Assembly (NCBI RefSeq): GCF_019173455.1
Contig: NZ_JADPQH010000002.1
Location: forward strand, 77,490 to 141,489
Source of the DNA: Nesterenkonia sp. Act20
Lineage (GTDB): Bacteria; Actinomycetota; Actinomycetes; Actinomycetales; Micrococcaceae
Direction of reading: 5' to 3'
Length of the DNA: 64,000 nt
Shown here: positions 1 through 64,000 of the stretch, one piece after another
Numbering within the stretch: position 1 is the first letter of the stretch
How the letters are laid out: each line of letters starts with the position of its first letter
Position numbers and translations under genes: made by a program
Notes under the pieces: generated by a model
The model's input: only the letters and a program-made list of their open reading frames with translations
Databases searched by the model: none
Told to the model about the DNA's origin: nothing

Positions 1-184
1 TGTGTGCCTTGTGGCTATGGAGACCGAGTCGACAGGCTGTAGTGGCCCCTCGAGTGATCCAACCAGACTGGCGACACTCGATGTCGCTGGAACCGAGGCC
101 GGGGTGGTGCGTGATGGGGCTGACGTCACCGACCTCGGCAATGAGGGGTGGACCCAGGTCCACGAGAACCTGTTGGTCCGGTGA
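1..184 (-). pseudogene. Probable IS110-family transposase remnant
   Basis: Read on the minus strand, this edge fragment encodes a stretch with LGPPLIAEVGDVSPITHH followed about 15 codons later by RQSG. It resembles the LGPQLMAEIGDVTRFTH...NQSG segment of the C-terminal Transposase_20 domain of IS110-family DDE/DEDD transposases. No start codon or further domain is visible on either side and the resemblance fades after about 40 codons, so only a decayed piece seems present. The forward frame (2-184) is open too but resembles nothing I know. The identification rests on pattern memory only. Confidence 0.35.
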
Positions 185-429
185 GCCGAACCGGAAGCTC
201 TCTGCCGAAGGCGAGCCGCAGCGATAGAGGCATCTGTGCTGCACGTAAGCGGATCCCTCAGCGTGCACCGAGTTCTCAATTGGAGGATACATATCCGCAG
301 GCCGACCGGCTTACGGGCACGGCGTCCCGTCGTTTTTGAGTGAAGGTCGGCAGGGTGGGTGACCGCGGTTCGGGACATTGAGGTGAGGTGTGGAGTGTCG
401 CTCAAGGTTCCTATTTGAGACGATGAAAT
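185..429. other. Non-coding spacer, no recognisable feature
   Basis: This is the spacer between the transposase remnant and the lipoprotein gene. I see no convincing coding frame, tRNA or repeat. The last 20 bases before the lipoprotein ATG carry no clear ribosome binding site. Confidence 0.4.
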
Positions 430-1431
430 ATGCGAACCCCGCGACTATTCGGCCTCGTGATCGTTTCGTTCTTGCTTGTGTCCTGCGCTGAAGGTTCCGA
501 GCAGTCTGGCACCGGAGCAGTGGATTTCGATGAGGACTTGCGAGAACGTATGGACAAGGCCTCAGCAGCTCTCGAGGAGCAGGGTTTCGAAGCCTGGTAC
601 GCGTATTCTGTTGAGCGTTCAGCTCCTTCTACCGGCGGCACAAGGTTGCCCCCAGACAGGGAAGCGGTTGCGTTTTCTGTGTGGTGCGAGGGGGCAGATC
701 AAGGCCCCCCATTTTCCCTCGATGGGGAGGAGCGAGGGGTCATGCCTTGTTCGGAGGATGGGCAGACTTATGAGGTCGTGACGGACTACCCGTACGCAGC
801 GGGGCAGCTGGAAATCGAGACCGAGCAGGGCCCCCGCAATGCACGGTGGGCCTTCGCGGTGGGGATCACTCCAGAGGAGAACGCGAGCGGCGGAGATTTG
901 GACGTTTCAGAAGATCAAGCGTCGGAAGAGAACGCTTTTAACGACCTCGTTCAGAAACTCGCGTCAGATTACCCAGATCACTATTCAGCAGCCGAGTTGG
1001 ATACAGATGAACAGGTCGTTGGCGAAATCGCATTTGCGGGTGAGCCACCTGCAGGAGCGACGGCGCTTATCGATGAAAGTGGTGTAAACCCTGAGGTGAC
1101 TACTGATGCTGTTGCAAGCGAAGCTCAAATCGTTGCACTGCAAGAGGAGGTCTATAGAGGCGTCGTAGACATTACTGACGTGCAAGCCGTGTCGACAGTC
1201 GATGCGAAGAGGGGAATCGTAGACCTCGTCATCGACAAAACCGGTCCGGTCTCCCTTGGTGACGTTGAACGCGCTCTGTCGAATGTGCTTCAGAGTGGCC
1301 CGGCGGTGACTCTCAACGATGAAGTGATCGGGGGACCATCCGATCCTTCATCCCGAGGAGATGCCCCAGATCTCGAGATCCGCGTGTCCAAGGGGGACGT
1401 CGATGGTGGCCCAGAGTCGACCAATGGCTAA
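430..1431 (+). CDS. Orphan lipoprotein of unknown function
   Basis: A 333-residue protein with a type II signal peptide: a short basic N-end (MRTPR), a hydrophobic core and the lipobox LVSC with Cys19 as the lipid-attachment residue, followed by a Ser/Glu/Gly-rich tether. It is therefore predicted to be anchored on the outer face of the membrane. The rest is acidic and soluble with no family I recognise. The last third (from about residue 235) alternates short strands and helices and ends in a disordered Gly/Asp/Ser tail. Codon use is visibly less G/C-biased than in the core genes of this window, and its neighbours are mobile-element remnants, so recent acquisition is plausible. The function is not inferable. 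Confidence 0.65.
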   Translation: MRTPRLFGLVIVSFLLVSCAEGSEQSGTGAVDFDEDLRERMDKASAALEEQGFEAWYAYSVERSAPSTGGTRLPPDREAVAFSVWCEGADQGPPFSLDGEERGVMPCSEDGQTYEVVTDYPYAAGQLEIETEQGPRNARWAFAVGITPEENASGGDLDVSEDQASEENAFNDLVQKLASDYPDHYSAAELDTDEQVVGEIAFAGEPPAGATALIDESGVNPEVTTDAVASEAQIVALQEEVYRGVVDITDVQAVSTVDAKRGIVDLVIDKTGPVSLGDVERALSNVLQSGPAVTLNDEVIGGPSDPSSRGDAPDLEIRVSKGDVDGGPESTNG

Positions 1432-1601
1432 GGAGATGCCGATACCCCCAGATAACCGATGCTGATCGCGTAGCGCTATGGTGACCTGGACTATCCGCGT
1501 GTTTCTCGGCGGAGGCATCGTGTGAAGGTGTATCGAGTGCGCGAATGGATCGATATCGCTGCCCGTAATCTGGTCGCTCACCGGGCACTCCCCCACCCAC
1601 C

Positions 1602-1769
1602 AAAGGTGTCAGGCTTAGCATCGGCGGCAGCTGGTATGACCCAAACGATGCGGTGGGCCGACTGCTCTTCAACGTCCTCGGCATGGTGGCCGAGTTCGAA
1701 GCCGAGCTCTTTGATCTCTCCCGAGCAACGATCTTCCTAGAGCTCCGACGTAGACAGCCAGAGGGGTAA
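1602..1769 (+). pseudogene. Serine recombinase (resolvase/invertase) fragment
   Basis: The frame beginning at 1611 reads RLSIGGSWYDPNDAVGRLLF and then NVLGMVAEFEAELFDLSRA, ending at a TAA at 1767-1769. This is the C-terminal half of the catalytic domain of small serine recombinases of the Tn3 resolvase type; the usual family wording is LSIGGSVYDPTDPVGRLLFNVLAMVAEFEADLI. The upstream catalytic part with the active serine and the downstream helix-turn-helix are absent, so only about 50 codons survive and the fragment cannot be active. It marks an old insertion in this accessory stretch. The similarity is strong by eye; the exact 5' boundary is unclear. Confidence 0.7.
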
Positions 1770-1840
1770 CCGACAAGGTAATACTGCCTGCCAGGCACTA
1801 GACACGAACCGCTCAGCCTTTTGTGACTCCGAAGAGCCGA

Positions 1841-2368
1841 TTAGTGTTGCCCCATCCACTCGTGACGCAACGTCGAGAAGATCAGCTGATCATTCCACTG
1901 TCCATCACGCCACTGTGACGATCGAATAATCCCCTCACGTGTGAGGCTCAACTTTTCTAGACAACGAATCTCAGGAGCATTATCACTCGCCGTCGTCACC
2001 TGAATGCGGTTCACAGGCGTGTGCGTAAACAGGTAGTCAATCAAGAGTCTTTGGGCGATGGTTCCTATCCCCCTGCCCCGACAGTCAGGAAGTAGGCCAA
2101 TGGCAATCTCCCAACACCATGAGGTGTCTGGACGACCCCAAGACGTTAGGAACCACTCAACACGTCCGACAAGGTCCCCGTCGCACAGCACCGCGAGCAT
2201 GTTGCTGTCTCCACCCAGTAAGCCACGCTCCGAAAGCTGTCGGTAGCTTCCCGCGGAACTGAAGAATCCGAACCACTGGTAATCACTTGCGCCTTCTAGG
2301 GACTGAAACGCAACGTCGAACGTTGCCAAATCGGCAGATTCGATTTTCCTGAAAGTAACGCTATTCAC
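1841..2368 (-). CDS. GNAT-family N-acetyltransferase (RimJ/RimL type)
   Basis: A 175-residue acetyl-CoA-dependent N-acyltransferase. The pyrophosphate-binding loop is visible as RGRGIG (residues 97-102), preceded by the beta-4 strand WEIAIGLLPDCRG and followed by helix and strand elements (AQRLLIDYLF, VNRIQVTTASDN) and the typical C-terminal REGIIRSSQWRDGQW, which fits RimJ/RimL-like enzymes acting on peptide or small-molecule amines. The length is usual for a single GNAT domain. The gene stands alone in a low-G+C accessory stretch. The substrate cannot be told; an antibiotic or protein N-terminus acetylase is equally possible. Confidence 0.8.
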   Translation of the reverse strand: MNSVTFRKIESADLATFDVAFQSLEGASDYQWFGFFSSAGSYRQLSERGLLGGDSNMLAVLCDGDLVGRVEWFLTSWGRPDTSWCWEIAIGLLPDCRGRGIGTIAQRLLIDYLFTHTPVNRIQVTTASDNAPEIRCLEKLSLTREGIIRSSQWRDGQWNDQLIFSTLRHEWMGQH

Positions 2369-3013
2369 CCGAATACCCCTTCAATCCATTCAATCCAGAC
2401 AGAACAATATGGCTCCTTGCTCTCGTCTCTGGAGCCAGCCTCTGGAGGGTATTTCCCTCCCTCTTATCAATGATCGGCCAGACGAAACGCAAGCGTTGCC
2501 GAGCGGCTGCGACTGTTGACGTCGAATGGCGGTTCTCATGCAGCTCGGTTGACGGTGAGGTACTCCGGGGGCTCACGTTTGAGCGGCCAGTCCTTCGACT
2601 CCTACCGCGTAGGTCGAGACGCTCGATGCGAAGAGGTTCGCTATGTCTGGGTGGTGTCCTCGCCTATCTCCGTTCGGAGCCGAGAAGTCTCTGCTGTTTT
2701 ACGTCACGAATGCGTGGGGCTCAAGAGTGTCGTCACCCCTCTTGGTCATGCTGCCGTACAACTCGATCAGCAGTGCATTTGCGGTGCTGTTGCGCGAGCG
2801 TATGCATACGCGATCTAGATGGGGCTGCCGAAAGTTTGGGCGCCTGGTGGAGCTAACCTCATTGATCGGTGCGGCGGACCCGACTTCTCAGCTTGGAAGC
2901 AAGGATGCCAGACCGTCGGAGACGGTGTCTCACGAAACTACAGCTTTCTCAGACACGGTCGTCTCGACGAGACGGGATGATCTCGCACTGTCGCAGCGTG
3001 CTTAAATCAACGC
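2369..3013. other. Gene-poor stretch, no supported gene
   Basis: About 640 bases lie between the GNAT gene and the PspC gene. The open frames here (for example 2470-2856 and 2643-3005) are Cys/Arg-rich, lack ribosome binding sites and resemble nothing known. A short imperfect inverted repeat (GTGTCT...AGACAC) at about 2924-2963 could be a decayed insertion-sequence end. I see nothing else. Confidence 0.4.
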
Positions 3014-3268
3014 CTAGCGTCGGCCTTCTAGGGCCCGCTCCAACGGGATGCTTCCGTCCTGCCAAGGCATCACGACCCACACCAACAGATACGCTCCGAG
3101 GCCCAACACCGGGAGCAAGAAGGACACGAGGATCAGCAAGCGGACCAGCCACACGTTGAATCCGAACTTCTGGGCAATGCTTCCCCCGATGCCTGCGACG
3201 ACGCGTCCAGGTCCACGCCGGAAACCGATGCTGCGAATGAGTCCAAAGAGTTTTTCCATACCCTCCAT
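3014..3268 (-). CDS. PspC-domain membrane protein
   Basis: An 84-residue protein made of a single PspC domain: an N-terminal basic part with the GRVVAGIGGSIAQKFGF signature and then one long or two short membrane segments (about residues 38-68, LLILVSFLLPVLGLGAYLLVW), ending in VMPWQDG. PspC proteins sit in the cytoplasmic membrane; in Proteobacteria PspC takes part in the phage-shock envelope stress response, and in actinobacteria the family is common with less defined roles. Translation may start at the ATG three codons further in (3259). It is not in an obvious operon. Confidence 0.85.
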   Translation of the reverse strand: MEGMEKLFGLIRSIGFRRGPGRVVAGIGGSIAQKFGFNVWLVRLLILVSFLLPVLGLGAYLLVWVVMPWQDGSIPLERALEGRR

Positions 3269-3328
3269 AATACGCGCGTCGCCGCCTTTACCCCGGTGAC
3301 GCAGCCACCGGCCGCCCAGCCGCCGCGC

Positions 3329-3982
3329 CTAGAAGGCGGTGCTGGGCAGGTCCTTCTCACCATCGACGATCGCAGTGATGATCCGCGCTGCAACGTGGTC
3401 AGGATCCAGCGCCGCTCCGAATCGCGGGGCTGAGCCAGCGATCGGGTGCTCGGACAGTGAGGTGCCGGTGTGGCCGGGGCGGGCATCCACGAGTCGGATG
3501 CCTGCGCGCCGATACTCACGCGCCGCTGCGACGACGAAGGCCGCGAGCCCCGCTTTCGACGCCGAATATGCTGCCACTCCTGCGGTGGGTGTCTCCGCGA
3601 CCACCCCGCTCAGGGTGACTACGAAGGGCTCCCGGCCCTCATCTGCCGAGGCCGCAAGGTAGGACTGGCTCTGAGCGATGAGCTGGATCGCGCTGGTCGT
3701 GTTGACCGCGAACAGTTCTTCGACGGTGGCGGGTTCAAGCTCGGAGGCGGCTCCGAAGGCGACGACCCCAGAGGCCACTACCAGACCATCGAGCCGTCCG
3801 TGCTGCGCATGCGTGGAATCCAGCACCTCCCGAATCGCGGATGGATCGCGGAGGTCCTGACCAGAGGACTTCGAGGACCGAGCGACGATGGCGCCGTTGT
3901 CTTCGAGCTGCTCGGCGATCCGCGAGCCGAGCCCGCCGGTGGCACCTACTACCAGAACAACCGCACCCTCAAGATCTGTCAT
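3329..3982 (-). CDS. Short-chain dehydrogenase/reductase (SDR)
   Basis: A 217-residue Rossmann-fold NAD(P)-dependent oxidoreductase. The dinucleotide loop GATGGLG lies near residues 13-19, the family NAG motif is replaced by ASGVV, the catalytic serine is in TLSGVV, and the catalytic Tyr/Lys pair is YSASK (about 139-143) followed by RPGHTGT. An in-frame ATG at 4000 would add six residues; the start at 3982 gives the standard spacing to the glycine motif. At about 217 residues it is slightly short for the family (about 250). It is divergent from the saccharopine-dehydrogenase-like gene, with about 135 bases between the starts. The substrate is unknown. Confidence 0.85.
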   Translation of the reverse strand: MTDLEGAVVLVVGATGGLGSRIAEQLEDNGAIVARSSKSSGQDLRDPSAIREVLDSTHAQHGRLDGLVVASGVVAFGAASELEPATVEELFAVNTTSAIQLIAQSQSYLAASADEGREPFVVTLSGVVAETPTAGVAAYSASKAGLAAFVVAAAREYRRAGIRLVDARPGHTGTSLSEHPIAGSAPRFGAALDPDHVAARIITAIVDGEKDLPSTAF

Positions 3983-4116
3983 GGGTAGACCATAGATCAC
4001 GTGCAGCAGGCCGCGCCGAAAAAGTCGGTCCGCCGGAACGGTCTCGAGCTTCAGCGATCAGGAGAGGGATGCACTTTACGGCGCCGGTCCGGCCTCTGCT
4101 GTGGAAGACTGCCGGC

Positions 4117-5349
4117 ATGGAGGCCCCAATGCGCGACCACGACCTCGTCCTCTTTGGTGCGACCGGCTTTGTCGGGGAACTCATCGCCGGATACCTTGCG
4201 CACCACGCTCCACCGGACCTGCGAGTCGGACTCGCCGGGAGGTCGAGTGCAAAACTCGAAGCCGTACGGTCCAGACTGCCCGTCGCCGCTCATGACTGGG
4301 CCATCATTGAGGCCGATACGGGGCGCCCTGACTCGCTCGCGACCATGGCCGCGGGCACCAGAGTTCTCTTCACCACGGTGGGTCCCTACGCGAAATATGG
4401 TCTGCCGGTTGTCGAGGCGTGTGCCCGCGCCGGCACCCACTACGGGGACCTGACCGGAGAGGTGTCCTTCGTCCGCGAAGCTATCGACCGTTGGGATGCC
4501 CTCGCGAGGACTACAGGTGCACGGATCGTCCATGCGTGCGGCTACGACTCCGTCCCATCGGACCTCGCGGTGCTCCTCCTGCACCAGGCCGCGAAGGCTG
4601 ATGGCGCGGGCGGACTGACCGAGGTGCGGCTCGTTGCCAGGGCGAAGGGCGGTGTCAGCGGCGGCACCATCGAGTCCATGCGTGGGCAGCTCGACGGTAT
4701 CCGGACGGACCCTGTGCTGCGATCGCTCGCGGGCGATCCCTACTCCCTCAGTCCAGACCGGACGGCGGAGCCCACGACCCGGCAGCCTCCAGATCTCGGG
4801 TGGGTCGGCCGTTCGGATGACGGACCGTGGGTGGCTCCCTTCATCATGGCGTCGGTGAATTCGCGGATCGTACGTCGCAGCAATGCCCTTCAGGGTTGGG
4901 CCTACGGTAGGTCCCTGCGGTACGGCGAAGTGATGGGTATGGGGCGAGGGCCTGTCGGCGCCGTCGCCGCCGGGGCGACGGCGCTTGGCCTGCGGCTGTC
5001 CGGAGCCGCACTGGCCCTACCCTTCACGAGGAAATTACTGGACCGGGTCCTTCCCTCGCCCGGTGCGGGCCCGAGCAAGGCCGCGCGGCGCTCAGGCTGG
5101 TTCCACTCCCAGGTGGCTGCTTCCACGGAGAGCGGCCAGCGCTACCGTGTCATCGCAGCCGGGCCCGGCGATCCGGGGTACGCCGCCACCGCCGTCATGG
5201 CCGGGGAGACAGCGCTCGGACTTGCCCTCGACGGCGACCGTCTGCCGCCCGCCACAGGATCGCTGACCCCGGCGACCGCCCTCGGCAACATTCTGGTTGA
5301 GCGGCTGCGCGAGGCAGGACATACCTACGACATCACGTCACTCACCTGA
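4117..5349 (+). CDS. Saccharopine dehydrogenase-like / trans-acting enoyl reductase family protein
   Basis: A 410-residue protein with an N-terminal Rossmann fold (LVLFGATGFVG, about residues 11-20) and the rest of a saccharopine-dehydrogenase-like domain (LAGRSSAKL, TTVGPYAKYGLPVVEACARAG, YGDLTGE). Actinobacterial relatives include the mycobacterial trans-acting enoyl reductases and related lipid-modifying oxidoreductases. Motifs such as CGYDSVPSDL and KGGVSGGTI fit that group. A longer open frame runs upstream to 3841, but it overlaps the divergent SDR gene; the ATG at 4117 (or 4129) gives the family N-terminus. I infer a role in lipid or small-molecule reduction; the substrate is unknown. 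Confidence 0.82.
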   Translation: MEAPMRDHDLVLFGATGFVGELIAGYLAHHAPPDLRVGLAGRSSAKLEAVRSRLPVAAHDWAIIEADTGRPDSLATMAAGTRVLFTTVGPYAKYGLPVVEACARAGTHYGDLTGEVSFVREAIDRWDALARTTGARIVHACGYDSVPSDLAVLLLHQAAKADGAGGLTEVRLVARAKGGVSGGTIESMRGQLDGIRTDPVLRSLAGDPYSLSPDRTAEPTTRQPPDLGWVGRSDDGPWVAPFIMASVNSRIVRRSNALQGWAYGRSLRYGEVMGMGRGPVGAVAAGATALGLRLSGAALALPFTRKLLDRVLPSPGAGPSKAARRSGWFHSQVAASTESGQRYRVIAAGPGDPGYAATAVMAGETALGLALDGDRLPPATGSLTPATALGNILVERLREAGHTYDITSLT

Positions 5350-5590
5350 CGCCGGAAGTGAGGCACTGGTCGTGCTTAATATTCAGGGAGAAATCGGAGG
5401 CCCCTTCAGCAGGAGCCCCAGAGAGATGGAGTCGCTGGGCTGAGCAGTCACTATCCAAAGGCTCATCTCGCCCATGGAAGACGACCCCTTGCTGCGCTCA
5501 ACGATCATCGGCGGCAGCGGATTCAGTGGCTGAACCTGACCAGAAGAGGGCGATCCGAAAGAGATCAAGTCTGTGGTCAGGAGCTGATGC
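5350..5590. other. Spacer, former downstream flank of ychF
   Basis: Non-coding stretch between the saccharopine-dehydrogenase-like gene and the left attachment-like repeat. If the island reading is right, this DNA lay immediately downstream of ychF before the island inserted. An open minus-strand frame runs through it continuously from the IS3 fragment but has no recognisable content here. Confidence 0.4.
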
Positions 5591-5613
5591 CAAACGTTGA
5601 AGCGGAACTCCAC
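5591..5613 (-). repeat. Left attachment-like repeat (copy of ychF 3' end)
   Basis: On the minus strand this reads as VEFRFNV followed by TGG instead of the ychF stop TAG, that is, the exact last residues of YchF (VEFRFNV) displaced 6.9 kb from the gene. Against 12515-12536 only two of 22 bases differ. The shared 11-base core is CGGAACTCCAC. Confidence 0.65.
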
Positions 5614-5637
5614 CGCATTCCGACACGGAGTAACCTC

Positions 5638-5766
5638 TGAAGGCTCGGCGGCGGATTCGACGTGAACGCCGAAATCTTTCGCGATCTGCGCAATCGAAAC
5701 CCCTTCACGGTTCAGCGCGACCCGGACTACGTCGTCACGAAACTCTGTCGGATACGGCTTCGGCAT
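5638..5766 (-). pseudogene. Truncated IS3-family OrfA (transposase helix-turn-helix subunit)
   Basis: About 43 codons encode MPKPYPTEFRDDVVRVALNR followed by EGVSIAQIAKDFGVHVES, the N-terminus of the IS3-family OrfA with its first helix-turn-helix helices. The reading frame then leaves the family and runs into the attachment-like repeat. The rest of OrfA and all of OrfB are missing, so this is an inactive relic at the left end of the island. Confidence 0.7.
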
Positions 5767-6075
5767 GGTGACATCCTTCCAAGCCAGCCTTTCCTGGTAG
5801 CCCGGTTCGATGCCACCTATTCCTACAGCAAACCCTCACGACGGGTATCGGTGTCGTCGGCAAGGGGAATCTCCATCTCGTAGACGGGAGCGGGAACCTT
5901 CAGGTCACGCATGCACTGCCCGGAACATGGCCAGAGAGGTGACTGGAAGCCCGTAGATGCGACTGGACGGAAGCCAGGTCTCAGAAAAGGGCCCTCTACG
6001 TCTGGCTTCTCGGATGGGGTCCGCAGAAGCGGAAGCTGATGGGCTTACTCCCCTGAGCATAGCGAAGCGCGGGAA
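5767..6075. other. Spacer inside island, no recognisable gene
   Basis: About 300 bases between the IS3 relic and the zinc-ribbon gene. There is an 8-base inverted repeat (GAAGCCAG...CTGGCTTC, about 5971-6010), which could end transcription from the minus-strand operon that stops at 6076. I see nothing else. Confidence 0.35.
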
Positions 6076-6540
6076 CTAGAGCGCGAACGCCTGACCGCAG
6101 ACGAGGCAGTGAATAGGGCTAGTCGTGTCCTCTGGAACCTTGATCGGTTCCCAGCCGTGGCAGGGTGAAGCCACGATCATCATGTCGTCCGGTTCGGTGA
6201 GCGGGTCCGGCTCATCCGGGACATCGAGATGACCCGTCTGCTTGATGTTGAAATTCTTGCTACTCATGCCCTTGAATGCAGATCCCAACTCATCATCGAG
6301 TGCCTGAATGGCGGCCGGCATCGCCACGCCCTGCGTGTACTCCACTTGCTCGGTCGTCCACCACTGATCGGTCGCGGCGGCGACGCCGCAAAATGGACAG
6401 TAGTAGGCGTCGGCGGGCGGCTGGTTCTCAGCTTCCTCACTGGCGGGTCCGTCGTGCCACTTGAACTGTCGAGCACAGTTCGGGCACTCACGGCGAAGAA
6501 AATCGTCGTTGTCGAGAGGCAAGGACACGGGAATGTTCAT
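6076..6540 (-). CDS. Two-site zinc-ribbon protein, partner of the TIR-like gene
   Basis: A 154-residue protein of no named family that I recognise. Two zinc-ribbon knuckle sets are visible: Cys19/Cys22 with Cys48/Cys51 at the N-terminus (CPNC...CPFC), and Cys127-His128 with Cys145/Cys148 at the C-terminus (SPCHGW...HCLVC), joined by a helical, acidic middle. It begins one base after the stop codon of the upstream TIR-like gene (6542), so the two are surely co-transcribed and translationally coupled. The role is unknown; nucleic-acid or protein binding as an accessory or regulator of the TIR-like protein is my inference. Confidence 0.7.
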   Translation of the reverse strand: MNIPVSLPLDNDDFLRRECPNCARQFKWHDGPASEEAENQPPADAYYCPFCGVAAATDQWWTTEQVEYTQGVAMPAAIQALDDELGSAFKGMSSKNFNIKQTGHLDVPDEPDPLTEPDDMMIVASPCHGWEPIKVPEDTTSPIHCLVCGQAFAL

Positions 6541-6541
6541 C

Positions 6542-7435
6542 TCAATCTGCGCTCACAAATTCTTCTTGGTTGATTTCCAAGCCATCCGCTGTCTTCCCGA
6601 GTAGTCGGATGGTGAAATACGACCGATTGGAGCGGGCAAGGCTCGCTGGCATCCGCTGCAAGACCTTGACTGACTTGCCTGCCGGAAGCTGAGGTACTGG
6701 GCCTTCGTCGTGCCGACGCTCTAGATTGTGGTCCTCTCCAACCGGCTCAGCCGACAACTCGTACACAGTGCCCGGTCCGTGGTTTGTGACGATGACATCG
6801 GAGAGCTTGTTGCCGCCTCGTTCGTGCAGTCGAGCAGTCAGACGCGGAAGCCCCGCGCTCTGAGACGAAGGAAGCTTCCGCCCAAGCGGCAACCCTCCCC
6901 CAGGCGCACTAGGAGGAGTGAGGTCTCCCGCCGAATGCCAACTAGTCCCGTCGAGGTTCACGGCGCAACCGGCGTTGCGGAGTCGCATAGCCAAGTCCTG
7001 GCGCTTCGCGACTGAATTGTCGAGCCGCACGGCATGACGACCGTGGATGTCGCTGAAGACCTTCACCTGGCCGAGTTCGACCATGACGGTCCGTTCTGGG
7101 TTCCGACCCATCGCCATTCCCGCTTCGTAGAGCACATTCGGCCTTGGCTGCATCTGAGGCTGTGTCTCTGGATCACCGGGATAAGTCAGTGACTCATGCA
7201 GATGGGCGATGTCGTCGGGCGTTTGGAGAACCACCACTGCCTGAGCGCGCCGGAAGGCAGCGTCCAGAACGTCACCGATGTATGGCGAACCGCTACCTGT
7301 CATGGAGATGGCCTCCGACCACTCGATGGGCGCAAGGTTGATGGAGCGCAGGAAGTCGAACAAAGCTTCACGCGCCGGCTCATTGCGTCCGTGGATCACG
7401 AAAACGCTACGGGTATCGGCCTCAGAGTCGGTCAT
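6542..7435 (-). CDS. TIR-like (PF10137-type) predicted nucleotide-binding effector
   Basis: A 297-residue protein whose first ~140 residues match the predicted nucleotide-binding TIR-like family (CAP12/Pycsar-effector TIR type). Features are the opening strand VFVIHGRNEPAREALFDFL, the middle strand AQAVVVLQTPDD, and RPNVLYEAGMAMGR with a glutamate in the position of the TIR NADase catalytic residue, followed by SDIHGRHAVRLDN. A Pro/Gly linker then leads to a C-terminal beta-rich domain of about 125 residues that I do not recognise and that may sense the trigger. Family members deplete NAD+ in anti-phage defence. The ATG at 7435 has GGAGG almost touching it; an ATG at 7465 would add ten residues. 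Confidence 0.8.
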   Translation of the reverse strand: MTDSEADTRSVFVIHGRNEPAREALFDFLRSINLAPIEWSEAISMTGSGSPYIGDVLDAAFRRAQAVVVLQTPDDIAHLHESLTYPGDPETQPQMQPRPNVLYEAGMAMGRNPERTVMVELGQVKVFSDIHGRHAVRLDNSVAKRQDLAMRLRNAGCAVNLDGTSWHSAGDLTPPSAPGGGLPLGRKLPSSQSAGLPRLTARLHERGGNKLSDVIVTNHGPGTVYELSAEPVGEDHNLERRHDEGPVPQLPAGKSVKVLQRMPASLARSNRSYFTIRLLGKTADGLEINQEEFVSAD

Positions 7436-7465
7436 GCCTCCAAGAATACGATGAGCTAGCGACAT

Positions 7466-7934
7466 CGCGGTGAGTCTAGCGCCGGTGTCGGCGTGCGTTA
7501 CTCGTCGTTGCGACCTCCCGCGATCGAGGCGAGCTTCTGGAGGCAGACGCGGTTGTCACGGACATGACCGCCATCTCAGTGACGCTGGCTGACAGCGGCC
7601 CTGCCGTCATCACCGCAGACTAGGCCGTGCAGCCGCACACCGAAAACTCGCCTGGGCTCTGCCCGTTGGCGAGCCGAGGAGCCGCTGGCTGGGGCACGAG
7701 CTCCAAAGTTCGGGCAGCAAGAAGACGTCATACGGCAAAAACGGAACTCCACCACCACATTACGTAACCGAATAACATATGGTTCACGAGTTGCTTCTTG
7801 CCCGCTCGGAATACTGGCGGCGCTTCGCAGGCTTGGCGGAGGCGGAAATGCTCAGATATGACAAAAACGCTAATCGTCCAGAGCAGACAGACGCGAGCCT
7901 GGCGATCAACTTGCTCAAATCTGCTCGACTGTGA
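7466..7934. other. Spacer holding the middle attachment-like repeat
   Basis: About 470 bases without a supported gene. Around 7501-7622 a plus-strand frame (RGELLEADAVVTDM) faintly recalls the C-terminus of HAD-type phosphatases, but it is too short to call. The middle copy of the ychF-end repeat is at 7731-7752. The divergent starts at 7435 (minus) and 7935 (plus) must take their promoters from here. Confidence 0.4.
7731..7752 (-). repeat. Middle attachment-like repeat (degenerate ychF 3' end copy)
   Basis: It shares the 11-base core CGGAACTCCAC with 5603-5613 and 12526-12536; 16 of 22 bases match the ychF copy overall. The bases to its right (reaching GTAACC) resemble those to the right of the 5591 copy, which supports a second element boundary rather than a chance match. 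Confidence 0.5.
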
Positions 7935-8624
7935 ATGACTGCAAAGTGGTCGCTAAAGATGTTCTTGGCAGGACTTCAAAGCACCGCCCAACAGTTAGCG
8001 AGAGGTACGGTGAGCGAGGTGAGCGCTCCGGATGTCATGGTCGAGGACCAAAAGCTCTACATGCGCCAGATGGTCAGAGTAAAGCTTCGGCTCGAGGAAG
8101 CCAGGCACCTGCTGTACAAGGCGAAGAGAGACGAACGGGACCTGTTGTACGCCACGTTGCAGTTGCGCTTGGCGATAGAAGAGACCGCGTGCGCATCGCT
8201 CGTTGCCAATCGTACTTCTTTCGATGACGGACAGAGAGCATTCACGCTAAGAAAGTTCGAACACGTACAGAAGGCCTTGAAGGCACTCAATCCTGACTAC
8301 TGGCCCAATGGGATTTTCGAAGAAAGCCCTCAAGGCGGAATTCCTACAGTATGGACAGATAACCCCGACGCTCTGTCTGGATCTGAATGGATGAAAATGT
8401 GGGGCAAACTCAGTGAACGTCTCCACATGCGGAACCCCTGGGAAGCTCACCGGGATTTGTCTAGTGACGCCACTTTCCTGAGAGCTGTGCACTCCAAGCT
8501 AGTCAGGACCCTCAGTTCACATATCGTGACGTTGGTAGGTGGTGAACACCTCGTTATGGCGAGGCTGTGGAGCACTCCGGTTGAGGTTTACATTTTTACC
8601 GCCGTGGGCCCTGATCCTGCCTGA
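7935..8624 (+). CDS. Orphan island protein of unknown function
   Basis: A 229-residue soluble, largely helical protein with no signal or membrane segment. Residues about 45-110 (DQKLYMRQMVRVKLRLEEAR, then LYATLQLRLAIEETACASLV) form long amphipathic helices, and the C-terminal part ends in a hydrophobic VEVYIFTAVGPDPA. I do not recognise a family. The start lacks a clear ribosome binding site; an internal ATG eight codons downstream (7959) is an alternative. It lies alone between an attachment-like repeat and a minus-strand gene, inside an island with defence-like cargo. I infer it is expressed cargo, from its intact length only. Confidence 0.5.
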   Translation: MTAKWSLKMFLAGLQSTAQQLARGTVSEVSAPDVMVEDQKLYMRQMVRVKLRLEEARHLLYKAKRDERDLLYATLQLRLAIEETACASLVANRTSFDDGQRAFTLRKFEHVQKALKALNPDYWPNGIFEESPQGGIPTVWTDNPDALSGSEWMKMWGKLSERLHMRNPWEAHRDLSSDATFLRAVHSKLVRTLSSHIVTLVGGEHLVMARLWSTPVEVYIFTAVGPDPA

Positions 8625-8914
8625 CACGACCTCAATGGCCTCATGGCGTCCATCCGCACCAGCGGCTTGGTGGGCCTGTCACGCATTCCAAAGAACTGAT
8701 GCACCCTGCGCCCCGCGGAGCACACTGGTCAGGGTAACCGGGAATCTCACACAGCTTGTAGGTCAGATACTTCACCGTATGCACACGGGTCTAGACGTTG
8801 AGCCCCACCACGTTCAGAGATGAATTCACCGCTACGGCATGCGTCGGCTGGAGAATCGCCTCCCACGGCTATCGAACGTGCGTCCGAACCCGTTCGCCGC
8901 GCTACTGCCGAATG
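8625..8914. other. Intergenic spacer, no gene seen
   Basis: About 290 bases between two convergent genes. At 8791-8814 there is a CTAGACGTTGAGCC string that resembles the outer part of the ychF-end repeat by transitions only and lacks its 11-base core. I do not count it as an attachment site. Confidence 0.3.
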
Positions 8915-9466
8915 TCACACGAGCGGGTGCAACCGAGGGTTGCTGTCCGGCGGTAAATCCCAGCCATGTCGAGCGTGGAGCTTCTGTACGGCGTCGGCCG
9001 CGTGGGTTCGCAACCTCAACAAAACCCGACCTTCGAACCCCACCGAGCGGAAATGCCTGAGGTTTCCACTGAGTGCCTGCGCCCAGCTCATGACAGGGTC
9101 AAGATTTTTTAGATGCCGCTCAACCGTGTCACCGGGCTTCGCAACCTCCATCACCTGACGCCCAATCGTCGCGCCAAGGACACGCTCGGCTTCGAGCCAC
9201 TCATCAAGACCTTCCACCTCATGGAGCTCATCGACGAGCGCGATCATCGAGATTCTGAGGTTTGCCAGACGCTCCCCGATCGGCTCGGCGGTTGGGTCGA
9301 ACCCTATAAAGCGTTGCACCGCTTCTTGCAGGGCGGACCATCGCGCATCTGCAGACGCCCGCCGGGACTCATGCAACGCTTCTTTCGCGCGCTTATTCGA
9401 CAGGTAGGTGCCACCGAACGCGACACTCAACGACAACAAAGAGACAATCAGCGCGGTCACTTCCAT
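8915..9466 (-). CDS. Membrane-anchored protein of unknown function
   Basis: Taking the ATG at 9466, the protein has 183 residues: an N-terminal membrane helix (MEVTALIVSLLSLSVAFGGT), then a basic, helical coiled-coil-like stretch (SNKRAKEALHESRRASADAR) and a soluble helical domain on the cytoplasmic side. No family is recognised. A longer frame reaches 9622, but its extra 52 residues are Gly-rich and unlike a coding N-terminus. The gene is divergent from the DUF4062 gene at 9642, with about 175 bases between starts, so the two may share control. Small membrane-anchored helical proteins are common partners in defence cassettes; here that is only inference. Confidence 0.6.
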   Translation of the reverse strand: MEVTALIVSLLSLSVAFGGTYLSNKRAKEALHESRRASADARWSALQEAVQRFIGFDPTAEPIGERLANLRISMIALVDELHEVEGLDEWLEAERVLGATIGRQVMEVAKPGDTVERHLKNLDPVMSWAQALSGNLRHFRSVGFEGRVLLRLRTHAADAVQKLHARHGWDLPPDSNPRLHPLV

Positions 9467-9641
9467 TCCAACATCTTCACACAAAAAGGTGAGTTGCCCA
9501 CGTCCTGCGCCGGACCCTTGAATGCCCTGAAGATGGATCCAGAGTGGCACCGAGATCTTTTCATCGCCGCGACCCACTAGCACCGCCGCTCCCCCACGAC
9601 TCATGGAATCGCAGTCCCTCATGATGTGCTAGACATCTTTC

Positions 9642-10724
9642 ATGGATCGTCGCTATCAAGTCTTCGTCAGTTCAACCTTCACCGACCTGATCGAGGAGCG
9701 GAAACAGATCATCCAAGCGCTGCTGGAACTGGAATGCCTCCCGGCTGGCATGGAAATGTTCCCCGCTGCGGACGAGGACCAGTGGACACTCATCAAGGAG
9801 GTCATCGCCCAGAGCGACTTCTACGTGGTCGTGGTGGGCGGTCGCTACGGCACCGTGAGCGAGCAAGGCATGAGCTACACCGAAAGGGAGTACGACTACG
9901 CGGTGGAACTAGGCATCCCCGTCCTGGGGTTCATTCATGCGACTCCGGGAGACATCCCGGTCAAAAAGTCCGAACGGGACGCAGCAGCACAGCAGCGTCT
10001 AGAGGAGTTTCGTGCCAAGGTACGAATGAAACACGTGAGGACGTACACCGGGGCGGAGGACTTGGGTTCAAAGGTGTCCCGCGCCCTGAACATGGCGATG
10101 CGCCGGACCGATGCCGAGGGGTGGGTGCGGGGGCGTTATGCCATGACACCGGAAGTGCAGACCGAGGTGGCGCAGCTTCGCGCTCAGGTCGCCGAGCTGA
10201 AACAAGAGGCTCAGTCAGCAAACGTGGCAGACGTCAACATTCCCGACGACGTTGCTTCAGGCGAAGACCTGTACCAGATGGAATGCCTGGTGGCCTACTA
10301 CTCGGCCGAGGCGCTTCATGCCCAAGTAAATTTCCTTGAACCAGCAGAGGAGTTGCAACATTCAACCACGGTGCCTGTGACCTGGAATCAGATTATGAAG
10401 GAACTAGCACCCCGACTCCTAGACGAGGCAAGCGAGCGAGAGCTGGCCAAAGCCCTCGACGCCTACTCGCATCGATTGCTGGTCGGTGATCACCAAGAAC
10501 TGTTGCCCCCGGCGCGGGGCGAGATCGTGCACGTTGGAATTTCCACGCAGACCTTTGACGACATCATCATGCAACTGTTTGCGCTTAACGTTACAGCGCA
10601 CGGGACTAAGTCACGCGGTGATGCGGATGGAAACAAGTATTGGCGATTGACAAAAACTGGGCAGGACACCCTCCTCAGGCTGCGCGCCATCAAGAAGCCA
10701 GTCGCGACACCGCCCATTCCGTAA
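9642..10724 (+). CDS. DUF4062-domain protein
   Basis: A 360-residue protein. The first ~100 residues are a DUF4062 domain: YQVFVSSTFTDLIEERKQII, the PAGMEMFPA motif, SDFYVVVVGGRYGTV and the YTEREYDYAVELGIPVLGFI strand-helix. The fold of this domain is Rossmann/TIR-like, and DUF4062 proteins are found in prokaryotic conflict and signalling loci. A coiled-coil linker (TEVAQLRAQVAELKQEAQ, about 170-187) leads to a C-terminal helical region ending in a possible winged helix (DIIMQLFALNV...YWRLTKTGQDTLLRLRA). It is divergent from the membrane-anchored protein gene. A sensor/effector role in defence is inferred from family and island context. Confidence 0.75.
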   Translation: MDRRYQVFVSSTFTDLIEERKQIIQALLELECLPAGMEMFPAADEDQWTLIKEVIAQSDFYVVVVGGRYGTVSEQGMSYTEREYDYAVELGIPVLGFIHATPGDIPVKKSERDAAAQQRLEEFRAKVRMKHVRTYTGAEDLGSKVSRALNMAMRRTDAEGWVRGRYAMTPEVQTEVAQLRAQVAELKQEAQSANVADVNIPDDVASGEDLYQMECLVAYYSAEALHAQVNFLEPAEELQHSTTVPVTWNQIMKELAPRLLDEASERELAKALDAYSHRLLVGDHQELLPPARGEIVHVGISTQTFDDIIMQLFALNVTAHGTKSRGDADGNKYWRLTKTGQDTLLRLRAIKKPVATPPIP

Positions 10725-11030
10725 TCTGCGGGTTTTGCCTGTGTCGGTCGACGACTCCACCCTGGAGGCAACCAAGCTGACAAGCTTTGGATCTCAGTCC
10801 GGCCCAGAACTTCGTGCGACTCGGACCGCGTGACCTCCGTCGGCACGGTAGCTCCCGTTCCCGCGAAGTCCGGTCTCGACCCACTATGTGGACCTGGGGG
10901 ACGTGGTGCCGTACAGCTCACCCGTGCCGCCTAGGAGGGTGATCCAGACAATCAACAGCGATGTTCTTACGCCAGACAAAACCTTGCCACGTCGCCGTCT
11001 CCAGCGAAGTTCGAACGTTTCCGCTGCTAA
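10725..11030. other. Intergenic spacer between convergent genes
   Basis: About 305 bases lie between the DUF4062 gene and the HEPN-motif gene. I see no coding frame, tRNA or strong hairpin. The short frames here lack start signals. Confidence 0.35.
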
Positions 11031-11942
11031 TCAACTCTTCCAGTGCGACCCGAATAGGCCTTCGGCGTCCTGCAGGTTGTTGCTGAGTGACTCGAGCAAC
11101 TCGATTCGAGACGCGTTGGTCGCTGCCGGGCGCGTTTCCAACCAAGTGGCGAGCAACAAATAGTACGACGCCAAAAACATGAAAAATGGGTGAGTGTAGG
11201 TTCGCAGGGTAGCGTCGCTGCTTACAAAAGGGGAGAATGAAGAGCCGTGGAAACGTTCATTTCGGGCTGTGTAAAGTAGCAGGAGAACAAGAAAACGAGC
11301 GAGAGACGTTTCGTCTAGCTTAAACTCGCCACTCTCCCCCAGCGTGAGGCTCTCGCCTCTCAGCGCACGTCGCAACAGCATTGCGCCCTTCCGCCGATCG
11401 CCGGGAGACGAACTATTGCCGAATGTCTCCCTCAGGTATTCAAAAAGATGACGTAGAGCCGGAGTTGTCCTACCGTGAAACCGACTCATTAGTCCCGGCT
11501 CCGCCTGATCTGCGAGAAAATCCTCGACGAGTCGCTTGTACGCAAACTCGCACGTCTGAACCGGAACGCCAGAACATATGGCTCCGACAACAGCCGGGTC
11601 CAACCGAACTGATGCGCTCTCGAGTCGATCAGTGATACGTCTACCTTCGAACTGCGTGGTTTCGAGCTCGAAAGCTTTCCAGGTCGAGTCGAATGCCTGG
11701 TCAACCCGTGTTGGAAGGGAGTCGAAGGCGTCGATTAGGTAGCTCAACTCGCGATGAAACTCCACATCTTCGAGATTATTCAGCACTACAGGCCTGAAGA
11801 AAGTCCCTGTCTTTGACGCCACTCTATCCGCGAATGCCTGCTCAATTGGTAACGGAGAACGTCGTTCGAGTACCCCCGATTCGGCCCATCGCTCTATTGC
11901 GCTCAAGCGCCGGGCCCGTTCGAAAGTAGGTTCATATTTCAA
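11031..11942 (-). CDS. HEPN-motif protein, probable RNase effector of a two-gene module
   Basis: A 303-residue helical protein. Near the C-terminus the sequence LLLLYTARNERFHGSSFSP contains Arg227-Asn228-x3-His232, the RNxxxH active-site motif of HEPN ribonucleases, in the sequence setting (helix, RN..H-G, then Ser/Thr and a second helix with HPFFMFLASYYLLL) seen in Apea-like HEPN proteins. The N-terminal 200 residues match no family I know. Its ATG overlaps the end of the upstream gene by four bases (ATGA), so translation is coupled. Codon use is distinctly less G/C-rich than in the core genes. RNase activity and a defence role are inferred from the motif and context. Confidence 0.65.
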   Translation of the reverse strand: MKYEPTFERARRLSAIERWAESGVLERRSPLPIEQAFADRVASKTGTFFRPVVLNNLEDVEFHRELSYLIDAFDSLPTRVDQAFDSTWKAFELETTQFEGRRITDRLESASVRLDPAVVGAICSGVPVQTCEFAYKRLVEDFLADQAEPGLMSRFHGRTTPALRHLFEYLRETFGNSSSPGDRRKGAMLLRRALRGESLTLGESGEFKLDETSLARFLVLLLLYTARNERFHGSSFSPFVSSDATLRTYTHPFFMFLASYYLLLATWLETRPAATNASRIELLESLSNNLQDAEGLFGSHWKS

Positions 11943-12484
11943 TTCTTAACCCCACAATTTGATCTACTTCTCATTTTCGGGAGGCGCACTACGAGACCAC
12001 TATTGACTTTACCCACCAAAGAGAACCGATTCGGCTCTAGCGAATGAACCCGAAGTTCGTCTAGAACAGTTGCCGGGTCAACTCGAGTTCCCACAAGAGC
12101 ATCCGAACCTGCTCGGTGCGTCGCGGTCTGCTGCCCCCGGTACACCTCAACGCGAGTGCCTTCTTCAATTGCGCGGCGACAGACGGCGCGGCAGTAGTAC
12201 GCGACGAACTGTCCGTCGCCGAGCGCCGACGCGGCGTCGCGGAAATTGACCCTTTTTCCGTCGCTCTGAACCTTCAAAAACACACCCGCCGAAGCTAATG
12301 CCTTGCTGAGCGAGTCGGCATCACCGCTGCCAAATGCATCTCGCTGTGCGTCAAAGTACAGGGTGTTCGATCCCGGGAGCGCTCGCGCGCTGATATATAC
12401 GCGCCCATGAGCTACGTCGTCCTCAAACTCCTCGAGCATCAGATCACGTGTCGTCGAGTCGAGGTCCTCGAATATGAAAGTCAT
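11939..12484 (-). CDS. Upstream partner of the HEPN-motif protein, unknown function
   Basis: A 181-residue soluble protein (opening MTFIFEDLDSTTRDLMLEEF) with no family I can name, no Cys cluster and no membrane segment. The middle (GDGQFVAYYCRAVCRRAIEE) looks like an amphipathic helix and the C-terminus is basic (RLPKMRSRSNCGVKN). It is the first gene of a two-gene operon and overlaps the HEPN-motif gene by four bases. Only 28 bases separate its start from the ychF stop, so its promoter lies inside or at the end of ychF, or it is read from the ychF transcript. By position it could be an antitoxin, sensor or adaptor; nothing in the sequence decides this. Confidence 0.6.
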   Translation of the reverse strand: MTFIFEDLDSTTRDLMLEEFEDDVAHGRVYISARALPGSNTLYFDAQRDAFGSGDADSLSKALASAGVFLKVQSDGKRVNFRDAASALGDGQFVAYYCRAVCRRAIEEGTRVEVYRGQQTATHRAGSDALVGTRVDPATVLDELRVHSLEPNRFSLVGKVNSGLVVRLPKMRSRSNCGVKN

Positions 12485-12512
12485 GCTCCGCTGTCTCTAT
12501 TTCTGGCCGGAA

Positions 12513-12536
12513 CTAAACGTTAAACCGGAACTCCAC
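12513..12536 (-). repeat. ychF 3' end acting as right attachment-like repeat
   Basis: The last codons of ychF (VEFRFNV, TAG) form the reference copy of the repeat found at 5591-5613 and 7731-7752. Insertion at a gene's 3' end with regeneration of the coding sequence is the classic pattern for tyrosine-recombinase islands. Confidence 0.6.
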
Positions 12537-13604
12537 GACGTCGCCGTCCTTCATGACGTAGTCCTTGCCTTCGATCCGGACCTTGCCCGCGGACTTGGCC
12601 TCGGCCATCGATCCCGCCGCCACCAGGTCATCGAAGTTGACGATCTCGGCCTTGATGAAGCCGCGCTGGAAGTCGGTGTGGATCACGCCGGCTGCCTCGG
12701 GCGCCGTCGCACCCTGGTTGACGGTCCAGGCGCGGGTCTCTTTGGGACCGGCGGTGAGGTAGGTCTGCAGCCCGAGCGTGGAGAAGCCGACGCGGGCCAG
12801 CTGGTCCATGCCGGACTCTTCCTGCCCGTTGAGCTCGAGCATCTCGCGGGCCTCCTCTTCGGAGAGCTCCACCAGATCCGCCTCGAGCTTCGCATCGAGG
12901 AACACTGCGTCTGCCGGGGCGACCGATGCGGCGAGCTCGGCCTGCTTCTCGGGAGAATTCAGCACGCCCTCATCGGCGTTGAACACGTAGATGAAGGGCT
13001 TGGCCGTCAGCAGGTTCAGCTGGGCGAGGTGTTCCATCTCCAGCTTGTCCTTGGTGATGGAGCTGAAGATCGTGTCGCCGCGCTCCAGCGTCTTCTGCGC
13101 CTTGAGGTAGGCATCAAGCGTGGCCTGCTCGGCTTTGCGCCCCTTGACCTGCTTCTCCAGCTTCGGGATCGCGTTCTCCATGGTCTGGAGATCGGCCAGG
13201 ATCAGCTCGGTGTTGATGGTCTCCATGTCCGAGGTGGGATCCACCTTGCCGTCCACGTGGATGACGTTCTCGTCCTCGAACACGCGGACCACCTGGGCGA
13301 TCGCATGGGCCTCACGGATAGTCGCCAGGAACTGGTTGCCCAGGCCCTCCCCCTCAGAAGCACCCTTGACGATGCCCGCGATGTCCACAAAGGAAACCGT
13401 GGCCGGCAGAATCTTCTGCGAACCGAAGATCTTCGCCAGCGCGTCCAGGCGCTCGTCGGGGAGGTTCACGATGCCCACGTTCGGCTCGATCGTGGCGAAC
13501 GGATAGTTCGCCGCCAGGATCGACTGACGAGTCAGCGCATTAAAGAGGGTCGACTTGCCCACATTGGGGAGTCCCACGATTCCGATAGTCAAAGCCACGG
13601 TCAC
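12513..13604 (-). CDS. ychF: Redox-regulated ATPase YchF (Obg-family)
   Basis: A 363-residue TRAFAC-class P-loop NTPase of the Obg/YchF group, which prefers ATP over GTP and binds ribosomes. Visible are the P-loop GLPNVGKST (residues 10-18), the switch I region [12 protein letters not shown], the Walker B/G3 DIAG, the Q-F-L-A-T-I-R G4-side helix, a coiled-coil insertion ([15 protein letters not shown]) and the C-terminal TGS domain ending [13 protein letters not shown]. It is full length and intact despite the island at its 3' end. The upstream 268 bases form a divergent promoter region with betT. Confidence 0.97.
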
Positions 13605-13872
13605 CTAACCTACCGCGCAGACCCGCTCAACCGCGACTTTCCGGGCCTGTGTGAGGCTGTCCTGCCCTATCCGTGCTGGAGTCGCCCACATACACTGAGG
13701 ATCAGCTCCGGATCTGAGCCGATTCTCAGCCGTTCCACGAGATTCAGCTCACATTCTCCAGGCACTCGTGTCACGCATGCCGCGCAGGCATGTCTAAGAT
13801 GCCTGAGGTTCATCACCGAATTAATACCGATACACAAGCGAACTGACACAGCACTGGAAGGAACATAACTTC

Positions 13873-16008
13873 ATGGCATCGGCCACGCATGACGTCTCGA
13901 ACGACGTCCCCAGCGAGGCCCAGGGGAACGGTTCCAGCCACACCCCTGCGCGCTCGAAGGTCAATCTGCCGGTCTTCATCGGCTCTGCGGTGATCATCAT
14001 CGCCTTCACCCTGTGGGCCTGGCTTGCACCAGACACCGCCTACACCACCCTCGAAGCCGTCTTCCTGTGGATCGGGGAGAACCTCGGCTGGTACTACATC
14101 CTCACCGCCGGGATCGTCGTGGTCTTCGTCCTGATCGTCGCCTTCTCCCGGGTGGGTCGCACCAAGATGGGACCTGACCACTCCAAGCCGAAGTACAACC
14201 TCTTCACCTGGACGGCGATGCTCTTCGCCGCAGGCATCGGCGTGGACCTGATGTTCTTCTCCATCTCCGGGCCCGCCACCAACCTCACGACGGCCCCCGG
14301 AAACGAAGCCGGCTCCTCCGGGGCCACCGAGATGGCGGTCCTGTGGACGCTGTTCCACTACGGCATCCCCGGCTGGGCCATGTACGCGCTGATGGGCATG
14401 GCCTTCGGCCTCTTCGCCTACCGCTACCACCTGCCGCTGAGCATCCGCAGCGCGCTCTACCCGATCATCGGCAAGCGCGCTCAGGGCGCCACCGGCGACG
14501 GCATCGAGATCGCCGCCGTGATCGGCACCATCTTCGGCATCGCCACCAGCCTGGGCATCGGCGTGGTCTTCCTGAACTACGGGCTGGAATGGCTCTTCGG
14601 CATCGAGCAGGGCACCGGAGCGCAGGCGGGACTGATCGTCCTCGCGGTGATCGTCGTGATCTTCTCCGCCGTCTCCGGCGTGGACAAGGGCATCCGACGC
14701 CTCGCCGAGCTCAACGTCATCTTCGCCGTCATCCTGCTGCTCTACGTGCTCATCGCAGGTGAGACCACCTATCTGCTCAACGCGCTGGTCAAGAACATCG
14801 GCGACTTCGCGGCCTTCTTCCCGTCCATGCTCTTCGACACCTTCGCCTACAACCCGCCCGAGGGCCAGTGGCTCGAGTGGTGGACGCTGTTCTTCTGGGC
14901 CTGGTGGATCGCCTGGGCCCCCTTCGTGGGCCTGTTCCTTGCCCGCATCTCCCGCGGCCGCACGCTGCGCCAGTTCGTGGTCGGGACCCTGATCATCCCA
15001 TTCGGCTTCATCCTGCTGTGGATCTCGATCTTCGGCAACGGCGCGATCTGGCAGTTCCTGCAGGGGAACACCGAGTTCATCACCAATGCGGTGGCGAGTC
15101 CCGAGGCCAGCTACTACCTGCTCCTCGAGCAGTACCCCGGCGCCACCTTCACCATCGGCCTCTCGGTGATCACCGGCCTGCTGTTCTACATCACCTCCGC
15201 AGACTCCGGTGCGCTGGTGATGGCGAACTTCACCTCCAAGTCACTCAGCGCCTCCGACGACGGCGCCCCCTGGCTCCGCGTCTTCTGGGCGCTGGCCACC
15301 GGCGCGCTCACCCTCGCGGTGCTGATGCTGGACGGGGTCTACACGCTGCAGATGGCCACGGTGATCATCGGATTGCCGTTCTCGGTGGTCATGTATCTGC
15401 TCATGATCGGAGTCTGGCGAGCCCTGCGCATGGAGCGGTACAACCGCGACTCGCGTGAGGCGACGCAGCCCTGGATGCCTGCCGAAGGCAGCCGCTCCGA
15501 GCGCAGCGGCATGACCTGGCGTCGTCGTCTGGCCCGGGGCATGCACTTCCCCTCCGCCAAGCAGGCCACCGAGTTCATCGACACCGTGGCGGCCCCAGCC
15601 GTCGAGGAAGTCGCCTCCGAGCTGCGCGAACAGGGCGGCCACGTCAGCTGCGAACGCGGCACGGTACCCGGGACCACCATCCCGCACGTCGATCTGCACG
15701 TGTACTTCGGCGAGCAGACCGAGTTCAAATATCAGGTCTACCCGGTGGCGTACTCCGTGCCGAGCTTCGCCCGCAGCATGCGTCCGACCGAGGAGACCTA
15801 CTACCGTGTGGAGACGTTCTCCGCCACCGGCTCCGAGGGACACGACCTCATGGGCTACACCCAGGAACAGGTCATCGCCGATGTCCTGGACTCCTATGAG
15901 CGTCACCTCACGTTCCTGACCATGAGCGAGGAGGGCGGCCAGTCCGCCTCCCTGCACACCGACAGCAACATCCCAGACGACTGGGACCATGACCGCACGC
16001 ACGGATAA
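13873..16008 (+). CDS. betT: BCCT-family choline/glycine betaine transporter (BetT-like)
   Basis: A 711-residue secondary transporter of the betaine-choline-carnitine family. It has a ~35-residue polar N-terminus, twelve membrane segments (about residues 33-525) with the tryptophan-rich family motif (EWWTLFFWAWWIAWAPFVGL) and RISRGRTLRQFV, then a long cytoplasmic C-terminal domain of about 180 residues (RGMHFPSAKQATEFIDTVAA...), as in BetT proteins, where it takes part in osmotic gating. An AAGGA ribosome binding site precedes the ATG. It is the first gene of betT-betB-betA with nine bases between genes. Choline import fits the two downstream enzymes. Confidence 0.93.
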   Translation: MASATHDVSNDVPSEAQGNGSSHTPARSKVNLPVFIGSAVIIIAFTLWAWLAPDTAYTTLEAVFLWIGENLGWYYILTAGIVVVFVLIVAFSRVGRTKMGPDHSKPKYNLFTWTAMLFAAGIGVDLMFFSISGPATNLTTAPGNEAGSSGATEMAVLWTLFHYGIPGWAMYALMGMAFGLFAYRYHLPLSIRSALYPIIGKRAQGATGDGIEIAAVIGTIFGIATSLGIGVVFLNYGLEWLFGIEQGTGAQAGLIVLAVIVVIFSAVSGVDKGIRRLAELNVIFAVILLLYVLIAGETTYLLNALVKNIGDFAAFFPSMLFDTFAYNPPEGQWLEWWTLFFWAWWIAWAPFVGLFLARISRGRTLRQFVVGTLIIPFGFILLWISIFGNGAIWQFLQGNTEFITNAVASPEASYYLLLEQYPGATFTIGLSVITGLLFYITSADSGALVMANFTSKSLSASDDGAPWLRVFWALATGALTLAVLMLDGVYTLQMATVIIGLPFSVVMYLLMIGVWRALRMERYNRDSREATQPWMPAEGSRSERSGMTWRRRLARGMHFPSAKQATEFIDTVAAPAVEEVASELREQGGHVSCERGTVPGTTIPHVDLHVYFGEQTEFKYQVYPVAYSVPSFARSMRPTEETYYRVETFSATGSEGHDLMGYTQEQVIADVLDSYERHLTFLTMSEEGGQSASLHTDSNIPDDWDHDRTHG

Positions 16009-16017
16009 GGAGCACGA

Positions 16018-17511
16018 ATGAGCACAGCAGAGCAGGCCTCCACGCTGTTCATCGACGGAAAATGGGTTCCCGCCCAATCCGGCGAGACACGCACGATCTA
16101 TTGCCCAGCAGACGGCTCCGAAGTCGATGTGGTCTCCGAGGCCGGCGAGGCGGACACCATCGCCGCCATCGCCGCGGCCCGCAAGGCCTTCGACTCCCAT
16201 GTCTGGGCCGACACCCCTGCCGCCGAGCGCGGAGCCTTCGTGACCGCGGTGGCCGACGCCATCGAGGCCCGCAAGGACGAGTTCGCCCGCGCCGAAGCCC
16301 TGGACACCGGCAAGCGGTTCGTCGAGGCGCAGATCGACATGGACGACATCATCGCCTGCTACCGACACTTCGGGAAGCTGGCCGACGCCGAGTCCGGTCG
16401 CCTGATCGACGCCGGGGACCCCACCGTCCTCTCCCGCGTGGTCTACGAGCCGGTCGGCGTCGTCGGGATGATCACCCCCTGGAACTACCCGCTGCTCCAG
16501 GCCGCCTGGAAGATGGCGCCTGCCCTGGCGGCGGGCAACAGCTTCATCCTCAAGCCCGCAGAGCTGACCCCGCACACCGGGATGCTGATCATGGACGTCT
16601 ATGACTCGCTGGGCCTCCCCGCGGGCGTGGCGAACCTGATCACCGGCGCCGGCGCCACCGCAGGCGCCCCGCTGTCCTCGCACCCGGAGGTGGACATGGT
16701 CTCCTTCACCGGAGGCGTGGTCACCGGACGCAAGATCGCCGCCACCGCGGCAGAGACCGTGAAGAAGGTCGCCCTCGAGCTCGGCGGCAAGAACCCGAAC
16801 GTGGTCTTCGCCGACGCCGATTTCGACGCCGCCGTGGACAACGCGCTCAACGCCGGCTTCGTCGACTCCGGGCTGGTCTGCTCCGCAGGCACCCGGCTGA
16901 TCATCGAAGAGTCCATCAAGGAGAAGTTCGTCACCGAACTGGTCCGCCGCGCGGAGCACATCCGCATGGGTGGGCCCTTCGAGGAGTCCGCCGAGACCGG
17001 TCCGCTGATCTCCGCGGAGCACCGCCAGAAGGTGTACGACTACACCCAGCGCGGCATCGAGGAGGGCGCGACCCTGCGCACCGGCCACCACTTCGGCGGC
17101 GAGGAGCACCGCAACGGGTACTTCTACGCCCCCACCGTGCTCGACGACGTCAAGCGCGGCATGTCAGTGGTCGTGGAGGAGGGCTTCGGTCCGGTCATCA
17201 CCGTGGAGACCTTCACCACCGAGGCGGAGGCCATCGAGACGGCCAATGACACCATCTACGGTCTGGCCGGAGCCGTGTGGACCTCCAACCGCGGCACCGC
17301 CCACCGGGTCTCCTCGCGGCTGCGCCACGGCACCATCTGGATCAACGACTACCACCCCTACGTGCCGCAGGCCGAGTGGGGCGGCTTCAAGCAGTCCGGC
17401 GTCGGACGCGAGCTGGGTCATATGGGACTGGACGAGTACCGCGAGTCCAAGCACATCTACGAGAACACTGAGCCCGCCGTGACCGGCTGGTTCAGCATGC
17501 CGGAGAAGTAA
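16018..17511 (+). CDS. betB: Betaine-aldehyde dehydrogenase
   Basis: A 497-residue NAD(P)-dependent aldehyde dehydrogenase. The family motifs are present: TPWNYPLLQAAWKMAPALAA, FILKPAELTP, FTGGVVTGRKIA, the general-base glutamate in LELGGKNPN and the catalytic cysteine in GLVCSAGTR, with WINDYHPYVPQAEWGGFKQS near the C-terminus. It oxidises betaine aldehyde to the compatible solute glycine betaine. Its ribosome binding site TAAGGAG is fused to the stop codon of betT, so translation is coupled. Position between a choline transporter and a choline dehydrogenase settles the substrate among similar aldehyde dehydrogenases. Confidence 0.93.
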   Translation: MSTAEQASTLFIDGKWVPAQSGETRTIYCPADGSEVDVVSEAGEADTIAAIAAARKAFDSHVWADTPAAERGAFVTAVADAIEARKDEFARAEALDTGKRFVEAQIDMDDIIACYRHFGKLADAESGRLIDAGDPTVLSRVVYEPVGVVGMITPWNYPLLQAAWKMAPALAAGNSFILKPAELTPHTGMLIMDVYDSLGLPAGVANLITGAGATAGAPLSSHPEVDMVSFTGGVVTGRKIAATAAETVKKVALELGGKNPNVVFADADFDAAVDNALNAGFVDSGLVCSAGTRLIIEESIKEKFVTELVRRAEHIRMGGPFEESAETGPLISAEHRQKVYDYTQRGIEEGATLRTGHHFGGEEHRNGYFYAPTVLDDVKRGMSVVVEEGFGPVITVETFTTEAEAIETANDTIYGLAGAVWTSNRGTAHRVSSRLRHGTIWINDYHPYVPQAEWGGFKQSGVGRELGHMGLDEYRESKHIYENTEPAVTGWFSMPEK

Positions 17512-17520
17512 GGAGACCCT

Positions 17521-19077
17521 GTGGAGAACACCAGTTTCGATTACGTGGTGATCGGCGGCGGCTCAGGCGGCGCCGCCGTCGCCGCCCGCCTGTCCGAGGA
17601 TCCGAACGTCACCGTGGCCCTGCTGGAGGCGGGCCCGACCGATGCCGACAAGCCAGAGGTCCTGCAGCTCAACCGCTGGATGGAGCTGCTTGAATCCGGC
17701 TACGACTGGGACTACCTCATCGAGCCTCAGGAGAACGGCAACTCCTTCATGCGTCACGCCCGCGCCAAGGTGCTCGGCGGCTGCTCCTCGCACAACTCCT
17801 GCATCGCCTTCTGGGCGCTGCGTGAGGACATGGATGAATGGGAGGCCCAGGGTGCGGTCGGCTGGAACGCCGAGACGACCTACCCGCTGTTCCAGCGGCT
17901 GGAGACCAACGACGCCCCCGGTGAGCACCATGGCCGCAGCGGCCCGGTGAACCTGATGACGATCCCGCCGCGGGACCCCTGCGGCGTGGCGCTGCTCGAT
18001 GCCTGCGAGCAGCAAGGCATCCCGCGGGTGCAGTTCAACAGCGGAGAGACCGTGCTCCAAGGCGCGAACTTCTTCCAGGTCAACCGCCGCGAGGACGGCA
18101 CCCGCTCCTCCTCCTCGGTGTCCTACCTGCACCCGATCCTGGAGCGGACGAACCTGACCATCCTCACCGACACCTGGGTGCGCGAGATCATCTTCGACGG
18201 CGACCGCGCCGTGGCGGTGGACGGGGTGAACAACGCCTTCGGCCGGTCCCATCGGATCAGCGCGAACAAAGAGATCGTGCTCTCCGCCGGAGCCATCGAC
18301 TCGCCGAAGCTGCTCATGCTCTCCGGGATCGGCCCGGCCGAGCACCTGGCCGAGTTCGGGATCGAGGCGCGCGTGGACTCACCCGGCGTGGGCGAGCACC
18401 TGCAGGACCACCCGGAAGCGGTCATCGCCTGGGATGCCAAGCAGCCCATGGTGGAGGACTCCTACCAGTGGTGGGAGATCGGGATCTTCTCCGCCACCCG
18501 CGAGGGGCTGGACCGTCCGGACCTGATGATGCACTACGGCTCGGTGCCCTTCGACATGCACACGCTGCGTCAGGGCTACCCCACCTCGGAGAACACCTTC
18601 TGCCTGACCCCGAACGTCACCCACGCGAAGTCCCGCGGCACCGTGCGGCTTCGTTCCAAGGACTACCGGGACAAGCCGAAGGTCGATCCGCGGTACTTCA
18701 CCGACCCGGAGGGTCATGACATGCGCGTGGCGGTGGAGGGCATCAAGCTCGCCCGCGAGATCGCCGCTCAGCCTGCCATGGCCGAATGGGCCGGCGAGGA
18801 GCTCTTCCCGGGCAAGGACACGCAGACCGACGAAGACCTCGCCGACTACGTCACCCGCACGCACAACACGGTCTACCACCCGGCCGGATCCGTGCGGATG
18901 GGCGCCGACGACGATGCCATGTCACCGGTGGACTCCCAGCTGCGGGTCAAGGGCGTCAAGGGTCTGCGCGTGGCCGATGCATCGGTCATGCCGGAGCTGA
19001 CCACGGTCAACCCGAACATCACCACGATGATGATCGGTGAGCGCTGCGCGGACCTGATCAAGGCGGACAACGCCTAG
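17521..19077 (+). CDS. betA: Choline dehydrogenase (GMC oxidoreductase)
   Basis: A 518-residue flavoprotein of the glucose-methanol-choline family: N-terminal FAD-binding YVVIGGGSGGAAVAARL with LLEAG, the GMC signature region (RAKVLGGCSSHNSCIAFWAL), the second signature SAGAIDSPKLLMLSGIGP, and the C-terminal active-site part HNTVYHPAGSVRMG (His pair) and NPNITTMMIGERCADLI. It oxidises choline to betaine aldehyde. It starts with GTG preceded by TAAGGAG overlapping the betB stop. No betI-type regulator lies beside the operon, so control is elsewhere or through the 268-base region upstream of betT. It is followed by a perfect inverted repeat. Confidence 0.92.
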   Translation: MENTSFDYVVIGGGSGGAAVAARLSEDPNVTVALLEAGPTDADKPEVLQLNRWMELLESGYDWDYLIEPQENGNSFMRHARAKVLGGCSSHNSCIAFWALREDMDEWEAQGAVGWNAETTYPLFQRLETNDAPGEHHGRSGPVNLMTIPPRDPCGVALLDACEQQGIPRVQFNSGETVLQGANFFQVNRREDGTRSSSSVSYLHPILERTNLTILTDTWVREIIFDGDRAVAVDGVNNAFGRSHRISANKEIVLSAGAIDSPKLLMLSGIGPAEHLAEFGIEARVDSPGVGEHLQDHPEAVIAWDAKQPMVEDSYQWWEIGIFSATREGLDRPDLMMHYGSVPFDMHTLRQGYPTSENTFCLTPNVTHAKSRGTVRLRSKDYRDKPKVDPRYFTDPEGHDMRVAVEGIKLAREIAAQPAMAEWAGEELFPGKDTQTDEDLADYVTRTHNTVYHPAGSVRMGADDDAMSPVDSQLRVKGVKGLRVADASVMPELTTVNPNITTMMIGERCADLIKADNA

Positions 19078-19105
19078 GTCCTCACGCCGCGCACCTCTTT
19101 TCCAT

Positions 19106-19172
19106 CGAGTGTGCAATTTGTGCAGGTTTCCTTCCCTCTCGGGGCGGAAAAGCTGCACAAATTGCACACTCG
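19106..19172. terminator. Long perfect inverted repeat between convergent genes
   Basis: CGAGTGTGCAATTTGTGCAG at 19106-19125 is repeated exactly in reverse complement at 19153-19172, with a 27-base loop whose ends can also pair (TTTCC/GGAAA). It lies between the betA stop (19077) and the convergent phosphatase gene (stop at 19197), so it can terminate transcription from both sides. There is no run of T, and the unusually long AT-containing stem also suits a dispersed intergenic repeat. Confidence 0.6.
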
Positions 19173-19196
19173 TTGTTGTTTGGTGAGAAGAACCGC

Positions 19197-19958
19197 TCAG
19201 ATGGCGGGGGTGGGCAGCCCGGGGTTCAGCAGCTCTGGGGAGAGATTGATCAGCCGCAGCCGCGCGTGATCGGCGATCTGCGCATCGGTGAGAGCGTGGA
19301 TTGCACGGGCCTCGGCGTCGTCGTCGTGCTCCTCGTCCAGCCCGGAGTTCGGCAGCGAGGAGGAGACCGAGCCTGAGGTCAGCGGGATGTCGAGCACGGT
19401 GACCGCGGCCGGAGTCAGCGGGATGAACTGCTTGCGATGCAGCAGCCCGAGCCCCTCGAAGAGCACGCGCAGCGCGGCGCCGTGGGAGACGACGACGGCG
19501 GTGCGCACCTCGAAGCTGAGATCCGGTGAGGCGGTGGGAGCGATCTCCGCGGTGCCACGCACGATCTCGCTGAAGGTCCCGGTGATCCGAGCCTGAAGGT
19601 CCGCGTGGCTCTCACCTGCGGCGGGGGTATAGCTTCCGGCGCGCCAGCCTTCGAAGTTCTCCGGCTCCGCGTCGCGGATCTGCGCGGCGTAGGCACCCTC
19701 CCACTCCCCCAGGCTCTGCTCACGCAGTCCATCCCAGATCCTCGGCGTCAGGTCCAGGCCGAACTCCGCGAAGGTCTGCTGGGTCCGCACCAGGCTAGAG
19801 ACGTGCCCCTGGGCGGGGTTCTGCGCCCGGATGAACGCCCCGGTGGTGCGCGCCTGGAGCCTGCCGGACTCGGCCAGCGAGATATCCGAATGTCCTTGCA
19901 GTCGGTGGGTCTTGTTCCAGTCGGTCTCGCCGTGGCGGACAAGCAGGATGCGGATCAT
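19197..19958 (-). CDS. Histidine-phosphatase (phosphoglycerate-mutase-like) protein
   Basis: A 253-residue member of the histidine phosphatase superfamily. The phospho-acceptor motif is LVRHGETDWN at the N-terminus (residues 6-15), followed by LQGHSDISLAESGRLQA, SSLVRTQQTF, the second catalytic stretch WDGLREQSLGEWEG and the late histidine in VVSHGAALR. Such proteins act as cofactor-dependent phosphoglycerate mutases or as broad phosphatases; the spacing favours a phosphatase. The start at 19958 is supported by GAGGAG eight bases upstream; the frame is open to 20141 without family similarity. It is divergent from rmuC. Confidence 0.85.
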   Translation of the reverse strand: MIRILLVRHGETDWNKTHRLQGHSDISLAESGRLQARTTGAFIRAQNPAQGHVSSLVRTQQTFAEFGLDLTPRIWDGLREQSLGEWEGAYAAQIRDAEPENFEGWRAGSYTPAAGESHADLQARITGTFSEIVRGTAEIAPTASPDLSFEVRTAVVVSHGAALRVLFEGLGLLHRKQFIPLTPAAVTVLDIPLTSGSVSSSLPNSGLDEEHDDDAEARAIHALTDAQIADHARLRLINLSPELLNPGLPTPAI

Positions 19959-20133
19959 GGGGCTCCTCAGGTTTTCGCGGACAGCGCCGTATGCGGCGCA
20001 GCTTCTCTGCTGCAAGCCTATGCCAGCGGGCACCGCGGCGCGCATGTCACCCGTCAGGTCAGTCTCTCTGTGGCTCGCCAGGTCACACTCCATGTCCCCC
20101 TTCATGTCAGTCCCCGGTGGCATGCTGGGTGTC

Positions 20134-21345
20134 ATGAGCATCGTGTACTTCCTCAGCGGACTTCTCCTCGGCGTGCTGTGCAGCTGGCTGGTGCTCTATC
20201 TGCCGCGCCGCGGCACCGATGGCGCCGGCCAGCTTCGCGGCCAGCTGGAAAGCACTCAGACCGAGCTGACCAGCGCCCAGTCGGAACTTGCCGGGACCCA
20301 GCAGGAGCTGGCCACCGCGCAGGGCAGGCTGTGGGAGCTGGAGCGGCGGCGCGAGGAGGACGCCGATGCTGCACGTGAGCGCGAGACCCTCGTGGAGATG
20401 CTGCATCCGGTGCGCCAGGGCGTCACCGAGATGCAGCGGAGGGTCCAGGAGCTGGAGACCGAGCGGGCCGCCCAGCATTCACGGCTGAGCCAGCAGCTGA
20501 CCGCTGCGGCAGAGACCGATGCGCGGATCATCGAATCCACGCAGGCGCTGCTCGGAAGCCTGCATTCGAACTCGGCGCGCGGACACTGGGGCGAGGTGCA
20601 GCTGCGCCGGGTGGTCGAAGCCGCAGGGATGATCCCGCATGTGGACTTCACCGAGCAGCACAGCTCCCGCGGCGCGGACGGTCAGCTGCTCATCCCGGAC
20701 ATGGTGGTGCATCTTCCCGGCGGACGGCAGCTGGTCCTCGATGCCAAGGCGCCGCTGAATGCCACCAATCCCACCCTGCAGGCCAAGGCGCTGCGTTCCC
20801 GCGTGGACGAGCTGGCCAAGAAGCGGTACTGGGAGGCCGTGGACCTCTCCCCCGATGTGGTGTTCTGCTTCGTGCCGGCGGAATCCCTGCTCTCCGCCGC
20901 CATGGAGGCGGACCCGAACCTGCTCGACGACGCACTCTCCAAGAGCGTCACACTGGTGTCTCCAGCCTCGCTGCTGGCCTCATTGAAGGCAGTCTCGGCC
21001 GCCTGGCGGCAGGAACGGCTGGCGCAGAACATCCGCGAGGTGGTGGATCACTCGCGGGATCTGTACCGGCGGCTGGCCAAGATGAGCGAACACCTGGCGC
21101 GCACCGGGGATCGGCTGCGCCAGGCGGTCACGGCGTATAACGGACTGATCGGCAACATCGAACGGCAGGTGCTGCCCAAGGTGGAGGCGATGAGCCGCCT
21201 GGAGGTGGGCGAGCCCTCCGCGGAGTCAGCACCGGCCGAGGGCCTGCTGGAGGATCTCGGCGAGACGCTGACCGCCACGGCGGTGACCACCGAGGTCAAT
21301 CCTTTGGGCCCCCGGCTGGAGGCAGAGCGGTCAGGCTCGGAGTGA
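20134..21345 (+). CDS. rmuC: DNA recombination protein RmuC homologue
   Basis: A 403-residue protein with an N-terminal membrane helix (IVYFLSGLLLGVLCSWLVLYL), a long coiled coil with repeated QxEL heptads (about residues 35-135), and the RmuC nuclease-like domain: RGHWGEVQLRRVVEAAGM, PDMVVHLPGGRQLVLDAKAP, DLSPDVVFCFVPAESLLSAA, and the C-terminal RQVLPKVEAMSRLEVG. RmuC limits DNA rearrangement at inverted repeats in E. coli. A longer open frame starts at 19831 but overlaps the divergent phosphatase; the ATG at 20134 (or 20122) precedes the membrane helix directly. Confidence 0.9.
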   Translation: MSIVYFLSGLLLGVLCSWLVLYLPRRGTDGAGQLRGQLESTQTELTSAQSELAGTQQELATAQGRLWELERRREEDADAARERETLVEMLHPVRQGVTEMQRRVQELETERAAQHSRLSQQLTAAAETDARIIESTQALLGSLHSNSARGHWGEVQLRRVVEAAGMIPHVDFTEQHSSRGADGQLLIPDMVVHLPGGRQLVLDAKAPLNATNPTLQAKALRSRVDELAKKRYWEAVDLSPDVVFCFVPAESLLSAAMEADPNLLDDALSKSVTLVSPASLLASLKAVSAAWRQERLAQNIREVVDHSRDLYRRLAKMSEHLARTGDRLRQAVTAYNGLIGNIERQVLPKVEAMSRLEVGEPSAESAPAEGLLEDLGETLTATAVTTEVNPLGPRLEAERSGSE

Positions 21346-21348
21346 GCG

Positions 21349-23007
21349 CTAGATGCTGAGCCCGAAGACCCAGACCAGGATCGTCATGGACACGATGGTG
21401 ATGCAGATGACCCCGGCCACGTTGAGCCAGATGCCGCCCTTGATCATCTGTCCGATCGTGACGTATCCCGAGCCGTAGGCGATGGCGTTCGGCGGGGTGG
21501 CAACAGGAAGCATGAACGCGCACGTCGCGGCCAGCGCCACCGGCGCGGCGAGGATCAGCGGGTCCAGACCGGTGCCCAATGCCACACCGGAGGCCACCGG
21601 GAGGAAGGTGGCCGCCGTCGCCGTGTTGGAGGTCATCTCGGTGAGCAGCAGGATGCCCACGGTGGCCACCAGCACGAGCACCCACACCGGGATGCCGGCG
21701 AGGCCCTCGACCTGTTCGCCGAGCCAGGTGGAGAGTCCGGAGTCGCTGAACTGGCCCGAGAGCGCCAGGCCGCCGCCGAAGAGCAGCAGCACACCCCAGG
21801 GGAGCTTCGCAGCGTATTCCCAGTCCAGCAGGCGCACGCCCTTGGCGGCTCCGCCGGGCAGCAGGAACAGCAGCAGTCCGACGACCATGGCGATGCCGGC
21901 GTCAGAGATGAAGGGGTCCTCCATGCCGAGCAGGTTCGTGGAGATCAGCGGGATCGAGACCCAGGACAGCGCGGCGAGGATGAAGATGATCAGCACGCGC
22001 ATCTCGCCGGCGCCCATCGGGCCGAGCTTGCGCAGCTCATCGCGGATGAGGTCGCCACCGCCGGGGATGTCGTCGATCTCAGGCTTGAACAGCACCTTGG
22101 TCAGCATCACCCAGGTGATGATGAGCATGACCACGGAGATCGGCACGCCGACCAGCATCCACTGGCCGAAGCCGATGGTGAGGTCGTGGTTCTCCGCCAT
22201 GTGCCCGACCAGCAGCGCATTCGGAGGGGTGCCGATGATGGTGCCCAGCGAACCGACCGAGGCGGCGTAGGCGATGCCCAGCATGAGCGCGGTTCCGAAG
22301 TTGGACTTCAGCGCGTTGTTGGTCTCATCCTCTCCGGCGGACTTGGCGGTCTCCGGATCCTCACCCTTGATGATCTTGTTCACCAGCATCAGCACCGAGA
22401 CGCCGATGGGCAGCATCATCACGGCGGTGGCGGTGTTGGAGACCCACATGGACAGGAAGCCGGTGGCGATCATGAATCCGGCGATCAGGTTCGCCGGCTT
22501 GGAGCCCATGGCGCGCAGGGTCAGCAGCGCGATCCGGCGGTGCAGGTTCCAGCGCTGCATCGCCAGAGCCAGCATGAAGCCGCCCATGAACAAGAAGATG
22601 ATGTTGTTGCCATAGCTGGCACCCACATCGTCCACGGAGACCCCGCCCACGGCTTCCTCGGCGCTGCCGAAGTCACCAGAGGGGACCAGCAGCGGGAAGA
22701 TGATCAGCGGCAGCAGCGCGGTGGCGGGGATCGGGATCGCCTCGGTCATCCACCAGATGGCCATCAGCACGGCGGTGGCCGCGGTCAGCCGGGGCCAGAC
22801 CTCGAGGTCACCCGGCATCACCAGGTAGACCAGCAGCGCGAGGACCACTCCGCCGACGAGGCCGACCATCCGGCGGATCAGCGCCGGACGCTCCAGCCCT
22901 TCAGCGCGAGCACCGACCGACTGTTCCTCGGACTCGGCCTCAGACTGTGTGCGGGGGTCATATTTCTTCAGGTGGTCGCCCGATACACGGGAACGCGGTG
23001 GCGTCAT
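21349..23007 (-). CDS. DASS-family sodium:dicarboxylate/sulfate symporter
   Basis: A 552-residue polytopic membrane protein of the SLC13/DASS (INDY) family, with a polar N-terminus of about 45 residues and then 11-12 membrane segments. The two SNT substrate/Na+ motifs are clear: VSNTATAVMMLPI in the first half and TSNTATAATFLPV in the second, with the paired GTPPNALLVG and ATPPNAIAYGSGYV loops. Members import succinate, malate, citrate or sulfate with Na+. No neighbouring enzyme fixes the substrate; a C4-dicarboxylate is the likeliest guess. It converges on rmuC with three bases between stops. Confidence 0.9.
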   Translation of the reverse strand: MTPPRSRVSGDHLKKYDPRTQSEAESEEQSVGARAEGLERPALIRRMVGLVGGVVLALLVYLVMPGDLEVWPRLTAATAVLMAIWWMTEAIPIPATALLPLIIFPLLVPSGDFGSAEEAVGGVSVDDVGASYGNNIIFLFMGGFMLALAMQRWNLHRRIALLTLRAMGSKPANLIAGFMIATGFLSMWVSNTATAVMMLPIGVSVLMLVNKIIKGEDPETAKSAGEDETNNALKSNFGTALMLGIAYAASVGSLGTIIGTPPNALLVGHMAENHDLTIGFGQWMLVGVPISVVMLIITWVMLTKVLFKPEIDDIPGGGDLIRDELRKLGPMGAGEMRVLIIFILAALSWVSIPLISTNLLGMEDPFISDAGIAMVVGLLLFLLPGGAAKGVRLLDWEYAAKLPWGVLLLFGGGLALSGQFSDSGLSTWLGEQVEGLAGIPVWVLVLVATVGILLLTEMTSNTATAATFLPVASGVALGTGLDPLILAAPVALAATCAFMLPVATPPNAIAYGSGYVTIGQMIKGGIWLNVAGVICITIVSMTILVWVFGLSI

Positions 23008-23169
23008 TGCCGATACTCCTGCTGGTGGCTGGACAGGTGTGCGCTATCTCGTGATAGGGCTCACAGAGTCTACGCGGCGCGCGCAGTGGTTGCCACTGGG
23101 AACGGCCCTGAAGAGCCGGCGCACCGCGTCCGGAAAGCACCGGGGACCTCAGTACTTCGGCAGCACAAC

Positions 23170-24384
23170 TCAGTTCTTCGGGAGCACGACGGCGGCCAGC
23201 ACGGTCGCCAATCCCGCCAGCCCGAGCACCATGGCCACTGTCCCCGGCCAGCCGGCCAGGTGCAGCGCCGTGCCGCCGAGATAACCGAAGAGCGAGGAGC
23301 CGCCGTAGTAGCCCAGGTTGTACAGCGAGGCCGACTGCGCCCGGCCGGCCGTGGCCGCGGCGCCCACCCACCCCGAGGCCACCGCGTGCGCGGCGAAGAA
23401 GCCTCCGGTCAGCACCACAGTGCCAAGGATGACGACCCACAGATGCGGAATCAGCGTGAGCCCCACACCCACCATCATGATCAAGTTTCCGGCCAGCAGC
23501 ACCGGCTTGCGCGAGTGGCGCGCCGCGAGCCTGCCCGCTCGTGGAGAGGACCAGGTTCCCGCCAGGTAGGCCAGGAAGACGAAGGAGGCGATCCCCAGCG
23601 GGATCGAGAAGGGCGGCGCGGTGAGGTGGAATCCGAGGAAGTTATACATCGCCACAAAGCCACCCATGGTCAGGAAACCCTGGAGGTAGAGGACGCGCAG
23701 CGTGGGCGATCGCAGGTTGCCGGTGAGCGAGCGCAGGGCCTCCCCCGGACGGGCCCGGGCGGGGGTGAAGTTCTGTGCGGCAGGTGCCAGCCGGAGGAAG
23801 ACCAGCACACAGATCGCGGCGATCACGGTGACGAGCAGCATCCCGATCTTCCAGCCCAGCTGCTCGCCCACCGGCGCGGCCACGATGCGCCCGGTCAGTC
23901 CGCCCAGGGAGGTGCCCGAGATGTAGGTGCCCGCCGCCGCCACGGCGATCTTCGGACTGACCTCCTCATTGAGGTAGGCCACCGCCAGCGCCGGCACGCC
24001 GCCGAGCATGAAGCCTTCGACCAGCCGCAGCACCAGTGCCAGCTCGAAGCCGAACTCCGCCGAGATCCCGGGCATCAACACGGCAAGTCCACCGAAGAGA
24101 CAGGCCAGGCTGATCGCCCAGACCATGGCTGGTTTCCGGCCGTGGGCGTCGCCGATATAGGACCAGGGGATCACGCCCAGTGCCAGGCCGAGTGTGGCGG
24201 CCGAGATCATCAGCGCCGCCCGATCCGCGGAGATCTCCTGCTCCGCGGCGATGAGCGGGAGCAGTCCCTGCGGAGAGTACAGCTGCGCGAAGGTGGCCAC
24301 TCCGATGAAGAACAGTGCGATCAGAAGGCGTCGACTGTGCGGGGTGGCCTGGCCGTCGCGGCCCACCGGGCCGCCTGGGGTCAC
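23170..24384 (-). CDS. MFS transporter (YnfM/arabinose-efflux-like)
   Basis: A 404-residue, 12-segment major facilitator. The first loop carries GVIPWSYIGDAHGRKPAM, the family DRxGR-type motif, and the second half repeats it as TWSSPRAGRLAARHSRKP. Overall it looks like drug or metabolite efflux carriers of the YnfM type. Its start codon overlaps the end of the upstream TauE gene by four bases (ATGA), so the two membrane proteins are co-expressed. The substrate is unknown. Confidence 0.88.
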   Translation of the reverse strand: MTPGGPVGRDGQATPHSRRLLIALFFIGVATFAQLYSPQGLLPLIAAEQEISADRAALMISAATLGLALGVIPWSYIGDAHGRKPAMVWAISLACLFGGLAVLMPGISAEFGFELALVLRLVEGFMLGGVPALAVAYLNEEVSPKIAVAAAGTYISGTSLGGLTGRIVAAPVGEQLGWKIGMLLVTVIAAICVLVFLRLAPAAQNFTPARARPGEALRSLTGNLRSPTLRVLYLQGFLTMGGFVAMYNFLGFHLTAPPFSIPLGIASFVFLAYLAGTWSSPRAGRLAARHSRKPVLLAGNLIMMVGVGLTLIPHLWVVILGTVVLTGGFFAAHAVASGWVGAAATAGRAQSASLYNLGYYGGSSLFGYLGGTALHLAGWPGTVAMVLGLAGLATVLAAVVLPKN

Positions 24385-25145
24385 GCGAGCACCTCAAGGG
24401 TGCCGCGGATGATCGCTCCCGCACCACCGAGCCCGGCCAGGGTCATCGCCAGTCTGCGAGCGGCAGGGATGGAGACGCGCTTGGACAGCTGGGTGCCCAC
24501 CAAGATTCCCAGCACGACGGTCATCACGATCACCGGGAAGAGCCATCCCAGCGATGGGCCTTCGTGACCATTGAGGTCCACGGAACCCAGCAGCAGCTTG
24601 GCGAGGACGGAGACGGCGCCCATGGTCATGAAGATGGGCTGCAGCGTCGCGGCGAAGCTGCGCTGGTCCCAGCGGGAGAGCCGGGAGTAGATGACCATCA
24701 CCGGGGCGGCCACACCGGAGGCCGCATTGAAGAACCCGCCGAGGGCACCCGCCACCAGTCCGGCGCCGCGGCCGGGCAGGTGCGGCAACCGGGGGAGCGT
24801 GACGGTCACCAGCAGCGCGAAGACCACGATCGCGCCCACGATGATGGAGAGCCATCCGGCGCTGAGCTGGCCCACCAGCCAGGCCCCGGGGATCGCGCCG
24901 ATCACCGCGGCGGGCATGATGAGCCAGAAGTGCCGCCAGCTGACCTGCGACCAGACCGCGATCATGATCAGGCAGCCGGAGACGAAGGTGGTCATGTTGG
25001 TGACCAGCACACCGAAGGCAGGACCGAGAAGGATGGAGAGCACCGGGGCCACCACCAGGCCCACACCGGTGCCGGAGACGCGCTGGAGGATCGTGCCGAT
25101 CAGCACCGCGGCCGCGATCACCGCCGTCATGCCCAGCACTGTCAT
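24381..25145 (-). CDS. TauE/SafE-family membrane transporter
   Basis: A 254-residue protein with eight predicted membrane segments and the two halves typical of TauE/SafE sulfite/sulfoacetate exporters (GVGLVVAPVLSILLGPAFGV in the first half, GFFNAASGVAAPVMVIYSRL in the second). It is first in a two-gene unit with the MFS gene, overlapping it by four bases. Family members export organosulfonates or sulfite, and the MFS partner gives no further hint of the cargo. Confidence 0.87.
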   Translation of the reverse strand: MTVLGMTAVIAAAVLIGTILQRVSGTGVGLVVAPVLSILLGPAFGVLVTNMTTFVSGCLIMIAVWSQVSWRHFWLIMPAAVIGAIPGAWLVGQLSAGWLSIIVGAIVVFALLVTVTLPRLPHLPGRGAGLVAGALGGFFNAASGVAAPVMVIYSRLSRWDQRSFAATLQPIFMTMGAVSVLAKLLLGSVDLNGHEGPSLGWLFPVIVMTVVLGILVGTQLSKRVSIPAARRLAMTLAGLGGAGAIIRGTLEVLA

Positions 25146-25183
25146 GCGTTCATCGTATGTCAGCCTCGGTCAGGCTCCCTCGG

Positions 25184-26296
25184 TCAGGCGTTGCGCTTGC
25201 GTCCGCCGCGGCCGACGTCCTCATGCCCAGCCTGGGTGAGCGCCTGGCGGATCTCCTTGGGAAGCGAGAACACGATGTCCTCCTCCGCGGTGACGACCTC
25301 TTCGACCTGGCCGTAGCCGTAGTCGGCGAGCAGGCGCAGCACGTCGTCGACCAGCACCTCGGGGACCGAGGCGCCCGAGGTCACGCCGATCGTCGCGGCA
25401 TCCTGGAACCATGCCTCATCGACCTGGTTGGCGTAGTCCACCCGCTCGGCGCGCGCGGCACCGTACTCCTTGGCGACCTCTTTGAGACGCACGGAGTTCG
25501 AAGAGTTCTCTGAACCCACCACGATCACCAGGTCCGAGTCGGGCGCGACCTTCTTGATGGCGGCCTGACGGTTGGAGGTGGCATAGCAGATGTCGTCCGA
25601 GGGCGGATCCTGCAGGTTCGGGAAGCGTTCCCGCAGCTTCTGCACGGTCTCCATGGTCTCGTCCACCGAGAGCGTGGTCTGCGAGAGCCAGATCAGCCGG
25701 TCGGGGTTGCGCACCTGAAGATCGTCGACCTCCCAGGGACCGTTGACGATCGTCGTGTTGTCCGGCGCCTCCCCGTAGGTGCCCTCGACCTCCTCATGAC
25801 CTTCGTGGCCGATGAGCAGGATCTCGTAGTCGTCCCTCGCGAAGCGCACGGACTCACGGTGCACCTTGGTCACCAGCGGGCAGGTCGCGTCGATGGTCTG
25901 CAGATTGCGAGTCTCAGCCAGATCCTTGACCGCCGGGGAGACCCCATGTGCGGAGAAGACGAGCAGCGCACCCTCGGGCACCTGATCAGCCTCTTCGACG
26001 AAGATGACGCCCTTCTCCTGCAGCGTCTCGACCACATGACGGTTGTGCACGATCTCTTTGCGCACGTACACCGGGGCACCGTAGGTATCCAGCGCCTTCT
26101 CCACCGCGACCACGGCGCGGTCCACTCCGGCGCAGTAGCCGCGCGGAGCCGCCAACAGGACCTTGCGCGGTCCCTTGAAGGTGGACTCGGCTGCCACCTC
26201 CTCAGGGCTGCGGCGCTTGCGGGGCACCATCGGCATGGGGACCGCGATGTGCTGGCGCCGGGCCGGAGCGTCGGGGGCGGTGGCGGTGGAAGTCAT
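25184..26296 (-). CDS. ispH: 4-hydroxy-3-methylbut-2-enyl diphosphate reductase
   Basis: A 370-residue IspH, the last enzyme of the MEP isoprenoid pathway, which yields IPP and DMAPP. The three cysteines that hold the Fe-S cluster are visible in [23 protein letters not shown] and [13 protein letters not shown], and the catalytic region [10 protein letters not shown] and [12 protein letters not shown] is intact. The N-terminal ~40 residues are an actinobacterial extension; the C-terminus is a basic tail (GRGGRKRNA). It stands alone; its start is 86 bases from the end of the next minus-strand gene. Confidence 0.96.
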
Positions 26297-26382
26297 GCCC
26301 AGAGTCTACCGGCGGGGCCTTGGCCGGGTCACACTGCGTCGCTGTATGAGGTCCCGCTCGGCGACGGCCCGCCATCAGCGCG

Positions 26383-27288
26383 TCAGGCCCGTTTATTGCG
26401 CGGCATGAGACTGCCCAGCAGCCCCACGACGACGACGGCGCCCGCTGCCCCGCTGAAGATCCACCAGGGCGGCTGAGCCCACCCGGTGTAGCGATCCTGG
26501 ACATGGTTCACCAGGGACTGGGCGGCAGGATCGGGAAGCGGCCCGAAGTCCGGTGCGGCCACGGTCAGCGCGATCCAGAGTCCCAGCCCCAGGGCGAGAA
26601 GCCCGCCCACGGTCAGTGCCACCCAGCGGCTGCGTCTCGGTCCCAGCAGCAGCCCCAGCAGGGCCACCACCCCGGCCGTGATGGCGAGGACGAGCCAGTG
26701 CTCGCTGGCGGCGGCGAGCAGCGCCCAGGTGTACGGGTCGGCACCGTCCTGCAGAGTGGCCTCCACATTGATCGTCACCTCAGGGGCGAGGAACTCGAAG
26801 CTCGAGGTGTCAAGGAAGGGCAGCCAGCCCAGCGCCGAATCCAGGCCCTCGCGCAGCGGCTCCGTCATCGCCTCGGTCATCGGACTGAGGTCCACCGCGA
26901 GATCAAGATCACTGGCATCTCCCGTGGTCCCCTCCGCGAAGACACGTTCAAGCTGCGCGGTGTAGTCGCTGCGGGTCTGCTGCAGCGTGTCATCCCAGGC
27001 CGCGGAGACCTGCTCGTTCTCCACCATCGAGCCCACGAGGTCATCGACCAATCCGTCCGCGCGATCACCGACCAGCGTGGAGACGACACTGGGCAGCTCC
27101 GATTCCATCCGCTCCAGCAGTTCCGCGGAGATGATCTCGCTGAAGGCCTCCTGCTCGGGCAGGTCCCCCGCGATCTCGCGGATAGGCTCGTCCTCGCGCA
27201 GCAACTGGTTGATCTGGAAGCCCGCCAGGGAGGAAGCTGCAAGCACCGCGGCGAGCAGCAGCGCGATCACGCTGAAGACCTGACGCAT
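26383..27288 (-). CDS. Membrane protein of unknown function
   Basis: A 301-residue protein with an N-terminal membrane helix (VFSVIALLLAAVLAASSLAG), an acidic extracytoplasmic domain of about 180 residues (many Glu/Asp, helical), and two to three membrane helices near the C-terminus (WLVLAITAGVVALLGLLLG, WVALTVGGLLALGLGLWIA, WWIFSGAAGAVVVVGLLGSL). The start at 27288 is chosen because AAGGAG lies seven bases upstream; an upstream ATG at 27324 has none. Proteins of this layout occur beside xseA in related actinobacteria in my recollection, but the function is unknown. It is divergent from xseA. Confidence 0.7.
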   Translation of the reverse strand: MRQVFSVIALLLAAVLAASSLAGFQINQLLREDEPIREIAGDLPEQEAFSEIISAELLERMESELPSVVSTLVGDRADGLVDDLVGSMVENEQVSAAWDDTLQQTRSDYTAQLERVFAEGTTGDASDLDLAVDLSPMTEAMTEPLREGLDSALGWLPFLDTSSFEFLAPEVTINVEATLQDGADPYTWALLAAASEHWLVLAITAGVVALLGLLLGPRRSRWVALTVGGLLALGLGLWIALTVAAPDFGPLPDPAAQSLVNHVQDRYTGWAQPPWWIFSGAAGAVVVVGLLGSLMPRNKRA

Positions 27289-27401
27289 GGGGATAACTCC
27301 TTCAGGCGTGTCAGAGGGTGGCATAGGCTGTAGAGCACCTTACAGAACCTTCCGGGTGAGACCGTCGAGGGGAGGCATTCTTCGATGAGCAGGAGCAGCG
27401 C

Positions 27402-28679
27402 ATGAGCCAGCCGGCACAGGCCCAGGACACCTCTGCCGAGACGCCGTGGCCGCTGAGCACCTATTCGCGCAAGCTCAAGGCCCATATCGAGATGGCCCCA
27501 CCCACCTGGGTCGAGGGGCAGCTGGTCGAGTTCAATCTGCGCAATGGAAACGCCTGGATGACGCTTCGCGATCTGGAGCAGGAGGTCTCCTTCTCCACCG
27601 TGGCCTGGCGCACCGTGGCGGGCGGACTCAACGGGACCGTCTCCCCCGGTTCGCGTGTGGTCGCGCTGGTCAAGCCGAGCCTCTATGAGAAGTCCGGCCG
27701 GCTCTCGCTGGTCGCTCAGCAGATGAAGCCCGTGGGGCTCGGAGACCTGCTGGCCAGGATCGAACAGCTCAAGCAGAAGCTCGCGGCCGAGGGACTCTTT
27801 CGGGCCGAGCTGAAACAGCCGCTGCCGGTGCTGCCGCTGCGCATCGGGCTGATCACCGGCCGCAACTCCGACGCCAAGAAGGACATTCTGCGCAACACCC
27901 ATGCCCGCTGGGCGGCCGCCCAGTTCGAGATCCGCGAGGTGGCGACCCAGGGCCCCACCGCTCCCCAAGAGGTCGCAGCGGCCCTGGCAGAGCTCGATGC
28001 TGAAGCCGCCGTGGAGGTGATCGTGATCGCCCGGGGCGGAGGCGCGCTGGAAGAGGTCGTCCTGCCCTTCTCCGATGAACGGCTGATCCGAGCCGTGGCG
28101 GCGGCGCGCACCCCCGTGGTCTCGGCGATCGGGCATGAGGCGGACCGGCCGCTGCTCGACGAGGTCGCCGATATGCGCGCCTCGACCCCCACCGGGGCAG
28201 CGAAGCTGCTGGTGGTCGATGAGGCTCAGGAGAGGGCGAACCTCAGCCAGGCAAGGGAACGCATGTCCTCGGGTGTGGAGCGTCTGCTCCGCCGGGAGTC
28301 CGACTGGCTGCAGGCCGTGCGCTCGCGCCCGGTGCTGGCCCAGCCTCAGGACATGCTCTCCGTGCGCTCTCAGGAGCTGGAGGGCCTGCGCCGTCGCGCG
28401 CTCTTCGGCATGGAATCAGCCCTGGCCCGGGGCACCGACTGGGTCGCCCATACCCGCGCCCGGGTCCGTTCACTGTCTCCGCAGTCCACGCTGGACCGTG
28501 GCTACGCGGTCGTCCAGGCCCAGCGGGAAGCCGGGTGGGAGGTACTGCGCGAGGCAGGGACGGTGACCCGCGGGGATCAGTTGAGCATCATGGTGGCCTC
28601 CGGGGAGCTCACCGCCCGAGCCGAGGAGATCTATCCCCGAGACCAGAACACCTCCCAGAACCGAAAGGCAGAACAGTGA
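27402..28679 (+). CDS. xseA: Exodeoxyribonuclease VII large subunit
   Basis: A 425-residue XseA: N-terminal OB-fold for DNA binding (LSTYSRKLKAHIEMAPPTWV, then VEFNLRNGNAWMTLRD), the catalytic domain with GLITGRNSDAKKDILRN, the VIVIARGGGALEEVVLPFSDE block and ISAIGHE-like VVSAIGHEADRPLLDEVADM, and a coiled-coil region ahead of the C-terminal LDRGYAVV repeat. It degrades single-stranded DNA together with XseB, whose GTG overlaps the xseA stop (GTGA). Confidence 0.96.
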   Translation: MSQPAQAQDTSAETPWPLSTYSRKLKAHIEMAPPTWVEGQLVEFNLRNGNAWMTLRDLEQEVSFSTVAWRTVAGGLNGTVSPGSRVVALVKPSLYEKSGRLSLVAQQMKPVGLGDLLARIEQLKQKLAAEGLFRAELKQPLPVLPLRIGLITGRNSDAKKDILRNTHARWAAAQFEIREVATQGPTAPQEVAAALAELDAEAAVEVIVIARGGGALEEVVLPFSDERLIRAVAAARTPVVSAIGHEADRPLLDEVADMRASTPTGAAKLLVVDEAQERANLSQARERMSSGVERLLRRESDWLQAVRSRPVLAQPQDMLSVRSQELEGLRRRALFGMESALARGTDWVAHTRARVRSLSPQSTLDRGYAVVQAQREAGWEVLREAGTVTRGDQLSIMVASGELTARAEEIYPRDQNTSQNRKAEQ

Positions 28680-28978
28680 CCGAAGCACCCCACGCCGAAG
28701 AGTCGGCCGGCACAGGCTCCACCGCGAGCGAGTTCGCCGCGGCGCAGACTCAGGACATCGAGACCATGAGCTACGAGCGGGCACGCGAGGAACTCGTCGC
28801 CGTGGTCACCAAGCTGGAGACCGGCGGTGCACCGCTGGAGGAGTCACTGGCCCTGTGGCAGCGCGGCGAGGCACTGGCCGATCGCTGTGAACGCTGGCTC
28901 GACGGCGCACGCACCCGCCTGGAAGAGGTGCGCGCGGAGCTCACCCAGGATGACGAGGTCAGAAGTACGGACGCGTGA
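28676..28978 (+). CDS. xseB: Exodeoxyribonuclease VII small subunit
   Basis: A 100-residue protein whose last 70 residues form the XseB helical hairpin (SYERAREELVAVVTKLETGG, then LEESLALWQRGEALADRCE), with an N-terminal extension of about 30 polar residues. Translation starts at the GTG overlapping the xseA stop by four bases. The last 20 bases overlap the convergent VOC gene. Confidence 0.93.
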   Translation: MTEAPHAEESAGTGSTASEFAAAQTQDIETMSYERAREELVAVVTKLETGGAPLEESLALWQRGEALADRCERWLDGARTRLEEVRAELTQDDEVRSTDA

Positions 28979-29333
28979 TGAGCTCGATGTAATGTCCCGC
29001 CGGGTCAAGCAGGTAGACCCCGCGGCCTCCGTGTTCCGTGTTCGTCTCCCCTGGCCTTCTCCGCTGCGGGTCCGCCCAGTGCTGAAGCGCTCGAGCGGTG
29101 ATCTTCTCGTAGGCCCGATCGAAATGCGCATCCTCGACGAGGAACGCGTAATGCTGGGGAGGGAACTCGATCGGCGGGGCCGCGAACTGCAGCATCACTC
29201 CGTCTGCGATCGCGACGTTGGTGAAGAGCCCCCAGGAGGGGGCACGCCGGGCTTCCAGCAGATCACAATAGAACTCGGCCATCACGGCCGGATCCAGTGA
29301 CGCGATGATCGTGTGGTTGAAACGCGCTGTCAT
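28959..29333 (-). CDS. VOC-superfamily (glyoxalase/dioxygenase-like) protein
   Basis: A 124-residue protein with one vicinal-oxygen-chelate fold: FNHTIIASLDPAVMAEFYCD at the N-terminus with the first metal-ligand histidine, HYAFLVEDAHFDRAYEKI in the middle, and YLLDPAGHYIELITRPY at the end with the last-strand glutamate. Members include metal enzymes and resistance-type binding proteins; the substrate is not inferable. AAGGAG precedes the ATG, directly behind a perfect 10-bp hairpin. Its 3' end overlaps xseB by 20 bases in convergent orientation. Confidence 0.85.
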   Translation of the reverse strand: MTARFNHTIIASLDPAVMAEFYCDLLEARRAPSWGLFTNVAIADGVMLQFAAPPIEFPPQHYAFLVEDAHFDRAYEKITARALQHWADPQRRRPGETNTEHGGRGVYLLDPAGHYIELITRPYF

Positions 29334-29343
29334 GATTCTCCTT

Positions 29344-29377
29344 GGTCTGTGTGGGTGAGGATGAGGTCACACAGACC
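29344..29377. promoter_or_regulatory. Perfect 10-bp dyad just upstream of the VOC gene
   Basis: GGTCTGTGTG (29344-29353) and its exact reverse complement CACACAGACC (29368-29377) are separated by 14 bases. On the minus strand the structure ends directly before the AAGGAG ribosome binding site of the VOC gene. It may be a repressor operator or an RNA hairpin that controls translation. Confidence 0.45.
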
Positions 29378-29531
29378 TGGGGCGGAGCGCGGATCAGGGC
29401 ACGACCAGTTTGCCTTTCCGGGAGCGGCCGACGGAGGCCTGGCTGGTCATCATGGACAGCATTCTAGGCACCCTGCGCCTCGTGGCACGCGGTCTCCCGC
29501 CCGCACGCCGCGGGAGGCAGACTTCAGCCGA

Positions 29532-30770
29532 TCATGCGCGAGCTGCTGCGTCCCGGTACTCGGCGAGGAACTCGGCGATCCCCGCGATGGCATGCTCGAG
29601 GTCCTCCACCGAAGGCAGCGTCACCAGCCGGAAGTGGTTGTCATCGATCCAGTTGAACGCGCGGCCATGGGAGACGAGGATCTTCTGCTGGCGCAGCAGC
29701 TCGATGACGAACTGCTCGTCGTTCTCGATGGGGTAGATCTCGGGATCGAGCCGTGGGAACAGGTACAGCGCGCCGTCGGCCTGGTGGACCTCCACCCCTT
29801 CGATCTCGCGCAGCAGCCGGTAGGCCGTCTCGCGCTGCTCGAACAGCCGCCCACCGGGGTCGATCAGGTCCTCGATGGACTGGTGTCCCCCGAGTGCGGC
29901 CTGGATGGCATGCTGGGCCGGCACATTGGCGCACATGCGCATGTTCATCAGCAGGGTCAGGCCCTCGAGGTAGTTCTTGCCGCGGTGGGTCGGTCCGGAG
30001 ACGTAGATCCAGCCGGAGCGGAACCCTGCCACGCGCCAGGTCTTGGAGAGTCCGGAGAAGGTGATGGTGAAGACGTCGTCGGAGAGCGTGCAGGCGTTGA
30101 CCATCTCGGCGCCCTCGAAGGTGATGTTCTCGTAGATCTCGTCCGAGAGCAGCATCAGATTGTGCCGCCGGCAGATGTCGACCATCGCCTCAAGGATCTC
30201 CCGCGGGTAGACCGCACCGGTGGGGTTGTTCGGATTGATGATGACCAGCGCCTTGGTCCGCTCGGTGACCTTGGACTCGATCTCCTCGGGATCCGGCCAC
30301 CAGCTGTTGTCCTCGTCGCAGATGTAGTGCACCGCTTTCCCACCGGCGAGGGTGGTGGCCCCGGTCCACAGCGGGTAGTCCGGAGCGGGGATCAGCACCT
30401 CGTCGCCGGGGGCGAGCATCGCCTGCAGCACCATCGAGATCAGCTCGGAGACTCCATTGCCCAGGTAGATGTCGGAGGGGTCGGCCTCGGTCATCCCCCG
30501 CGCCTGGTAGTACTGCGCCACGGCGATCCGCGCCGAGTAGATGCCCTGCGAGTCTGAATACCCCTGGGCGTCGTGGAGGTTGCTGATCATCGCCATCCGG
30601 ATGGAGTCCGGGGCTTCGAAGCCGAAGGGCGCGGGATTGCCGATGTTCAGGCGCGTGATCGCGTGCCCTTCGCGCTCCAGCCTGGCGGCCTCCTGCGCGA
30701 TGGGTCCACGCACGTCGTACCTGACGTCTTGGAGCTTCGGCGACTGGGTGAAGTCTTCAAATTCCTGCAT
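29532..30770 (-). CDS. PLP-dependent aminotransferase, alanine type (copy 1 of tandem pair)
   Basis: A 412-residue fold-type I class I/II aminotransferase close to the AlaA/AlaT alanine-pyruvate group. Landmarks are LNIGNPAPFGFEAPD near the N-terminus, QGYSDSQGIYSAR, PLWTGATTLAGG, NPNNPTGAVYPREILE, LLSDEIYENI and the cofactor lysine in FSGLSKTWRVAGFRSGW, plus FRLVTLPSVEDL at the end. The ATG at 30770 was chosen because the start of its tandem neighbour is identical in position and length; the frame continues upstream into the gap without similarity. It is downstream of an equally long paralogue on the same strand, 112 bases apart. Confidence 0.92.
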   Translation of the reverse strand: MQEFEDFTQSPKLQDVRYDVRGPIAQEAARLEREGHAITRLNIGNPAPFGFEAPDSIRMAMISNLHDAQGYSDSQGIYSARIAVAQYYQARGMTEADPSDIYLGNGVSELISMVLQAMLAPGDEVLIPAPDYPLWTGATTLAGGKAVHYICDEDNSWWPDPEEIESKVTERTKALVIINPNNPTGAVYPREILEAMVDICRRHNLMLLSDEIYENITFEGAEMVNACTLSDDVFTITFSGLSKTWRVAGFRSGWIYVSGPTHRGKNYLEGLTLLMNMRMCANVPAQHAIQAALGGHQSIEDLIDPGGRLFEQRETAYRLLREIEGVEVHQADGALYLFPRLDPEIYPIENDEQFVIELLRQQKILVSHGRAFNWIDDNHFRLVTLPSVEDLEHAIAGIAEFLAEYRDAAARA

Positions 30771-30882
30771 CCTGAGGTTGCGCACTGTTCTATCCTGCAC
30801 CTTTCCGAGTGGAAGAGCCCCTGACATTTCCTGTGCTGAGCGTCTCATACACCAGCGTTCAGCACCCGGTCGTGGTGCCGGG

Positions 30883-32121
30883 TCAGGAACGCGCGAACGC
30901 GTCCCGGTAGGAGGCGAGGAAGTCCGCGATGCCCGCGATGGCCTCCTCGAGCTCCTCCACCGGAGGCAGCGACACCAGTCGGAAATGGTTGTCATCGATC
31001 CAGTTGAACGCACGTCCATGGGAGACCAGGATCTTCTGCTGGCGCAGCAGCTCCATCACGAAGGCCTCGTCGTTCTGGATCGGGTAGATCTTCGGATCCA
31101 GCCGCGGGAACAGATACAGCGCGCCGTCGGCCTGGTGCACGTCCACACCCTCGATCTCGGAGAGCAGCTTATGGGCGATGTTGCGCTGCTCGTAGATCCT
31201 CCCGCCGGGCCGGATGAACTCCTCCACGGACTGGTAGCCGCCCAACGCCGTCTGGATGGCGTGCTGCGCGGGAACGTTGGGACACATCCGAAGATTCGAC
31301 ATCAGGTTCAGGCCCTCGATGTAGTTCTTCGCCCGGTGCTTGGGTCCGGACATGTAGAGCCAGCCCGAGCGGAACCCCGCTACGCGCCAGGTCTTGGAGA
31401 GCCCGGAGAAGGTGATCGTGAAGACGTCATCGGCGAGTGTGCAGGCGTTGATCATCTCCGCGTCGTCGAAGGTGATCTTCTCGTAGATCTCATCGGAGAG
31501 CAGCATCAGGTTGTGCCGCCGGGCGATGTCCACCATGGCTTCGAGGATCTCGCGCGGGTAGACGGCTCCGGTGGGGTTGTTCGGGTTGATGAGGACCAGC
31601 GCCTTGGTCCGCTCGGTGATCTTGGACTCCACCTCTTCGGGGTCCGGCCACCAGTGGTTCTCCTCATCACAGATGTAGTGCACGGCGCGACCGCCGCACA
31701 GGGTGGTGATGCCGGTCCACAGCGGGTAGTCCGGGGCGGGGATGAGCACCTCGTCGCCGGGATTGATCATCGCCTGGAGGACCATCGTGATCAGCTCGGA
31801 GACGCCGTTGCCCAGGATCACGTCCGAGACTTCGGCGTCGCGCATGCCGCGGGACTGGTAGTACTGGGCGACCGCCGTGCGCGCCGAGTAGATGCCCTGA
31901 GAGTCCGAATACCCCTGTGACGTGGGGAGATTCTTGATCATGTCGACCAGGATCGCGTCGGGAGCATCGAAGCCGAAGGGCGCCATATTGCCGATGTTCA
32001 GCTTGGTGATTCGATGCCCGGCGCGTTCAAGTCGCGCGGCTTCTACAGCGATCGGGCCACGTACGTCGTAACGCACGTTGCGGAGCTTCTGAGCCTGAGT
32101 GAAGTCCTCGAATTCCTCCAT
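30883..32121 (-). CDS. PLP-dependent aminotransferase, alanine type (copy 2 of tandem pair)
   Basis: A 412-residue paralogue of the neighbouring gene; the two are very similar along the whole length. The cofactor lysine in FSGLSKTWRVAGFRSGW, NPNNPTGAVYPREILE and LLSDEIYEKI are conserved. It differs at LNIGNMAPFGFDAPD, where the family usually has NPAPFGF: a methionine takes the place of the proline next to the substrate-binding segment, which may shift specificity. By order of transcription it is the upstream copy. One copy probably serves alanine synthesis; the second may have another amino acid or be redundant. Confidence 0.92.
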   Translation of the reverse strand: MEEFEDFTQAQKLRNVRYDVRGPIAVEAARLERAGHRITKLNIGNMAPFGFDAPDAILVDMIKNLPTSQGYSDSQGIYSARTAVAQYYQSRGMRDAEVSDVILGNGVSELITMVLQAMINPGDEVLIPAPDYPLWTGITTLCGGRAVHYICDEENHWWPDPEEVESKITERTKALVLINPNNPTGAVYPREILEAMVDIARRHNLMLLSDEIYEKITFDDAEMINACTLADDVFTITFSGLSKTWRVAGFRSGWLYMSGPKHRAKNYIEGLNLMSNLRMCPNVPAQHAIQTALGGYQSVEEFIRPGGRIYEQRNIAHKLLSEIEGVDVHQADGALYLFPRLDPKIYPIQNDEAFVMELLRQQKILVSHGRAFNWIDDNHFRLVSLPPVEELEEAIAGIADFLASYRDAFARS

Positions 32122-32200
32122 GAACAGATTGTGCCCTATACACGCGCATCAAGCGGGACATGACGTCCACCGGCAAGTCTGAACGGCCACCCCGGGCCCG

Positions 32201-33163
32201 TCAGCCCCAGTCTTCGGGCTCGGCGATGAACCCCTCCTGGACCAGCCAATACTCCGCAGCCTCCTGGGGGCTCAGCCCCTGCTCGCCGTCGGTGAGCCGA
32301 CGCAGGGTGACCAGGGCGTCGTCGTCGAGGGCCTGTGCCAGTTCCGCCGAGACCTCCGGCACCTCCTCGGCGACCTCGGTAGAGACCACCGGAATGAACT
32401 GCTCCTGCGGGAAGGCCCGCTCGGCATCGGTGAGCGCCACCAGCGCCTGCTCTTCGATGCTGGGATGTGAGGCGGTGAGGATGGCGGCGTCCAGACGCGC
32501 GGTGATCACTCCCTCGACGAGGTCAGCCTCCTCTGCCACGGAGATGGCGGCCGGTTCACAGTCGTAGACCTCCTCCAGCAGCGGCGCAGGCTCCGGCAGG
32601 TCTGGTCGCACCCCGATGCGCAGCTCATCGCAGGCATCGGCGAACTCCGGATCGGCCACCTCACCGGCGGCGGAGATCTCGCGCTCCTCGGCCGTGATCA
32701 AGGTGATGACCAGCGCGCTGTCCAACACGGCCACCGAGGGATCCAGCAGCTCGGCGTCATCATCCAGCCCGCCGTCGATGAGCGCCACCAGATCCGCGGA
32801 GCTGGGCTGGTCCAGCCTTGCCCAGCCCTCCTGGTCCAGCTGTTGGGCCAGCGCCATTGTTCGTCCGATGACCAGGTCAGCCTCGCCCTCGGTCACCAGA
32901 GCACCGGTAGCCTGCTCCTGAGGCTCCACCACGGTGGGAGATTCCCGGGAGGTCAGCGCCAGCGCGTAGACATTCGCGATGGTCTGGTCCAGCTCATGCT
33001 CCCCCACGGCGATGGTCCAGGCCCGCTCAGCCGCGCTTCCGGTGGGCTCCTCGGCCGGTGGCGGCGAGGAACATCCGCTCACCAGCAGCACGCCGAAAGC
33101 GGCGAGGGAGGTCAGCCCGGCAGCGCTGCGAACACGCCGAGGCGCAGGGGGGCTGAAAGTCAT
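32201..33163 (-). CDS. Orphan OpuAC-like substrate-binding lipoprotein
   Basis: A 320-residue lipoprotein with a signal peptide (RRVRSAAGLTSLAAFGVLL) and lipobox LVSGC. The mature part begins with a Glu/Pro/Ser tether and then AERAWTIAVGEHELDQTIAN, the opening of OpuAC/ProX/OsmF-type periplasmic-binding domains for quaternary amines such as glycine betaine, and ends in PQEAAEYWLVQEGFI. No ABC permease or ATPase gene is adjacent, so it either works with a transporter elsewhere or is a remnant. The annotated start is the second in-frame ATG; the first is nine bases upstream. Its start is only 46 bases from the divergent TPR gene. Confidence 0.75.
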   Translation of the reverse strand: MTFSPPAPRRVRSAAGLTSLAAFGVLLVSGCSSPPPAEEPTGSAAERAWTIAVGEHELDQTIANVYALALTSRESPTVVEPQEQATGALVTEGEADLVIGRTMALAQQLDQEGWARLDQPSSADLVALIDGGLDDDAELLDPSVAVLDSALVITLITAEEREISAAGEVADPEFADACDELRIGVRPDLPEPAPLLEEVYDCEPAAISVAEEADLVEGVITARLDAAILTASHPSIEEQALVALTDAERAFPQEQFIPVVSTEVAEEVPEVSAELAQALDDDALVTLRRLTDGEQGLSPQEAAEYWLVQEGFIAEPEDWG

Positions 33164-33209
33164 AGCCGCCATTCTACGGCGGCACCAGATCGGGGATACT
33201 CTGGTGCAG

Positions 33210-34949
33210 ATGACGAGTCCGCTGCTTCCGCGTCTGACGGCCCTGATCCAGGCCGCCGGGGGGACGGCTGTGCCCGCGCACGATGCCCGCGGGTGGCTGG
33301 ATCTCGCCTATGAGGGCGCTTACGGCGAGCGGTACCGCGGAGCCGCCGAGGCCGCTGAGGCGGGACTGCGCTCTCCCGGCGGCGATGAACCGGAGAATCA
33401 GCTGATGCTGCTGCGGATCCTTGCCGGGGTCCATGAGATGCGGGGCGACTCCGAGGCCTCGGCCCCCTTCTGCGCCCAGCGCATCGAGCTCCTGCGCAGC
33501 CTGGGCCGGTCCCGTCAGGCCCGGGTCGAGGAGGACCTCGGACCGATGCTGCTGCGCGAGCCCGACCGGGTCGAGGGCGAGATCCTCGCCCGTGTCGCCG
33601 AGGACCTGCGCGCCGAAGACGACGCCGCGGGAACTGCCTCCGTGGAGCTCGCCGATGTGCTCTCCTCCCTGGCCGTGCGCCGGCTCCAGGACGAGGGCCC
33701 CGAGGCCACGCTGCCGCTGGTCCGCGAGACCTGCGCCATCCTGGAGCAGCTGGACCACCCCGAGGCGCTTGCTGGGGCGCGGATGTTCCTGGCGCATACC
33801 CTGCTGCTCTGCGGCGAGCCCGAGGAGTCGCTGAGCACGGCGAAGCTGGTGCTCGCCGCCCCTACGAACCGCGCAGTCCGCGGTGCGATGGCGATGTTGC
33901 AGGCGACGATCCACCACCATGAGGACCGCAATTCCGAGGCCATCGAGGCAGCACTGAGCTCGGTGGAGCTCTACGCAGCGGCGCAGGTGCGCAAGGGCGC
34001 CGCCTCTGCCGCGGCACTGCTGGGCGGGCTCACGAGCGAAGAGGACGACGGCGAGGCCTCGGTCATGGCCTGGAGGATCGCCGTCCAGCAGGCTGAGTTG
34101 GGAGAGTTCAGCGAATCCCGGCTGCTCAGCCTGGCACTCGGGCAGCAGCTCCTGGAGCTGGAGGACCATGCAGAGGCCGAGAAGGTGCTCGACGCGCTCT
34201 CCGTGCGCCTGGCCGGCACCGACGAAGACCGTTCCACCCGGGCGCGTGCGCTGATGGGACTCGGCCACGCGGTCACCCAGCTGCGCCGGCCCGTCGAGGC
34301 GATGTCGCACTGGAATGAAGCCGCCGAGCTGTTCCTCGAGGTCCAGGAATCTGAAGAGGCCGCCCGCGCGCACCTGGCCGCCGGGGCCCTCGCCGCCTCC
34401 CTTGAGCGCCTCGACCTGGCACGCAGCCACTACGAGCAGGGTCTCAAGCTGGTCGAGCGCACCGAGGACATGGACCCGCTGGTGCTGCTGCAGGCCCTGC
34501 ATTCACTCGGTCACCTGCTGACCCGCGCCGAGGACCAGGCCGGCATCGCGCACCTGGACCGGGCGCTGGCCCTGGCGGCCGAGCACGGCACCACCTGGCA
34601 GCGTGCAGACATCACCGATTCACTGGCCCGCGGGTGGACCGCCCTGGGTGAGGGCACCAAGGCCGTGGCGGCAGGCTTGGAGGCGGCAGACCTCTTCGTG
34701 GAGGCCGGAGATGATGACGCCGCAGGCGATGCCGAGGTCTTCGCCGCCAAGGTGCTGCTGGAGATGGGACGCGCCGATGAGGCGGAGACCATCTTCCGGA
34801 TGTCCACCGATGAGCGTGAAGCGAGTCCCTCGCTCATGGCCGATGCACTCGAGGGACAGATTGAAGCTCTCATGCGTCAGGGCAAGGCAGAGGCTGCTGC
34901 GGACCTGCGCCGGAAGCTGACCCGGCTGAAGCGCCGGATGCGCAGCTGA
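33210..34949 (+). CDS. TPR-repeat protein of unknown function
   Basis: A 579-residue, helix-only protein made of many degenerate tetratricopeptide-like repeats (for example ALMGLGHAVTQLRRPVEAMS, then LERLDLARSHYEQGLKLVER). It has no signal, no membrane segment, no AAA or DNA-binding domain, and looks like the TPR part of large actinobacterial regulators standing alone. It may act as a scaffold. The ATG at 33210 is chosen; GTG at 33204 is possible; the open frame extends upstream through the divergent lipoprotein gene and is not coding there. Confidence 0.75.
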   Translation: MTSPLLPRLTALIQAAGGTAVPAHDARGWLDLAYEGAYGERYRGAAEAAEAGLRSPGGDEPENQLMLLRILAGVHEMRGDSEASAPFCAQRIELLRSLGRSRQARVEEDLGPMLLREPDRVEGEILARVAEDLRAEDDAAGTASVELADVLSSLAVRRLQDEGPEATLPLVRETCAILEQLDHPEALAGARMFLAHTLLLCGEPEESLSTAKLVLAAPTNRAVRGAMAMLQATIHHHEDRNSEAIEAALSSVELYAAAQVRKGAASAAALLGGLTSEEDDGEASVMAWRIAVQQAELGEFSESRLLSLALGQQLLELEDHAEAEKVLDALSVRLAGTDEDRSTRARALMGLGHAVTQLRRPVEAMSHWNEAAELFLEVQESEEAARAHLAAGALAASLERLDLARSHYEQGLKLVERTEDMDPLVLLQALHSLGHLLTRAEDQAGIAHLDRALALAAEHGTTWQRADITDSLARGWTALGEGTKAVAAGLEAADLFVEAGDDDAAGDAEVFAAKVLLEMGRADEAETIFRMSTDEREASPSLMADALEGQIEALMRQGKAEAAADLRRKLTRLKRRMRS

Positions 34950-34956
34950 GTCTGGC

Positions 34957-35571
34957 CTAGAGCGCGGGCTTGACCGCCGACCGAAGGACCTCGGCGAGGT
35001 CGAGGGGTCGGCTCCACATCGGCCAGTGCCCCGTGGGGAGGTCGATGATGTCGACGTCGTCGAGATTCGCGACCTCTGCAAACATGGGGTGCCCTGCCTG
35101 GACCAGCTCCATCACCTGCTCACCCGAGATCGAGCAGCACACCAGGGTCGTCGGGACTCTGTGGCGGGACTCGTTCGCGAGCTCGACGGGTTGACGCAGC
35201 ACTGGGGCAGGCTCTGGGACAGCCCTCTCCCGGAATTGCTCGAGGGCCTCGGCGTTCAGGCCCTCGAGGCTCGCCTGCTGCCCGAGGGTTCCGAACGACG
35301 GCAACGGCAGTTCTTCGAGGTCCTCCGGAAAGTCAGGGGCGAAAACGCTGCCATCTGCCACGGGGCCGGAGTCGACCCATACGACCCGGCAGACAAGCTC
35401 GGGGTGCCTGTCGAGGATGAGGCTGACAGGGGCGTTGGCCCCGCTGTGCGCGACGAGAATCACGGGTTGATCGCCGTGCTGAGCGATGACATCTCGGATC
35501 GATGCTGCCTGATCGTCGAGAGTCTTCGCCGCGCGGTTGGTGTCACCGCCGTCGAGACCAGGCAGAGTCAT
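34957..35571 (-). CDS. Alpha/beta hydrolase, N-terminus apparently disrupted
   Basis: From the only usable ATG (35571) the protein has 204 residues and begins at MTLPGLDGGD, inside an alpha/beta-hydrolase fold: the nucleophile elbow is VAHSGANAP (serine), and the C-terminal histidine is in DLPTGHWPMWSRP. The same frame stays open upstream and encodes the missing first strand and oxyanion part (TIVLIAGHWLGAWAWNEVL) up to about 35690, but no ATG, GTG or TTG exists in that frame; a frameshift from an ATG near 35727 would supply one. So the gene is probably damaged. It is divergent from the WYL regulator, the usual arrangement for this hydrolase type. Confidence 0.65.
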   Translation of the reverse strand: MTLPGLDGGDTNRAAKTLDDQAASIRDVIAQHGDQPVILVAHSGANAPVSLILDRHPELVCRVVWVDSGPVADGSVFAPDFPEDLEELPLPSFGTLGQQASLEGLNAEALEQFRERAVPEPAPVLRQPVELANESRHRVPTTLVCCSISGEQVMELVQAGHPMFAEVANLDDVDIIDLPTGHWPMWSRPLDLAEVLRSAVKPAL

Positions 35572-35761
35572 CGCGACTGCGCGAGTGTGGTCGGTTTCGA
35601 GGTTTTCAAGGACTTCGTTCCAGGCCCATGCTCCCAGCCAATGGCCGGCGATGAGGACGATGGTCGGACTGCTCGTAGTAGTTCTGATATGACAACCCTC
35701 CCCCTCGAAATCGACAACAGTGTGTCATGATTTATGTCATGAATTTGGACAGGCCTGAACC

Positions 35762-36462
35762 GTGAGGCGAGCCGAACGTCTCTATGCCCTGTCCGAGATG
35801 CTGCGTCGCAGCGGCGCGCGGGGCATCTCCGCTGGACGATTGGCGAGAGAGTTTGAGGTGTCGGTGCGGACGGTGAAGCGAGACCTCGAGGCGCTGGAGA
35901 ACAGCGGCGCGCCGATCTGGTCTCGCCCCGGCCCGGGTGGTGGATATGGACTGGCCAAAGGCGCGTCTCTGCCCCCCGTCACCCTTTCCTCGGCGCAGGC
36001 AGTGGCGCTCCTGGCAGCTGTATCCGCCGCACCAGACGCTCCCTATGCGGATCTGGCTGCAGCTGGCATCCGGAAGATCATGGACGTCCTCGATCCGAAG
36101 ACCCGAGCGCAAGCCGACGAGCTGGCCCACCGCGTCTGGGTCAATGCGCCTTCTTCGTCATCGCGCGCCGTTAGATCGGCACTCGAGGAAGCGATGGCCG
36201 AGCAGCTGGTAGAGTTCGCATCCGCTACACGTCACGAGACGGCACCACGACCACCCGTGCCGTCGAGCCGGTGCTGTTCGCTTCCACGAGCGGCCGGTGG
36301 TACCTGGTCGGGTGGTGCTGCCTGCGCGATGCGATGCGGTGGTTCGCCGTGGAACGCATCGAGCGGGCCAGCGTCACCAAGGTCGCCTGCAGCGGTCACA
36401 CCATCCACGAGGTCGGAGAGCCCCCGGAGGATGCCAGACCGGTGCACCGGTGGGGAGAGTGA
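35762..36462 (+). pseudogene. HTH/WYL transcriptional regulator with a frameshift
   Basis: Frame 1 from the GTG at 35762 encodes an HTH_11 DNA-binding domain (RRAERLYALSEMLRRSGARG, then VSVRTVKRDLEALENSGAPI) and the start of the effector part. At about 36206-36216 the coding sense jumps to another frame, which continues VRIRYTSRDGTTTTRAVEPV, the WYL domain (LFASTSGRWYLVGWCCLRDA, RWFAVERIERA) to a stop at 36462. A single-base deletion explains the break. It would be about 230 residues if intact. It probably regulated the divergent hydrolase. Confidence 0.75.
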
Positions 36463-36493
36463 CGTCCTCGATCGCACTCTTCAGTCAATACAC

Positions 36494-37780
36494 CTAGAGC
36501 TCCGGCCAGGCCGGCAGGTCGATGGTGGGCGCGCGCAGTCCCACCACTGCCTCGGCGCAGGCGAGCCGATGCTCCGCCTGCTTCTGCCAGGACTGTCCGC
36601 GGGCATCGCGGGCGCCGGCTACAAGAGACAACGCCACCGAGGCGGTGCGCACTCTCAGCGCCCGGGGGTCCACCGTGGCGGCGAACCCCGTCGCGAAGCG
36701 CTGGAACGCAGCGGGCACATGCACATATCGGGTATCCACCGCAGGCAGCACCGCCAAGTGGCCCAGGAAGCACGCAAGGTCATCCACCCGGTGCCCGGGT
36801 CCCAGCGAATCGACATCGAGAAGCGCGGAGACCCGGCCCTCGTGCATGAGCAGATTGGCCTCGTAGAAGTCGCCATGGGTGGGGACCACCTGGCCCCGGT
36901 CCGTCTTGGGAAGCGCCGCGGCGATATGCGACGCCAGGGCACGGATCCGGTCGGCCTCCCCCGGCAACGCCGAGCTGGCCGCTGTGGCGTAGGCCGAGAG
37001 TCGGTCGGTCCAGGCGTCCCTCGCGGGCAGGGTCATCACCTTGGCCGGAAGCTGGTCGAGAAGCTCGATGAACTGACCGGGCGAGATCGTGGCGGCACCA
37101 TCGGCGAGGAAGTACTCGGCGAGCGACTCCCCCGGACCCTCGCGCAGCGCCACCACATCGTCCACGGGTTCCCGGACCGGCACGGCGGTGGGCACCCCGG
37201 CGTCAAGCAGCAGCCGGTGTCGCGTGTGCAGCTGATCCGCGCGCCGGGAGCGCAGCACCTTGAGGAACAGCCGGGCGCCGTCGTCGAACTGGGCCGCGAT
37301 CACTGCCCGGCGCAGCGGACGGTAGCTGATGGTCTCCAGACTGACCAGGTTTCGACCCTCGCCCCAGACGCGGCGCACCGACGCGGGGTCGGTGGCCACC
37401 CGCAGCCCTGGCAGCGCAGGGTCCAGCGGGTGCTGCCAGATGGAGAGCCTCCCGTAGGGGCTGTGCGAGTGGACCAGGCCGTCTGCCTCGGCGGAGACAG
37501 GCTCCGTGGTCATGCCCACGTAAAGCTCGTCCACGTGATCCGAGGTCTCGGTATAGGACCCCGAAGGGCCTCCGCGCGGGACGACCGGGCGACCGGTGGC
37601 GACACGGTAGATTCCGGTGACTCCTGCGCCGGGGCGGTGCTGCAGGGATTCCAGGTGCACGCTGGTGGCGTAGACGCCGGTGTGCTGGATGGCCTCGGCC
37701 ACCGGCGAATGGGCGTCATAGGACTCCATGAAGGCCAGCTGCTTGGCTTCCAGCTCCGCCGAGGTCATGCCGTGGGACAT
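36494..37780 (-). CDS. APH-type phosphotransferase / kinase-like protein
   Basis: A 428-residue protein with the aminoglycoside-phosphotransferase (choline-kinase-like) fold. The Brenner motif HGDFYEANLL carries the catalytic Asp, followed by the metal-binding LLDVDSLGPGHRVDDLACFL. The N-terminal half is longer than in resistance kinases and contains the ATP-lobe lysine region FLKVLRSRRADQLHTR. Actinobacterial relatives of this length include maltokinase-like and uncharacterised kinases. It begins in a one-base overlap (TGATG) with the upstream gene. Confidence 0.78.
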   Translation of the reverse strand: MSHGMTSAELEAKQLAFMESYDAHSPVAEAIQHTGVYATSVHLESLQHRPGAGVTGIYRVATGRPVVPRGGPSGSYTETSDHVDELYVGMTTEPVSAEADGLVHSHSPYGRLSIWQHPLDPALPGLRVATDPASVRRVWGEGRNLVSLETISYRPLRRAVIAAQFDDGARLFLKVLRSRRADQLHTRHRLLLDAGVPTAVPVREPVDDVVALREGPGESLAEYFLADGAATISPGQFIELLDQLPAKVMTLPARDAWTDRLSAYATAASSALPGEADRIRALASHIAAALPKTDRGQVVPTHGDFYEANLLMHEGRVSALLDVDSLGPGHRVDDLACFLGHLAVLPAVDTRYVHVPAAFQRFATGFAATVDPRALRVRTASVALSLVAGARDARGQSWQKQAEHRLACAEAVVGLRAPTIDLPAWPEL

Positions 37781-38799
37781 CAGGCGCGCCGGCGCTTGAG
37801 CACTTCGTCCAGGTTCAGTGAATCCTCCTGCGGAGGCGTCTCCTCCGCCGCGGCAGGGGTCTCGACGAATCGACGCTGGGTGAGCTTGGCGTCACTGGTG
37901 GGTGCGGGGGCCTCCACGGGCAGCGGCGCCGGTTCCAGGCGCTCGGCCTTGTCCAGGTCCAGGTACTTCGGACGAGGGACGGCGCGCGGCTGCCAAGGCC
38001 CGATCGGCTCGGCCGCGGTGCCCAGCACGGGGCCGGAATCTGCATGTTCGGGGCTGAAGGTCCGCTCGAGGCCCACCGGGAGGCCGTCCTCGTCGATCTG
38101 CTGCAGAGAGTTCGGTCCGCCGGCGCCGCGCTCATCGGCGCTCAGCGCGTCGAACAGGCCCTTGTCTGCAGTGGATTCCCAAGGGCGTGCCTGCGGTGGA
38201 TTCATAGCTTCGTCGATGGCCGCCTGGACCCGACGACGTCGGCTCCTGCGTCGACGCACCACGGCCATGGTGCGCATGGTCACCAGGGCGAGCAGGAAGA
38301 CTCCGCCGGAGGCGAGCGGCACTGCGACCGGCAGCGCGGTCAGCGGCGTGAGAATGCCGGTGACGACGGCGGAAAGGAGAGCCAGCACACCGATCAGGGC
38401 CACGGTGATGCGGCCCCAGTGCAGGTGGAATCCGGTGCTGGCACGGTCCGTGGACTCGGTGGATGCCGGGGTGCTCGGCGCGGTGACGGGGCTTGGGGTC
38501 TCGGCCGTGGCGCTCTCGGTACGGCTCTCGGCGCTCTCGGTGTGACCGGTGCCGGGGGAAGATTCGGTGTTCGCGGACATGTTCGCCCCTCGGTGGATGT
38601 GGGGGTGGGCGGCGGTGATCGGAGTCTCCTCGGAGGAGGCCTGCGCAGCAGCGGCGTAGCTGCTGTCCTGCCGCTGTCCGCGCAGAACCAGCGTCCCCAG
38701 GAAGAGCACGGCGATCAGCGCGATCAGCGCAGAGGACGGGATGGGCAGGCCCTCCACCGCAGCGAGGAACGCGCTCTCGGTGTGTGCAATGCCCAGCAT
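37780..38799 (-). CDS. Membrane protein with long disordered region, unknown function
   Basis: A 339-residue protein with an N-terminal membrane helix (ALIALIAVLFLGTLVLRGQ), a Ser/Thr/Glu/Pro-rich extracytoplasmic linker of about 70 residues, two further membrane helices (VALIGVLALLSAVVTGIL and VPLASGGVFLLALVTMRTM), a cluster of arginines (RRRRSRRRRV) and a long disordered cytoplasmic tail with many prolines. It is translationally coupled to the phosphotransferase gene. No family is recognised. Confidence 0.65.
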   Translation of the reverse strand: MLGIAHTESAFLAAVEGLPIPSSALIALIAVLFLGTLVLRGQRQDSSYAAAAQASSEETPITAAHPHIHRGANMSANTESSPGTGHTESAESRTESATAETPSPVTAPSTPASTESTDRASTGFHLHWGRITVALIGVLALLSAVVTGILTPLTALPVAVPLASGGVFLLALVTMRTMAVVRRRRSRRRRVQAAIDEAMNPPQARPWESTADKGLFDALSADERGAGGPNSLQQIDEDGLPVGLERTFSPEHADSGPVLGTAAEPIGPWQPRAVPRPKYLDLDKAERLEPAPLPVEAPAPTSDAKLTQRRFVETPAAAEETPPQEDSLNLDEVLKRRRA

Positions 38800-38836
38800 C
38801 TCCGGCCCCCTGACCTGTGTGAAGTACAGGGCGAGC

Positions 38837-39493
38837 TTATCCGATGCCGGATTGTGATCCGCGGCAACGCGCCACGAGTCCTTCGCCTATCTCTTCCTGG
38901 GTCAGCGCGAAGCTGCGATGATCGCGCCAGTCGCCATCGATGTGCAGGAAGCGCAGGCGCATCCCCTCCTCGCGGAAGCCCAGCTTCTCCACCACACGCA
39001 CGCTGGCGATGTTCTCCGGACGCACGGTGATCTCCACCCGGTGCAGTCCGCGCTCGAAGAACAGGTGGTCCACCGCGAGCGCCACGGCGAAGGTCATCAG
39101 CCCGCGTCCGGCGTACCGTTCATCGAGCCAGTAGCCCAGTGAGGTGGTGCGTGCGGAGCCGCCGATGATGGGGCCCACGGTGAGCTGGCCGATGAGCAGC
39201 GGTGGTTTGCCCACGGGGGTGAACCAGATGAGCCAGGGAAGGTGGGTGCCCGCCTGGGCGCCGCGGATGAGCGTGCGCGCCATGTCTTTGAATCCTGCCG
39301 AGGAGTTGCGCGGGGCCGGGTTCTCCGGAGTGGTCGCATCCCAGGGGGCGAGCCAGTCGGTGTTGATCACGCGCAGCGCCATGAAGCGATGCTCATCGGC
39401 CATGCGCAGCGGGCGCAGCTCGAGGCGGCCTCCCTCCACTTCGACAGAGGGGCGTGCGGAGAAGTCTCGGCTTCGGCCGGAGAACAGTCTCAT
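38837..39493 (-). CDS. GNAT-family N-acetyltransferase (RimJ/RimL type)
   Basis: A 218-residue acetyltransferase with a basic N-end (MRLFSGRSRDF), LRPLRMADEHRFMALR, the acetyl-CoA loop in YWLDERYAGRGLMTFAVALA and NIASVRVVEKLGFREEGMRL at the end, as in RimJ/RimL ribosomal-protein acetylases. It overlaps the upstream DUF885 gene by four bases (ATGA), so both are translated from one message. Confidence 0.87.
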   Translation of the reverse strand: MRLFSGRSRDFSARPSVEVEGGRLELRPLRMADEHRFMALRVINTDWLAPWDATTPENPAPRNSSAGFKDMARTLIRGAQAGTHLPWLIWFTPVGKPPLLIGQLTVGPIIGGSARTTSLGYWLDERYAGRGLMTFAVALAVDHLFFERGLHRVEITVRPENIASVRVVEKLGFREEGMRLRFLHIDGDWRDHRSFALTQEEIGEGLVARCRGSQSGIG

Positions 39494-41199
39494 GGCCGCA
39501 TCGCGAAACGCAGTGTGTCCAACCCGATCATTCCCAGCTCCAATAGTTCCGTGTGAAAGGCTCGCAGATCGAAGTCCTCGCCTGCGGTGCGTGCGGCCTC
39601 CTCACGCTCCGCGCGGATCTGCCCGAAGACACGCTGACCGACCTTATACGACGGCGCCTGGCCCGGCCAGCCGAGGTACCGGGTGAACTCAAAGTCCAGC
39701 TGAGCGGCCGAGATCGGCAGGTGGGCGCGGAGGAACTCTTTTCCCAGCTCAGGAGTCCACACCGTGCCGCCCCATTCCTCCGGGGCGTCGAATCCGCAGT
39801 GGACTCCGATGTCGAATATCACACGTGCTGCGCGCATCCGCTGCATGTCATACATGCCCATCAGGTCCCCGGGATCGGTGAGGAAGCCGAGCTCCGCCAT
39901 AAGCTCCTCGGCGTAGAGGGCCCACCCCTCCGCGAAGCCGGAGACGAAGCTGCCGTGGCGGCGCCAGGAGTTCAGCCGATCCTTGACCAGGGTGGCCGTG
40001 GCGATCTGCAGATGATGGCCGGGGACCCCCTCGTGGTAGACCGTGGTGGTCTCGGCCCAGGTGCTGAAGCACTCGTCCTCGGGCGGGACCGACCACCACA
40101 TCCGTCCTGGTCGAGAGAAGTCATCGCTGGGTCCGGTGTAGTAGACCCCACCGTCCTGCGTCGGGGCGATCATGCACTCGAGCACGTCCATCGGCGCGGG
40201 GATGTCGAAGTGGACATCCTTCAGCGCCGCCACGGCCTCATCGGAGAGACGCTGCATCCATTGCTGCAGCGCCTGGGTGCCGACGAGCTGGCGCGCGGGA
40301 TCCGCATTGAGGATCTCCTTCGCCTCCTCAATGCTGGCGCCTGGCTTGATCGCTGCCGCCACCTCTTGCTGGGCGGCGACGATCCGGGCCAGCTCCTGCA
40401 GACCCCAGCGATAGGTCTCTTCGAGATCGAGCGCGGTACCGGTGAAGTATTGGCTGGCGAGCCGGTAATGCTCGACGCCCACGGCGTCGGCCTCCGGAGC
40501 TTGCGGCGACAGTTCGCGTTCCAGCCGCTCGGCGAGCAGCCGGTAAGCCTCCTGCGCGGCCGAGGTTCCCGCCGCGATCGCCGCCTGCGTCGCGACGCTG
40601 ACCTCAGCGGCCCGGGCGTCACGCTGATAGCCGGAGAGCGCGCCGTCGTGCTCCGAGTAGCTCCTGCACTGCTCGGCGACGGCCTGGACCTGGCGGCGGG
40701 CGGGCACGTGACCCCGCCGTGCGGACTCCTGCAGCGACTCCCAATAACCCTCGAGTGCGGCGGGAAGGTTGCTCAGCCGTCCGGCGATGTGCCCGAAGTC
40801 GGTCTCGGTCTCGGCGGGCATGAGCTCCAGCACCATCCGGACGCTCTGCGGCGCCGACGCGAGGTTGTTCAACTCGGTGCGACCGGTCTCGTGCAGCGCG
40901 ACCTCCAGGCCGATCCGTTCAGCCATAGCATGCAGCGTGACCTCATCGGTGGAATCCACCGGCATCAGCTCGCTGAGCTGGGCCAGAGCGTCACGCTGCA
41001 TCTGGGCCATCGCCTCGCGGCCCGCCGGCGAGTAGTCCGCGTACTGCGTCTCCACCCCGGGCCGTCCGAGCACGGTCGCCTCTTCGGGGTTCAGCGCGAG
41101 CAGCCGCTCATAGTACTGCTCGGCGAAGGCGTCCGTGGGGGTGCGCACCTGACCGGTGCGTGGAGGACGTTCCGGACCGGCGGGTGAGCGTCTGGTCAT
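39490..41199 (-). CDS. DUF885-family (putative M3-like metallo-)peptidase
   Basis: A 569-residue soluble protein of the DUF885 family. The zinc-peptidase-like HEXXH region is replaced in this family by the conserved pattern TVYHEGVPGHHLQIA, with the downstream glutamate in SGFAEGWALYAEELM, both present. Members are thought to be intracellular metallopeptidases related to thermolysin-type and oligopeptidase enzymes, but few have been tested. It overlaps the GNAT gene and starts seven bases before the end of the LpdA-type gene, forming one minus-strand unit. Confidence 0.85.
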   Translation of the reverse strand: MTRRSPAGPERPPRTGQVRTPTDAFAEQYYERLLALNPEEATVLGRPGVETQYADYSPAGREAMAQMQRDALAQLSELMPVDSTDEVTLHAMAERIGLEVALHETGRTELNNLASAPQSVRMVLELMPAETETDFGHIAGRLSNLPAALEGYWESLQESARRGHVPARRQVQAVAEQCRSYSEHDGALSGYQRDARAAEVSVATQAAIAAGTSAAQEAYRLLAERLERELSPQAPEADAVGVEHYRLASQYFTGTALDLEETYRWGLQELARIVAAQQEVAAAIKPGASIEEAKEILNADPARQLVGTQALQQWMQRLSDEAVAALKDVHFDIPAPMDVLECMIAPTQDGGVYYTGPSDDFSRPGRMWWSVPPEDECFSTWAETTTVYHEGVPGHHLQIATATLVKDRLNSWRRHGSFVSGFAEGWALYAEELMAELGFLTDPGDLMGMYDMQRMRAARVIFDIGVHCGFDAPEEWGGTVWTPELGKEFLRAHLPISAAQLDFEFTRYLGWPGQAPSYKVGQRVFGQIRAEREEAARTAGEDFDLRAFHTELLELGMIGLDTLRFAMRP

Positions 41200-41206
41200 G
41201 CGGGAT

Positions 41207-42655
41207 TCAGTCCTCGGGGTCGGTGACGTGGAGGTGAAGGCGACGAGCGGCCTCAGAGATCGAACCGGTCAGGGAGGGATAGACCGTGAAGGTGGTGGCC
41301 ACGTCGTCCACATGCAGCTTATGGGTGACCGCGAGCGCCAGCGGAAAGATCAGCTCGGAGGCTCGCGGCGCGACGACCACGGCGCCGATCACCGTGCCCG
41401 AACCCTTGCGGGAGAAGATCTTCACGAACCCCTCGCGGATGTTCATCATCTTCGCGCGGGCGTTGGTGGCGAGGTCCAGCTTGACCACGTCGGCCTGGTA
41501 CTTGCCGGAGTCCACCTGGTCCTGGGTGACGCCGACAGTGGCGATCTCCGGCGAGGTGAACACGTTCGAGGCCACCTGGTGCAGCTTCAGGGGCTTCACA
41601 CTCTCACCCTTCATATGAGCGACGGCGACCCGTCCCTGCATCGCCGCCACCGAGGCGAGCGGCATCACCCCGGTGCAGTCTCCGGCGGCGTAGATGTTAT
41701 TGGCGGTGGTCCGCGAGACGGTGTCCACCTGCACATGCCCGGATTCCGAGATCTCCACGCCGCACTCCTCGAGCCCGAGTCCGGTGGTGTTGGGGACACC
41801 GCCGACGGCCATCAGGCAGTGCGAGCCTTCGAGCACCTTTCCGTTGGTCAGCTTGACCTCGACGCCGTTCTCGGTGCGCTGCACGGATTCCGCGCGGGTC
41901 AGCGAGGCCACGTGGACCCCGACGCGCGCGAACGAATGCTCGAGGACCTGGGAGGCGTCGGAATCCTCTCCGGGCAGCACCTGCTCGCGGGAGGATACGA
42001 GGGTGACCTGCGCGCCGAGCCGGCGGTAGGCCGAAGCGAACTCGGCACCGGTGACCCCCGAACCGACCACGATCATGTGCTCGGGGACCTCCGTGAGGTT
42101 ATAGGCCTGGGTCCAGTTGAAGATCCGTTCGCCGTCCGGCACCGCGGAGGGGAGCTCACGGGGATGCGCTCCGGTGGCGACGATGACGGCATCGGCCTCG
42201 ATGACCTCGCCCTCGTGAGCACCCGTTGTCACTTCGATGTTGTGCGGGGGCAGGACCTTGCCGCGACCGATCACCACCCGCACCCCGTAGGACTCGAGCG
42301 TCGAGTGGATGTCCCGAGACTGGCTCTTGGCGAGCTTGAGCAGACGCTCGTTGACCTTGGAGAAGTCCGCCCAGGCGTGAGCCTCATCGCCCCGGCCCTC
42401 TCCGAAGCGCACTCCGAAGTCGGTGGAGAGGTTGACTCTGCGCATGGCGTCGGCGGTGGCGATCAGCGTCTTGGAAGGGACGACGTCGGTGAGCACGGCC
42501 GAGCCGCCCATCCCCTTCTCCTCCACGATGGTGACCTCGGCGCCAGCGTCGGCAGCGACCATGGCGGCCTCATAGCCGCCGGGACCACCGCCCAGGATGG
42601 CGATACGGTCAGGGGCGAAGCGGCTGTGCGAGTTAGTGGAAGTCACGGCCCCCAT
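41207..42655 (-). CDS. lpdA: LpdA-type NAD(P)H-quinone flavoprotein without redox cysteines
   Basis: A 482-residue two-dinucleotide-binding flavoprotein of the disulfide-reductase family: FAD loop AILGGGPGGYEAAMVAADAG, NAD(P) loop VVGSGVTGAEFASAYR, the second FAD motif NIYAAGDCTGVMPLASVA and an intact dimerisation domain. At the place of the CxxxxC redox pair it reads GGSAVLTDVVPSK: both cysteines are gone, as one is in mycobacterial LpdA (VLDDCVPSK), which works as an NAD(P)H:quinone reductase. So disulfide reduction is excluded. The start may be this ATG or the GTG at 42646. It is divergent from the nucleoside salvage genes. Confidence 0.85.
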   Translation of the reverse strand: MGAVTSTNSHSRFAPDRIAILGGGPGGYEAAMVAADAGAEVTIVEEKGMGGSAVLTDVVPSKTLIATADAMRRVNLSTDFGVRFGEGRGDEAHAWADFSKVNERLLKLAKSQSRDIHSTLESYGVRVVIGRGKVLPPHNIEVTTGAHEGEVIEADAVIVATGAHPRELPSAVPDGERIFNWTQAYNLTEVPEHMIVVGSGVTGAEFASAYRRLGAQVTLVSSREQVLPGEDSDASQVLEHSFARVGVHVASLTRAESVQRTENGVEVKLTNGKVLEGSHCLMAVGGVPNTTGLGLEECGVEISESGHVQVDTVSRTTANNIYAAGDCTGVMPLASVAAMQGRVAVAHMKGESVKPLKLHQVASNVFTSPEIATVGVTQDQVDSGKYQADVVKLDLATNARAKMMNIREGFVKIFSRKGSGTVIGAVVVAPRASELIFPLALAVTHKLHVDDVATTFTVYPSLTGSISEAARRLHLHVTDPED

Positions 42656-42793
42656 TCTGCCCAGTTCCCCGCACAATGTCATACCCCGCGCGCGGACGAC
42701 GCCGGCCCGGCCGCCCCAGGTGTGTTGCCCAGACGTCTCATACGTCCACCCCAGACGCCCCACGTGTCCAGCCCAGACGGTAGATTGGATCCT

Positions 42794-43690
42794 GTGAGTG
42801 ATGACATATCCCAGACCCAGCCCATGGCCCAGACCGGCGAGCACATGGTGGCGCACCCGGAACTGACCCCGACCAATGATCCGACGGCCCCGGCCAATCT
42901 CCTCGCCGAGGAGGCCTCCCGGGCGCTGTTGAATCAGGTCGGCGTGGACTCGATCGATCTGGCCTGCACCCTGGGTTCAGGCTGGGGCGAGGCCGCAGCC
43001 CAGCTCGGCGATCTGGTCGCCGAGGTCGATGCACAGGACGTGCCGGGCTTCCACTCCTCCGGGGTCTCCGGACACAGCGGCACGCTCAAGGTCATCCGCA
43101 CTGCGTCCGGGGCGCATGTGCTGGTCATCGGTGCGCGCACCCACTACTACGAGGGCCGAGGCGTCGACGCCGTGGCCCATGGCGTCCGCACCGCGGCCGC
43201 CGCCGGCGCCAAGACCATGGTGCTCACCAACGGCTGCGGCGGGCTGAACCCTGCGTGGGCCCCGGGCACTCCCGTGCTGATCTCCGATCACCTGAACCTG
43301 ACCGGCACCTCCTCGCTGCGCGGCGCGCACTTCGTCGACATGACGGACCTCTACTCCTCCCGCCTGCGCGGGCTCGCACGGGAGATCGATCCCGAGCTTC
43401 CCGAGGGCGTCTACGCGCAGTTCCCCGGCCCGCATTACGAAACCCCGGCCGAGGTCGCGATGGCGGGCACCCTGGGAGCCGACCTCGTCGGCATGTCCAC
43501 TGCACTCGAGGCCATCGCCGCCCGCGCCGCCGGCATGGAGGTCTTCGGCATCTCCCTGGTGACGAACCAGGCGGCCGGCATCTCCCCTGAGGCCCTGAGC
43601 CACCAGGAGGTGCTCGAAGCCGGCCGTGAAGCCGCACCGCGGATCTCCTCCCTGCTCGCCAAGATCATCGGGCGGGTTCTCAGCCCCTGA
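42794..43690 (+). CDS. Purine-nucleoside phosphorylase
   Basis: A 298-residue trimeric-type purine nucleoside phosphorylase. Motifs: CTLGSGWGEAA (phosphate loop), ARTHYYEGRGVDAVAHGVRT, LTNGCGGLNPAWAPGTPVLI, FPGPHYETPAEVAMAG with the base-recognition glutamate, and GMSTALEAIAARAAGMEVFG. It cleaves purine (deoxy)nucleosides to base and (deoxy)ribose-1-phosphate. It starts with GTG; the open frame extends far upstream but is antisense to the LpdA-type gene there. It leads a unit with the mutase and deoC. Confidence 0.93.
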   Translation: MSDDISQTQPMAQTGEHMVAHPELTPTNDPTAPANLLAEEASRALLNQVGVDSIDLACTLGSGWGEAAAQLGDLVAEVDAQDVPGFHSSGVSGHSGTLKVIRTASGAHVLVIGARTHYYEGRGVDAVAHGVRTAAAAGAKTMVLTNGCGGLNPAWAPGTPVLISDHLNLTGTSSLRGAHFVDMTDLYSSRLRGLAREIDPELPEGVYAQFPGPHYETPAEVAMAGTLGADLVGMSTALEAIAARAAGMEVFGISLVTNQAAGISPEALSHQEVLEAGREAAPRISSLLAKIIGRVLSP

Positions 43691-43787
43691 TCACCGCGGG
43701 CCTGGAGCTGAACACCGCAGTCGCGCCCCTGATCGCCAGCACCACCAGCACCCACATAGTCCACCTCTTCAGATGGAGCAGAGCATC

Positions 43788-45671
43788 ATGACCGAGAAGC
43801 TGTTCGGCGAGGTTCGCCGTTGGATCAACGCCGACCCCGACGCCGCCACCCGCGCCACCCTGCAGGACCTGCTGCAGCGTGCCGAGAACTCCGATGCCGA
43901 AGCGCACCAGGAGTTGGAGCGTCGCTTCGCGGGACGCCTTGCCTTCGGCACCGCGGGACTGCGCGCCGAGCTCGGGGCGGGCCCGCTGCGGATGAACCGA
44001 CTCGTGGTGCGACAGACCGCTGCCGGGATGCTCAGCTACGCGGAGGAGAAGCTCGCCGAGGCCCGCAAGCAGGTGGACAACCCGCAGGACGCGCTGCAGA
44101 CCGCCCGCAAGATCGTGATCGGCTTCGACGCCCGCCACCAGTCCGATGAGTTCGCCGCCGACACGGCGGAGATCTTCTCCGCGGCTGGCTGGGAGGTCCA
44201 TCTCTTCGATCGTCCCGGTCCCACCCCGCTTCTCGCCCGCCAGGTGCTGGTGCTCGACGCGGAGATCGGGGTGATGGTCACGGCCAGCCACAATCCCCCG
44301 CAGGACAACGGCTATAAGGTCTACCTCGGCGGCGAGCTCTCCCGCTTCCTGGAACCCGACGGACTCGGCGTGGGCGCGCAAATCGTTCCCCCGGTGGACC
44401 GTGAGATCGCCGCGCGGATCGCTGAGCTGGCGGAGTCCGAAGCCGAGAACGACGCCTCCCAGCCCGCTTCCGCCGACGGCGCTGCCGGCAGCGGTCAGGG
44501 CACAGCAGCGGAGACCGCTCCCGTGCACCAGGTCACCGATGAGGCGCGCCGCAGCTACGAGGCCGAGGCGCTGGAGCTCCTGGACACCGAGGCCTACCCG
44601 CAGCGTGACCTGCACGTGGTCTACACGGCGATGCACGGTGTGGGCGGCGAGATGGTGGCCTCCCTGCTGCGCGCGGCCGGATTCACGCTGACCCCGGTGG
44701 CCGAGCAGCACAAGCCCGACCCGGACTTCCCCACCGCCGCATTCCCCAACCCGGAGGAGCCCGGCGCCCTGGACCTGGCGCTGAAGACCGCGGAGTCCGA
44801 GGCCGCGGACATCGTCCTGGCCAATGATCCCGACGCCGACCGCCTCTCCGCCGCCGTCTATGACGAGCGCACCGAGAACTGGCGCCAGCTCTCCGGCGAT
44901 GAGATCGGAGCCCTGCTGGGGCGCCACCTGCTCGAGCGCGGCCCGCTGCGCCCGCAGGTGCTGAACTCCCCCACCCCGGAGCGGACCGAGACTCCCGACG
45001 CGGCCCCCGTGCTGGCGAACTCCATCGTGTCCTCGAGACTGCTGGAACGACTCTGCCAGGTGCGCGGGGTCGGACATGCCGCCACGCTGACCGGTTTCAA
45101 GTGGCTGGCGCGGGTGCAGAACATGAGCTTCGGCTACGAGGAGGCAATCGGCTTCAACGTAGACCCGGCCCATGTGAAGGACAAGGATGGCCTCTCGGCG
45201 GCGCTGATCTTCGCGGAGATGGCAGCCTCGCTGAAGTCCCGCGGGGTCAGCCTGATCGATGCCCTCGACGAGATCGCTGCCGAAGCCGGCGTCTTCGTCA
45301 CCGGCCAGGTCACCATCCGGGTCAGTGACCTCTCCGAACTCGGCAAGGTCACCGCCGGACTCCGCGCCGAAGCGCCGACCGAGATCGCAGGCTCCCCGGT
45401 GGTCAAGTCACTGGACCTCACGCAGGACCCGCTGCCCGGGTCCGAGCTGAACGAGGCCACCAAGACCGACGCGCTGATCTATCTCACCGAAGCCGGAGAC
45501 CGGGTGATCGTGCGCCCCTCCGGCACCGAGCCCAAGGTCAAGTGCTACCTCGAGGCCGTGGCGGAGACCCCCGGGGTCGACGCCGCCGCTGAGGTCATCA
45601 CCGAAGCCCGCGCCAAGGCCGGGCAGCGTCTCGATGCGCTGCGCGAGGCCATGGAGAACATGCTCAGCTGA
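43788..45671 (+). CDS. Phosphohexose/phosphopentose mutase (alpha-D-phosphohexomutase family)
   Basis: A 627-residue four-domain mutase. The phosphoserine loop is MVTASHNPPQDNGYKVYLGG, the Mg2+ site DPDADRLSAAVYD, the sugar loop GYEEAIGFNVDP and the terminal phosphate loop RPSGTEPKVKCYLEA. An Ala/Glu/Ser-rich insertion (about residues 215-250) is lineage-specific. It may convert ribose-1- or deoxyribose-1-phosphate to the 5-phosphates, which is what is needed between purine-nucleoside phosphorylase and DeoC; phosphogluco/mannomutase activity is the alternative. GGAG nine bases upstream supports the ATG. Confidence 0.88.
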   Translation: MTEKLFGEVRRWINADPDAATRATLQDLLQRAENSDAEAHQELERRFAGRLAFGTAGLRAELGAGPLRMNRLVVRQTAAGMLSYAEEKLAEARKQVDNPQDALQTARKIVIGFDARHQSDEFAADTAEIFSAAGWEVHLFDRPGPTPLLARQVLVLDAEIGVMVTASHNPPQDNGYKVYLGGELSRFLEPDGLGVGAQIVPPVDREIAARIAELAESEAENDASQPASADGAAGSGQGTAAETAPVHQVTDEARRSYEAEALELLDTEAYPQRDLHVVYTAMHGVGGEMVASLLRAAGFTLTPVAEQHKPDPDFPTAAFPNPEEPGALDLALKTAESEAADIVLANDPDADRLSAAVYDERTENWRQLSGDEIGALLGRHLLERGPLRPQVLNSPTPERTETPDAAPVLANSIVSSRLLERLCQVRGVGHAATLTGFKWLARVQNMSFGYEEAIGFNVDPAHVKDKDGLSAALIFAEMAASLKSRGVSLIDALDEIAAEAGVFVTGQVTIRVSDLSELGKVTAGLRAEAPTEIAGSPVVKSLDLTQDPLPGSELNEATKTDALIYLTEAGDRVIVRPSGTEPKVKCYLEAVAETPGVDAAAEVITEARAKAGQRLDALREAMENMLS

Positions 45672-45725
45672 GCGCTCCTCGACTTCCCGACGAGATCCCG
45701 ACCCCTGACTTTGAGGAACACCATC

Positions 45726-46430
45726 ATGATCCAGACCCCGTCCCCCGCCGAGATGGCGCCGCTGATCGATCACACGGCGCTGAAGCCGGACACCGATGAA
45801 GCCACCATCCGCCGCATCATCACCGAAGCCAAGGATCACTCCTTCGCCGCGGTGTGCATCAATCCGCGCTGGGTGTCGTTGGTCGCCGCCGAGCTCGCCA
45901 GCAGCCCGGTGAAGACCTGCACGGTGGTCGGCTTCCCCCTGGGCGCCACCACCACCGCCTCGAAGCTGGCGGAAACCGTGGAGGCCGTGGAGCTCGGCGC
46001 CGAAGAGGTCGACATGGTCGTGGACATCGCCGCCGCCAACGCCGGGGACAAGGAGTACGTCGAAGCTCAGATCCGCGCCCTGGCTGACGCCGCCCATGCA
46101 GGCGGCGCCATCCTCAAAGTGATCCTGGAGACTGCGCTGCTCACCGAGGCCGCGAAGGAACTGGTCTGCCGGGCCGCCGAGACCGCAGACGCAGATTTCG
46201 TGAAGACCTCCACCGGGTTCGCCGGTGGAGGAGCCACGCTGGCCGATATTGAGCTGATGCATGCACTGGTCGGTGGTCGGCTCGGGATCAAGGCCTCCGG
46301 TGGGGTGCGCAGCTATGACGACGCCGCCGCCATGGTCGCCGCTGGCGCCACACGGATCGGAGCGAGCTCCTCTCTTGATATCGTGGGACACAGAGATTCC
46401 AGCACATCCGGTGCTGCCGGGAGTTACTGA
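45726..46430 (+). CDS. deoC: Deoxyribose-phosphate aldolase
   Basis: A 234-residue class I aldolase with the Schiff-base lysine in DFVKTSTGFA, the second catalytic lysine in GIKASGGVRSYDDA, and LIDHTALKPDTDEATI, TVVGFPLGATTTASK and KVILETALL as family motifs. It splits 2-deoxyribose-5-phosphate into acetaldehyde and glyceraldehyde-3-phosphate, closing the deoxynucleoside salvage route begun by the two upstream genes. An upstream TTG at 45711 is in frame; the ATG has GAGG at a good distance. Confidence 0.95.
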   Translation: MIQTPSPAEMAPLIDHTALKPDTDEATIRRIITEAKDHSFAAVCINPRWVSLVAAELASSPVKTCTVVGFPLGATTTASKLAETVEAVELGAEEVDMVVDIAAANAGDKEYVEAQIRALADAAHAGGAILKVILETALLTEAAKELVCRAAETADADFVKTSTGFAGGGATLADIELMHALVGGRLGIKASGGVRSYDDAAAMVAAGATRIGASSSLDIVGHRDSSTSGAAGSY

Positions 46431-46473
46431 GAACACCTCTGGCGCAGCCCGTATCGCATCCTAAGGGGAGCAC

Positions 46474-46794
46474 ATGATCAGCAACGGCAAGGTCAAGGCC
46501 TACTCGGGCCAGGGCAACTTCGTAGGAAACTTCGCAGGGTTCCTCCTCGTCTTCTTCATGCTCGTGGGCTCCATCGTGGCGTTGAACTTCTGGGACCTGG
46601 ACCAGGTCTGGATTCCGGGGCTGATCTTCATCGGTCTCTACGGCGGTGCCTTCTTCGTCGCCAAGGAGATCATCGGTCGCTCCGACTCCCTGGAACAGCA
46701 GGACCTCCACGGCGAGCACGGCGAGCCGCTGGATGCCATGGCATCGCGCGCCACCTCCTCGCGTGAGTCGGCTGCGGAGCCGCACGTCCGCTGA
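46474..46794 (+). CDS. Small two-helix membrane protein
   Basis: A 106-residue protein with two membrane helices (FVGNFAGFLLVFFMLVGSIV and VWIPGLIFIGLYGGAFFVAK), a polar N-end and an acidic/His tail. AGGGGAG precedes the ATG. It follows deoC by 43 bases and may share its transcript, but I know of no functional link. Confidence 0.7.
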   Translation: MISNGKVKAYSGQGNFVGNFAGFLLVFFMLVGSIVALNFWDLDQVWIPGLIFIGLYGGAFFVAKEIIGRSDSLEQQDLHGEHGEPLDAMASRATSSRESAAEPHVR

Positions 46795-46817
46795 ACATGC
46801 GGGACTGATCTGCTGCT

Positions 46818-47915
46818 ATGACCACTCCGGCTCCCCCTGTCTCCGGCAGTCGGAATCTCGGCATAGATCTGTTGCGCGTGATCTCGGTCGCCGCGGTGGT
46901 GATCGGTCACGCCTGGCCAGGCATGCCCGGCGAGGCCTACCTGCAGATCTGGCGCATGCCGCTGTTCTTCTTCCTCGCGGGGTTCTTCTTCTCCACCTCG
47001 CGCAGCTTCACCGCCGAGCTGCGCATCCGAGGACGCTCCCTCGCGCTGCCTTATGCGGTCTGGCTGGTGCTGCTCAGCGGCGCCGTGCTCGCCATGGAGC
47101 ACAGTCCGTGGCCCTTCGAGCCCGGCACGATCACGGGTGCGCTGATCGGCGGGGCCGAGACCGATATGCCGTTCCTGGCCTTCTGGTTCATCTCCGTGTT
47201 GTTCTTCGCCGCACTGCTGCTGCGCGCAGTGCTCGCGGCGCCGTGGTGGGTGGGCGTGCTGGTCAGCCTCGGCGGCCTGACCGTGGTCCAGCTGCCGGAC
47301 TCCGCTATGGCCTACACCCCGCTGGGCATCGGTCTGGCGCCGGCATGCATGGCATTCATGTTCGCCGGGCACTGGTTCGGCCGTTTCATGCGCACTCCGC
47401 GCGGCCATAATCTTCCCGCCAAGCCCTGGATCGGACTGGCCTGTGCGGCGGTCGGCTTCTTCGGAGTGATCGCCGGGGCGCAGACCATGAACTTCAAATG
47501 GTCAGGTTTCGGAACGTTCCTGCTCTCCCCCGCGCTGGCGCTGCTGATCAGCGTCGGGCTGGTGCTGATCTTCTCCACCACCGTGCACGCCCTGCTCGGC
47601 GGCACGAGTCAGGGGCGCACCGGGCCGTCCCGCTGGGGGCGCGGGGTCGGCGTCGTCATCTCGGAGCTGGTGCGCACGGCCACGCTGGTGGTCTTCCTCC
47701 ATGCCCTGGTGCTCTACCTGCTGCTGCGCCTGGTCGAGCTGGAGAATCCGCCCCTGCGCACCCTCGCGGCGCTGCTGATCTGCTGGGGCATCGGCGTGCT
47801 GGTGAACCGGACGCCGCTGAAGCTCCCGCTCAACGGGCTCCCCCTCGCGGCGCCCCGGCACCAGCGGACTCGCCGCGCGCCTCAGACCGGTGGGAAGATC
47901 GCCTCAAAGACCTGA
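46818..47915 (+). CDS. Acyltransferase-3-family membrane protein
   Basis: A 365-residue, roughly ten-segment membrane acyltransferase of the Acyl_transf_3 type, which acylates sugars or surface polymers. The N-terminus NLGIDLLRVISVAAVVIGHA carries the family's R/H active-site dyad, followed by WRMPLFFFLAGFFFSTSRSF. The last 34 bases overlap the 3' end of mfd in convergent orientation. The target of acylation is not indicated by neighbours. Confidence 0.85.
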   Translation: MTTPAPPVSGSRNLGIDLLRVISVAAVVIGHAWPGMPGEAYLQIWRMPLFFFLAGFFFSTSRSFTAELRIRGRSLALPYAVWLVLLSGAVLAMEHSPWPFEPGTITGALIGGAETDMPFLAFWFISVLFFAALLLRAVLAAPWWVGVLVSLGGLTVVQLPDSAMAYTPLGIGLAPACMAFMFAGHWFGRFMRTPRGHNLPAKPWIGLACAAVGFFGVIAGAQTMNFKWSGFGTFLLSPALALLISVGLVLIFSTTVHALLGGTSQGRTGPSRWGRGVGVVISELVRTATLVVFLHALVLYLLLRLVELENPPLRTLAALLICWGIGVLVNRTPLKLPLNGLPLAAPRHQRTRRAPQTGGKIASKT

Positions 47916-50900
47916 TTCAACCAGGCCAGCAGCTCGCCGTCGGTGAGCTCCACCCCGGTGATCCCGCTGGTCTTGGGCTTGGGGATCAGCACCTGCTTCA
48001 TCGAGGTCTTGTGCTGGCTGCCCGGATACATCCGCTCCATGCGCATGGTCTTGGACTCGGCGAGCTCCGCCACGGGGCCGAAGCGGATGAACTTGCCCTG
48101 TGTGCCCACGTCGTGGATCCCCGCCGCCCGCGCGCGGTTGCGGAACCTCGCCACCTCGATCAGGTTGGTCACCGGATCGGGCAGGTCCCCGTAGCGGTCC
48201 TGCCACTCGGTGACGACCTCGGTGATCTTCTCCTCGGCGTCGGCGGCGGCCAGCTTCCGGTATCCCTCCAGGCGCAGCCGCTCCCCCGGCACGTAGTCGT
48301 GCGGCAGGTGGGCGTTGATGGGCAGCTCGATCTTGACCTCGGTGAAGGTCTCCTCCTCATCGCCGCGGTAGTCCGCGACCGCCTCACCGACCAGACGCAG
48401 ATACAGGTCGAAGCCGACCCCGGCGATGTGACCCGACTGCTCGCCGCCGAGCATGTTGCCCGCGCCGCGGATCTCGAGGTCCTTCATGGCCAGCTGCAGG
48501 CCGGCGCCGAGCTCGTTGTTCGCCGCCACGGCGCGCAGCCGTTCCAGCGCCACCTCGCCCAACGGCTTCTCCGCCGGGTAGAGGAAGTACGCGTAGGCGC
48601 GTTCCCGGGAACGGCCCACGCGGCCGCGCAGCTGGTGCAGCTGGGAGAGCCCGTAGGTCGAGGCTCGGTCCACGATCAGCGTGTTGGCGTTGGAGATGTC
48701 CAGACCGGTCTCGATGATCGTGGTGGAGACCAGCACGTCAAAGCGCTTCTCCCAGAAGTCCTGGATGATCTGCTCCAGCCGGGACTCACTCATCTGCCCG
48801 TGGGCGACCTCCACGCGCGCCTCCGGGACCAGTTCGCGGACCCTGGCGGCGGTGGCGTCGATGGAGGAGACCCGGTTGTGCACGAAGAACACCTGGCCCT
48901 CGCGCATGAGTTCGCGACGGATCGCGGCGGAGACCTGCTTATCGGTATAGGGCCCCACATAGGTGAGCACCGGGTGGCGCTCCTCGGGCGGGGTGGCCAG
49001 CGTGGAGGTCTCCCGGATCCCGGCCATGGACATCTCCAGGGTGCGTGGGATGGGCGTGGCCGACATCGCCAACACGTCCACATTGGTGCGCATCTTCTTG
49101 AGCTGTTCCTTGTGCTCGACCCCGAAGCGCTGCTCCTCGTCGATGATCACCAGCCCCAGGTCATGGAACTCCACCTCTTTGGAGAGCAGCCGGTGAGTGC
49201 CGATGACGATGTCGATGCTGCCCTCACGCAGCCCGGCGAGGTTCTCCTTGGACTCCTTCGCGGTCTGGAACCGGGACAGCGGGGCCACCCGGACCGGGAA
49301 CCCGGCGTAGCGCTCGGTGAAGGTCTCATAGTGCTGGGAGACCAGCAGCGTGGTGGGCACGAGCACGGCGACCTGCTTGCCGTCCTGGACCGCCTTGAAC
49401 GCGGCGCGGATCGCGATCTCGGTCTTGCCGTAGCCCACGTCACCCGAGATCAGCCGGTCCATCGGGATCTCACGCTGCATGTCCGCCTTGACCTCATCGC
49501 TGGCGGTGAGCTGATCCGGGGTCTCGGCGTAGGGGAAGGCGTCCTCGAGCTCGCCCTGCCAGGGGGTGTCGGGGCCGAAGGCGTGTCCGCGGGACGCCAT
49601 GCGTGCCGCGTAGAGCCGGATCAGCTCGCCGGCGATCTCCTTGACCGCCTTCTTCGCCTTGCGCTTGGTCTGCGACCAGTCGCTTCCGCCCATCTTGGAC
49701 AGCGACGGCGCCTCCCCGCCCACGTACTGCGAGACCTGGTCGAGCTGGTCGGTGGGCACCATGAGCCGGTCCTTGGCGCCGCCGCGCTTGGAGGCGGCAT
49801 ATTCGAGCACCAGGTACTCGCGGATCCCCGCGGTGCCTGACTTGATCGCCTGCGGGGAGCCGACCTTGCGCTGGATGAGCTCTACGAACTGGCCGATGCC
49901 GTGCTGCTCGTGGACCACATAGTCCCCGGGCTTCAGCGCCAGCGGGTCCACCACATGTCGACGACGCCGGGCCGGCACCTTCCGCGCGGAGCCGGAGTCC
50001 TGGCGGATGGACCGCCCAAGCATCTCGGACTCGGTCAGCAGCGCCAGCTGCAGCGGGTCCACGGCGAAGCCCTCGGAGACATTCGCCGTGGAGATCGTGA
50101 TCCGGCCGGAGCTCGGAGCCTCCTCCAGAGTGTCCACCCGGACGCAGGGGACTTCGTGTTCGGTGAGCAGCTCGAAGACGCGCTGGGCGGAGCCCGCCGC
50201 GGCAGTGGTGACCACCACGGTCCAGTTCGCCTTGGCGCGCTCGGCGAGGAAGGTCATGACATCCTCGACGCTGCCGCGATAGCCGATGGGCTCGCGGGAG
50301 TCGATGGAGACGATGTCGGCGTCCTGTTCGAGCTCCTCGTCCAGGCCCAGCGAGGTCATCGACCACCATCCGGCGCCGTGGGCGATCGAGGCCTCGCGAG
50401 TCTCGGCCAGGCTGGCGAAGCCCCCTGCGGAGAGGCCCTGCTGCTCGCTGCCGATCTGCGCCCCGCTGACGTCCAGCGGTGCGGCGGCGCCGTCGGGGGC
50501 TGCGGACCAGGCGGCGGCCAGGAACTCCTCATTGGTGGCCGCCAGGTCGTGGGCGCGGCCGCGGGTCTTCTCGGGTTCGATCACCACGGTCAGCGATCCG
50601 GCGGGCAGCTGGGAGACGAAGGTCACCATCTCGGGCACCAGCACCGGGGCGAGGGATTCCATGCCCTCCGCAGCGATGCCCTCGGCAAGCTTGGTGAGCA
50701 GATCCGCGGCATGCGGCATCTGTGAGATGAGCTCCTTGGCGCGGGCCTTCACAGCGTCGGTGATCAGCAGTTCACGGCAGGGCGCGGCGTCGAGGACTTC
50801 GGGGTGTTCGGTGGACTCAGTGTCCAGGGACCGCTGGTCGGCCACGGCGAACCAGCGCATCTGCTCGACCTCGTCGCCGAAGAACTCGATGCGCACCGGG

Positions 50901-51511
50901 TGCGGTTCCGTCGGAGGGAACACGTCGAGAATTCCGCCGCGGACGGCGAACTCGCCGCGCCGGGTGACCATGTCCACGCGGGAGTAGGCGGCATCGGCCA
51001 GCTCCGCCACGGTCTGATCGAAGTCGGCGAACTCCCCGACCTTCAGCCGGACCGGAGCCAGGTCCCCGAGCCCGGCGACCAGCGGCTGGACCACGGCGCG
51101 GACGGGGGCGACGACGACGTCGAGCGCTCCACCGGTCTGCTCCGGGTGCGCAAGCCGGCGCAGCACCCCGAGGCGCCGCCCGACCGTGTCTGAGCGCGGC
51201 GAGAGCCGTTCATGGGGCAGGGTCTCCCAGGAGGGGAAGTGCGCCACCGCGGCCTCGGGGGCGTAGGCGGCCAGCGAGGTGGCCAGCTCCTCTGCTTCGC
51301 GGTCGGTGGCGGTGACGGCCAGCAGCGTGCCGGTGTCGCTGGTGCCGCGCAGTTGAGCGGCGATCTCCGCGATCAGCGCGGGACGCAGCCCCGTGGTCGA
51401 GGAGATCTGCAGCTCCTCGGTGCGCTCCGCTGCCGGGTGTGCGGCGGCTGAGGCCACCCGCTTATAGGAGGGGTTCGCCGTCAGTGCCGTGCGCAGACCG
51501 GAAAGAGCCAT
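47882..51511 (-). CDS. mfd: Transcription-repair coupling factor Mfd
   Basis: A 1209-residue full-length Mfd. It has the UvrB-homology N-terminal modules, the RNA-polymerase interaction region, and an SF2 translocase with GDVGYGKTEIAIRAAFKAVQ (motif I), IDEEQRFG (DEEQ box), SATPIPRTLEMSM, and the RecG-like QLHQLRGRVGRSRERAYAYF, followed by the C-terminal TRCF domain. It displaces stalled RNA polymerase at lesions and recruits UvrA. Its 3' end overlaps the acyltransferase gene by 34 bases. Confidence 0.97.
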   Translation of the reverse strand: MALSGLRTALTANPSYKRVASAAAHPAAERTEELQISSTTGLRPALIAEIAAQLRGTSDTGTLLAVTATDREAEELATSLAAYAPEAAVAHFPSWETLPHERLSPRSDTVGRRLGVLRRLAHPEQTGGALDVVVAPVRAVVQPLVAGLGDLAPVRLKVGEFADFDQTVAELADAAYSRVDMVTRRGEFAVRGGILDVFPPTEPHPVRIEFFGDEVEQMRWFAVADQRSLDTESTEHPEVLDAAPCRELLITDAVKARAKELISQMPHAADLLTKLAEGIAAEGMESLAPVLVPEMVTFVSQLPAGSLTVVIEPEKTRGRAHDLAATNEEFLAAAWSAAPDGAAAPLDVSGAQIGSEQQGLSAGGFASLAETREASIAHGAGWWSMTSLGLDEELEQDADIVSIDSREPIGYRGSVEDVMTFLAERAKANWTVVVTTAAAGSAQRVFELLTEHEVPCVRVDTLEEAPSSGRITISTANVSEGFAVDPLQLALLTESEMLGRSIRQDSGSARKVPARRRRHVVDPLALKPGDYVVHEQHGIGQFVELIQRKVGSPQAIKSGTAGIREYLVLEYAASKRGGAKDRLMVPTDQLDQVSQYVGGEAPSLSKMGGSDWSQTKRKAKKAVKEIAGELIRLYAARMASRGHAFGPDTPWQGELEDAFPYAETPDQLTASDEVKADMQREIPMDRLISGDVGYGKTEIAIRAAFKAVQDGKQVAVLVPTTLLVSQHYETFTERYAGFPVRVAPLSRFQTAKESKENLAGLREGSIDIVIGTHRLLSKEVEFHDLGLVIIDEEQRFGVEHKEQLKKMRTNVDVLAMSATPIPRTLEMSMAGIRETSTLATPPEERHPVLTYVGPYTDKQVSAAIRRELMREGQVFFVHNRVSSIDATAARVRELVPEARVEVAHGQMSESRLEQIIQDFWEKRFDVLVSTTIIETGLDISNANTLIVDRASTYGLSQLHQLRGRVGRSRERAYAYFLYPAEKPLGEVALERLRAVAANNELGAGLQLAMKDLEIRGAGNMLGGEQSGHIAGVGFDLYLRLVGEAVADYRGDEEETFTEVKIELPINAHLPHDYVPGERLRLEGYRKLAAADAEEKITEVVTEWQDRYGDLPDPVTNLIEVARFRNRARAAGIHDVGTQGKFIRFGPVAELAESKTMRMERMYPGSQHKTSMKQVLIPKPKTSGITGVELTDGELLAWLNQVFEAIFPPV

Positions 51512-51619
51512 GGGAGAGTGACGCCTCGTTTCGCCTACAGATCGATGCAGGAGGAGTTTTTGTATGGGGTGGGAGGGCCCGCAGAGTCGGCCTCATACAG
51601 GATACTCGGTGTTCCCCCT

Positions 51620-52792
51620 CTAGGTGCGGGCGGCCCTGCGGCTGCGCAGCACCCCGACCTCGTAGCCCACCAGCGCCGCGAGCCAGAGCGCGGTGATCGG
51701 CAGCACGAACCACAGCATGGCCGCATTGAAGGGCTGCAGCGCCGCATGGGTTGAGGCATCGAGCACCAGGTAGGTGACGTAGGCGCCGTAGAGCAGCACG
51801 AGCAGCGCGCCCTCCCAGCGTCCGATCGCCGCGGCGGTGAAGGCCAGCGGCAGCAGCACCAGCGCAGTGGCGATCATCACCGGCAGGTCGAAGTGCACAG
51901 CCGCGGGGTCCACCTCGATCCCGCCGGGGGCGATGACCGCGGTGAGGCCGAGCACGGCGCCGATGTTGAAGATGTTGCTGCCGACCAGGTTGCCCACGGC
52001 CATGTCCCGTTCCCCGCGCAGGGCCGCGATGACGCTGGTCGCCAGCTCCGGCAGCGAGGTGCCGATGGCCACGATGGTCAGACCGATGATCAGGTCGCTG
52101 ACGCCCAGCGCCTGTGCAATGGTGGTGGAGGCGCTCACCAGCATCTGCGCCCCGGCGACCAGCAAGGCGATGCCGACGATGAGCAGCACCAGATCCACCA
52201 GCGTGGAGCGCCGCTTCGAGGTGCGCAGCGTCCGGGTGGGCTTCACGGAGTCGCTGGGGGCGTTGCTGGCAGCGTTGCTGGCGGCGGGGCTGGCGGCGTC
52301 GTCGTCCCCGGATGCCGTCTCGTTCTTCGCCCGCTGGGTCTGCCGCCGGGCGAGGACGATCGTGACCACGAGGTAGACCAGGAGCAGCCCGACCAACGTG
52401 GACCCTTCCAGGGTGCTGACGGTGCCGTCCAGGCAGAACAACAGGGCGATGACCGAGAGTCCGATCATGATCGGGATGTCGGCCTTGATCAGCTGCACCT
52501 TGACCATCAGCGCCCCGAACACGGCGGTCAGGCCCATGACGAAGAGGATGTTGGCGATGTTGCTGCCGACGACGTTGCCGACCGCCAGCCCTGGCGAGCC
52601 GCTCAGTGCCGCACCGGCGCTGACCGCGAGCTCGGGCGCCGAGGTCGCCGAGGAGACCACTGTCAGCCCGATGATCAGGGAGGACAGTCCCACGGTCTTG
52701 CCGAGCGAGGAGGCACCGCGGACGAGCGCTTCGCCGCCGGCGACGAGCAGGACGAACCCGCCCAAGAGCAGGAGAATAGTCATGAAGGTCAC
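51620..52792 (-). CDS. CaCA-family sodium/calcium exchanger (YrbG-like)
   Basis: A 390-residue membrane protein with two inverted alpha repeats. The first has SSATSAPELAVSAGAALSGS and GNVVGSNIANILFVMG, the second IGTSLPELATSVIAALRG and GNLVGSNIFNIGAVLG, each with the ion-binding acidic residue. Between them is a ~45-residue Ala/Ser/Asp-rich cytoplasmic linker, longer than usual. It exchanges Ca2+ for Na+ or H+ in the family. It lies 108 bases downstream of the mfd start on the same strand. Confidence 0.9.
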   Translation of the reverse strand: MTFMTILLLLGGFVLLVAGGEALVRGASSLGKTVGLSSLIIGLTVVSSATSAPELAVSAGAALSGSPGLAVGNVVGSNIANILFVMGLTAVFGALMVKVQLIKADIPIMIGLSVIALLFCLDGTVSTLEGSTLVGLLLVYLVVTIVLARRQTQRAKNETASGDDDAASPAASNAASNAPSDSVKPTRTLRTSKRRSTLVDLVLLIVGIALLVAGAQMLVSASTTIAQALGVSDLIIGLTIVAIGTSLPELATSVIAALRGERDMAVGNLVGSNIFNIGAVLGLTAVIAPGGIEVDPAAVHFDLPVMIATALVLLPLAFTAAAIGRWEGALLVLLYGAYVTYLVLDASTHAALQPFNAAMLWFVLPITALWLAALVGYEVGVLRSRRAART

Positions 52793-52881
52793 CGGAGCAA
52801 CTTTACAATGGGAACGTTGCGCGGCTGATCTCGGGGGACCTTCCGCGAGACAGCTCTTGACCTACTTGAAGGAGATTGCCC

Positions 52882-53385
52882 GTGGCACTTGAAACCGAAC
52901 TCGTGATTCCGCACAGCGCGCAGAACATCATCGAGGCCTATGCTGATCGCGACTTCAATGAGCACCTGTCCAAGAAGGTCGGCGCTGAGCTGCTGAGCTT
53001 CGAGGTCAACGGACCCCTGGATGGCGCCTTCGAAATCGTCACAGAACAGTCGATGGCAGCGGACAAGCTGCCCGACATCGCCAAGAAGGTCATCAAAGGT
53101 CAGGTCACAGTGCATGTGACCCACTCCTGGGGTGCACCCGACGCAGACGGATCGCGCCGGGCGGACACCGAGGTGAAGATCTCCTCGGCTCCGGTTTCGG
53201 CGACCTCGGCGCAGAACCTGCACGCGCGCGGAGACCAGGAGACGCTCTCCACCGTCCGCGGTGAGGTCAATGTCAACATCCCGCTGATCGGCAAGAAGAT
53301 CAAGGCTGCCGCCGAGCCGTATATGCGCAAGTTCGTGGATCTTCAGGCGCGCGAGGTCAGCGCCTGGATCGCTGGCCGGGGCTGA
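52882..53385 (+). CDS. DUF2505-family protein
   Basis: A 167-residue protein of the actinobacterial DUF2505 family, which has a START/SRPBCC-like lipid-pocket fold (opening VIPHSAQNIIEAYADRDFNE, later VNVNIPLIGKKIKAAAEPYM). Such proteins may bind a hydrophobic ligand; none has a known role that I recall. It starts with GTG seven bases after AAGGAG. It is followed by the tandem repeats at 53424. Confidence 0.85.
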   Translation: MALETELVIPHSAQNIIEAYADRDFNEHLSKKVGAELLSFEVNGPLDGAFEIVTEQSMAADKLPDIAKKVIKGQVTVHVTHSWGAPDADGSRRADTEVKISSAPVSATSAQNLHARGDQETLSTVRGEVNVNIPLIGKKIKAAAEPYMRKFVDLQAREVSAWIAGRG

Positions 53386-53423
53386 TCAGGCTCGGGCCTA
53401 AGTCCGGTTGATCAACGCTGACG

Positions 53424-53556
53424 CAGTGACCGTCTGGTCACCTTCGGCCCAGTGACCGGCTTGGTCACCTCCGGCTCAGTGACCGGCTTGGTCACCTTCG
53501 GCTCAGTGACCGGCTTGGTCACCTTCGGCTCAGTGACCCTCTGGTCACCGCCGGCC
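53424..53556. repeat. Five tandem 26-27-bp repeats, each a dyad
   Basis: Units start at 53424, 53450, 53477, 53504 and 53531. The consensus begins CAGTGACCGGCTTGGTCACC and ends TTCGGCT; each unit contains GTGACC and GGTCAC as a perfect dyad. Units 3 and 4 are identical, unit 2 differs by one base, and the outer two share a one-base-shorter spacer (GTCT or CTCT in place of GGCTT). The array lies between the convergent DUF2505 and pth genes. Confidence 0.85.
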
Positions 53557-53574
53557 CAGGGCGCGGGCAGCGGC

Positions 53575-54153
53575 TCAATGCACCGCGTTCTGGGCCGCCG
53601 TCAGCCCATCGGCGACGAGGGTCTCCACGGCATCTGCCAGCCGTGAGATGAACAGCGGAAGCTCCTTCTGCTCCGCGGCGCTGAACTTCTGCAGCACGTA
53701 GTCCGCAGTGTCCATCTGGCCAGGGGGCCGTCCGACGCCTGCCCGGACCCGCAGGTAATCTCGGTCCCCACCCAGATGAGTGGTGATCGACTTGAGCCCG
53801 TTATGTCCGCCCTCGGACCCGCCGCGCTTGAGCTTCGCGCGGCCGAAGTCGAGGTCGACCTCATCGTGGACCACGATCAGGTTCTCGGTGGGCACAGAGA
53901 AGTAATCCATCAGCCCACGCACGGGTTTGCCCGAGACGTTCATATATCCCTCGGAGATCGCGAAGACGACCTTCGGTCCGCCCGGGCCCAACCGGGCCGC
54001 GACGGCCTTGGCCCCGAGCTTGGTGCGCGAGTAGTTCGCGTCCATTCTCTCGAGGAGTTCATCGAGCACCATGTGCCCGATATTGTGCCGGGTATGACGA
54101 TAGCGGGACCCGGGGTTACCGAGTCCCGCTATCATCCACGTCTGCGAAGCCAT
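53575..54153 (-). CDS. pth: Peptidyl-tRNA hydrolase
   Basis: A 192-residue Pth. GLGNPGSRYRHTRHNIGHMV holds the catalytic histidine and the asparagine that binds the substrate, and the lid and core motifs GYMNVSGKPVRGLMDYF, HDEVDLDFGRAKLKRGGSEG, HNGLKSI and RVRAGVGRPP are complete. It recycles peptidyl-tRNA released from ribosomes. It is usually found next to rplY, as here. Confidence 0.96.
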   Translation of the reverse strand: MASQTWMIAGLGNPGSRYRHTRHNIGHMVLDELLERMDANYSRTKLGAKAVAARLGPGGPKVVFAISEGYMNVSGKPVRGLMDYFSVPTENLIVVHDEVDLDFGRAKLKRGGSEGGHNGLKSITTHLGGDRDYLRVRAGVGRPPGQMDTADYVLQKFSAAEQKELPLFISRLADAVETLVADGLTAAQNAVH

Positions 54154-54188
54154 GCTTCGAGCCTAGTGGAGGTTGTGCGTCGAGCCGA

Positions 54189-54839
54189 TCAGGACTCGTT
54201 GTCCTCGGAGTTCTCCGCGGACTCTTCTTCGCCTTCACCCTCGGTGGACTCGCCATCGGCGTCCTCACCCTCGGTGGTCTCTTCCTCATCGCCCAGGTCC
54301 TGCTCGGTGGGCTCATGGATCGAGACGATCGGGGATTCCATATCGGACAGCGCCAGCGTGACTCCCTTGGGCAGCTGGATGTGCTCCGGGAGGGCGTTCT
54401 CGTCGCGGTCGGTGATGTCCACGATCACGTGCTCGGGCAGGTGGGTCGCCTCGGCCTCGATGGAGACGGTGGCCTGCTCCAGGATCCACTCGAAGCCGAC
54501 GGCGGGCTCGCCTGTGACCTCGACGTAGACGTCGACGACGACCTTCTCACCGCGGCGCACGGTCAGCAGGTCCATGTGGTCGATGTTGCGCTTGATGATG
54601 GCGCGCTGGATGGCCTTGGGGATGACCAGCTGCTCGGTGCCCTCGATGTCCAGGGTGATCAGCGCGTTGGGGTTACGCACTGCCAGGTGGGTCTGGTGTC
54701 CCGGGAGAGTCACGTGGATGGGCTCTTCGCCGTGGCCATAGACCACTGCGGGGATGAGGTCATCGCGGCGTGCTTTGCGGGCTGCGCCCTTGCCGAATTC
54801 GGTGCGCTTGGTCGCGGGAATGACGATCTTGTCAGCCAT
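54189..54839 (-). CDS. rplY: 50S ribosomal protein L25 / general stress protein Ctc
   Basis: A 216-residue two-domain L25 of the CTC type: N-terminal 5S-rRNA-binding domain (GAARKARRDDLIPAVVYGHG...), TL5-like C-terminal domain (VEVTGEPAVGFEWIL, VIVDITDRDE) and a very acidic tail rich in Glu/Asp/Ser/Gly. It starts at the ATG at 54839; an upstream open part has no ribosomal similarity. It precedes pth by 35 bases on the same strand. Confidence 0.95.
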   Translation of the reverse strand: MADKIVIPATKRTEFGKGAARKARRDDLIPAVVYGHGEEPIHVTLPGHQTHLAVRNPNALITLDIEGTEQLVIPKAIQRAIIKRNIDHMDLLTVRRGEKVVVDVYVEVTGEPAVGFEWILEQATVSIEAEATHLPEHVIVDITDRDENALPEHIQLPKGVTLALSDMESPIVSIHEPTEQDLGDEEETTEGEDADGESTEGEGEEESAENSEDNES

Positions 54840-55060
54840 GGTATTTGTCCTTCGTTGGTTGGATGCGTATTGATCCAGGCCAACGACAAGTGAAGTCCAG
54901 GCTCTCCGCGCGCTGAGCGGCGGGTATGAAGTCCTGCAGTTCGCCTCGTCGATCACGGGGCTGATATCCGCGGAAGCTGATCCGCCGACGTCGCCCCCTC
55001 GCCTGGGCACAGCTGTCAACTATACCAGCAGATTCAGCCCCACTGGGCGAGCGCAGGTGT

Positions 55061-55744
55061 TCAGCTGTTGTTCGCGGGCAGGGTGAGGGGAAAGTCGAGC
55101 CGATCGGCAAGCTCCTGCGGGCTCATCCCGTGGGCCTCGCGCAGCGTGACCGACGGGCCGTCCTCGCCCTGATCGATCAGGAAGACCCCGTGGTCGGTGT
55201 AGATCCGGCTCACGCAGGCCAGTCCGGTCAGCGGATAGGTGCAGTCGGCCACGATCTTCGGCGTCCCATCCTTGGCGAAGAGAGACATCATCACGAAGAC
55301 CTCTTTGGCGCCGATGGCCAGGTCCATGGCGCCGCCCACGGCGGGGATCGCGTCCGGCGCCCCGGTGGACCAATTGGCCAGGTCTCCCGCGGCGGAGACC
55401 TGGAAGGCGCCGAGCACGCAGACATCGAGGTGGCCGCCGCGCATGATGGCGAAGGAGTCGGCCTGATGGAAGTAGCTGGCGCCGGGGTGCTCGGTCACCG
55501 GGATCTTCCCGGCGTTGATGAGCTCCTCGTCGATCTCCTCGCCGTGCGCTTCGGGCCCCATGCCCAACATGCCGTTCTCTGTGTGCAGGGTGATCTGCTG
55601 GTCGGCGCGGAGGTGGTCCGAGACCTTGGTGGGCTGTCCGATGCCGAGGTTCACGTAGGAGCCGGGGGCGATGTCTGCGGCCACGAGCCGGGCGAGGTCC
55701 TCACGGGAGAGGGTGGTGCCGCTGGTGCTGTTCTCGGTGCTCAT
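55061..55744 (-). CDS. pcaJ: 3-oxoacid (3-oxoadipate) CoA-transferase, subunit B
   Basis: A 227-residue CoA-transferase beta subunit, with the N-terminal YVNLGIGQPTKVSDHLR and the catalytic glutamate in the ENGMLGMGP motif, then GHLDVCVLGAFQVSAAGDLA. It moves CoA from succinyl-CoA to 3-oxoadipate (or acetoacetate). It overlaps the subunit A gene by four bases. The thiolase and IclR regulator next door favour the beta-ketoadipate role over acetoacetate use, but that rests on context. Confidence 0.88.
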   Translation of the reverse strand: MSTENSTSGTTLSREDLARLVAADIAPGSYVNLGIGQPTKVSDHLRADQQITLHTENGMLGMGPEAHGEEIDEELINAGKIPVTEHPGASYFHQADSFAIMRGGHLDVCVLGAFQVSAAGDLANWSTGAPDAIPAVGGAMDLAIGAKEVFVMMSLFAKDGTPKIVADCTYPLTGLACVSRIYTDHGVFLIDQGEDGPSVTLREAHGMSPQELADRLDFPLTLPANNS

Positions 55745-56484
55745 GCGTGCTTCGCCTCCTGGGGCTGGGCTTCTTGCTGGTTCTCCGGCTGGCCTCCCGG
55801 TTGGTTGCCGGGCCGGTCGGGCTCGGCGTCGAGCGCGGTGACCGTGTCGACGTAGATGCCGGGTGTGACCACGTGTTCCGGGTCGATCGATCCCACGGGG
55901 ACACGCTGCTGGACCTGGACGACCGTGTGCGCGGCGGCGGTTGCCATGACCGGGCCGAAGTTCCTGGCGGTCTTGCGGTAGAGGAGGTTGCCGGCGTCGT
56001 CGGCGGTGTGTGCCTTGATCAGCGCCACGTCCCCGCGGATCGGATACTCGAGCACGTAGTGGCGGCCGTCGATCTCGCGGGCCTCCTTGCCCTCGGCGAG
56101 GCTGGTGCCGTAGCCGGTGGGTGTGAAGAAGGCTCCGATGCCGGCGCCCGCGGCGCGCAGCCGTTCGGCGAGGTTGCCCTGCGGGACGAGCTCGAGCTCG
56201 ATGTCTCCGGCGCGGTAGGCCTCGTCAAAGTGCCAGGAGTCGGACTGCCGAGGGAAGGAGCAGATCACCTTGCGCACGCGGCGTTCCTTGATCAGCAGCG
56301 CGAGGCCGCGATCACCCTGTCCGGCGTTGTTGCTGACCACGGTGAGCCCCGTGGTCCCGGACTCCAGGAGCGCGTCGATGAGCTCCATGGGCTGTCCGGC
56401 GTTGCCGAAGCCTCCGAGCAGCACGGTGGAGCCGTCCTGCACTCTTGCGACGGCCTCTGCGGCCGTGTCGACAAATTCAGTCAT
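55741..56484 (-). CDS. pcaI: 3-oxoacid (3-oxoadipate) CoA-transferase, subunit A
   Basis: A 247-residue alpha subunit: GGFGNAGQPMELIDALLESG and VVSNNAGQGDRGLALLIKER at the N-terminus, FTPTGYGTSLAEGKEAREID, and DVALIKAHTADDAGNLLYRK. The C-terminal ~25 residues are a Gln/Pro/Gly-rich tail not needed for the fold. The start codon at 56484 follows the thiolase stop by 18 bases, in one operon with pcaJ. Confidence 0.88.
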   Translation of the reverse strand: MTEFVDTAAEAVARVQDGSTVLLGGFGNAGQPMELIDALLESGTTGLTVVSNNAGQGDRGLALLIKERRVRKVICSFPRQSDSWHFDEAYRAGDIELELVPQGNLAERLRAAGAGIGAFFTPTGYGTSLAEGKEAREIDGRHYVLEYPIRGDVALIKAHTADDAGNLLYRKTARNFGPVMATAAAHTVVQVQQRVPVGSIDPEHVVTPGIYVDTVTALDAEPDRPGNQPGGQPENQQEAQPQEAKHA

Positions 56485-56502
56485 GGGTTCATCCTTCAGT
56501 TC

Positions 56503-57738
56503 TCAGCTGGTCTGGGGCGTCTGGCTGGTGGGTGATGTCTGGCTGGTGGCGTTTTCCAGGACGACGGCGAGGCCCTGGCCCACGCCGATGCACAGCGTCG
56601 CGACACCCCAGCGTTCTCCGCTGGCTTCCATGCGCTGCGCCAGCGTGGCGAGCACGCGGGTCCCGGAGGCACCCAACGGGTGCCCGATCGCGATGGCCCC
56701 ACCCCAGGCGTTGACGATCTCGGGGTCGATGTCCCAGGCGTCCAGGCAGGCCAGGGACTGGGCGGCGAAGGCTTCGTTGAGTTCCACCGCCCCGACCTCA
56801 CCCCAGCCGATTCCGGCGCGCTTCAGCGCCTTGTTGCTGGCCTCCACGGGGGCATAGCCGAAGTATTGCGGCTCATCGGCCGCGGCCGCCCAGCCTGCGA
56901 TGCGCACCTTCGGGGTGAGTCCGAGCTTCTCGCCTCCGGCGGCGGAGCCGAGCCAGACCGCCGAGGCTCCGTCGTTCATCGGGGAGGCATTGCCTGCGGT
57001 GACGGTGCCGTTCTCGGCGCGGAACACGGTGCGCAGCCCGGCGAGCTTCTGCTCGGTGACTCCGGCGCGGATGGTCTCGTCACGGTCCAGGTCCACTCCG
57101 GGCACGTTCACGGTGAGGTCGGTGAAGCGACCGTCCTCCCAGGCGCGGGCAGCGAGTTCGTGGGAGCGCGCGGCGAAGGCGTCCTGCCGCTCACGGTCGA
57201 TGCCGTACTTCTCGCGCAGCTGCTCGGTGGCCTCGCCCAAGGAGATGGTCCATTCCTTGGGCATGCGTTCGTTGATCAGCCGCCAGCCCAGGGTGGTGTT
57301 CGCGAGCTCGAGATTCGCCATCGGGAAGGGCCGTTCGGTCTTGGGCAGCACCCACGGAGCGCGGGACATGGACTCCACACCCCCGGCAAGGATGACGTCG
57401 GTCTCGCCGAGCGCGATCTGCCGGGCACCGGAGATGGCCGCGTCCAGGGAGGACCCGCAGAGCCGGTTGATCGTGGTGGCGGGCACACTCACCGGCAGCT
57501 TTGCCAGCAGCCAGGCCATGCGGGCCACGTTGCGGTTCTCCTCACCAGCACCGTTGGCGTTGCCGAAGATGACCTCGCCGACGATCTCCCCGGCGTTCTC
57601 GGGATCAAGTCCTGGTGCCTGCTCCACGAGCGTGGAGATCACCAGTTCGGCCAGGTCATCGGGGCGCTGGCCTGCGAGGGCCCCGCCGACCTTGCCGAAG
57701 GGGGTGCGTACGCCGCTGTAGACGAAGATGTCCTGCAT
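56503..57738 (-). CDS. pcaF: Beta-ketoadipyl-CoA thiolase-like acetyl-CoA acyltransferase
   Basis: A 411-residue thiolase. The nucleophilic cysteine is in INRLCGSSLDAAISGARQIA, with GGVESMSRAPWVLPK, the glutamate motif NEAFAAQ, GGAIAIGHPLGASGTRV and the second cysteine in LCIGVGQGLA. It splits beta-ketoadipyl-CoA to succinyl-CoA and acetyl-CoA if assigned as PcaF; general acetyl-CoA acyltransferase is the alternative. The ATG at 57738 begins the family sequence MQDIFVYSGVRTPFG; a more distal ATG at 57771 adds eleven unrelated residues. Confidence 0.88.
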   Translation of the reverse strand: MQDIFVYSGVRTPFGKVGGALAGQRPDDLAELVISTLVEQAPGLDPENAGEIVGEVIFGNANGAGEENRNVARMAWLLAKLPVSVPATTINRLCGSSLDAAISGARQIALGETDVILAGGVESMSRAPWVLPKTERPFPMANLELANTTLGWRLINERMPKEWTISLGEATEQLREKYGIDRERQDAFAARSHELAARAWEDGRFTDLTVNVPGVDLDRDETIRAGVTEQKLAGLRTVFRAENGTVTAGNASPMNDGASAVWLGSAAGGEKLGLTPKVRIAGWAAAADEPQYFGYAPVEASNKALKRAGIGWGEVGAVELNEAFAAQSLACLDAWDIDPEIVNAWGGAIAIGHPLGASGTRVLATLAQRMEASGERWGVATLCIGVGQGLAVVLENATSQTSPTSQTPQTS

Positions 57739-57874
57739 ATGAGCTTCCTGCCTGTGTTGTTCGCTATGCAAACACTTGTGCGCTATGTGTACCGAGCATA
57801 GTCCTGCAGGTGAAGTTTTTCCAGAGGTGCCGGGGTGACTAGAGGCTTTGCGGTGACTAGAGGCTGTGCCGTAA
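57739..57874. promoter_or_regulatory. Promoter region of thiolase/CoA-transferase operon with dyads
   Basis: The 136-base gap between the IclR gene and the thiolase gene contains TGTTCGCTATGCAAACA (ends TGTT/AACA) and a second CGCTATG...CATAG pair around 57783-57803. IclR proteins often bind such dyads. A short direct repeat, GTGACTAGAGGCT, also occurs about 57835-57863. Confidence 0.4.
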
Positions 57875-58723
57875 CTAGAGGCTCTGCGGCACGGTGAGCC
57901 GGCCGACGTCGTCGCCCAGGGACCGTATCAGGTCTTCCACCGTCTCAGCACAGCGCAGCAGATGCGGGAGTGTGCGTTCCACTGATTCGGCCGCCGACTC
58001 CCGGCCCGCAGAGATGGAGGTGTTCAGCGAGAGCACGATGGATCCCTTGGCGTCCCGCACCGGCACCGCCACTGAGCGCAGACCCTCTTCGAGCTCCTCG
58101 TCCACCACGGCGTATCCTTTTACGCGGACGCCGGTGATGATTCCGAGCAGCTTCTCTGGATCGGTGACCGTGCGCTGGGTGAACGCGGTGCGCGGCATCG
58201 TCTGCATCCGGTGCCGCAGCGTCTCGTCGTCGAGCTCGGCCAGCAGCACCCGACCCATGGAGGTCACGAAGGCGGGAAGCTTGGTGCCCAGGGCGAGGTC
58301 GATGCGCATGATGCGCCGGGTGTGCACCCGGCAGACGTACATCACCTCGTCACCCACCAACAGCGCGGCAGAGCAGGATTCGGCCAGCTGCACCGAGAGC
58401 TCACTGAGGGAAGGCTGCAGCAGCTCGTGCCAGCCCCTCCCCGACCAATACCCCTGCCCAAGGCCGAGCACCTTCGGCGTCAGCTCGAAGACGCGACCAT
58501 CGGTATAGGCGTATCCCTCGTGCACCAGGGTCAGCAGCATGCGCCGCGCCGTGGCTCGACTGACACCGCTGCGCCGCGCGACCTCGGAGAGCGTGAGCTT
58601 CGGCTCGGCCGCAGAGAAGGACTCCAGCACCTTGAGCCCGGTGGACAGTGAGCGCACGAACTCATTGCGCGTCGCCCCCGGCGCAACGGGCTGCGCAGAG
58701 TCTTGCTGCTCGTCCTGATCCAT
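57875..58723 (-). CDS. IclR-family transcriptional regulator (PcaR-like)
   Basis: A 282-residue regulator: N-terminal winged helix (EFVRSLSTGLKVLESFSAAE, LTLSEVARRSGVSRATARRM, LVHEGYAYTDGRVFEL) and the C-terminal IclR effector domain (GDEVMYVCRVHTRRIMRID, KGYAVVDEELEEGLRSVAVP). It is co-oriented with the thiolase/CoA-transferase genes and divergent from the dehydroshikimate dehydratase, so it is the likely regulator of both. Its ligand may be protocatechuate or beta-ketoadipate, by analogy with PcaR/PcaU. Confidence 0.9.
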   Translation of the reverse strand: MDQDEQQDSAQPVAPGATRNEFVRSLSTGLKVLESFSAAEPKLTLSEVARRSGVSRATARRMLLTLVHEGYAYTDGRVFELTPKVLGLGQGYWSGRGWHELLQPSLSELSVQLAESCSAALLVGDEVMYVCRVHTRRIMRIDLALGTKLPAFVTSMGRVLLAELDDETLRHRMQTMPRTAFTQRTVTDPEKLLGIITGVRVKGYAVVDEELEEGLRSVAVPVRDAKGSIVLSLNTSISAGRESAAESVERTLPHLLRCAETVEDLIRSLGDDVGRLTVPQSL

Positions 58724-58758
58724 GGCCCGATCCTACCGACCAGCGACTCCTCCCCGTT

Positions 58759-58769
58759 GGGGGGGGGGG
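58759..58769. repeat. Run of eleven G in the regulatory gap upstream of the IclR gene
   Basis: Eleven consecutive G follow TCCCCGTT, 36 bases upstream of the IclR start. Homopolymers this long slip during replication and can change promoter spacing. Confidence 0.6.
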
Positions 58770-58802
58770 TTCCCGTCCCCGCTGAGTGGCTCCCCCATCC
58801 CC

Positions 58803-58874
58803 GCTGAGTGGCGGATTCTCCGACTAGTTGAGGCGGTTTTGGCCCAATGTACTCGTAGGTTCCGCCGCTCAACG
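58803..58874. repeat. Hairpin intergenic repeat, copy 1
   Basis: A 72-base copy of a repeat that also occurs at 60739 and 62454. The ends are inverted (GCTGAGTGGCGGA ... TCCGCCGCTCAAC). It lies in the divergent control region between the IclR gene and qsuB. The outer stem here has two mismatches (C/T and T/C changes in the left arm). A partial left-arm copy (GCTGAGTGGC) precedes it at about 58781. Confidence 0.75.
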
Positions 58875-58918
58875 CTGGGGAGAGGTGCATGCGAGTCCCA
58901 GCCATGGGCCCGGAATGT

Positions 58919-58933
58919 AATGTTTGGTACATT
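58919..58933. promoter_or_regulatory. AATGT-N5-ACATT dyad just upstream of qsuB
   Basis: AATGTTTGGTACATT is a perfect 5-base dyad six bases before the qsuB ATG. No ribosome binding site lies between, so the mRNA may be leaderless and this site a regulator operator or a -10-like element (TACATT). Confidence 0.4.
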
Positions 58934-58939
58934 GCGAGC

Positions 58940-60727
58940 ATGCGCACCTCTATCGCGACTGTCTGCCTCTCCGGAAGCCTCACCGACAAACTCCACGCCT
59001 GCGCCGATGCTGGCTTCGACGGGGTGGAGATCATGGACGCGGACCTCACCGTCTCCTATGAATCCCCCGAAGAGATCCGTGCACTGTGTCAGCGCCTGGG
59101 ACTAAGGATCGACCTCTTCCAGCCCTTCCGAGACTTCGAAGGGGTGACCGAAGAGCTGCTCGCCGAGAATCTGCGCCGCGCCGAGGCCAAGTTCCAGCTG
59201 ATGAACCGGCTGGGCGCCGACACCATCCTGGTCTGCAGCAACGCCGGGACCGCGACGATCGACGACGACGCCGTGGCCGCCGCCCAGCTCGGCGCCCTGG
59301 CGGACCTTGCCGCCGGATATGGCATCCGCATCGCCTATGAGGCGCTGGCCTGGGGCCGCTACGTCAACGACTACCGACACGCGTGGAGACTCGTGCAGCT
59401 CGCGGACCGCACGAATCTCGGCACTTGTCTGGACAGCTTTCACATCCTGGCGCGCGGACACGACCCCGCTGCAATCGAGGACATCGATGGTGACAAGATC
59501 TTCTTCCTGCAGCTCGCCGATGCTCCCCAGCTCGACATGGACGTCCTCTCCTGGAGCCGACACCATCGCCTCTTCCCTGGTGAGGGCTCTTTCGACCTGA
59601 GCAGCTTCTTGACCCATGTGCTCATGGCCGGATACACCGGACCGCTCTCGCTGGAGGTCTTCAACGACACCTTCCGACAGACCGATGTCACCGGGACGGC
59701 CGCCCATGCTCGACGGTCATTGACCTGGCTGGCCGACCGCACCTCGGAGGCCAACGGCTGGAGCGCCGATCGCCTGCCCGCCGCCCAGGCCCCGCGCAGC
59801 GTCGACTTCGTGGAGATCACCGGCAGCGATCTCGGCCAGGCCGACGAGACCCTGAACCAGCTCGGCTTCACCTTCCGCGGCAAGCACCGGACCAAGCAGG
59901 TCCGACTCTGGACCATGGGCTCCACCCGCGTCATCCTCAACGAGCAGAGCCAGCAGCCCGAACCTCACCTCTCGGCGATCGGCCTTCTGGTCGACGACGC
60001 AGGCCAGGCCCTCGCGCGCGGGGCCGCCCTGGGCGCCCCGGTCGTGTTCCGACGCACCTATGCCGGGGACCACGAGCTCAAGGCACTGGGAGCCCCGGAT
60101 GGCACGGTGATCTACTGGAATGATGCGCCCGCCGAGGACACCTGGGTCAGCGAATTCCACGGCGGGCAGCCAGCGTTGGACTCCACGCACGCCGTGGACC
60201 ACATCAACCTCTCCTACCGCTGGCACGAGTTTGAGGAGACGGTGCTCTTCTTCCACAGCGTGCTCGGGCTCGAAGCTCAGGCACCGGAGAACGTGCCCAG
60301 CCCGCAGGGGCTGATGCGCAGCCAGGTGATGCGCACCGCGGACGGCACCGTGCGCCTTCCGCTGAACCTTGCACCCCCCACAGCCCCGCTGCCGCCGCGG
60401 CATATCGCCGTGACCTGCACCGATATCATCGGACTCGCGCAGGACGCGCATGACCGAGGGCTGCATTTCCTCAAGATCCCGAACAACTACTACGCGGACG
60501 TCGAGGCGCGCTTCGGGCTGGACGCCGAGTACCTTGCCCGGCTCAAGGAGCTCAATCTGCTCTACGACCGCGATGAGCAGGGCGAGTTCATCCACTTCTA
60601 CACGCCGAGCATCGGCGGACTTTTCCTGGAGATGGTCCAGCGCGTAGGAACCTACGACGGTTACGGGGCGGCCAACGCGCCGGTCCGCCTCGCGGCCCAG
60701 CGCCGCCAGCCCCAGATCCTGCGCTGA
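58940..60727 (+). CDS. qsuB: 3-Dehydroshikimate dehydratase, two-domain QsuB type
   Basis: A 595-residue fusion. Residues 1-275 are a xylose-isomerase-like TIM barrel with the metal ligands in IAYEALAWGRYVNDY (Glu), LGTCLDSFHIL (Asp/His), IFFLQLADAPQ (Gln) and PLSLEVFND (Glu), which turns 3-dehydroshikimate to protocatechuate. Residues 300-595 are a VOC/4-hydroxyphenylpyruvate-dioxygenase-like domain (VDHINLSYRWHEFEETVLFF, RHIAVTCTDI, TPSIGGLFLEMVQRVG). The same fusion is known as QsuB in Corynebacterium. The ATG at 58940 is the first that gives the barrel start; a longer frame reaches 58889. It is divergent from the IclR gene and followed by gltS. Confidence 0.9.
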   Translation: MRTSIATVCLSGSLTDKLHACADAGFDGVEIMDADLTVSYESPEEIRALCQRLGLRIDLFQPFRDFEGVTEELLAENLRRAEAKFQLMNRLGADTILVCSNAGTATIDDDAVAAAQLGALADLAAGYGIRIAYEALAWGRYVNDYRHAWRLVQLADRTNLGTCLDSFHILARGHDPAAIEDIDGDKIFFLQLADAPQLDMDVLSWSRHHRLFPGEGSFDLSSFLTHVLMAGYTGPLSLEVFNDTFRQTDVTGTAAHARRSLTWLADRTSEANGWSADRLPAAQAPRSVDFVEITGSDLGQADETLNQLGFTFRGKHRTKQVRLWTMGSTRVILNEQSQQPEPHLSAIGLLVDDAGQALARGAALGAPVVFRRTYAGDHELKALGAPDGTVIYWNDAPAEDTWVSEFHGGQPALDSTHAVDHINLSYRWHEFEETVLFFHSVLGLEAQAPENVPSPQGLMRSQVMRTADGTVRLPLNLAPPTAPLPPRHIAVTCTDIIGLAQDAHDRGLHFLKIPNNYYADVEARFGLDAEYLARLKELNLLYDRDEQGEFIHFYTPSIGGLFLEMVQRVGTYDGYGAANAPVRLAAQRRQPQILR

Positions 60728-60738
60728 GCACCCCCTTG

Positions 60739-60811
60739 CGTTGAGCGGCGGATTCTCCGAATAGTTGAAGCGGTTTTGGCCCAAAGTACTCGTAGATTCC
60801 GCCGCTCAACG
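60739..60811. repeat. Hairpin intergenic repeat, copy 2
   Basis: A 73-base copy, eleven bases after the qsuB stop, with perfect 14-base inverted ends (CGTTGAGCGGCGGA ... TCCGCCGCTCAACG) and an imperfect inner stem. The left flank CACCCCCTTG is shared with copy 3. It may end the qsuB transcript. Confidence 0.8.
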
Positions 60812-60964
60812 GGGTTGGGTGCGGGGTGGTGCGGGGTGGTGCGGGCTTGGGGTGCCGCGGGCACTCTCGAGCGGCTCAACCCTGGCTACCCGCGCTTGAA
60901 GTGTGGTTTTATTCTCCCCACACGCATGGCCGCCGGGGCGGTCCACTTCGGAGAGGGGCATCCG

Positions 60965-62440
60965 ATGAGTCCAGAGGTAGTCGGGTTCGCGATCGTGCTG
61001 CTGGCATCGGTGATGCTGCTCGGCAAATACGTCCGCGTGAAAGTGCCGTTCATCCAGAAGCTGCTCCTACCCAGCGCCATCATCGCCGGATTCATCGGTC
61101 TCATCGTCGGCCCACAGGTGATCGGTCGACTCGGAGAACCCCTCGGTTGGGCCTGGCTGGAAGATGGCGGACTGCTCACCACCGGGATCGTGGACATCTG
61201 GGCCGAGCTGCCCGGCCTGCTGATCTCCGTCGTCTTCGCCACCCTGTTCCTGGGCTCGCGCATCCCCTCCCCCGTCCGCGTGGCTAAGCTGGTCGGCCCG
61301 CAGCTCTCCATTGGAGTGGCCTACGGCTCGGGCCAGTACGTCGTCGGAATCGTGCTCGGACTGCTGGTGCTCTCCCCGCTGCTCGGGGTCGATCCCGTCT
61401 TCGGCGCACTGATCGAGATCGCCTTCGAGGGTGGGCACGGCACCGCGGCAGGAATGGCCCCGGCCTTCGATGACATGGGCATCCCGGAAGCCACCGACCT
61501 CGCCCTGGCCATCGCCACCGTAGGCCTGGTCTTCGGCATCATCATCGGCATCTCCGTGATCAACTGGGGCGTGCGCACCGGGCGCACACGCGTCATCAAG
61601 AATGTGTCCGAACAGTCGAAGTCCGAGCTGCGGGGACTCTACAGCGACAAGGAGAACATCTCTGCCGGACGGATGACATCACGACCCAGCTCGATCGAAC
61701 CGCTGACGCTGCACGTCGCCGTCGTCGGGCTGGCCATCATCATCGGGTGGCTCATCCTCGAGGGGCTCGTGTGGGTCGAGAATCAGCTCTGGGGGCAGCC
61801 CGGATCACCCTGGTCCGAGGACGGGCTGACGCTGCTGGGCTATGTTCCGCTCTTTCCACTGGCCATGATCGGCGGCGTGATCGTCCAGGTGGTCCTTGAT
61901 CGCACCGGCAACACCAGCCTTCTGGACCACGAGACCATGAAGCGCATCCAGGGCCTCGCCCTGGACATCCTGATCGTCGCGGCCCTGGCGACAATCTCCC
62001 TGGACGCCATCGCCGCCTACTGGGAGACCTTCCTGATCCTCTCGGTGGCGGGCATCCTGTTCTGCACCACCATCCTGCTGGTCTTCACTCCGCGCATCAT
62101 CCCGGAGTTCTGGCTGGAGCGCGGCATCGCAGACTTCGGCCAATCCATGGGTGTGACCGCCACCGGCCTGGTGCTGCTGCGGGTGGCAGACCCTTACGAC
62201 GAATCACCTGCCCTGGAGGCCTTCGGCTATAAGCAGCTGTTCTTCGAGCCGTTCTTCGGCGGCGGACTGATCACCGCGTTGGCCATTCCGCTCATGATGG
62301 CCACCGGCAGCGTCTACATCGTGCTGATTCCGATGGCGGTGCTGTTCATCGTCTCGCTGGTGGCCGGCAGGATCTACTACAAGGGAGTGCGCTCAGGACG
62401 CTGGGCCGGCCCTCCCGCAAAGGTGGACCAGCCCACCTAG
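60965..62440 (+). CDS. gltS: GltS-family sodium:glutamate (carboxylate) symporter
   Basis: A 491-residue, ten-to-twelve-segment membrane protein of the GltS family. Motifs: LLLPSAIIAGFIGLIVGPQV and ISVVFATLFLG in the first half, IAFEGGHGTAAGMAPAFDDM (the GGHG re-entrant loop), and DFGQSMGVTATGLVLLRVAD with the second GxxxT loop. GltS takes up glutamate with Na+, though relatives with other carboxylates exist. The ATG at 60965 has GGAGAGG upstream; an ATG at 60927 is possible. Its position after qsuB raises the thought of a shikimate- or aromatic-acid carrier, but nothing in the sequence shows it. Confidence 0.88.
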   Translation: MSPEVVGFAIVLLASVMLLGKYVRVKVPFIQKLLLPSAIIAGFIGLIVGPQVIGRLGEPLGWAWLEDGGLLTTGIVDIWAELPGLLISVVFATLFLGSRIPSPVRVAKLVGPQLSIGVAYGSGQYVVGIVLGLLVLSPLLGVDPVFGALIEIAFEGGHGTAAGMAPAFDDMGIPEATDLALAIATVGLVFGIIIGISVINWGVRTGRTRVIKNVSEQSKSELRGLYSDKENISAGRMTSRPSSIEPLTLHVAVVGLAIIIGWLILEGLVWVENQLWGQPGSPWSEDGLTLLGYVPLFPLAMIGGVIVQVVLDRTGNTSLLDHETMKRIQGLALDILIVAALATISLDAIAAYWETFLILSVAGILFCTTILLVFTPRIIPEFWLERGIADFGQSMGVTATGLVLLRVADPYDESPALEAFGYKQLFFEPFFGGGLITALAIPLMMATGSVYIVLIPMAVLFIVSLVAGRIYYKGVRSGRWAGPPAKVDQPT

Positions 62441-62453
62441 CATCACCCCCTTG

Positions 62454-62527
62454 CGTTGAGGGGCGGATTCTCCGCCTACTTCATGCGGTTCTAGGCCTGA
62501 AGTGCTCGGACTTTCCGCCGCTCAACG
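62454..62527. repeat. Hairpin intergenic repeat, copy 3
   Basis: A 74-base copy, 13 bases after the gltS stop. The left arm is CGTTGAGGGGCGGA, the right arm TCCGCCGCTCAACG (one mismatch). The inner stem has changed on both sides: ACTTCA now pairs with TGAAGT, whereas copies 1 and 2 have a different pairing here. Confidence 0.8.
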
Positions 62528-62536
62528 TGGGTGGCT

Positions 62537-63982
62537 TTACACTGGGCGGCCGTAGGTCTCGAGCAGGCGCAGCCAGACCTCGTTGACCGTGGGGAAGGCT
62601 GGGACCGCGTGCCAGAGCCGATCCAGCGGAACCTCGGCGGTGACCGCGATCGTGGCGGCCTGGAGCAGCTCGCTGACCTCGGATCCGACGAAGGTCATGC
62701 CGAGGATGACCTTGCGCTCCTCGTCGACCACCATCCGGGCGGTCCCCGTGTGGGGCTCGGACTTCACCGCCGACCCGGCGACGTCGCCGATCTCATAATC
62801 CACCACGCGGATGGTGTAGCCCGCCTCGCGGGCGGCCGCCGCGGTGAGCCCCACCGAGGCCACCTCCGGGTCACTGAAGGTGACCTGCGGGACGGCCGCA
62901 TGATCTGCGGTCGCGACATGGGCTCCCCAGGGCTGGTCCTGCACCACAGCGCCCTTCGCACGCGCCACGATCACGTCTCCCGCGGCACGGGCCTGGTACT
63001 TGCCCTGGTGGGTCAGCAGCGCCCGATGGGTCACATCGCCCACCGCGTAGAGCCAGTCGAAACCAGGCACCTGCATGGTGTCATCGGTCTCGATCCAGGT
63101 CCCCGGCTCCAGCCCGATGCTCTCCAGGCCCAGGTCCCCCGTGCGCGGGGACCGTCCAGTCGCCGCGAGCACTTCCTGAGTCAGGACGTCCTCTCCCTCC
63201 GAGACTTCGATCCGCACCTCGTCCGCCGAGCGGGAGACTCGCTCCGGGGTCGTGTTCAACCGCAGCGTCACACCCTGCTCTTCCAAGGCCTTCCCGACCA
63301 GCTCGCCGGCGAAGGGTTCCATCCCGCCGAGCAGCCCGCGGCGTGCAATCACCGTGACCTCGGCCCCCAGGGAGGCATACGCGCTGGCCATCTCGACCGC
63401 GACCACGCCGCCGCCGATGATCGCAAGGCTCTTCGGGATGGCATGCGCGCTGGTGGCCTCCCGGCTGGTCCAGGGGTGAGCCTCCGCCAAACCTTCGATC
63501 GGTGCGATGGCCGCAGCGGAGCCGGTCGCGAGAGTCACCGCGTGGCGCGCCGTGAGCTGCGTCTCCGATCCGTCCTCGGCGGTGACGGTGACCTGCTTGG
63601 GCCCGGTGAGACGACCCTGGCCGCGGATCAGGCTGATCCCGGCGCCGTCGAGCCACTTCGCCTGACCGTCGTCCTTCCATCCGCTGGTGAAGGAGTCGCG
63701 GCGAGCCAGGACGGCCTCGACGTCGAGGGTCCCGGTCACCGCCTCGGCCGCGCCGGGCACCTGCTGGGCGGAGCGCAGCGCCTGCGGAGAACGCAGCAGC
63801 ACCTTTGAGGGGATGCAGGCCCAGTAGGAGCATTCACCGCCCACCAGTTCGGCCTCGACGACGACGACGCTCAGACCGCCCTGGACCGCGCGGTCGGCCG
63901 CGTTCTCCCCCACGGCTCCACCGCCGATCACGATGACGTCGAACTCCATACCCTGGCCTGCTGCTTCGGTCTGCGGTTCCAT
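62537..63982 (-). CDS. Pyridine nucleotide-disulfide oxidoreductase (mercuric-reductase/Lpd-like)
   Basis: A 481-residue FAD-dependent disulfide reductase: [20 protein letters not shown] (FAD), the redox-active pair in [13 protein letters not shown], the NAD(P) loop [20 protein letters not shown], the second FAD motif [20 protein letters not shown] and a C-terminal dimerisation domain with [16 protein letters not shown], whose His/Glu pair completes the active site. It could be a lipoamide or mercuric-type reductase; no mer genes or dehydrogenase-complex genes are adjacent. AGGAG lies five bases before the ATG. Confidence 0.9.
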
Positions 63983-64000
63983 AGCTGCTCCTGGTGAATA

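Follow-up and report, generated by a model that had tools for sequence, protein, structure and literature searches.

SCC elements (CcrAB/CcrC) lie at rlmH, where a serine recombinase acts at the 3' end of a conserved gene, and they include composite tandem elements and units lacking a recombinase. The cassettes of integron arrays and CALINs are small, carry many TA and resistance-like genes and are common to several genera; integrons are rare in actinobacteria. Tyrosine-recombinase islands usually insert at gene 3' ends with direct repeats, and streptococcal CIME/accretion systems are mostly based on tyrosine integrases. The ssrA islands of Dehalococcoides carry a CcrB-like large serine recombinase (LSR; DsiB/DsiA) and are arranged in tandem at the 3' end of an essential gene, with serial direct repeats and some units devoid of an integration module, for which accretion was proposed (PMC3146451). 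Streptococcal cis-mobilizable elements (CIMEs) are att-flanked, integrase-less, located behind a gene 3' end and mobilized by an incoming element (PMC7563491). Other reports describe a tyrosine recombinase that excises a Streptomyces island in a modular fashion (PMC4057263) and pneumococcal prophages located upstream of ychF, which are another system (PMC10383233; PMC8637289). The text available from PMC10083194 does not mention ychF, and a ychF cassette-array system was not found in the open-access literature searched.

The window studied here, a stretch of 64,000 nucleotides from Nesterenkonia sp. Act20, contains an integrase-less array of two cassettes and an older third behind ychF (12513..13604, minus strand). 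The original prediction, that the ychF 3' end serves as an attachment site for elements accreted in tandem, was borne out on both points. The copy at 5591 is identical to the ychF end at 20 of 22 bases, and the sites in relatives are linked to ychF. In a search of the window, CGGAACTCCAC had three exact matches, at 5603-5613, 7742-7752 and 12526-12536, on a single strand. With up to one mismatch, this 11-mer has four matches in the window against 1.55 expected, a number reached in 5 of 100 shuffles. Its recurrence is therefore weak by itself, and the repeats were judged decisive because relatives carry the sites. By sequence comparison, the repeats beside ychF are confirmed as real.

Each site spans 46 bp, composed of 22 bp, a central GT and another 22 bp. 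The right half (B') is the 3' end of ychF; the left one is unrelated to ychF and common to the copies. All three window sites are on the minus strand. Site 1 (12513..12558), at the ychF end, is attB-like (B/B') and scores 36 bits with the site matrix, its GT lying at 12535-12536. The last 24 bases of ychF, which has a native FRFNV tail, include this GT and the right half. Site 2 (7728..7777) is of the attR type (P/B'); this copy at 7742 has the entire left arm plus one additional GTG triplet and one additional T, and it was missed by the ungapped matrix scan but reaches 27 bits once one triplet is skipped. FRFAV-type ychF tails give a better alignment with its right half than FRFNV-type tails do. 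Site 3 (5590..5635; GT at 5612-5613), also of the attR type, scores 58 bits and is itself one of the seeds of the matrix. In 20 rounds of block-shuffled loci, no matrix match exceeded 14 bits. An IS-like fragment adjoins site 3; Pfam assigned it no name, and its IS identity is presumed. It was considered as a part of the system and dropped, since its homologues occur near sites elsewhere at variable positions.

Cassette A (7753..12534, minus strand, about 4.8 kb) is limited by sites 1 and 2, and no recombinase was found in it. It encodes a 181-aa protein (11939..12484, minus), a 303-aa protein (11031..11942, minus) and a 229-aa protein (7935..8624, plus), none with a Pfam, PADLOC or NCBIfam match, as well as a 360-aa DUF4062 protein (9642..10724, plus; PF13271, 9e-29). 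A fifth protein of about 213 aa (8915..9556, minus) has no Pfam match, and homologues 57-67% identical to it are found in loci that bear sites in Rothia (L158), Kocuria (L095) and two other Nesterenkonia (L049 and L214). Cassette B (5614..7752, minus strand, about 2.1 kb), limited by sites 2 and 3 and likewise without a detected recombinase, encodes a defence-like CAP12/PCTIR-type TIR protein (6542..7465, minus; PF10137, 3e-27; PDC-S35) and a 154-aa PDC-M14A-like protein (6076..6540, minus; 2.6e-18). No LSR was detected when the window ORFs were scanned with profiles, in agreement with the predicted absence of an integrase from the island. The array thus keeps att sites without recombination or transfer genes, as is characteristic of a CIME.

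The stretch at 5350-5590 had been taken as the outer flank; it is actually the end of the older third cassette (4061..5589, minus strand, inner limit approximate), and the array is larger than claimed. About 4061-5589 is a site-bounded cassette in six relatives, the site being weak in one, and the outer site kept in these relatives is lost in the window. This cassette overlaps a saccharopine-dehydrogenase-like ORF (3841-5349, plus). Locus L031 represents the empty state. The expected junction of ychF with the flank was seen in part: in L033, L034, L036 and L046, homology from window position ~5376-5379 outward starts within ~50 bp of the ychF stop; a further match in L034 covers 5551-5599, and the intervening stretch is missing there. 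The interior had also been described as AT-richer. Its GC content (53-62% at 5.5-12.5 kb) is indeed below that at 3.0-5.5 kb (64-71%), but values are also low at 12.5-14.5 kb (58-66%) and 0-3 kb (54-60%).

Of 29 Nesterenkonia loci, 17 have sites above 39 bits behind ychF, and none has such a site on the reverse strand, with a matrix trained partly on these same loci. Across 396 genomes of the order, a strict site pattern matched in 96, and a reversed-pattern control gave none among the matches listed. Among the 138 sites listed for 80 of the 96 strict-site genomes, 122 are on the ychF contig, and every one of these lies downstream of ychF on the same strand, at a distance of 0.5-28.6 kb; the remaining 16 are on other contigs of nine draft genomes. 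Viral contigs gave no exact match to the site pattern. Three plasmid records matched, of which two were inspected and the third was judged by its size of 11.85 Mb; none was accepted as a genuine plasmid carrier.

Such rows of cassettes are common in the order, and near-identical cassettes are present in different genera. A total of 188 cassettes are bounded by sites (median 1.5 kb), with cargo that includes TA pairs, GNAT proteins and nucleotidyltransferases. Full-length cassettes were paired across genera 18 times, 15 of these pairs being 94.9-99.8% identical. Fourteen of the 15 are equal in length; neighbours differ on one side or both in 14 and on both sides in 11. These figures bear on the view that the arrays are dead remnants, inherited and reshuffled only by homologous recombination between the ychF-like repeats. 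Although the indels of window site 2, the lost outermost site and the lack of the family LSR in all 30 Nesterenkonia genomes would fit this view, the identity and equal length of cassettes across genera, their changed neighbours and the location of the switches at GT speak against it, and it is considered unlikely.

Comparison of site pairs (12 identical on the right and 14 on the left) placed the exchange point at the central GT. Mismatches in or to the left of the core in 4 of the 12 right-identical and 3 of the 14 left-identical pairs blur the crossover and count against this placement. A crossover at the central dinucleotide would be as for large serine recombinases, and a serine recombinase is therefore predicted. 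The original prediction had regarded the insertion as typical of tyrosine-recombinase islands, here with the integrase since lost. Such islands do usually insert at 3' ends with direct repeats, and PF00589 proteins occur elsewhere in 12 of 12 genomes searched; however, the ychF-downstream stretches examined in these 12 genomes contain none. A tyrosine-recombinase HMM, run on 121 loci and a second set that preceded the loci obtained later, found none in the 121 and, in the second set, a single 93-aa fragment, the only trace of the tyrosine integrases expected beside ychF in relatives. Genome G012 has a site behind ychF, yet only two PF00589 proteins, which we take to be XerC and XerD. With exchange at GT and an LSR family at the site instead, a tyrosine-recombinase origin is very improbable. 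An integron-like origin, in which an IntI-type enzyme moves cassettes via folded attC sites, is suggested by cassette size and cargo, but is given even slighter credence: that fragment is the only tyrosine recombinase at the searched arrays, the site, one half of which derives from ychF, forms an inverted repeat centred on GT, and 134 of the 416 genes called are antisense, with up to 11 genes per cassette.

The enzyme that made the arrays is, judged from these comparisons, most likely the LSR found beside ychF in related bacteria. This CcrB-like family is located behind ychF in other genera, and three members from related genera have Resolvase and Recombinase domains. At E<1e-90, it was found in 8 of the 396 genomes of the order, seven times within 15 kb downstream of ychF and three times at 43-182 bp; two of four weaker matches lie away from ychF, which counts against the assignment. 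The family is absent from 30 Nesterenkonia genomes, where only partial, weaker matches (best 2e-62) were found, none near ychF; the enzyme is therefore only inferred for this genus. LSRs elsewhere in Nesterenkonia belong to other families, with no site in the 9-kb stretches around them, and the only PF00239 resolvase beside a Nesterenkonia array is ~18 kb from ychF in G021. A site adjoins the LSR start in six loci, the LSR being truncated in three of them. Against this, several loci (e.g. L240, L244, L251, L256, L279, L282 and L283) have a P half beside the LSR without a ychF-like half after it. Some ychF elements contain a second serine recombinase of roughly 200 aa. Relaxase PF03432 occurs in two LSR elements, which is only suggestive of descent from an ICE/IME and of accretion mobilization.

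The ychF tail is changed at all 14 loci with an LSR (pieces under 100 residues excluded) and resembles the missing attP half. An LSR lies within 20 kb of 14 of 17 attL-like tails, versus none of 37 native tails; attL-like tails are also found in three other Nesterenkonia. With a P-half matrix, attL-like tails score between -2.4 and 25.1 bits in their right halves, and 73 FNV tails score -4.0 or less. Counted against the LSR model are the native tails in L250, with an LSR remnant, and L286, with the LSR on another contig. The putative attP halves match each other. Also counted against the model, the palindrome was assembled from two halves, no intact attP was seen, and the tail halves of four of the 14 LSR loci score just -2.4 to 6.3 bits (L282, L242, L243 and L280). 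Only two P/P' (attP-type) junctions, both weak, occur across all loci examined, and few are expected under the LSR model.

Sequence comparison demonstrates the sites, their linkage to ychF, the exchange at GT, the cross-genus cassettes, the LSR family beside ychF in other genera and the changed tails in its hosts. That the array consists of integrase-less cassettes built behind ychF by a dedicated LSR, with the ychF 3' end as attB, is regarded as quite probable. The LSR element, with a relaxase as well in some hosts, would enter by attP x attB recombination, turning the ychF tail into attL (B/P'), and an array junction would be an attR in which the P half of the element's attP is joined at GT to the ychF-derived B'. 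On excision, attL could pair with any downstream attR, so that neighbouring cassettes would be picked up. After integration elsewhere, the element could excise alone, so that the cassettes stay behind and ychF regains its native tail. The window would represent a deposit of this kind, with no integrase but possibly mobilizable once an LSR element enters ychF. The balance tips slightly towards a broader proposal, an actinobacterial integron-like cassette economy run by a serine integrase, in which cassettes share the 3' end of ychF for docking, mobilizable LSR elements are the shuttles that collect and release integrase-less cassettes across genera and the ychF C-terminus records whether the shuttle is docked (...KK) or gone (FNV). 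If true, this would explain cross-genus movement of TA pairs, defence genes and acetyl-/nucleotidyltransferases in actinobacteria. It would make ychF a hotspot that can be predicted, in roughly one in four of the genomes sampled from the order, provide a serine integrase whose attachment sites are predicted and raise the question of how a conserved ATPase, the ychF product, is affected when its C-terminus is swapped.

The general kind of system is already known, the closest being the Dehalococcoides ssrA islands, SCC and CIMEs. As in the Dehalococcoides islands, a CcrB-like LSR, a gene 3' end, tandem repeats, units without an integration module and, in some elements, the second serine recombinase (compare DsiB/DsiA) are found together (PMC3146451). 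Unlike in those islands, the target is ychF rather than ssrA, with the 122 contig-linked sites behind it, the units are mostly 1-2 kb cassettes, a single site is common to many genera and the ychF protein tail is altered where the LSR is present. The ychF arrays share with SCC a serine recombinase, the 3' end of a conserved gene, tandem composites and recombinase-less units. They differ from SCC in target gene and phylum, and the ychF LSR is below the cut-offs of the CcrB (80.3 bits; cut-off 900), CcrC (48.9; 900) and CcrA (46.4; 700) models. Small-cassette arrays, TA/resistance-like cargo and cross-genus cassettes are shared with integrons and CALINs, whereas no IntI was found at the ychF arrays and their site has GT as its core and one half derived from ychF. 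Like the streptococcal CIMEs, the ychF cassettes are att-flanked, integrase-less and behind a gene 3' end (PMC7563491); unlike them, the arrays are longer and the cassettes are cross-genus.

The ychF gene of the window (12513-13604, minus strand) encodes a protein ending in VVEFRFNV, and the core CGGAACTCCAC from the gene end recurs exactly at 5603-5613 and 7742-7752. One-mismatch matches to this 11-mer number four in the window against 1.55 expected, and the core alone is weak evidence of a repeat. In relatives the repeat is longer, spanning 46 bp as 22 bases, a central GT dinucleotide and 22 bases, with a consensus of approximately GGTTATTCGGCTACGGAACGTG-GT-GGAGTTCCGSTTCAACGTSTAG. The site matrix gave no match above 14 bits in 20 rounds of block-shuffled loci and none on the opposite strand of the real loci. 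Array sites mostly score 40-65 bits and ychF ends 22-42; in the window, the ychF end scores 36 and the copy ending at 5613 scores 58. The copy ending at 7752 has kept its left arm and carries an inserted GTG and an additional T, while its right half aligns better with FRFAV-type ychF tails than with FRFNV.

Cassette A of the window (7753-12534) encodes a DUF4062 protein and contains a gene with homologues at site-bearing loci of Rothia, Kocuria and two other Nesterenkonia. Cassette B (5614-7752) encodes a CAP12/PCTIR TIR protein and a PDC-M14A-like protein. The original prediction of an island accreted at the ychF 3' end held that an empty site would join the ychF stop directly to the outer flank at 5350-5590. 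That adjacency was largely found in four ychF-downstream loci (L033, L034, L036 and L046), in which the counterpart of the window from 5376-5379 outward starts at most about 50 bp from the ychF stop; L034 also matches window 5551-5599 and lacks the intervening stretch. The flank, however, is itself a cassette, older and third in the series (about 4061-5589), whose outer-end site is present in six relatives (L032, L033, L034, L038, L050 and, weakly at 27 bits, L046) and lost in the window. The empty state is represented by locus L031, in which an SDR gene directly follows ychF.

A ychF match was found in 29 of 30 Nesterenkonia. With the cut-off set at 39 bits, 17 of these 29 loci, some of them short where contigs end, hold at least one further site and 11 hold at least two; their reverse strands hold none. 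A scan of genome contigs yielded at least 119 matching stretches; all but one of those listed are actinobacterial by record title, the exception being a Bacillota MAG. A contig labelled Bacillota MAG (L172), probably misbinned, bears sites together with a cassette that is 96% identical to one from Nesterenkonia. A strict pattern, allowing at most one mismatch, was matched in 96 of 396 genomes drawn evenly from the order and in 4 of 396 phylum-wide, and the reversed pattern had no match among the order genomes listed. Site and ychF positions were compared in 80 of the 96 matching genomes, with 138 listed sites. The ychF contig holds 122 of them, every one downstream of ychF and on its strand, at distances of 0.5-28.6 kb (median 3.2 kb); the remaining 16 are on other contigs of nine draft genomes, and none of the 138 lies elsewhere on the ychF contigs. 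Two plasmid-labelled records are probably chromosome pieces: NZ_LR134459.1 (Tsukamurella) has ychF amid ordinary chromosomal genes, and NZ_LN868939.1 (Nocardia farcinica) is 2.66 Mb long.

Cutting from GT to GT gave 188 cassettes with a median length of 1.47 kb from a set of 181 loci, 161 of which have a site above 33 bits. Cassette pairs at 100% identity within a genus are partly duplicates from regions fetched twice. Between different genus labels there are 18 whole-cassette pairs; 15 are 94.9-99.8% identical, 14 of these being equal in length. A 1,313-bp cassette occurs in Microbacterium, Nocardia, Brevibacterium and Brachybacterium, one of 1,392 bp in Kocuria, Ornithinimicrobium and Gulosibacter, and one of 1,167 bp in Nesterenkonia and Brachybacterium. 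The adjoining sequence of the 15 near-identical pairs differs on both sides in 11 and on one side that was examined in three, and one pair (Kocuria/Ornithinimicrobium) has a common upstream neighbour. A simple ORF caller found 416 cassette genes, 282 in the direction of ychF. Recurrent families include HigA-like antitoxins (28 genes in 17 labels), HigB, FitA/PIN pairs, ParE, Phd/YefM, GNAT and alpha/beta hydrolase; AadA-like and Lnu-like nucleotidyltransferases also recur, with scores below the NCBIfam cut-offs. Some larger genes match defence families, and one tested gene had no match. Two large genes in a Nesterenkonia ychF cassette region (L047:2046-8961) match defence models, DrmD-like and TmtA-like.

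The exchange point was mapped with site pairs having one identical and one different flank; these pairs, which include orthologous ychF ends, are not independent of one another. Among left-identical pairs, 11 of 14 are free of mismatches between -3 and +2, their first difference lying at +3 to +15, and three (L043/L049, L128/L148 and L136/L201) have mismatches left of the core. Among right-identical pairs, 8 of 12 are identical from +1, save for isolated mismatches at +12 or +21, and diverge from -1, -2 or further left; in the remaining four, three of which have site L048:4000 in common, the core itself contains mismatches. The mismatch positions in both sets place the switch at GT, the dyad centre of CGGAACnnnGTnGAGTTCCG. 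Serine recombinases as a rule have a 2-bp overlap, and exchange at GT thus predicted an enzyme of this kind; taken alone, the GT switch is compatible with other enzymes as well.

In other genera, large serine recombinases (LSRs) adjoining ychF were detected with an HMM built from local serine recombinases. The five full-length LSRs among them form one family with 45.8-84% mutual identity. They are approximately 26-36% identical to LSRs elsewhere in Nesterenkonia over long alignments, and more so only across short N-terminal pieces. Resolvase and Recombinase domains are present in the three tested, and the highest-scoring NCBIfam model for one of them is CcrB (80 bits; cut-off 900). With three candidates scored per genome, at least 12 of 396 order genomes have a match at E <1e-70. 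Eight matches reach E <1e-90, two of them in the source genomes of the seed sequences; seven are downstream of ychF at no more than 15 kb (182 bp in genome G207, 43 bp in G288 and 61 bp in G215), and the eighth is on another contig. Two of the four weaker matches are downstream of ychF and two are not. In the 30 Nesterenkonia searched, 12 genomes gave matches, all of them weaker and partial and none close to ychF. At six loci a site directly adjoins the start of the LSR, which is truncated in three of them. A relaxase is present in two LSR elements tested, and two further elements have homologues of it. In three Arthrobacter elements the LSR is accompanied by another, small serine recombinase (L244:10825-11409, L254:8083-8925 and L256:6639-7223; 82-86% identical), an arrangement reminiscent of DsiA or CcrA. 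Because of the relaxase and the second recombinase, the LSR shuttle is possibly an integrative and mobilizable element.

Beyond GT, the ychF tail is altered in loci that bear an LSR, from VVEFR-FNV to VVEFR-HGITSAxQGKK, TGLTSKK and similar, and the reverse complement of the new half resembles the left arm of array sites. From this resemblance we infer that attP is a palindrome around GT, and that array junctions correspond to attR (P|B'), changed tails to attL (B|P') and native tails to attB (B|B'). Scored with the left-arm matrix, the attL-like tails range from -2.4 to 25.1 bits. None of 73 FNV-type tails exceeds -4.0 bits (median -12.9), and random 22-mers reach -1.7 at their 99.9th percentile. 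Scanning every locus for P-GT-P' yielded two weak matches and no intact attP. Among 55 distinct loci that extend at least 8 kb beyond ychF, excluding LSR pieces under 100 residues, an LSR lies within 20 kb of 14 of 17 attL-like tails and 0 of 37 native tails, one tail being unclassified; the Fisher value of 2e-10 is only a guide, because the loci are related and were partly chosen for LSRs. Three Nesterenkonia genomes have attL-like tails (G001, 25.1; G004, 7.0; G013, 2.1), and their fetched stretches contain no LSR of the ychF family. Partial second ychF 3' copies (residues 197 or 219 to 363) occur downstream of ychF at G216:C1:419151-433988 and G315:C54:3802-4236, as if larger ychF pieces had been captured. 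Gulosibacter sediminis has two ychF-like genes on a single contig (G086:C36, 85543-86568 and 7838-8857), both matching residues 3-346 only; one of the proteins is 86% identical to Nesterenkonia YchF.

Array junctions are of the P|B' type, which the matrix was built to find, and there are almost no P|P' junctions. Integrase-less arrays of the set mostly keep the native ychF tail. Serine integrases are described as catalysing attP x attB and, with a directionality factor, attL x attR reactions (PMC3783163). Using only the reactions described there, an LSR element docked at ychF could in principle excise against any downstream attR, taking cassettes along, and could later excise alone, leaving the cassettes behind. 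This pick-up and drop-off model does not explain several LSR-adjacent P halves that lack a following ychF-like half.

A search of the open-access literature found no paper on a ychF cassette system. The nearest published system found is the Dehalococcoides ssrA island family, described as having a CcrB-like recombinase, serial 3'-end repeats and islands without integration modules, with accretion proposed (PMC3146451). Compared with the ssrA islands as described there, the ychF arrays differ in the ychF target, the scale of the cassettes, the sharing of cassettes between genera and the change to the ychF tail.
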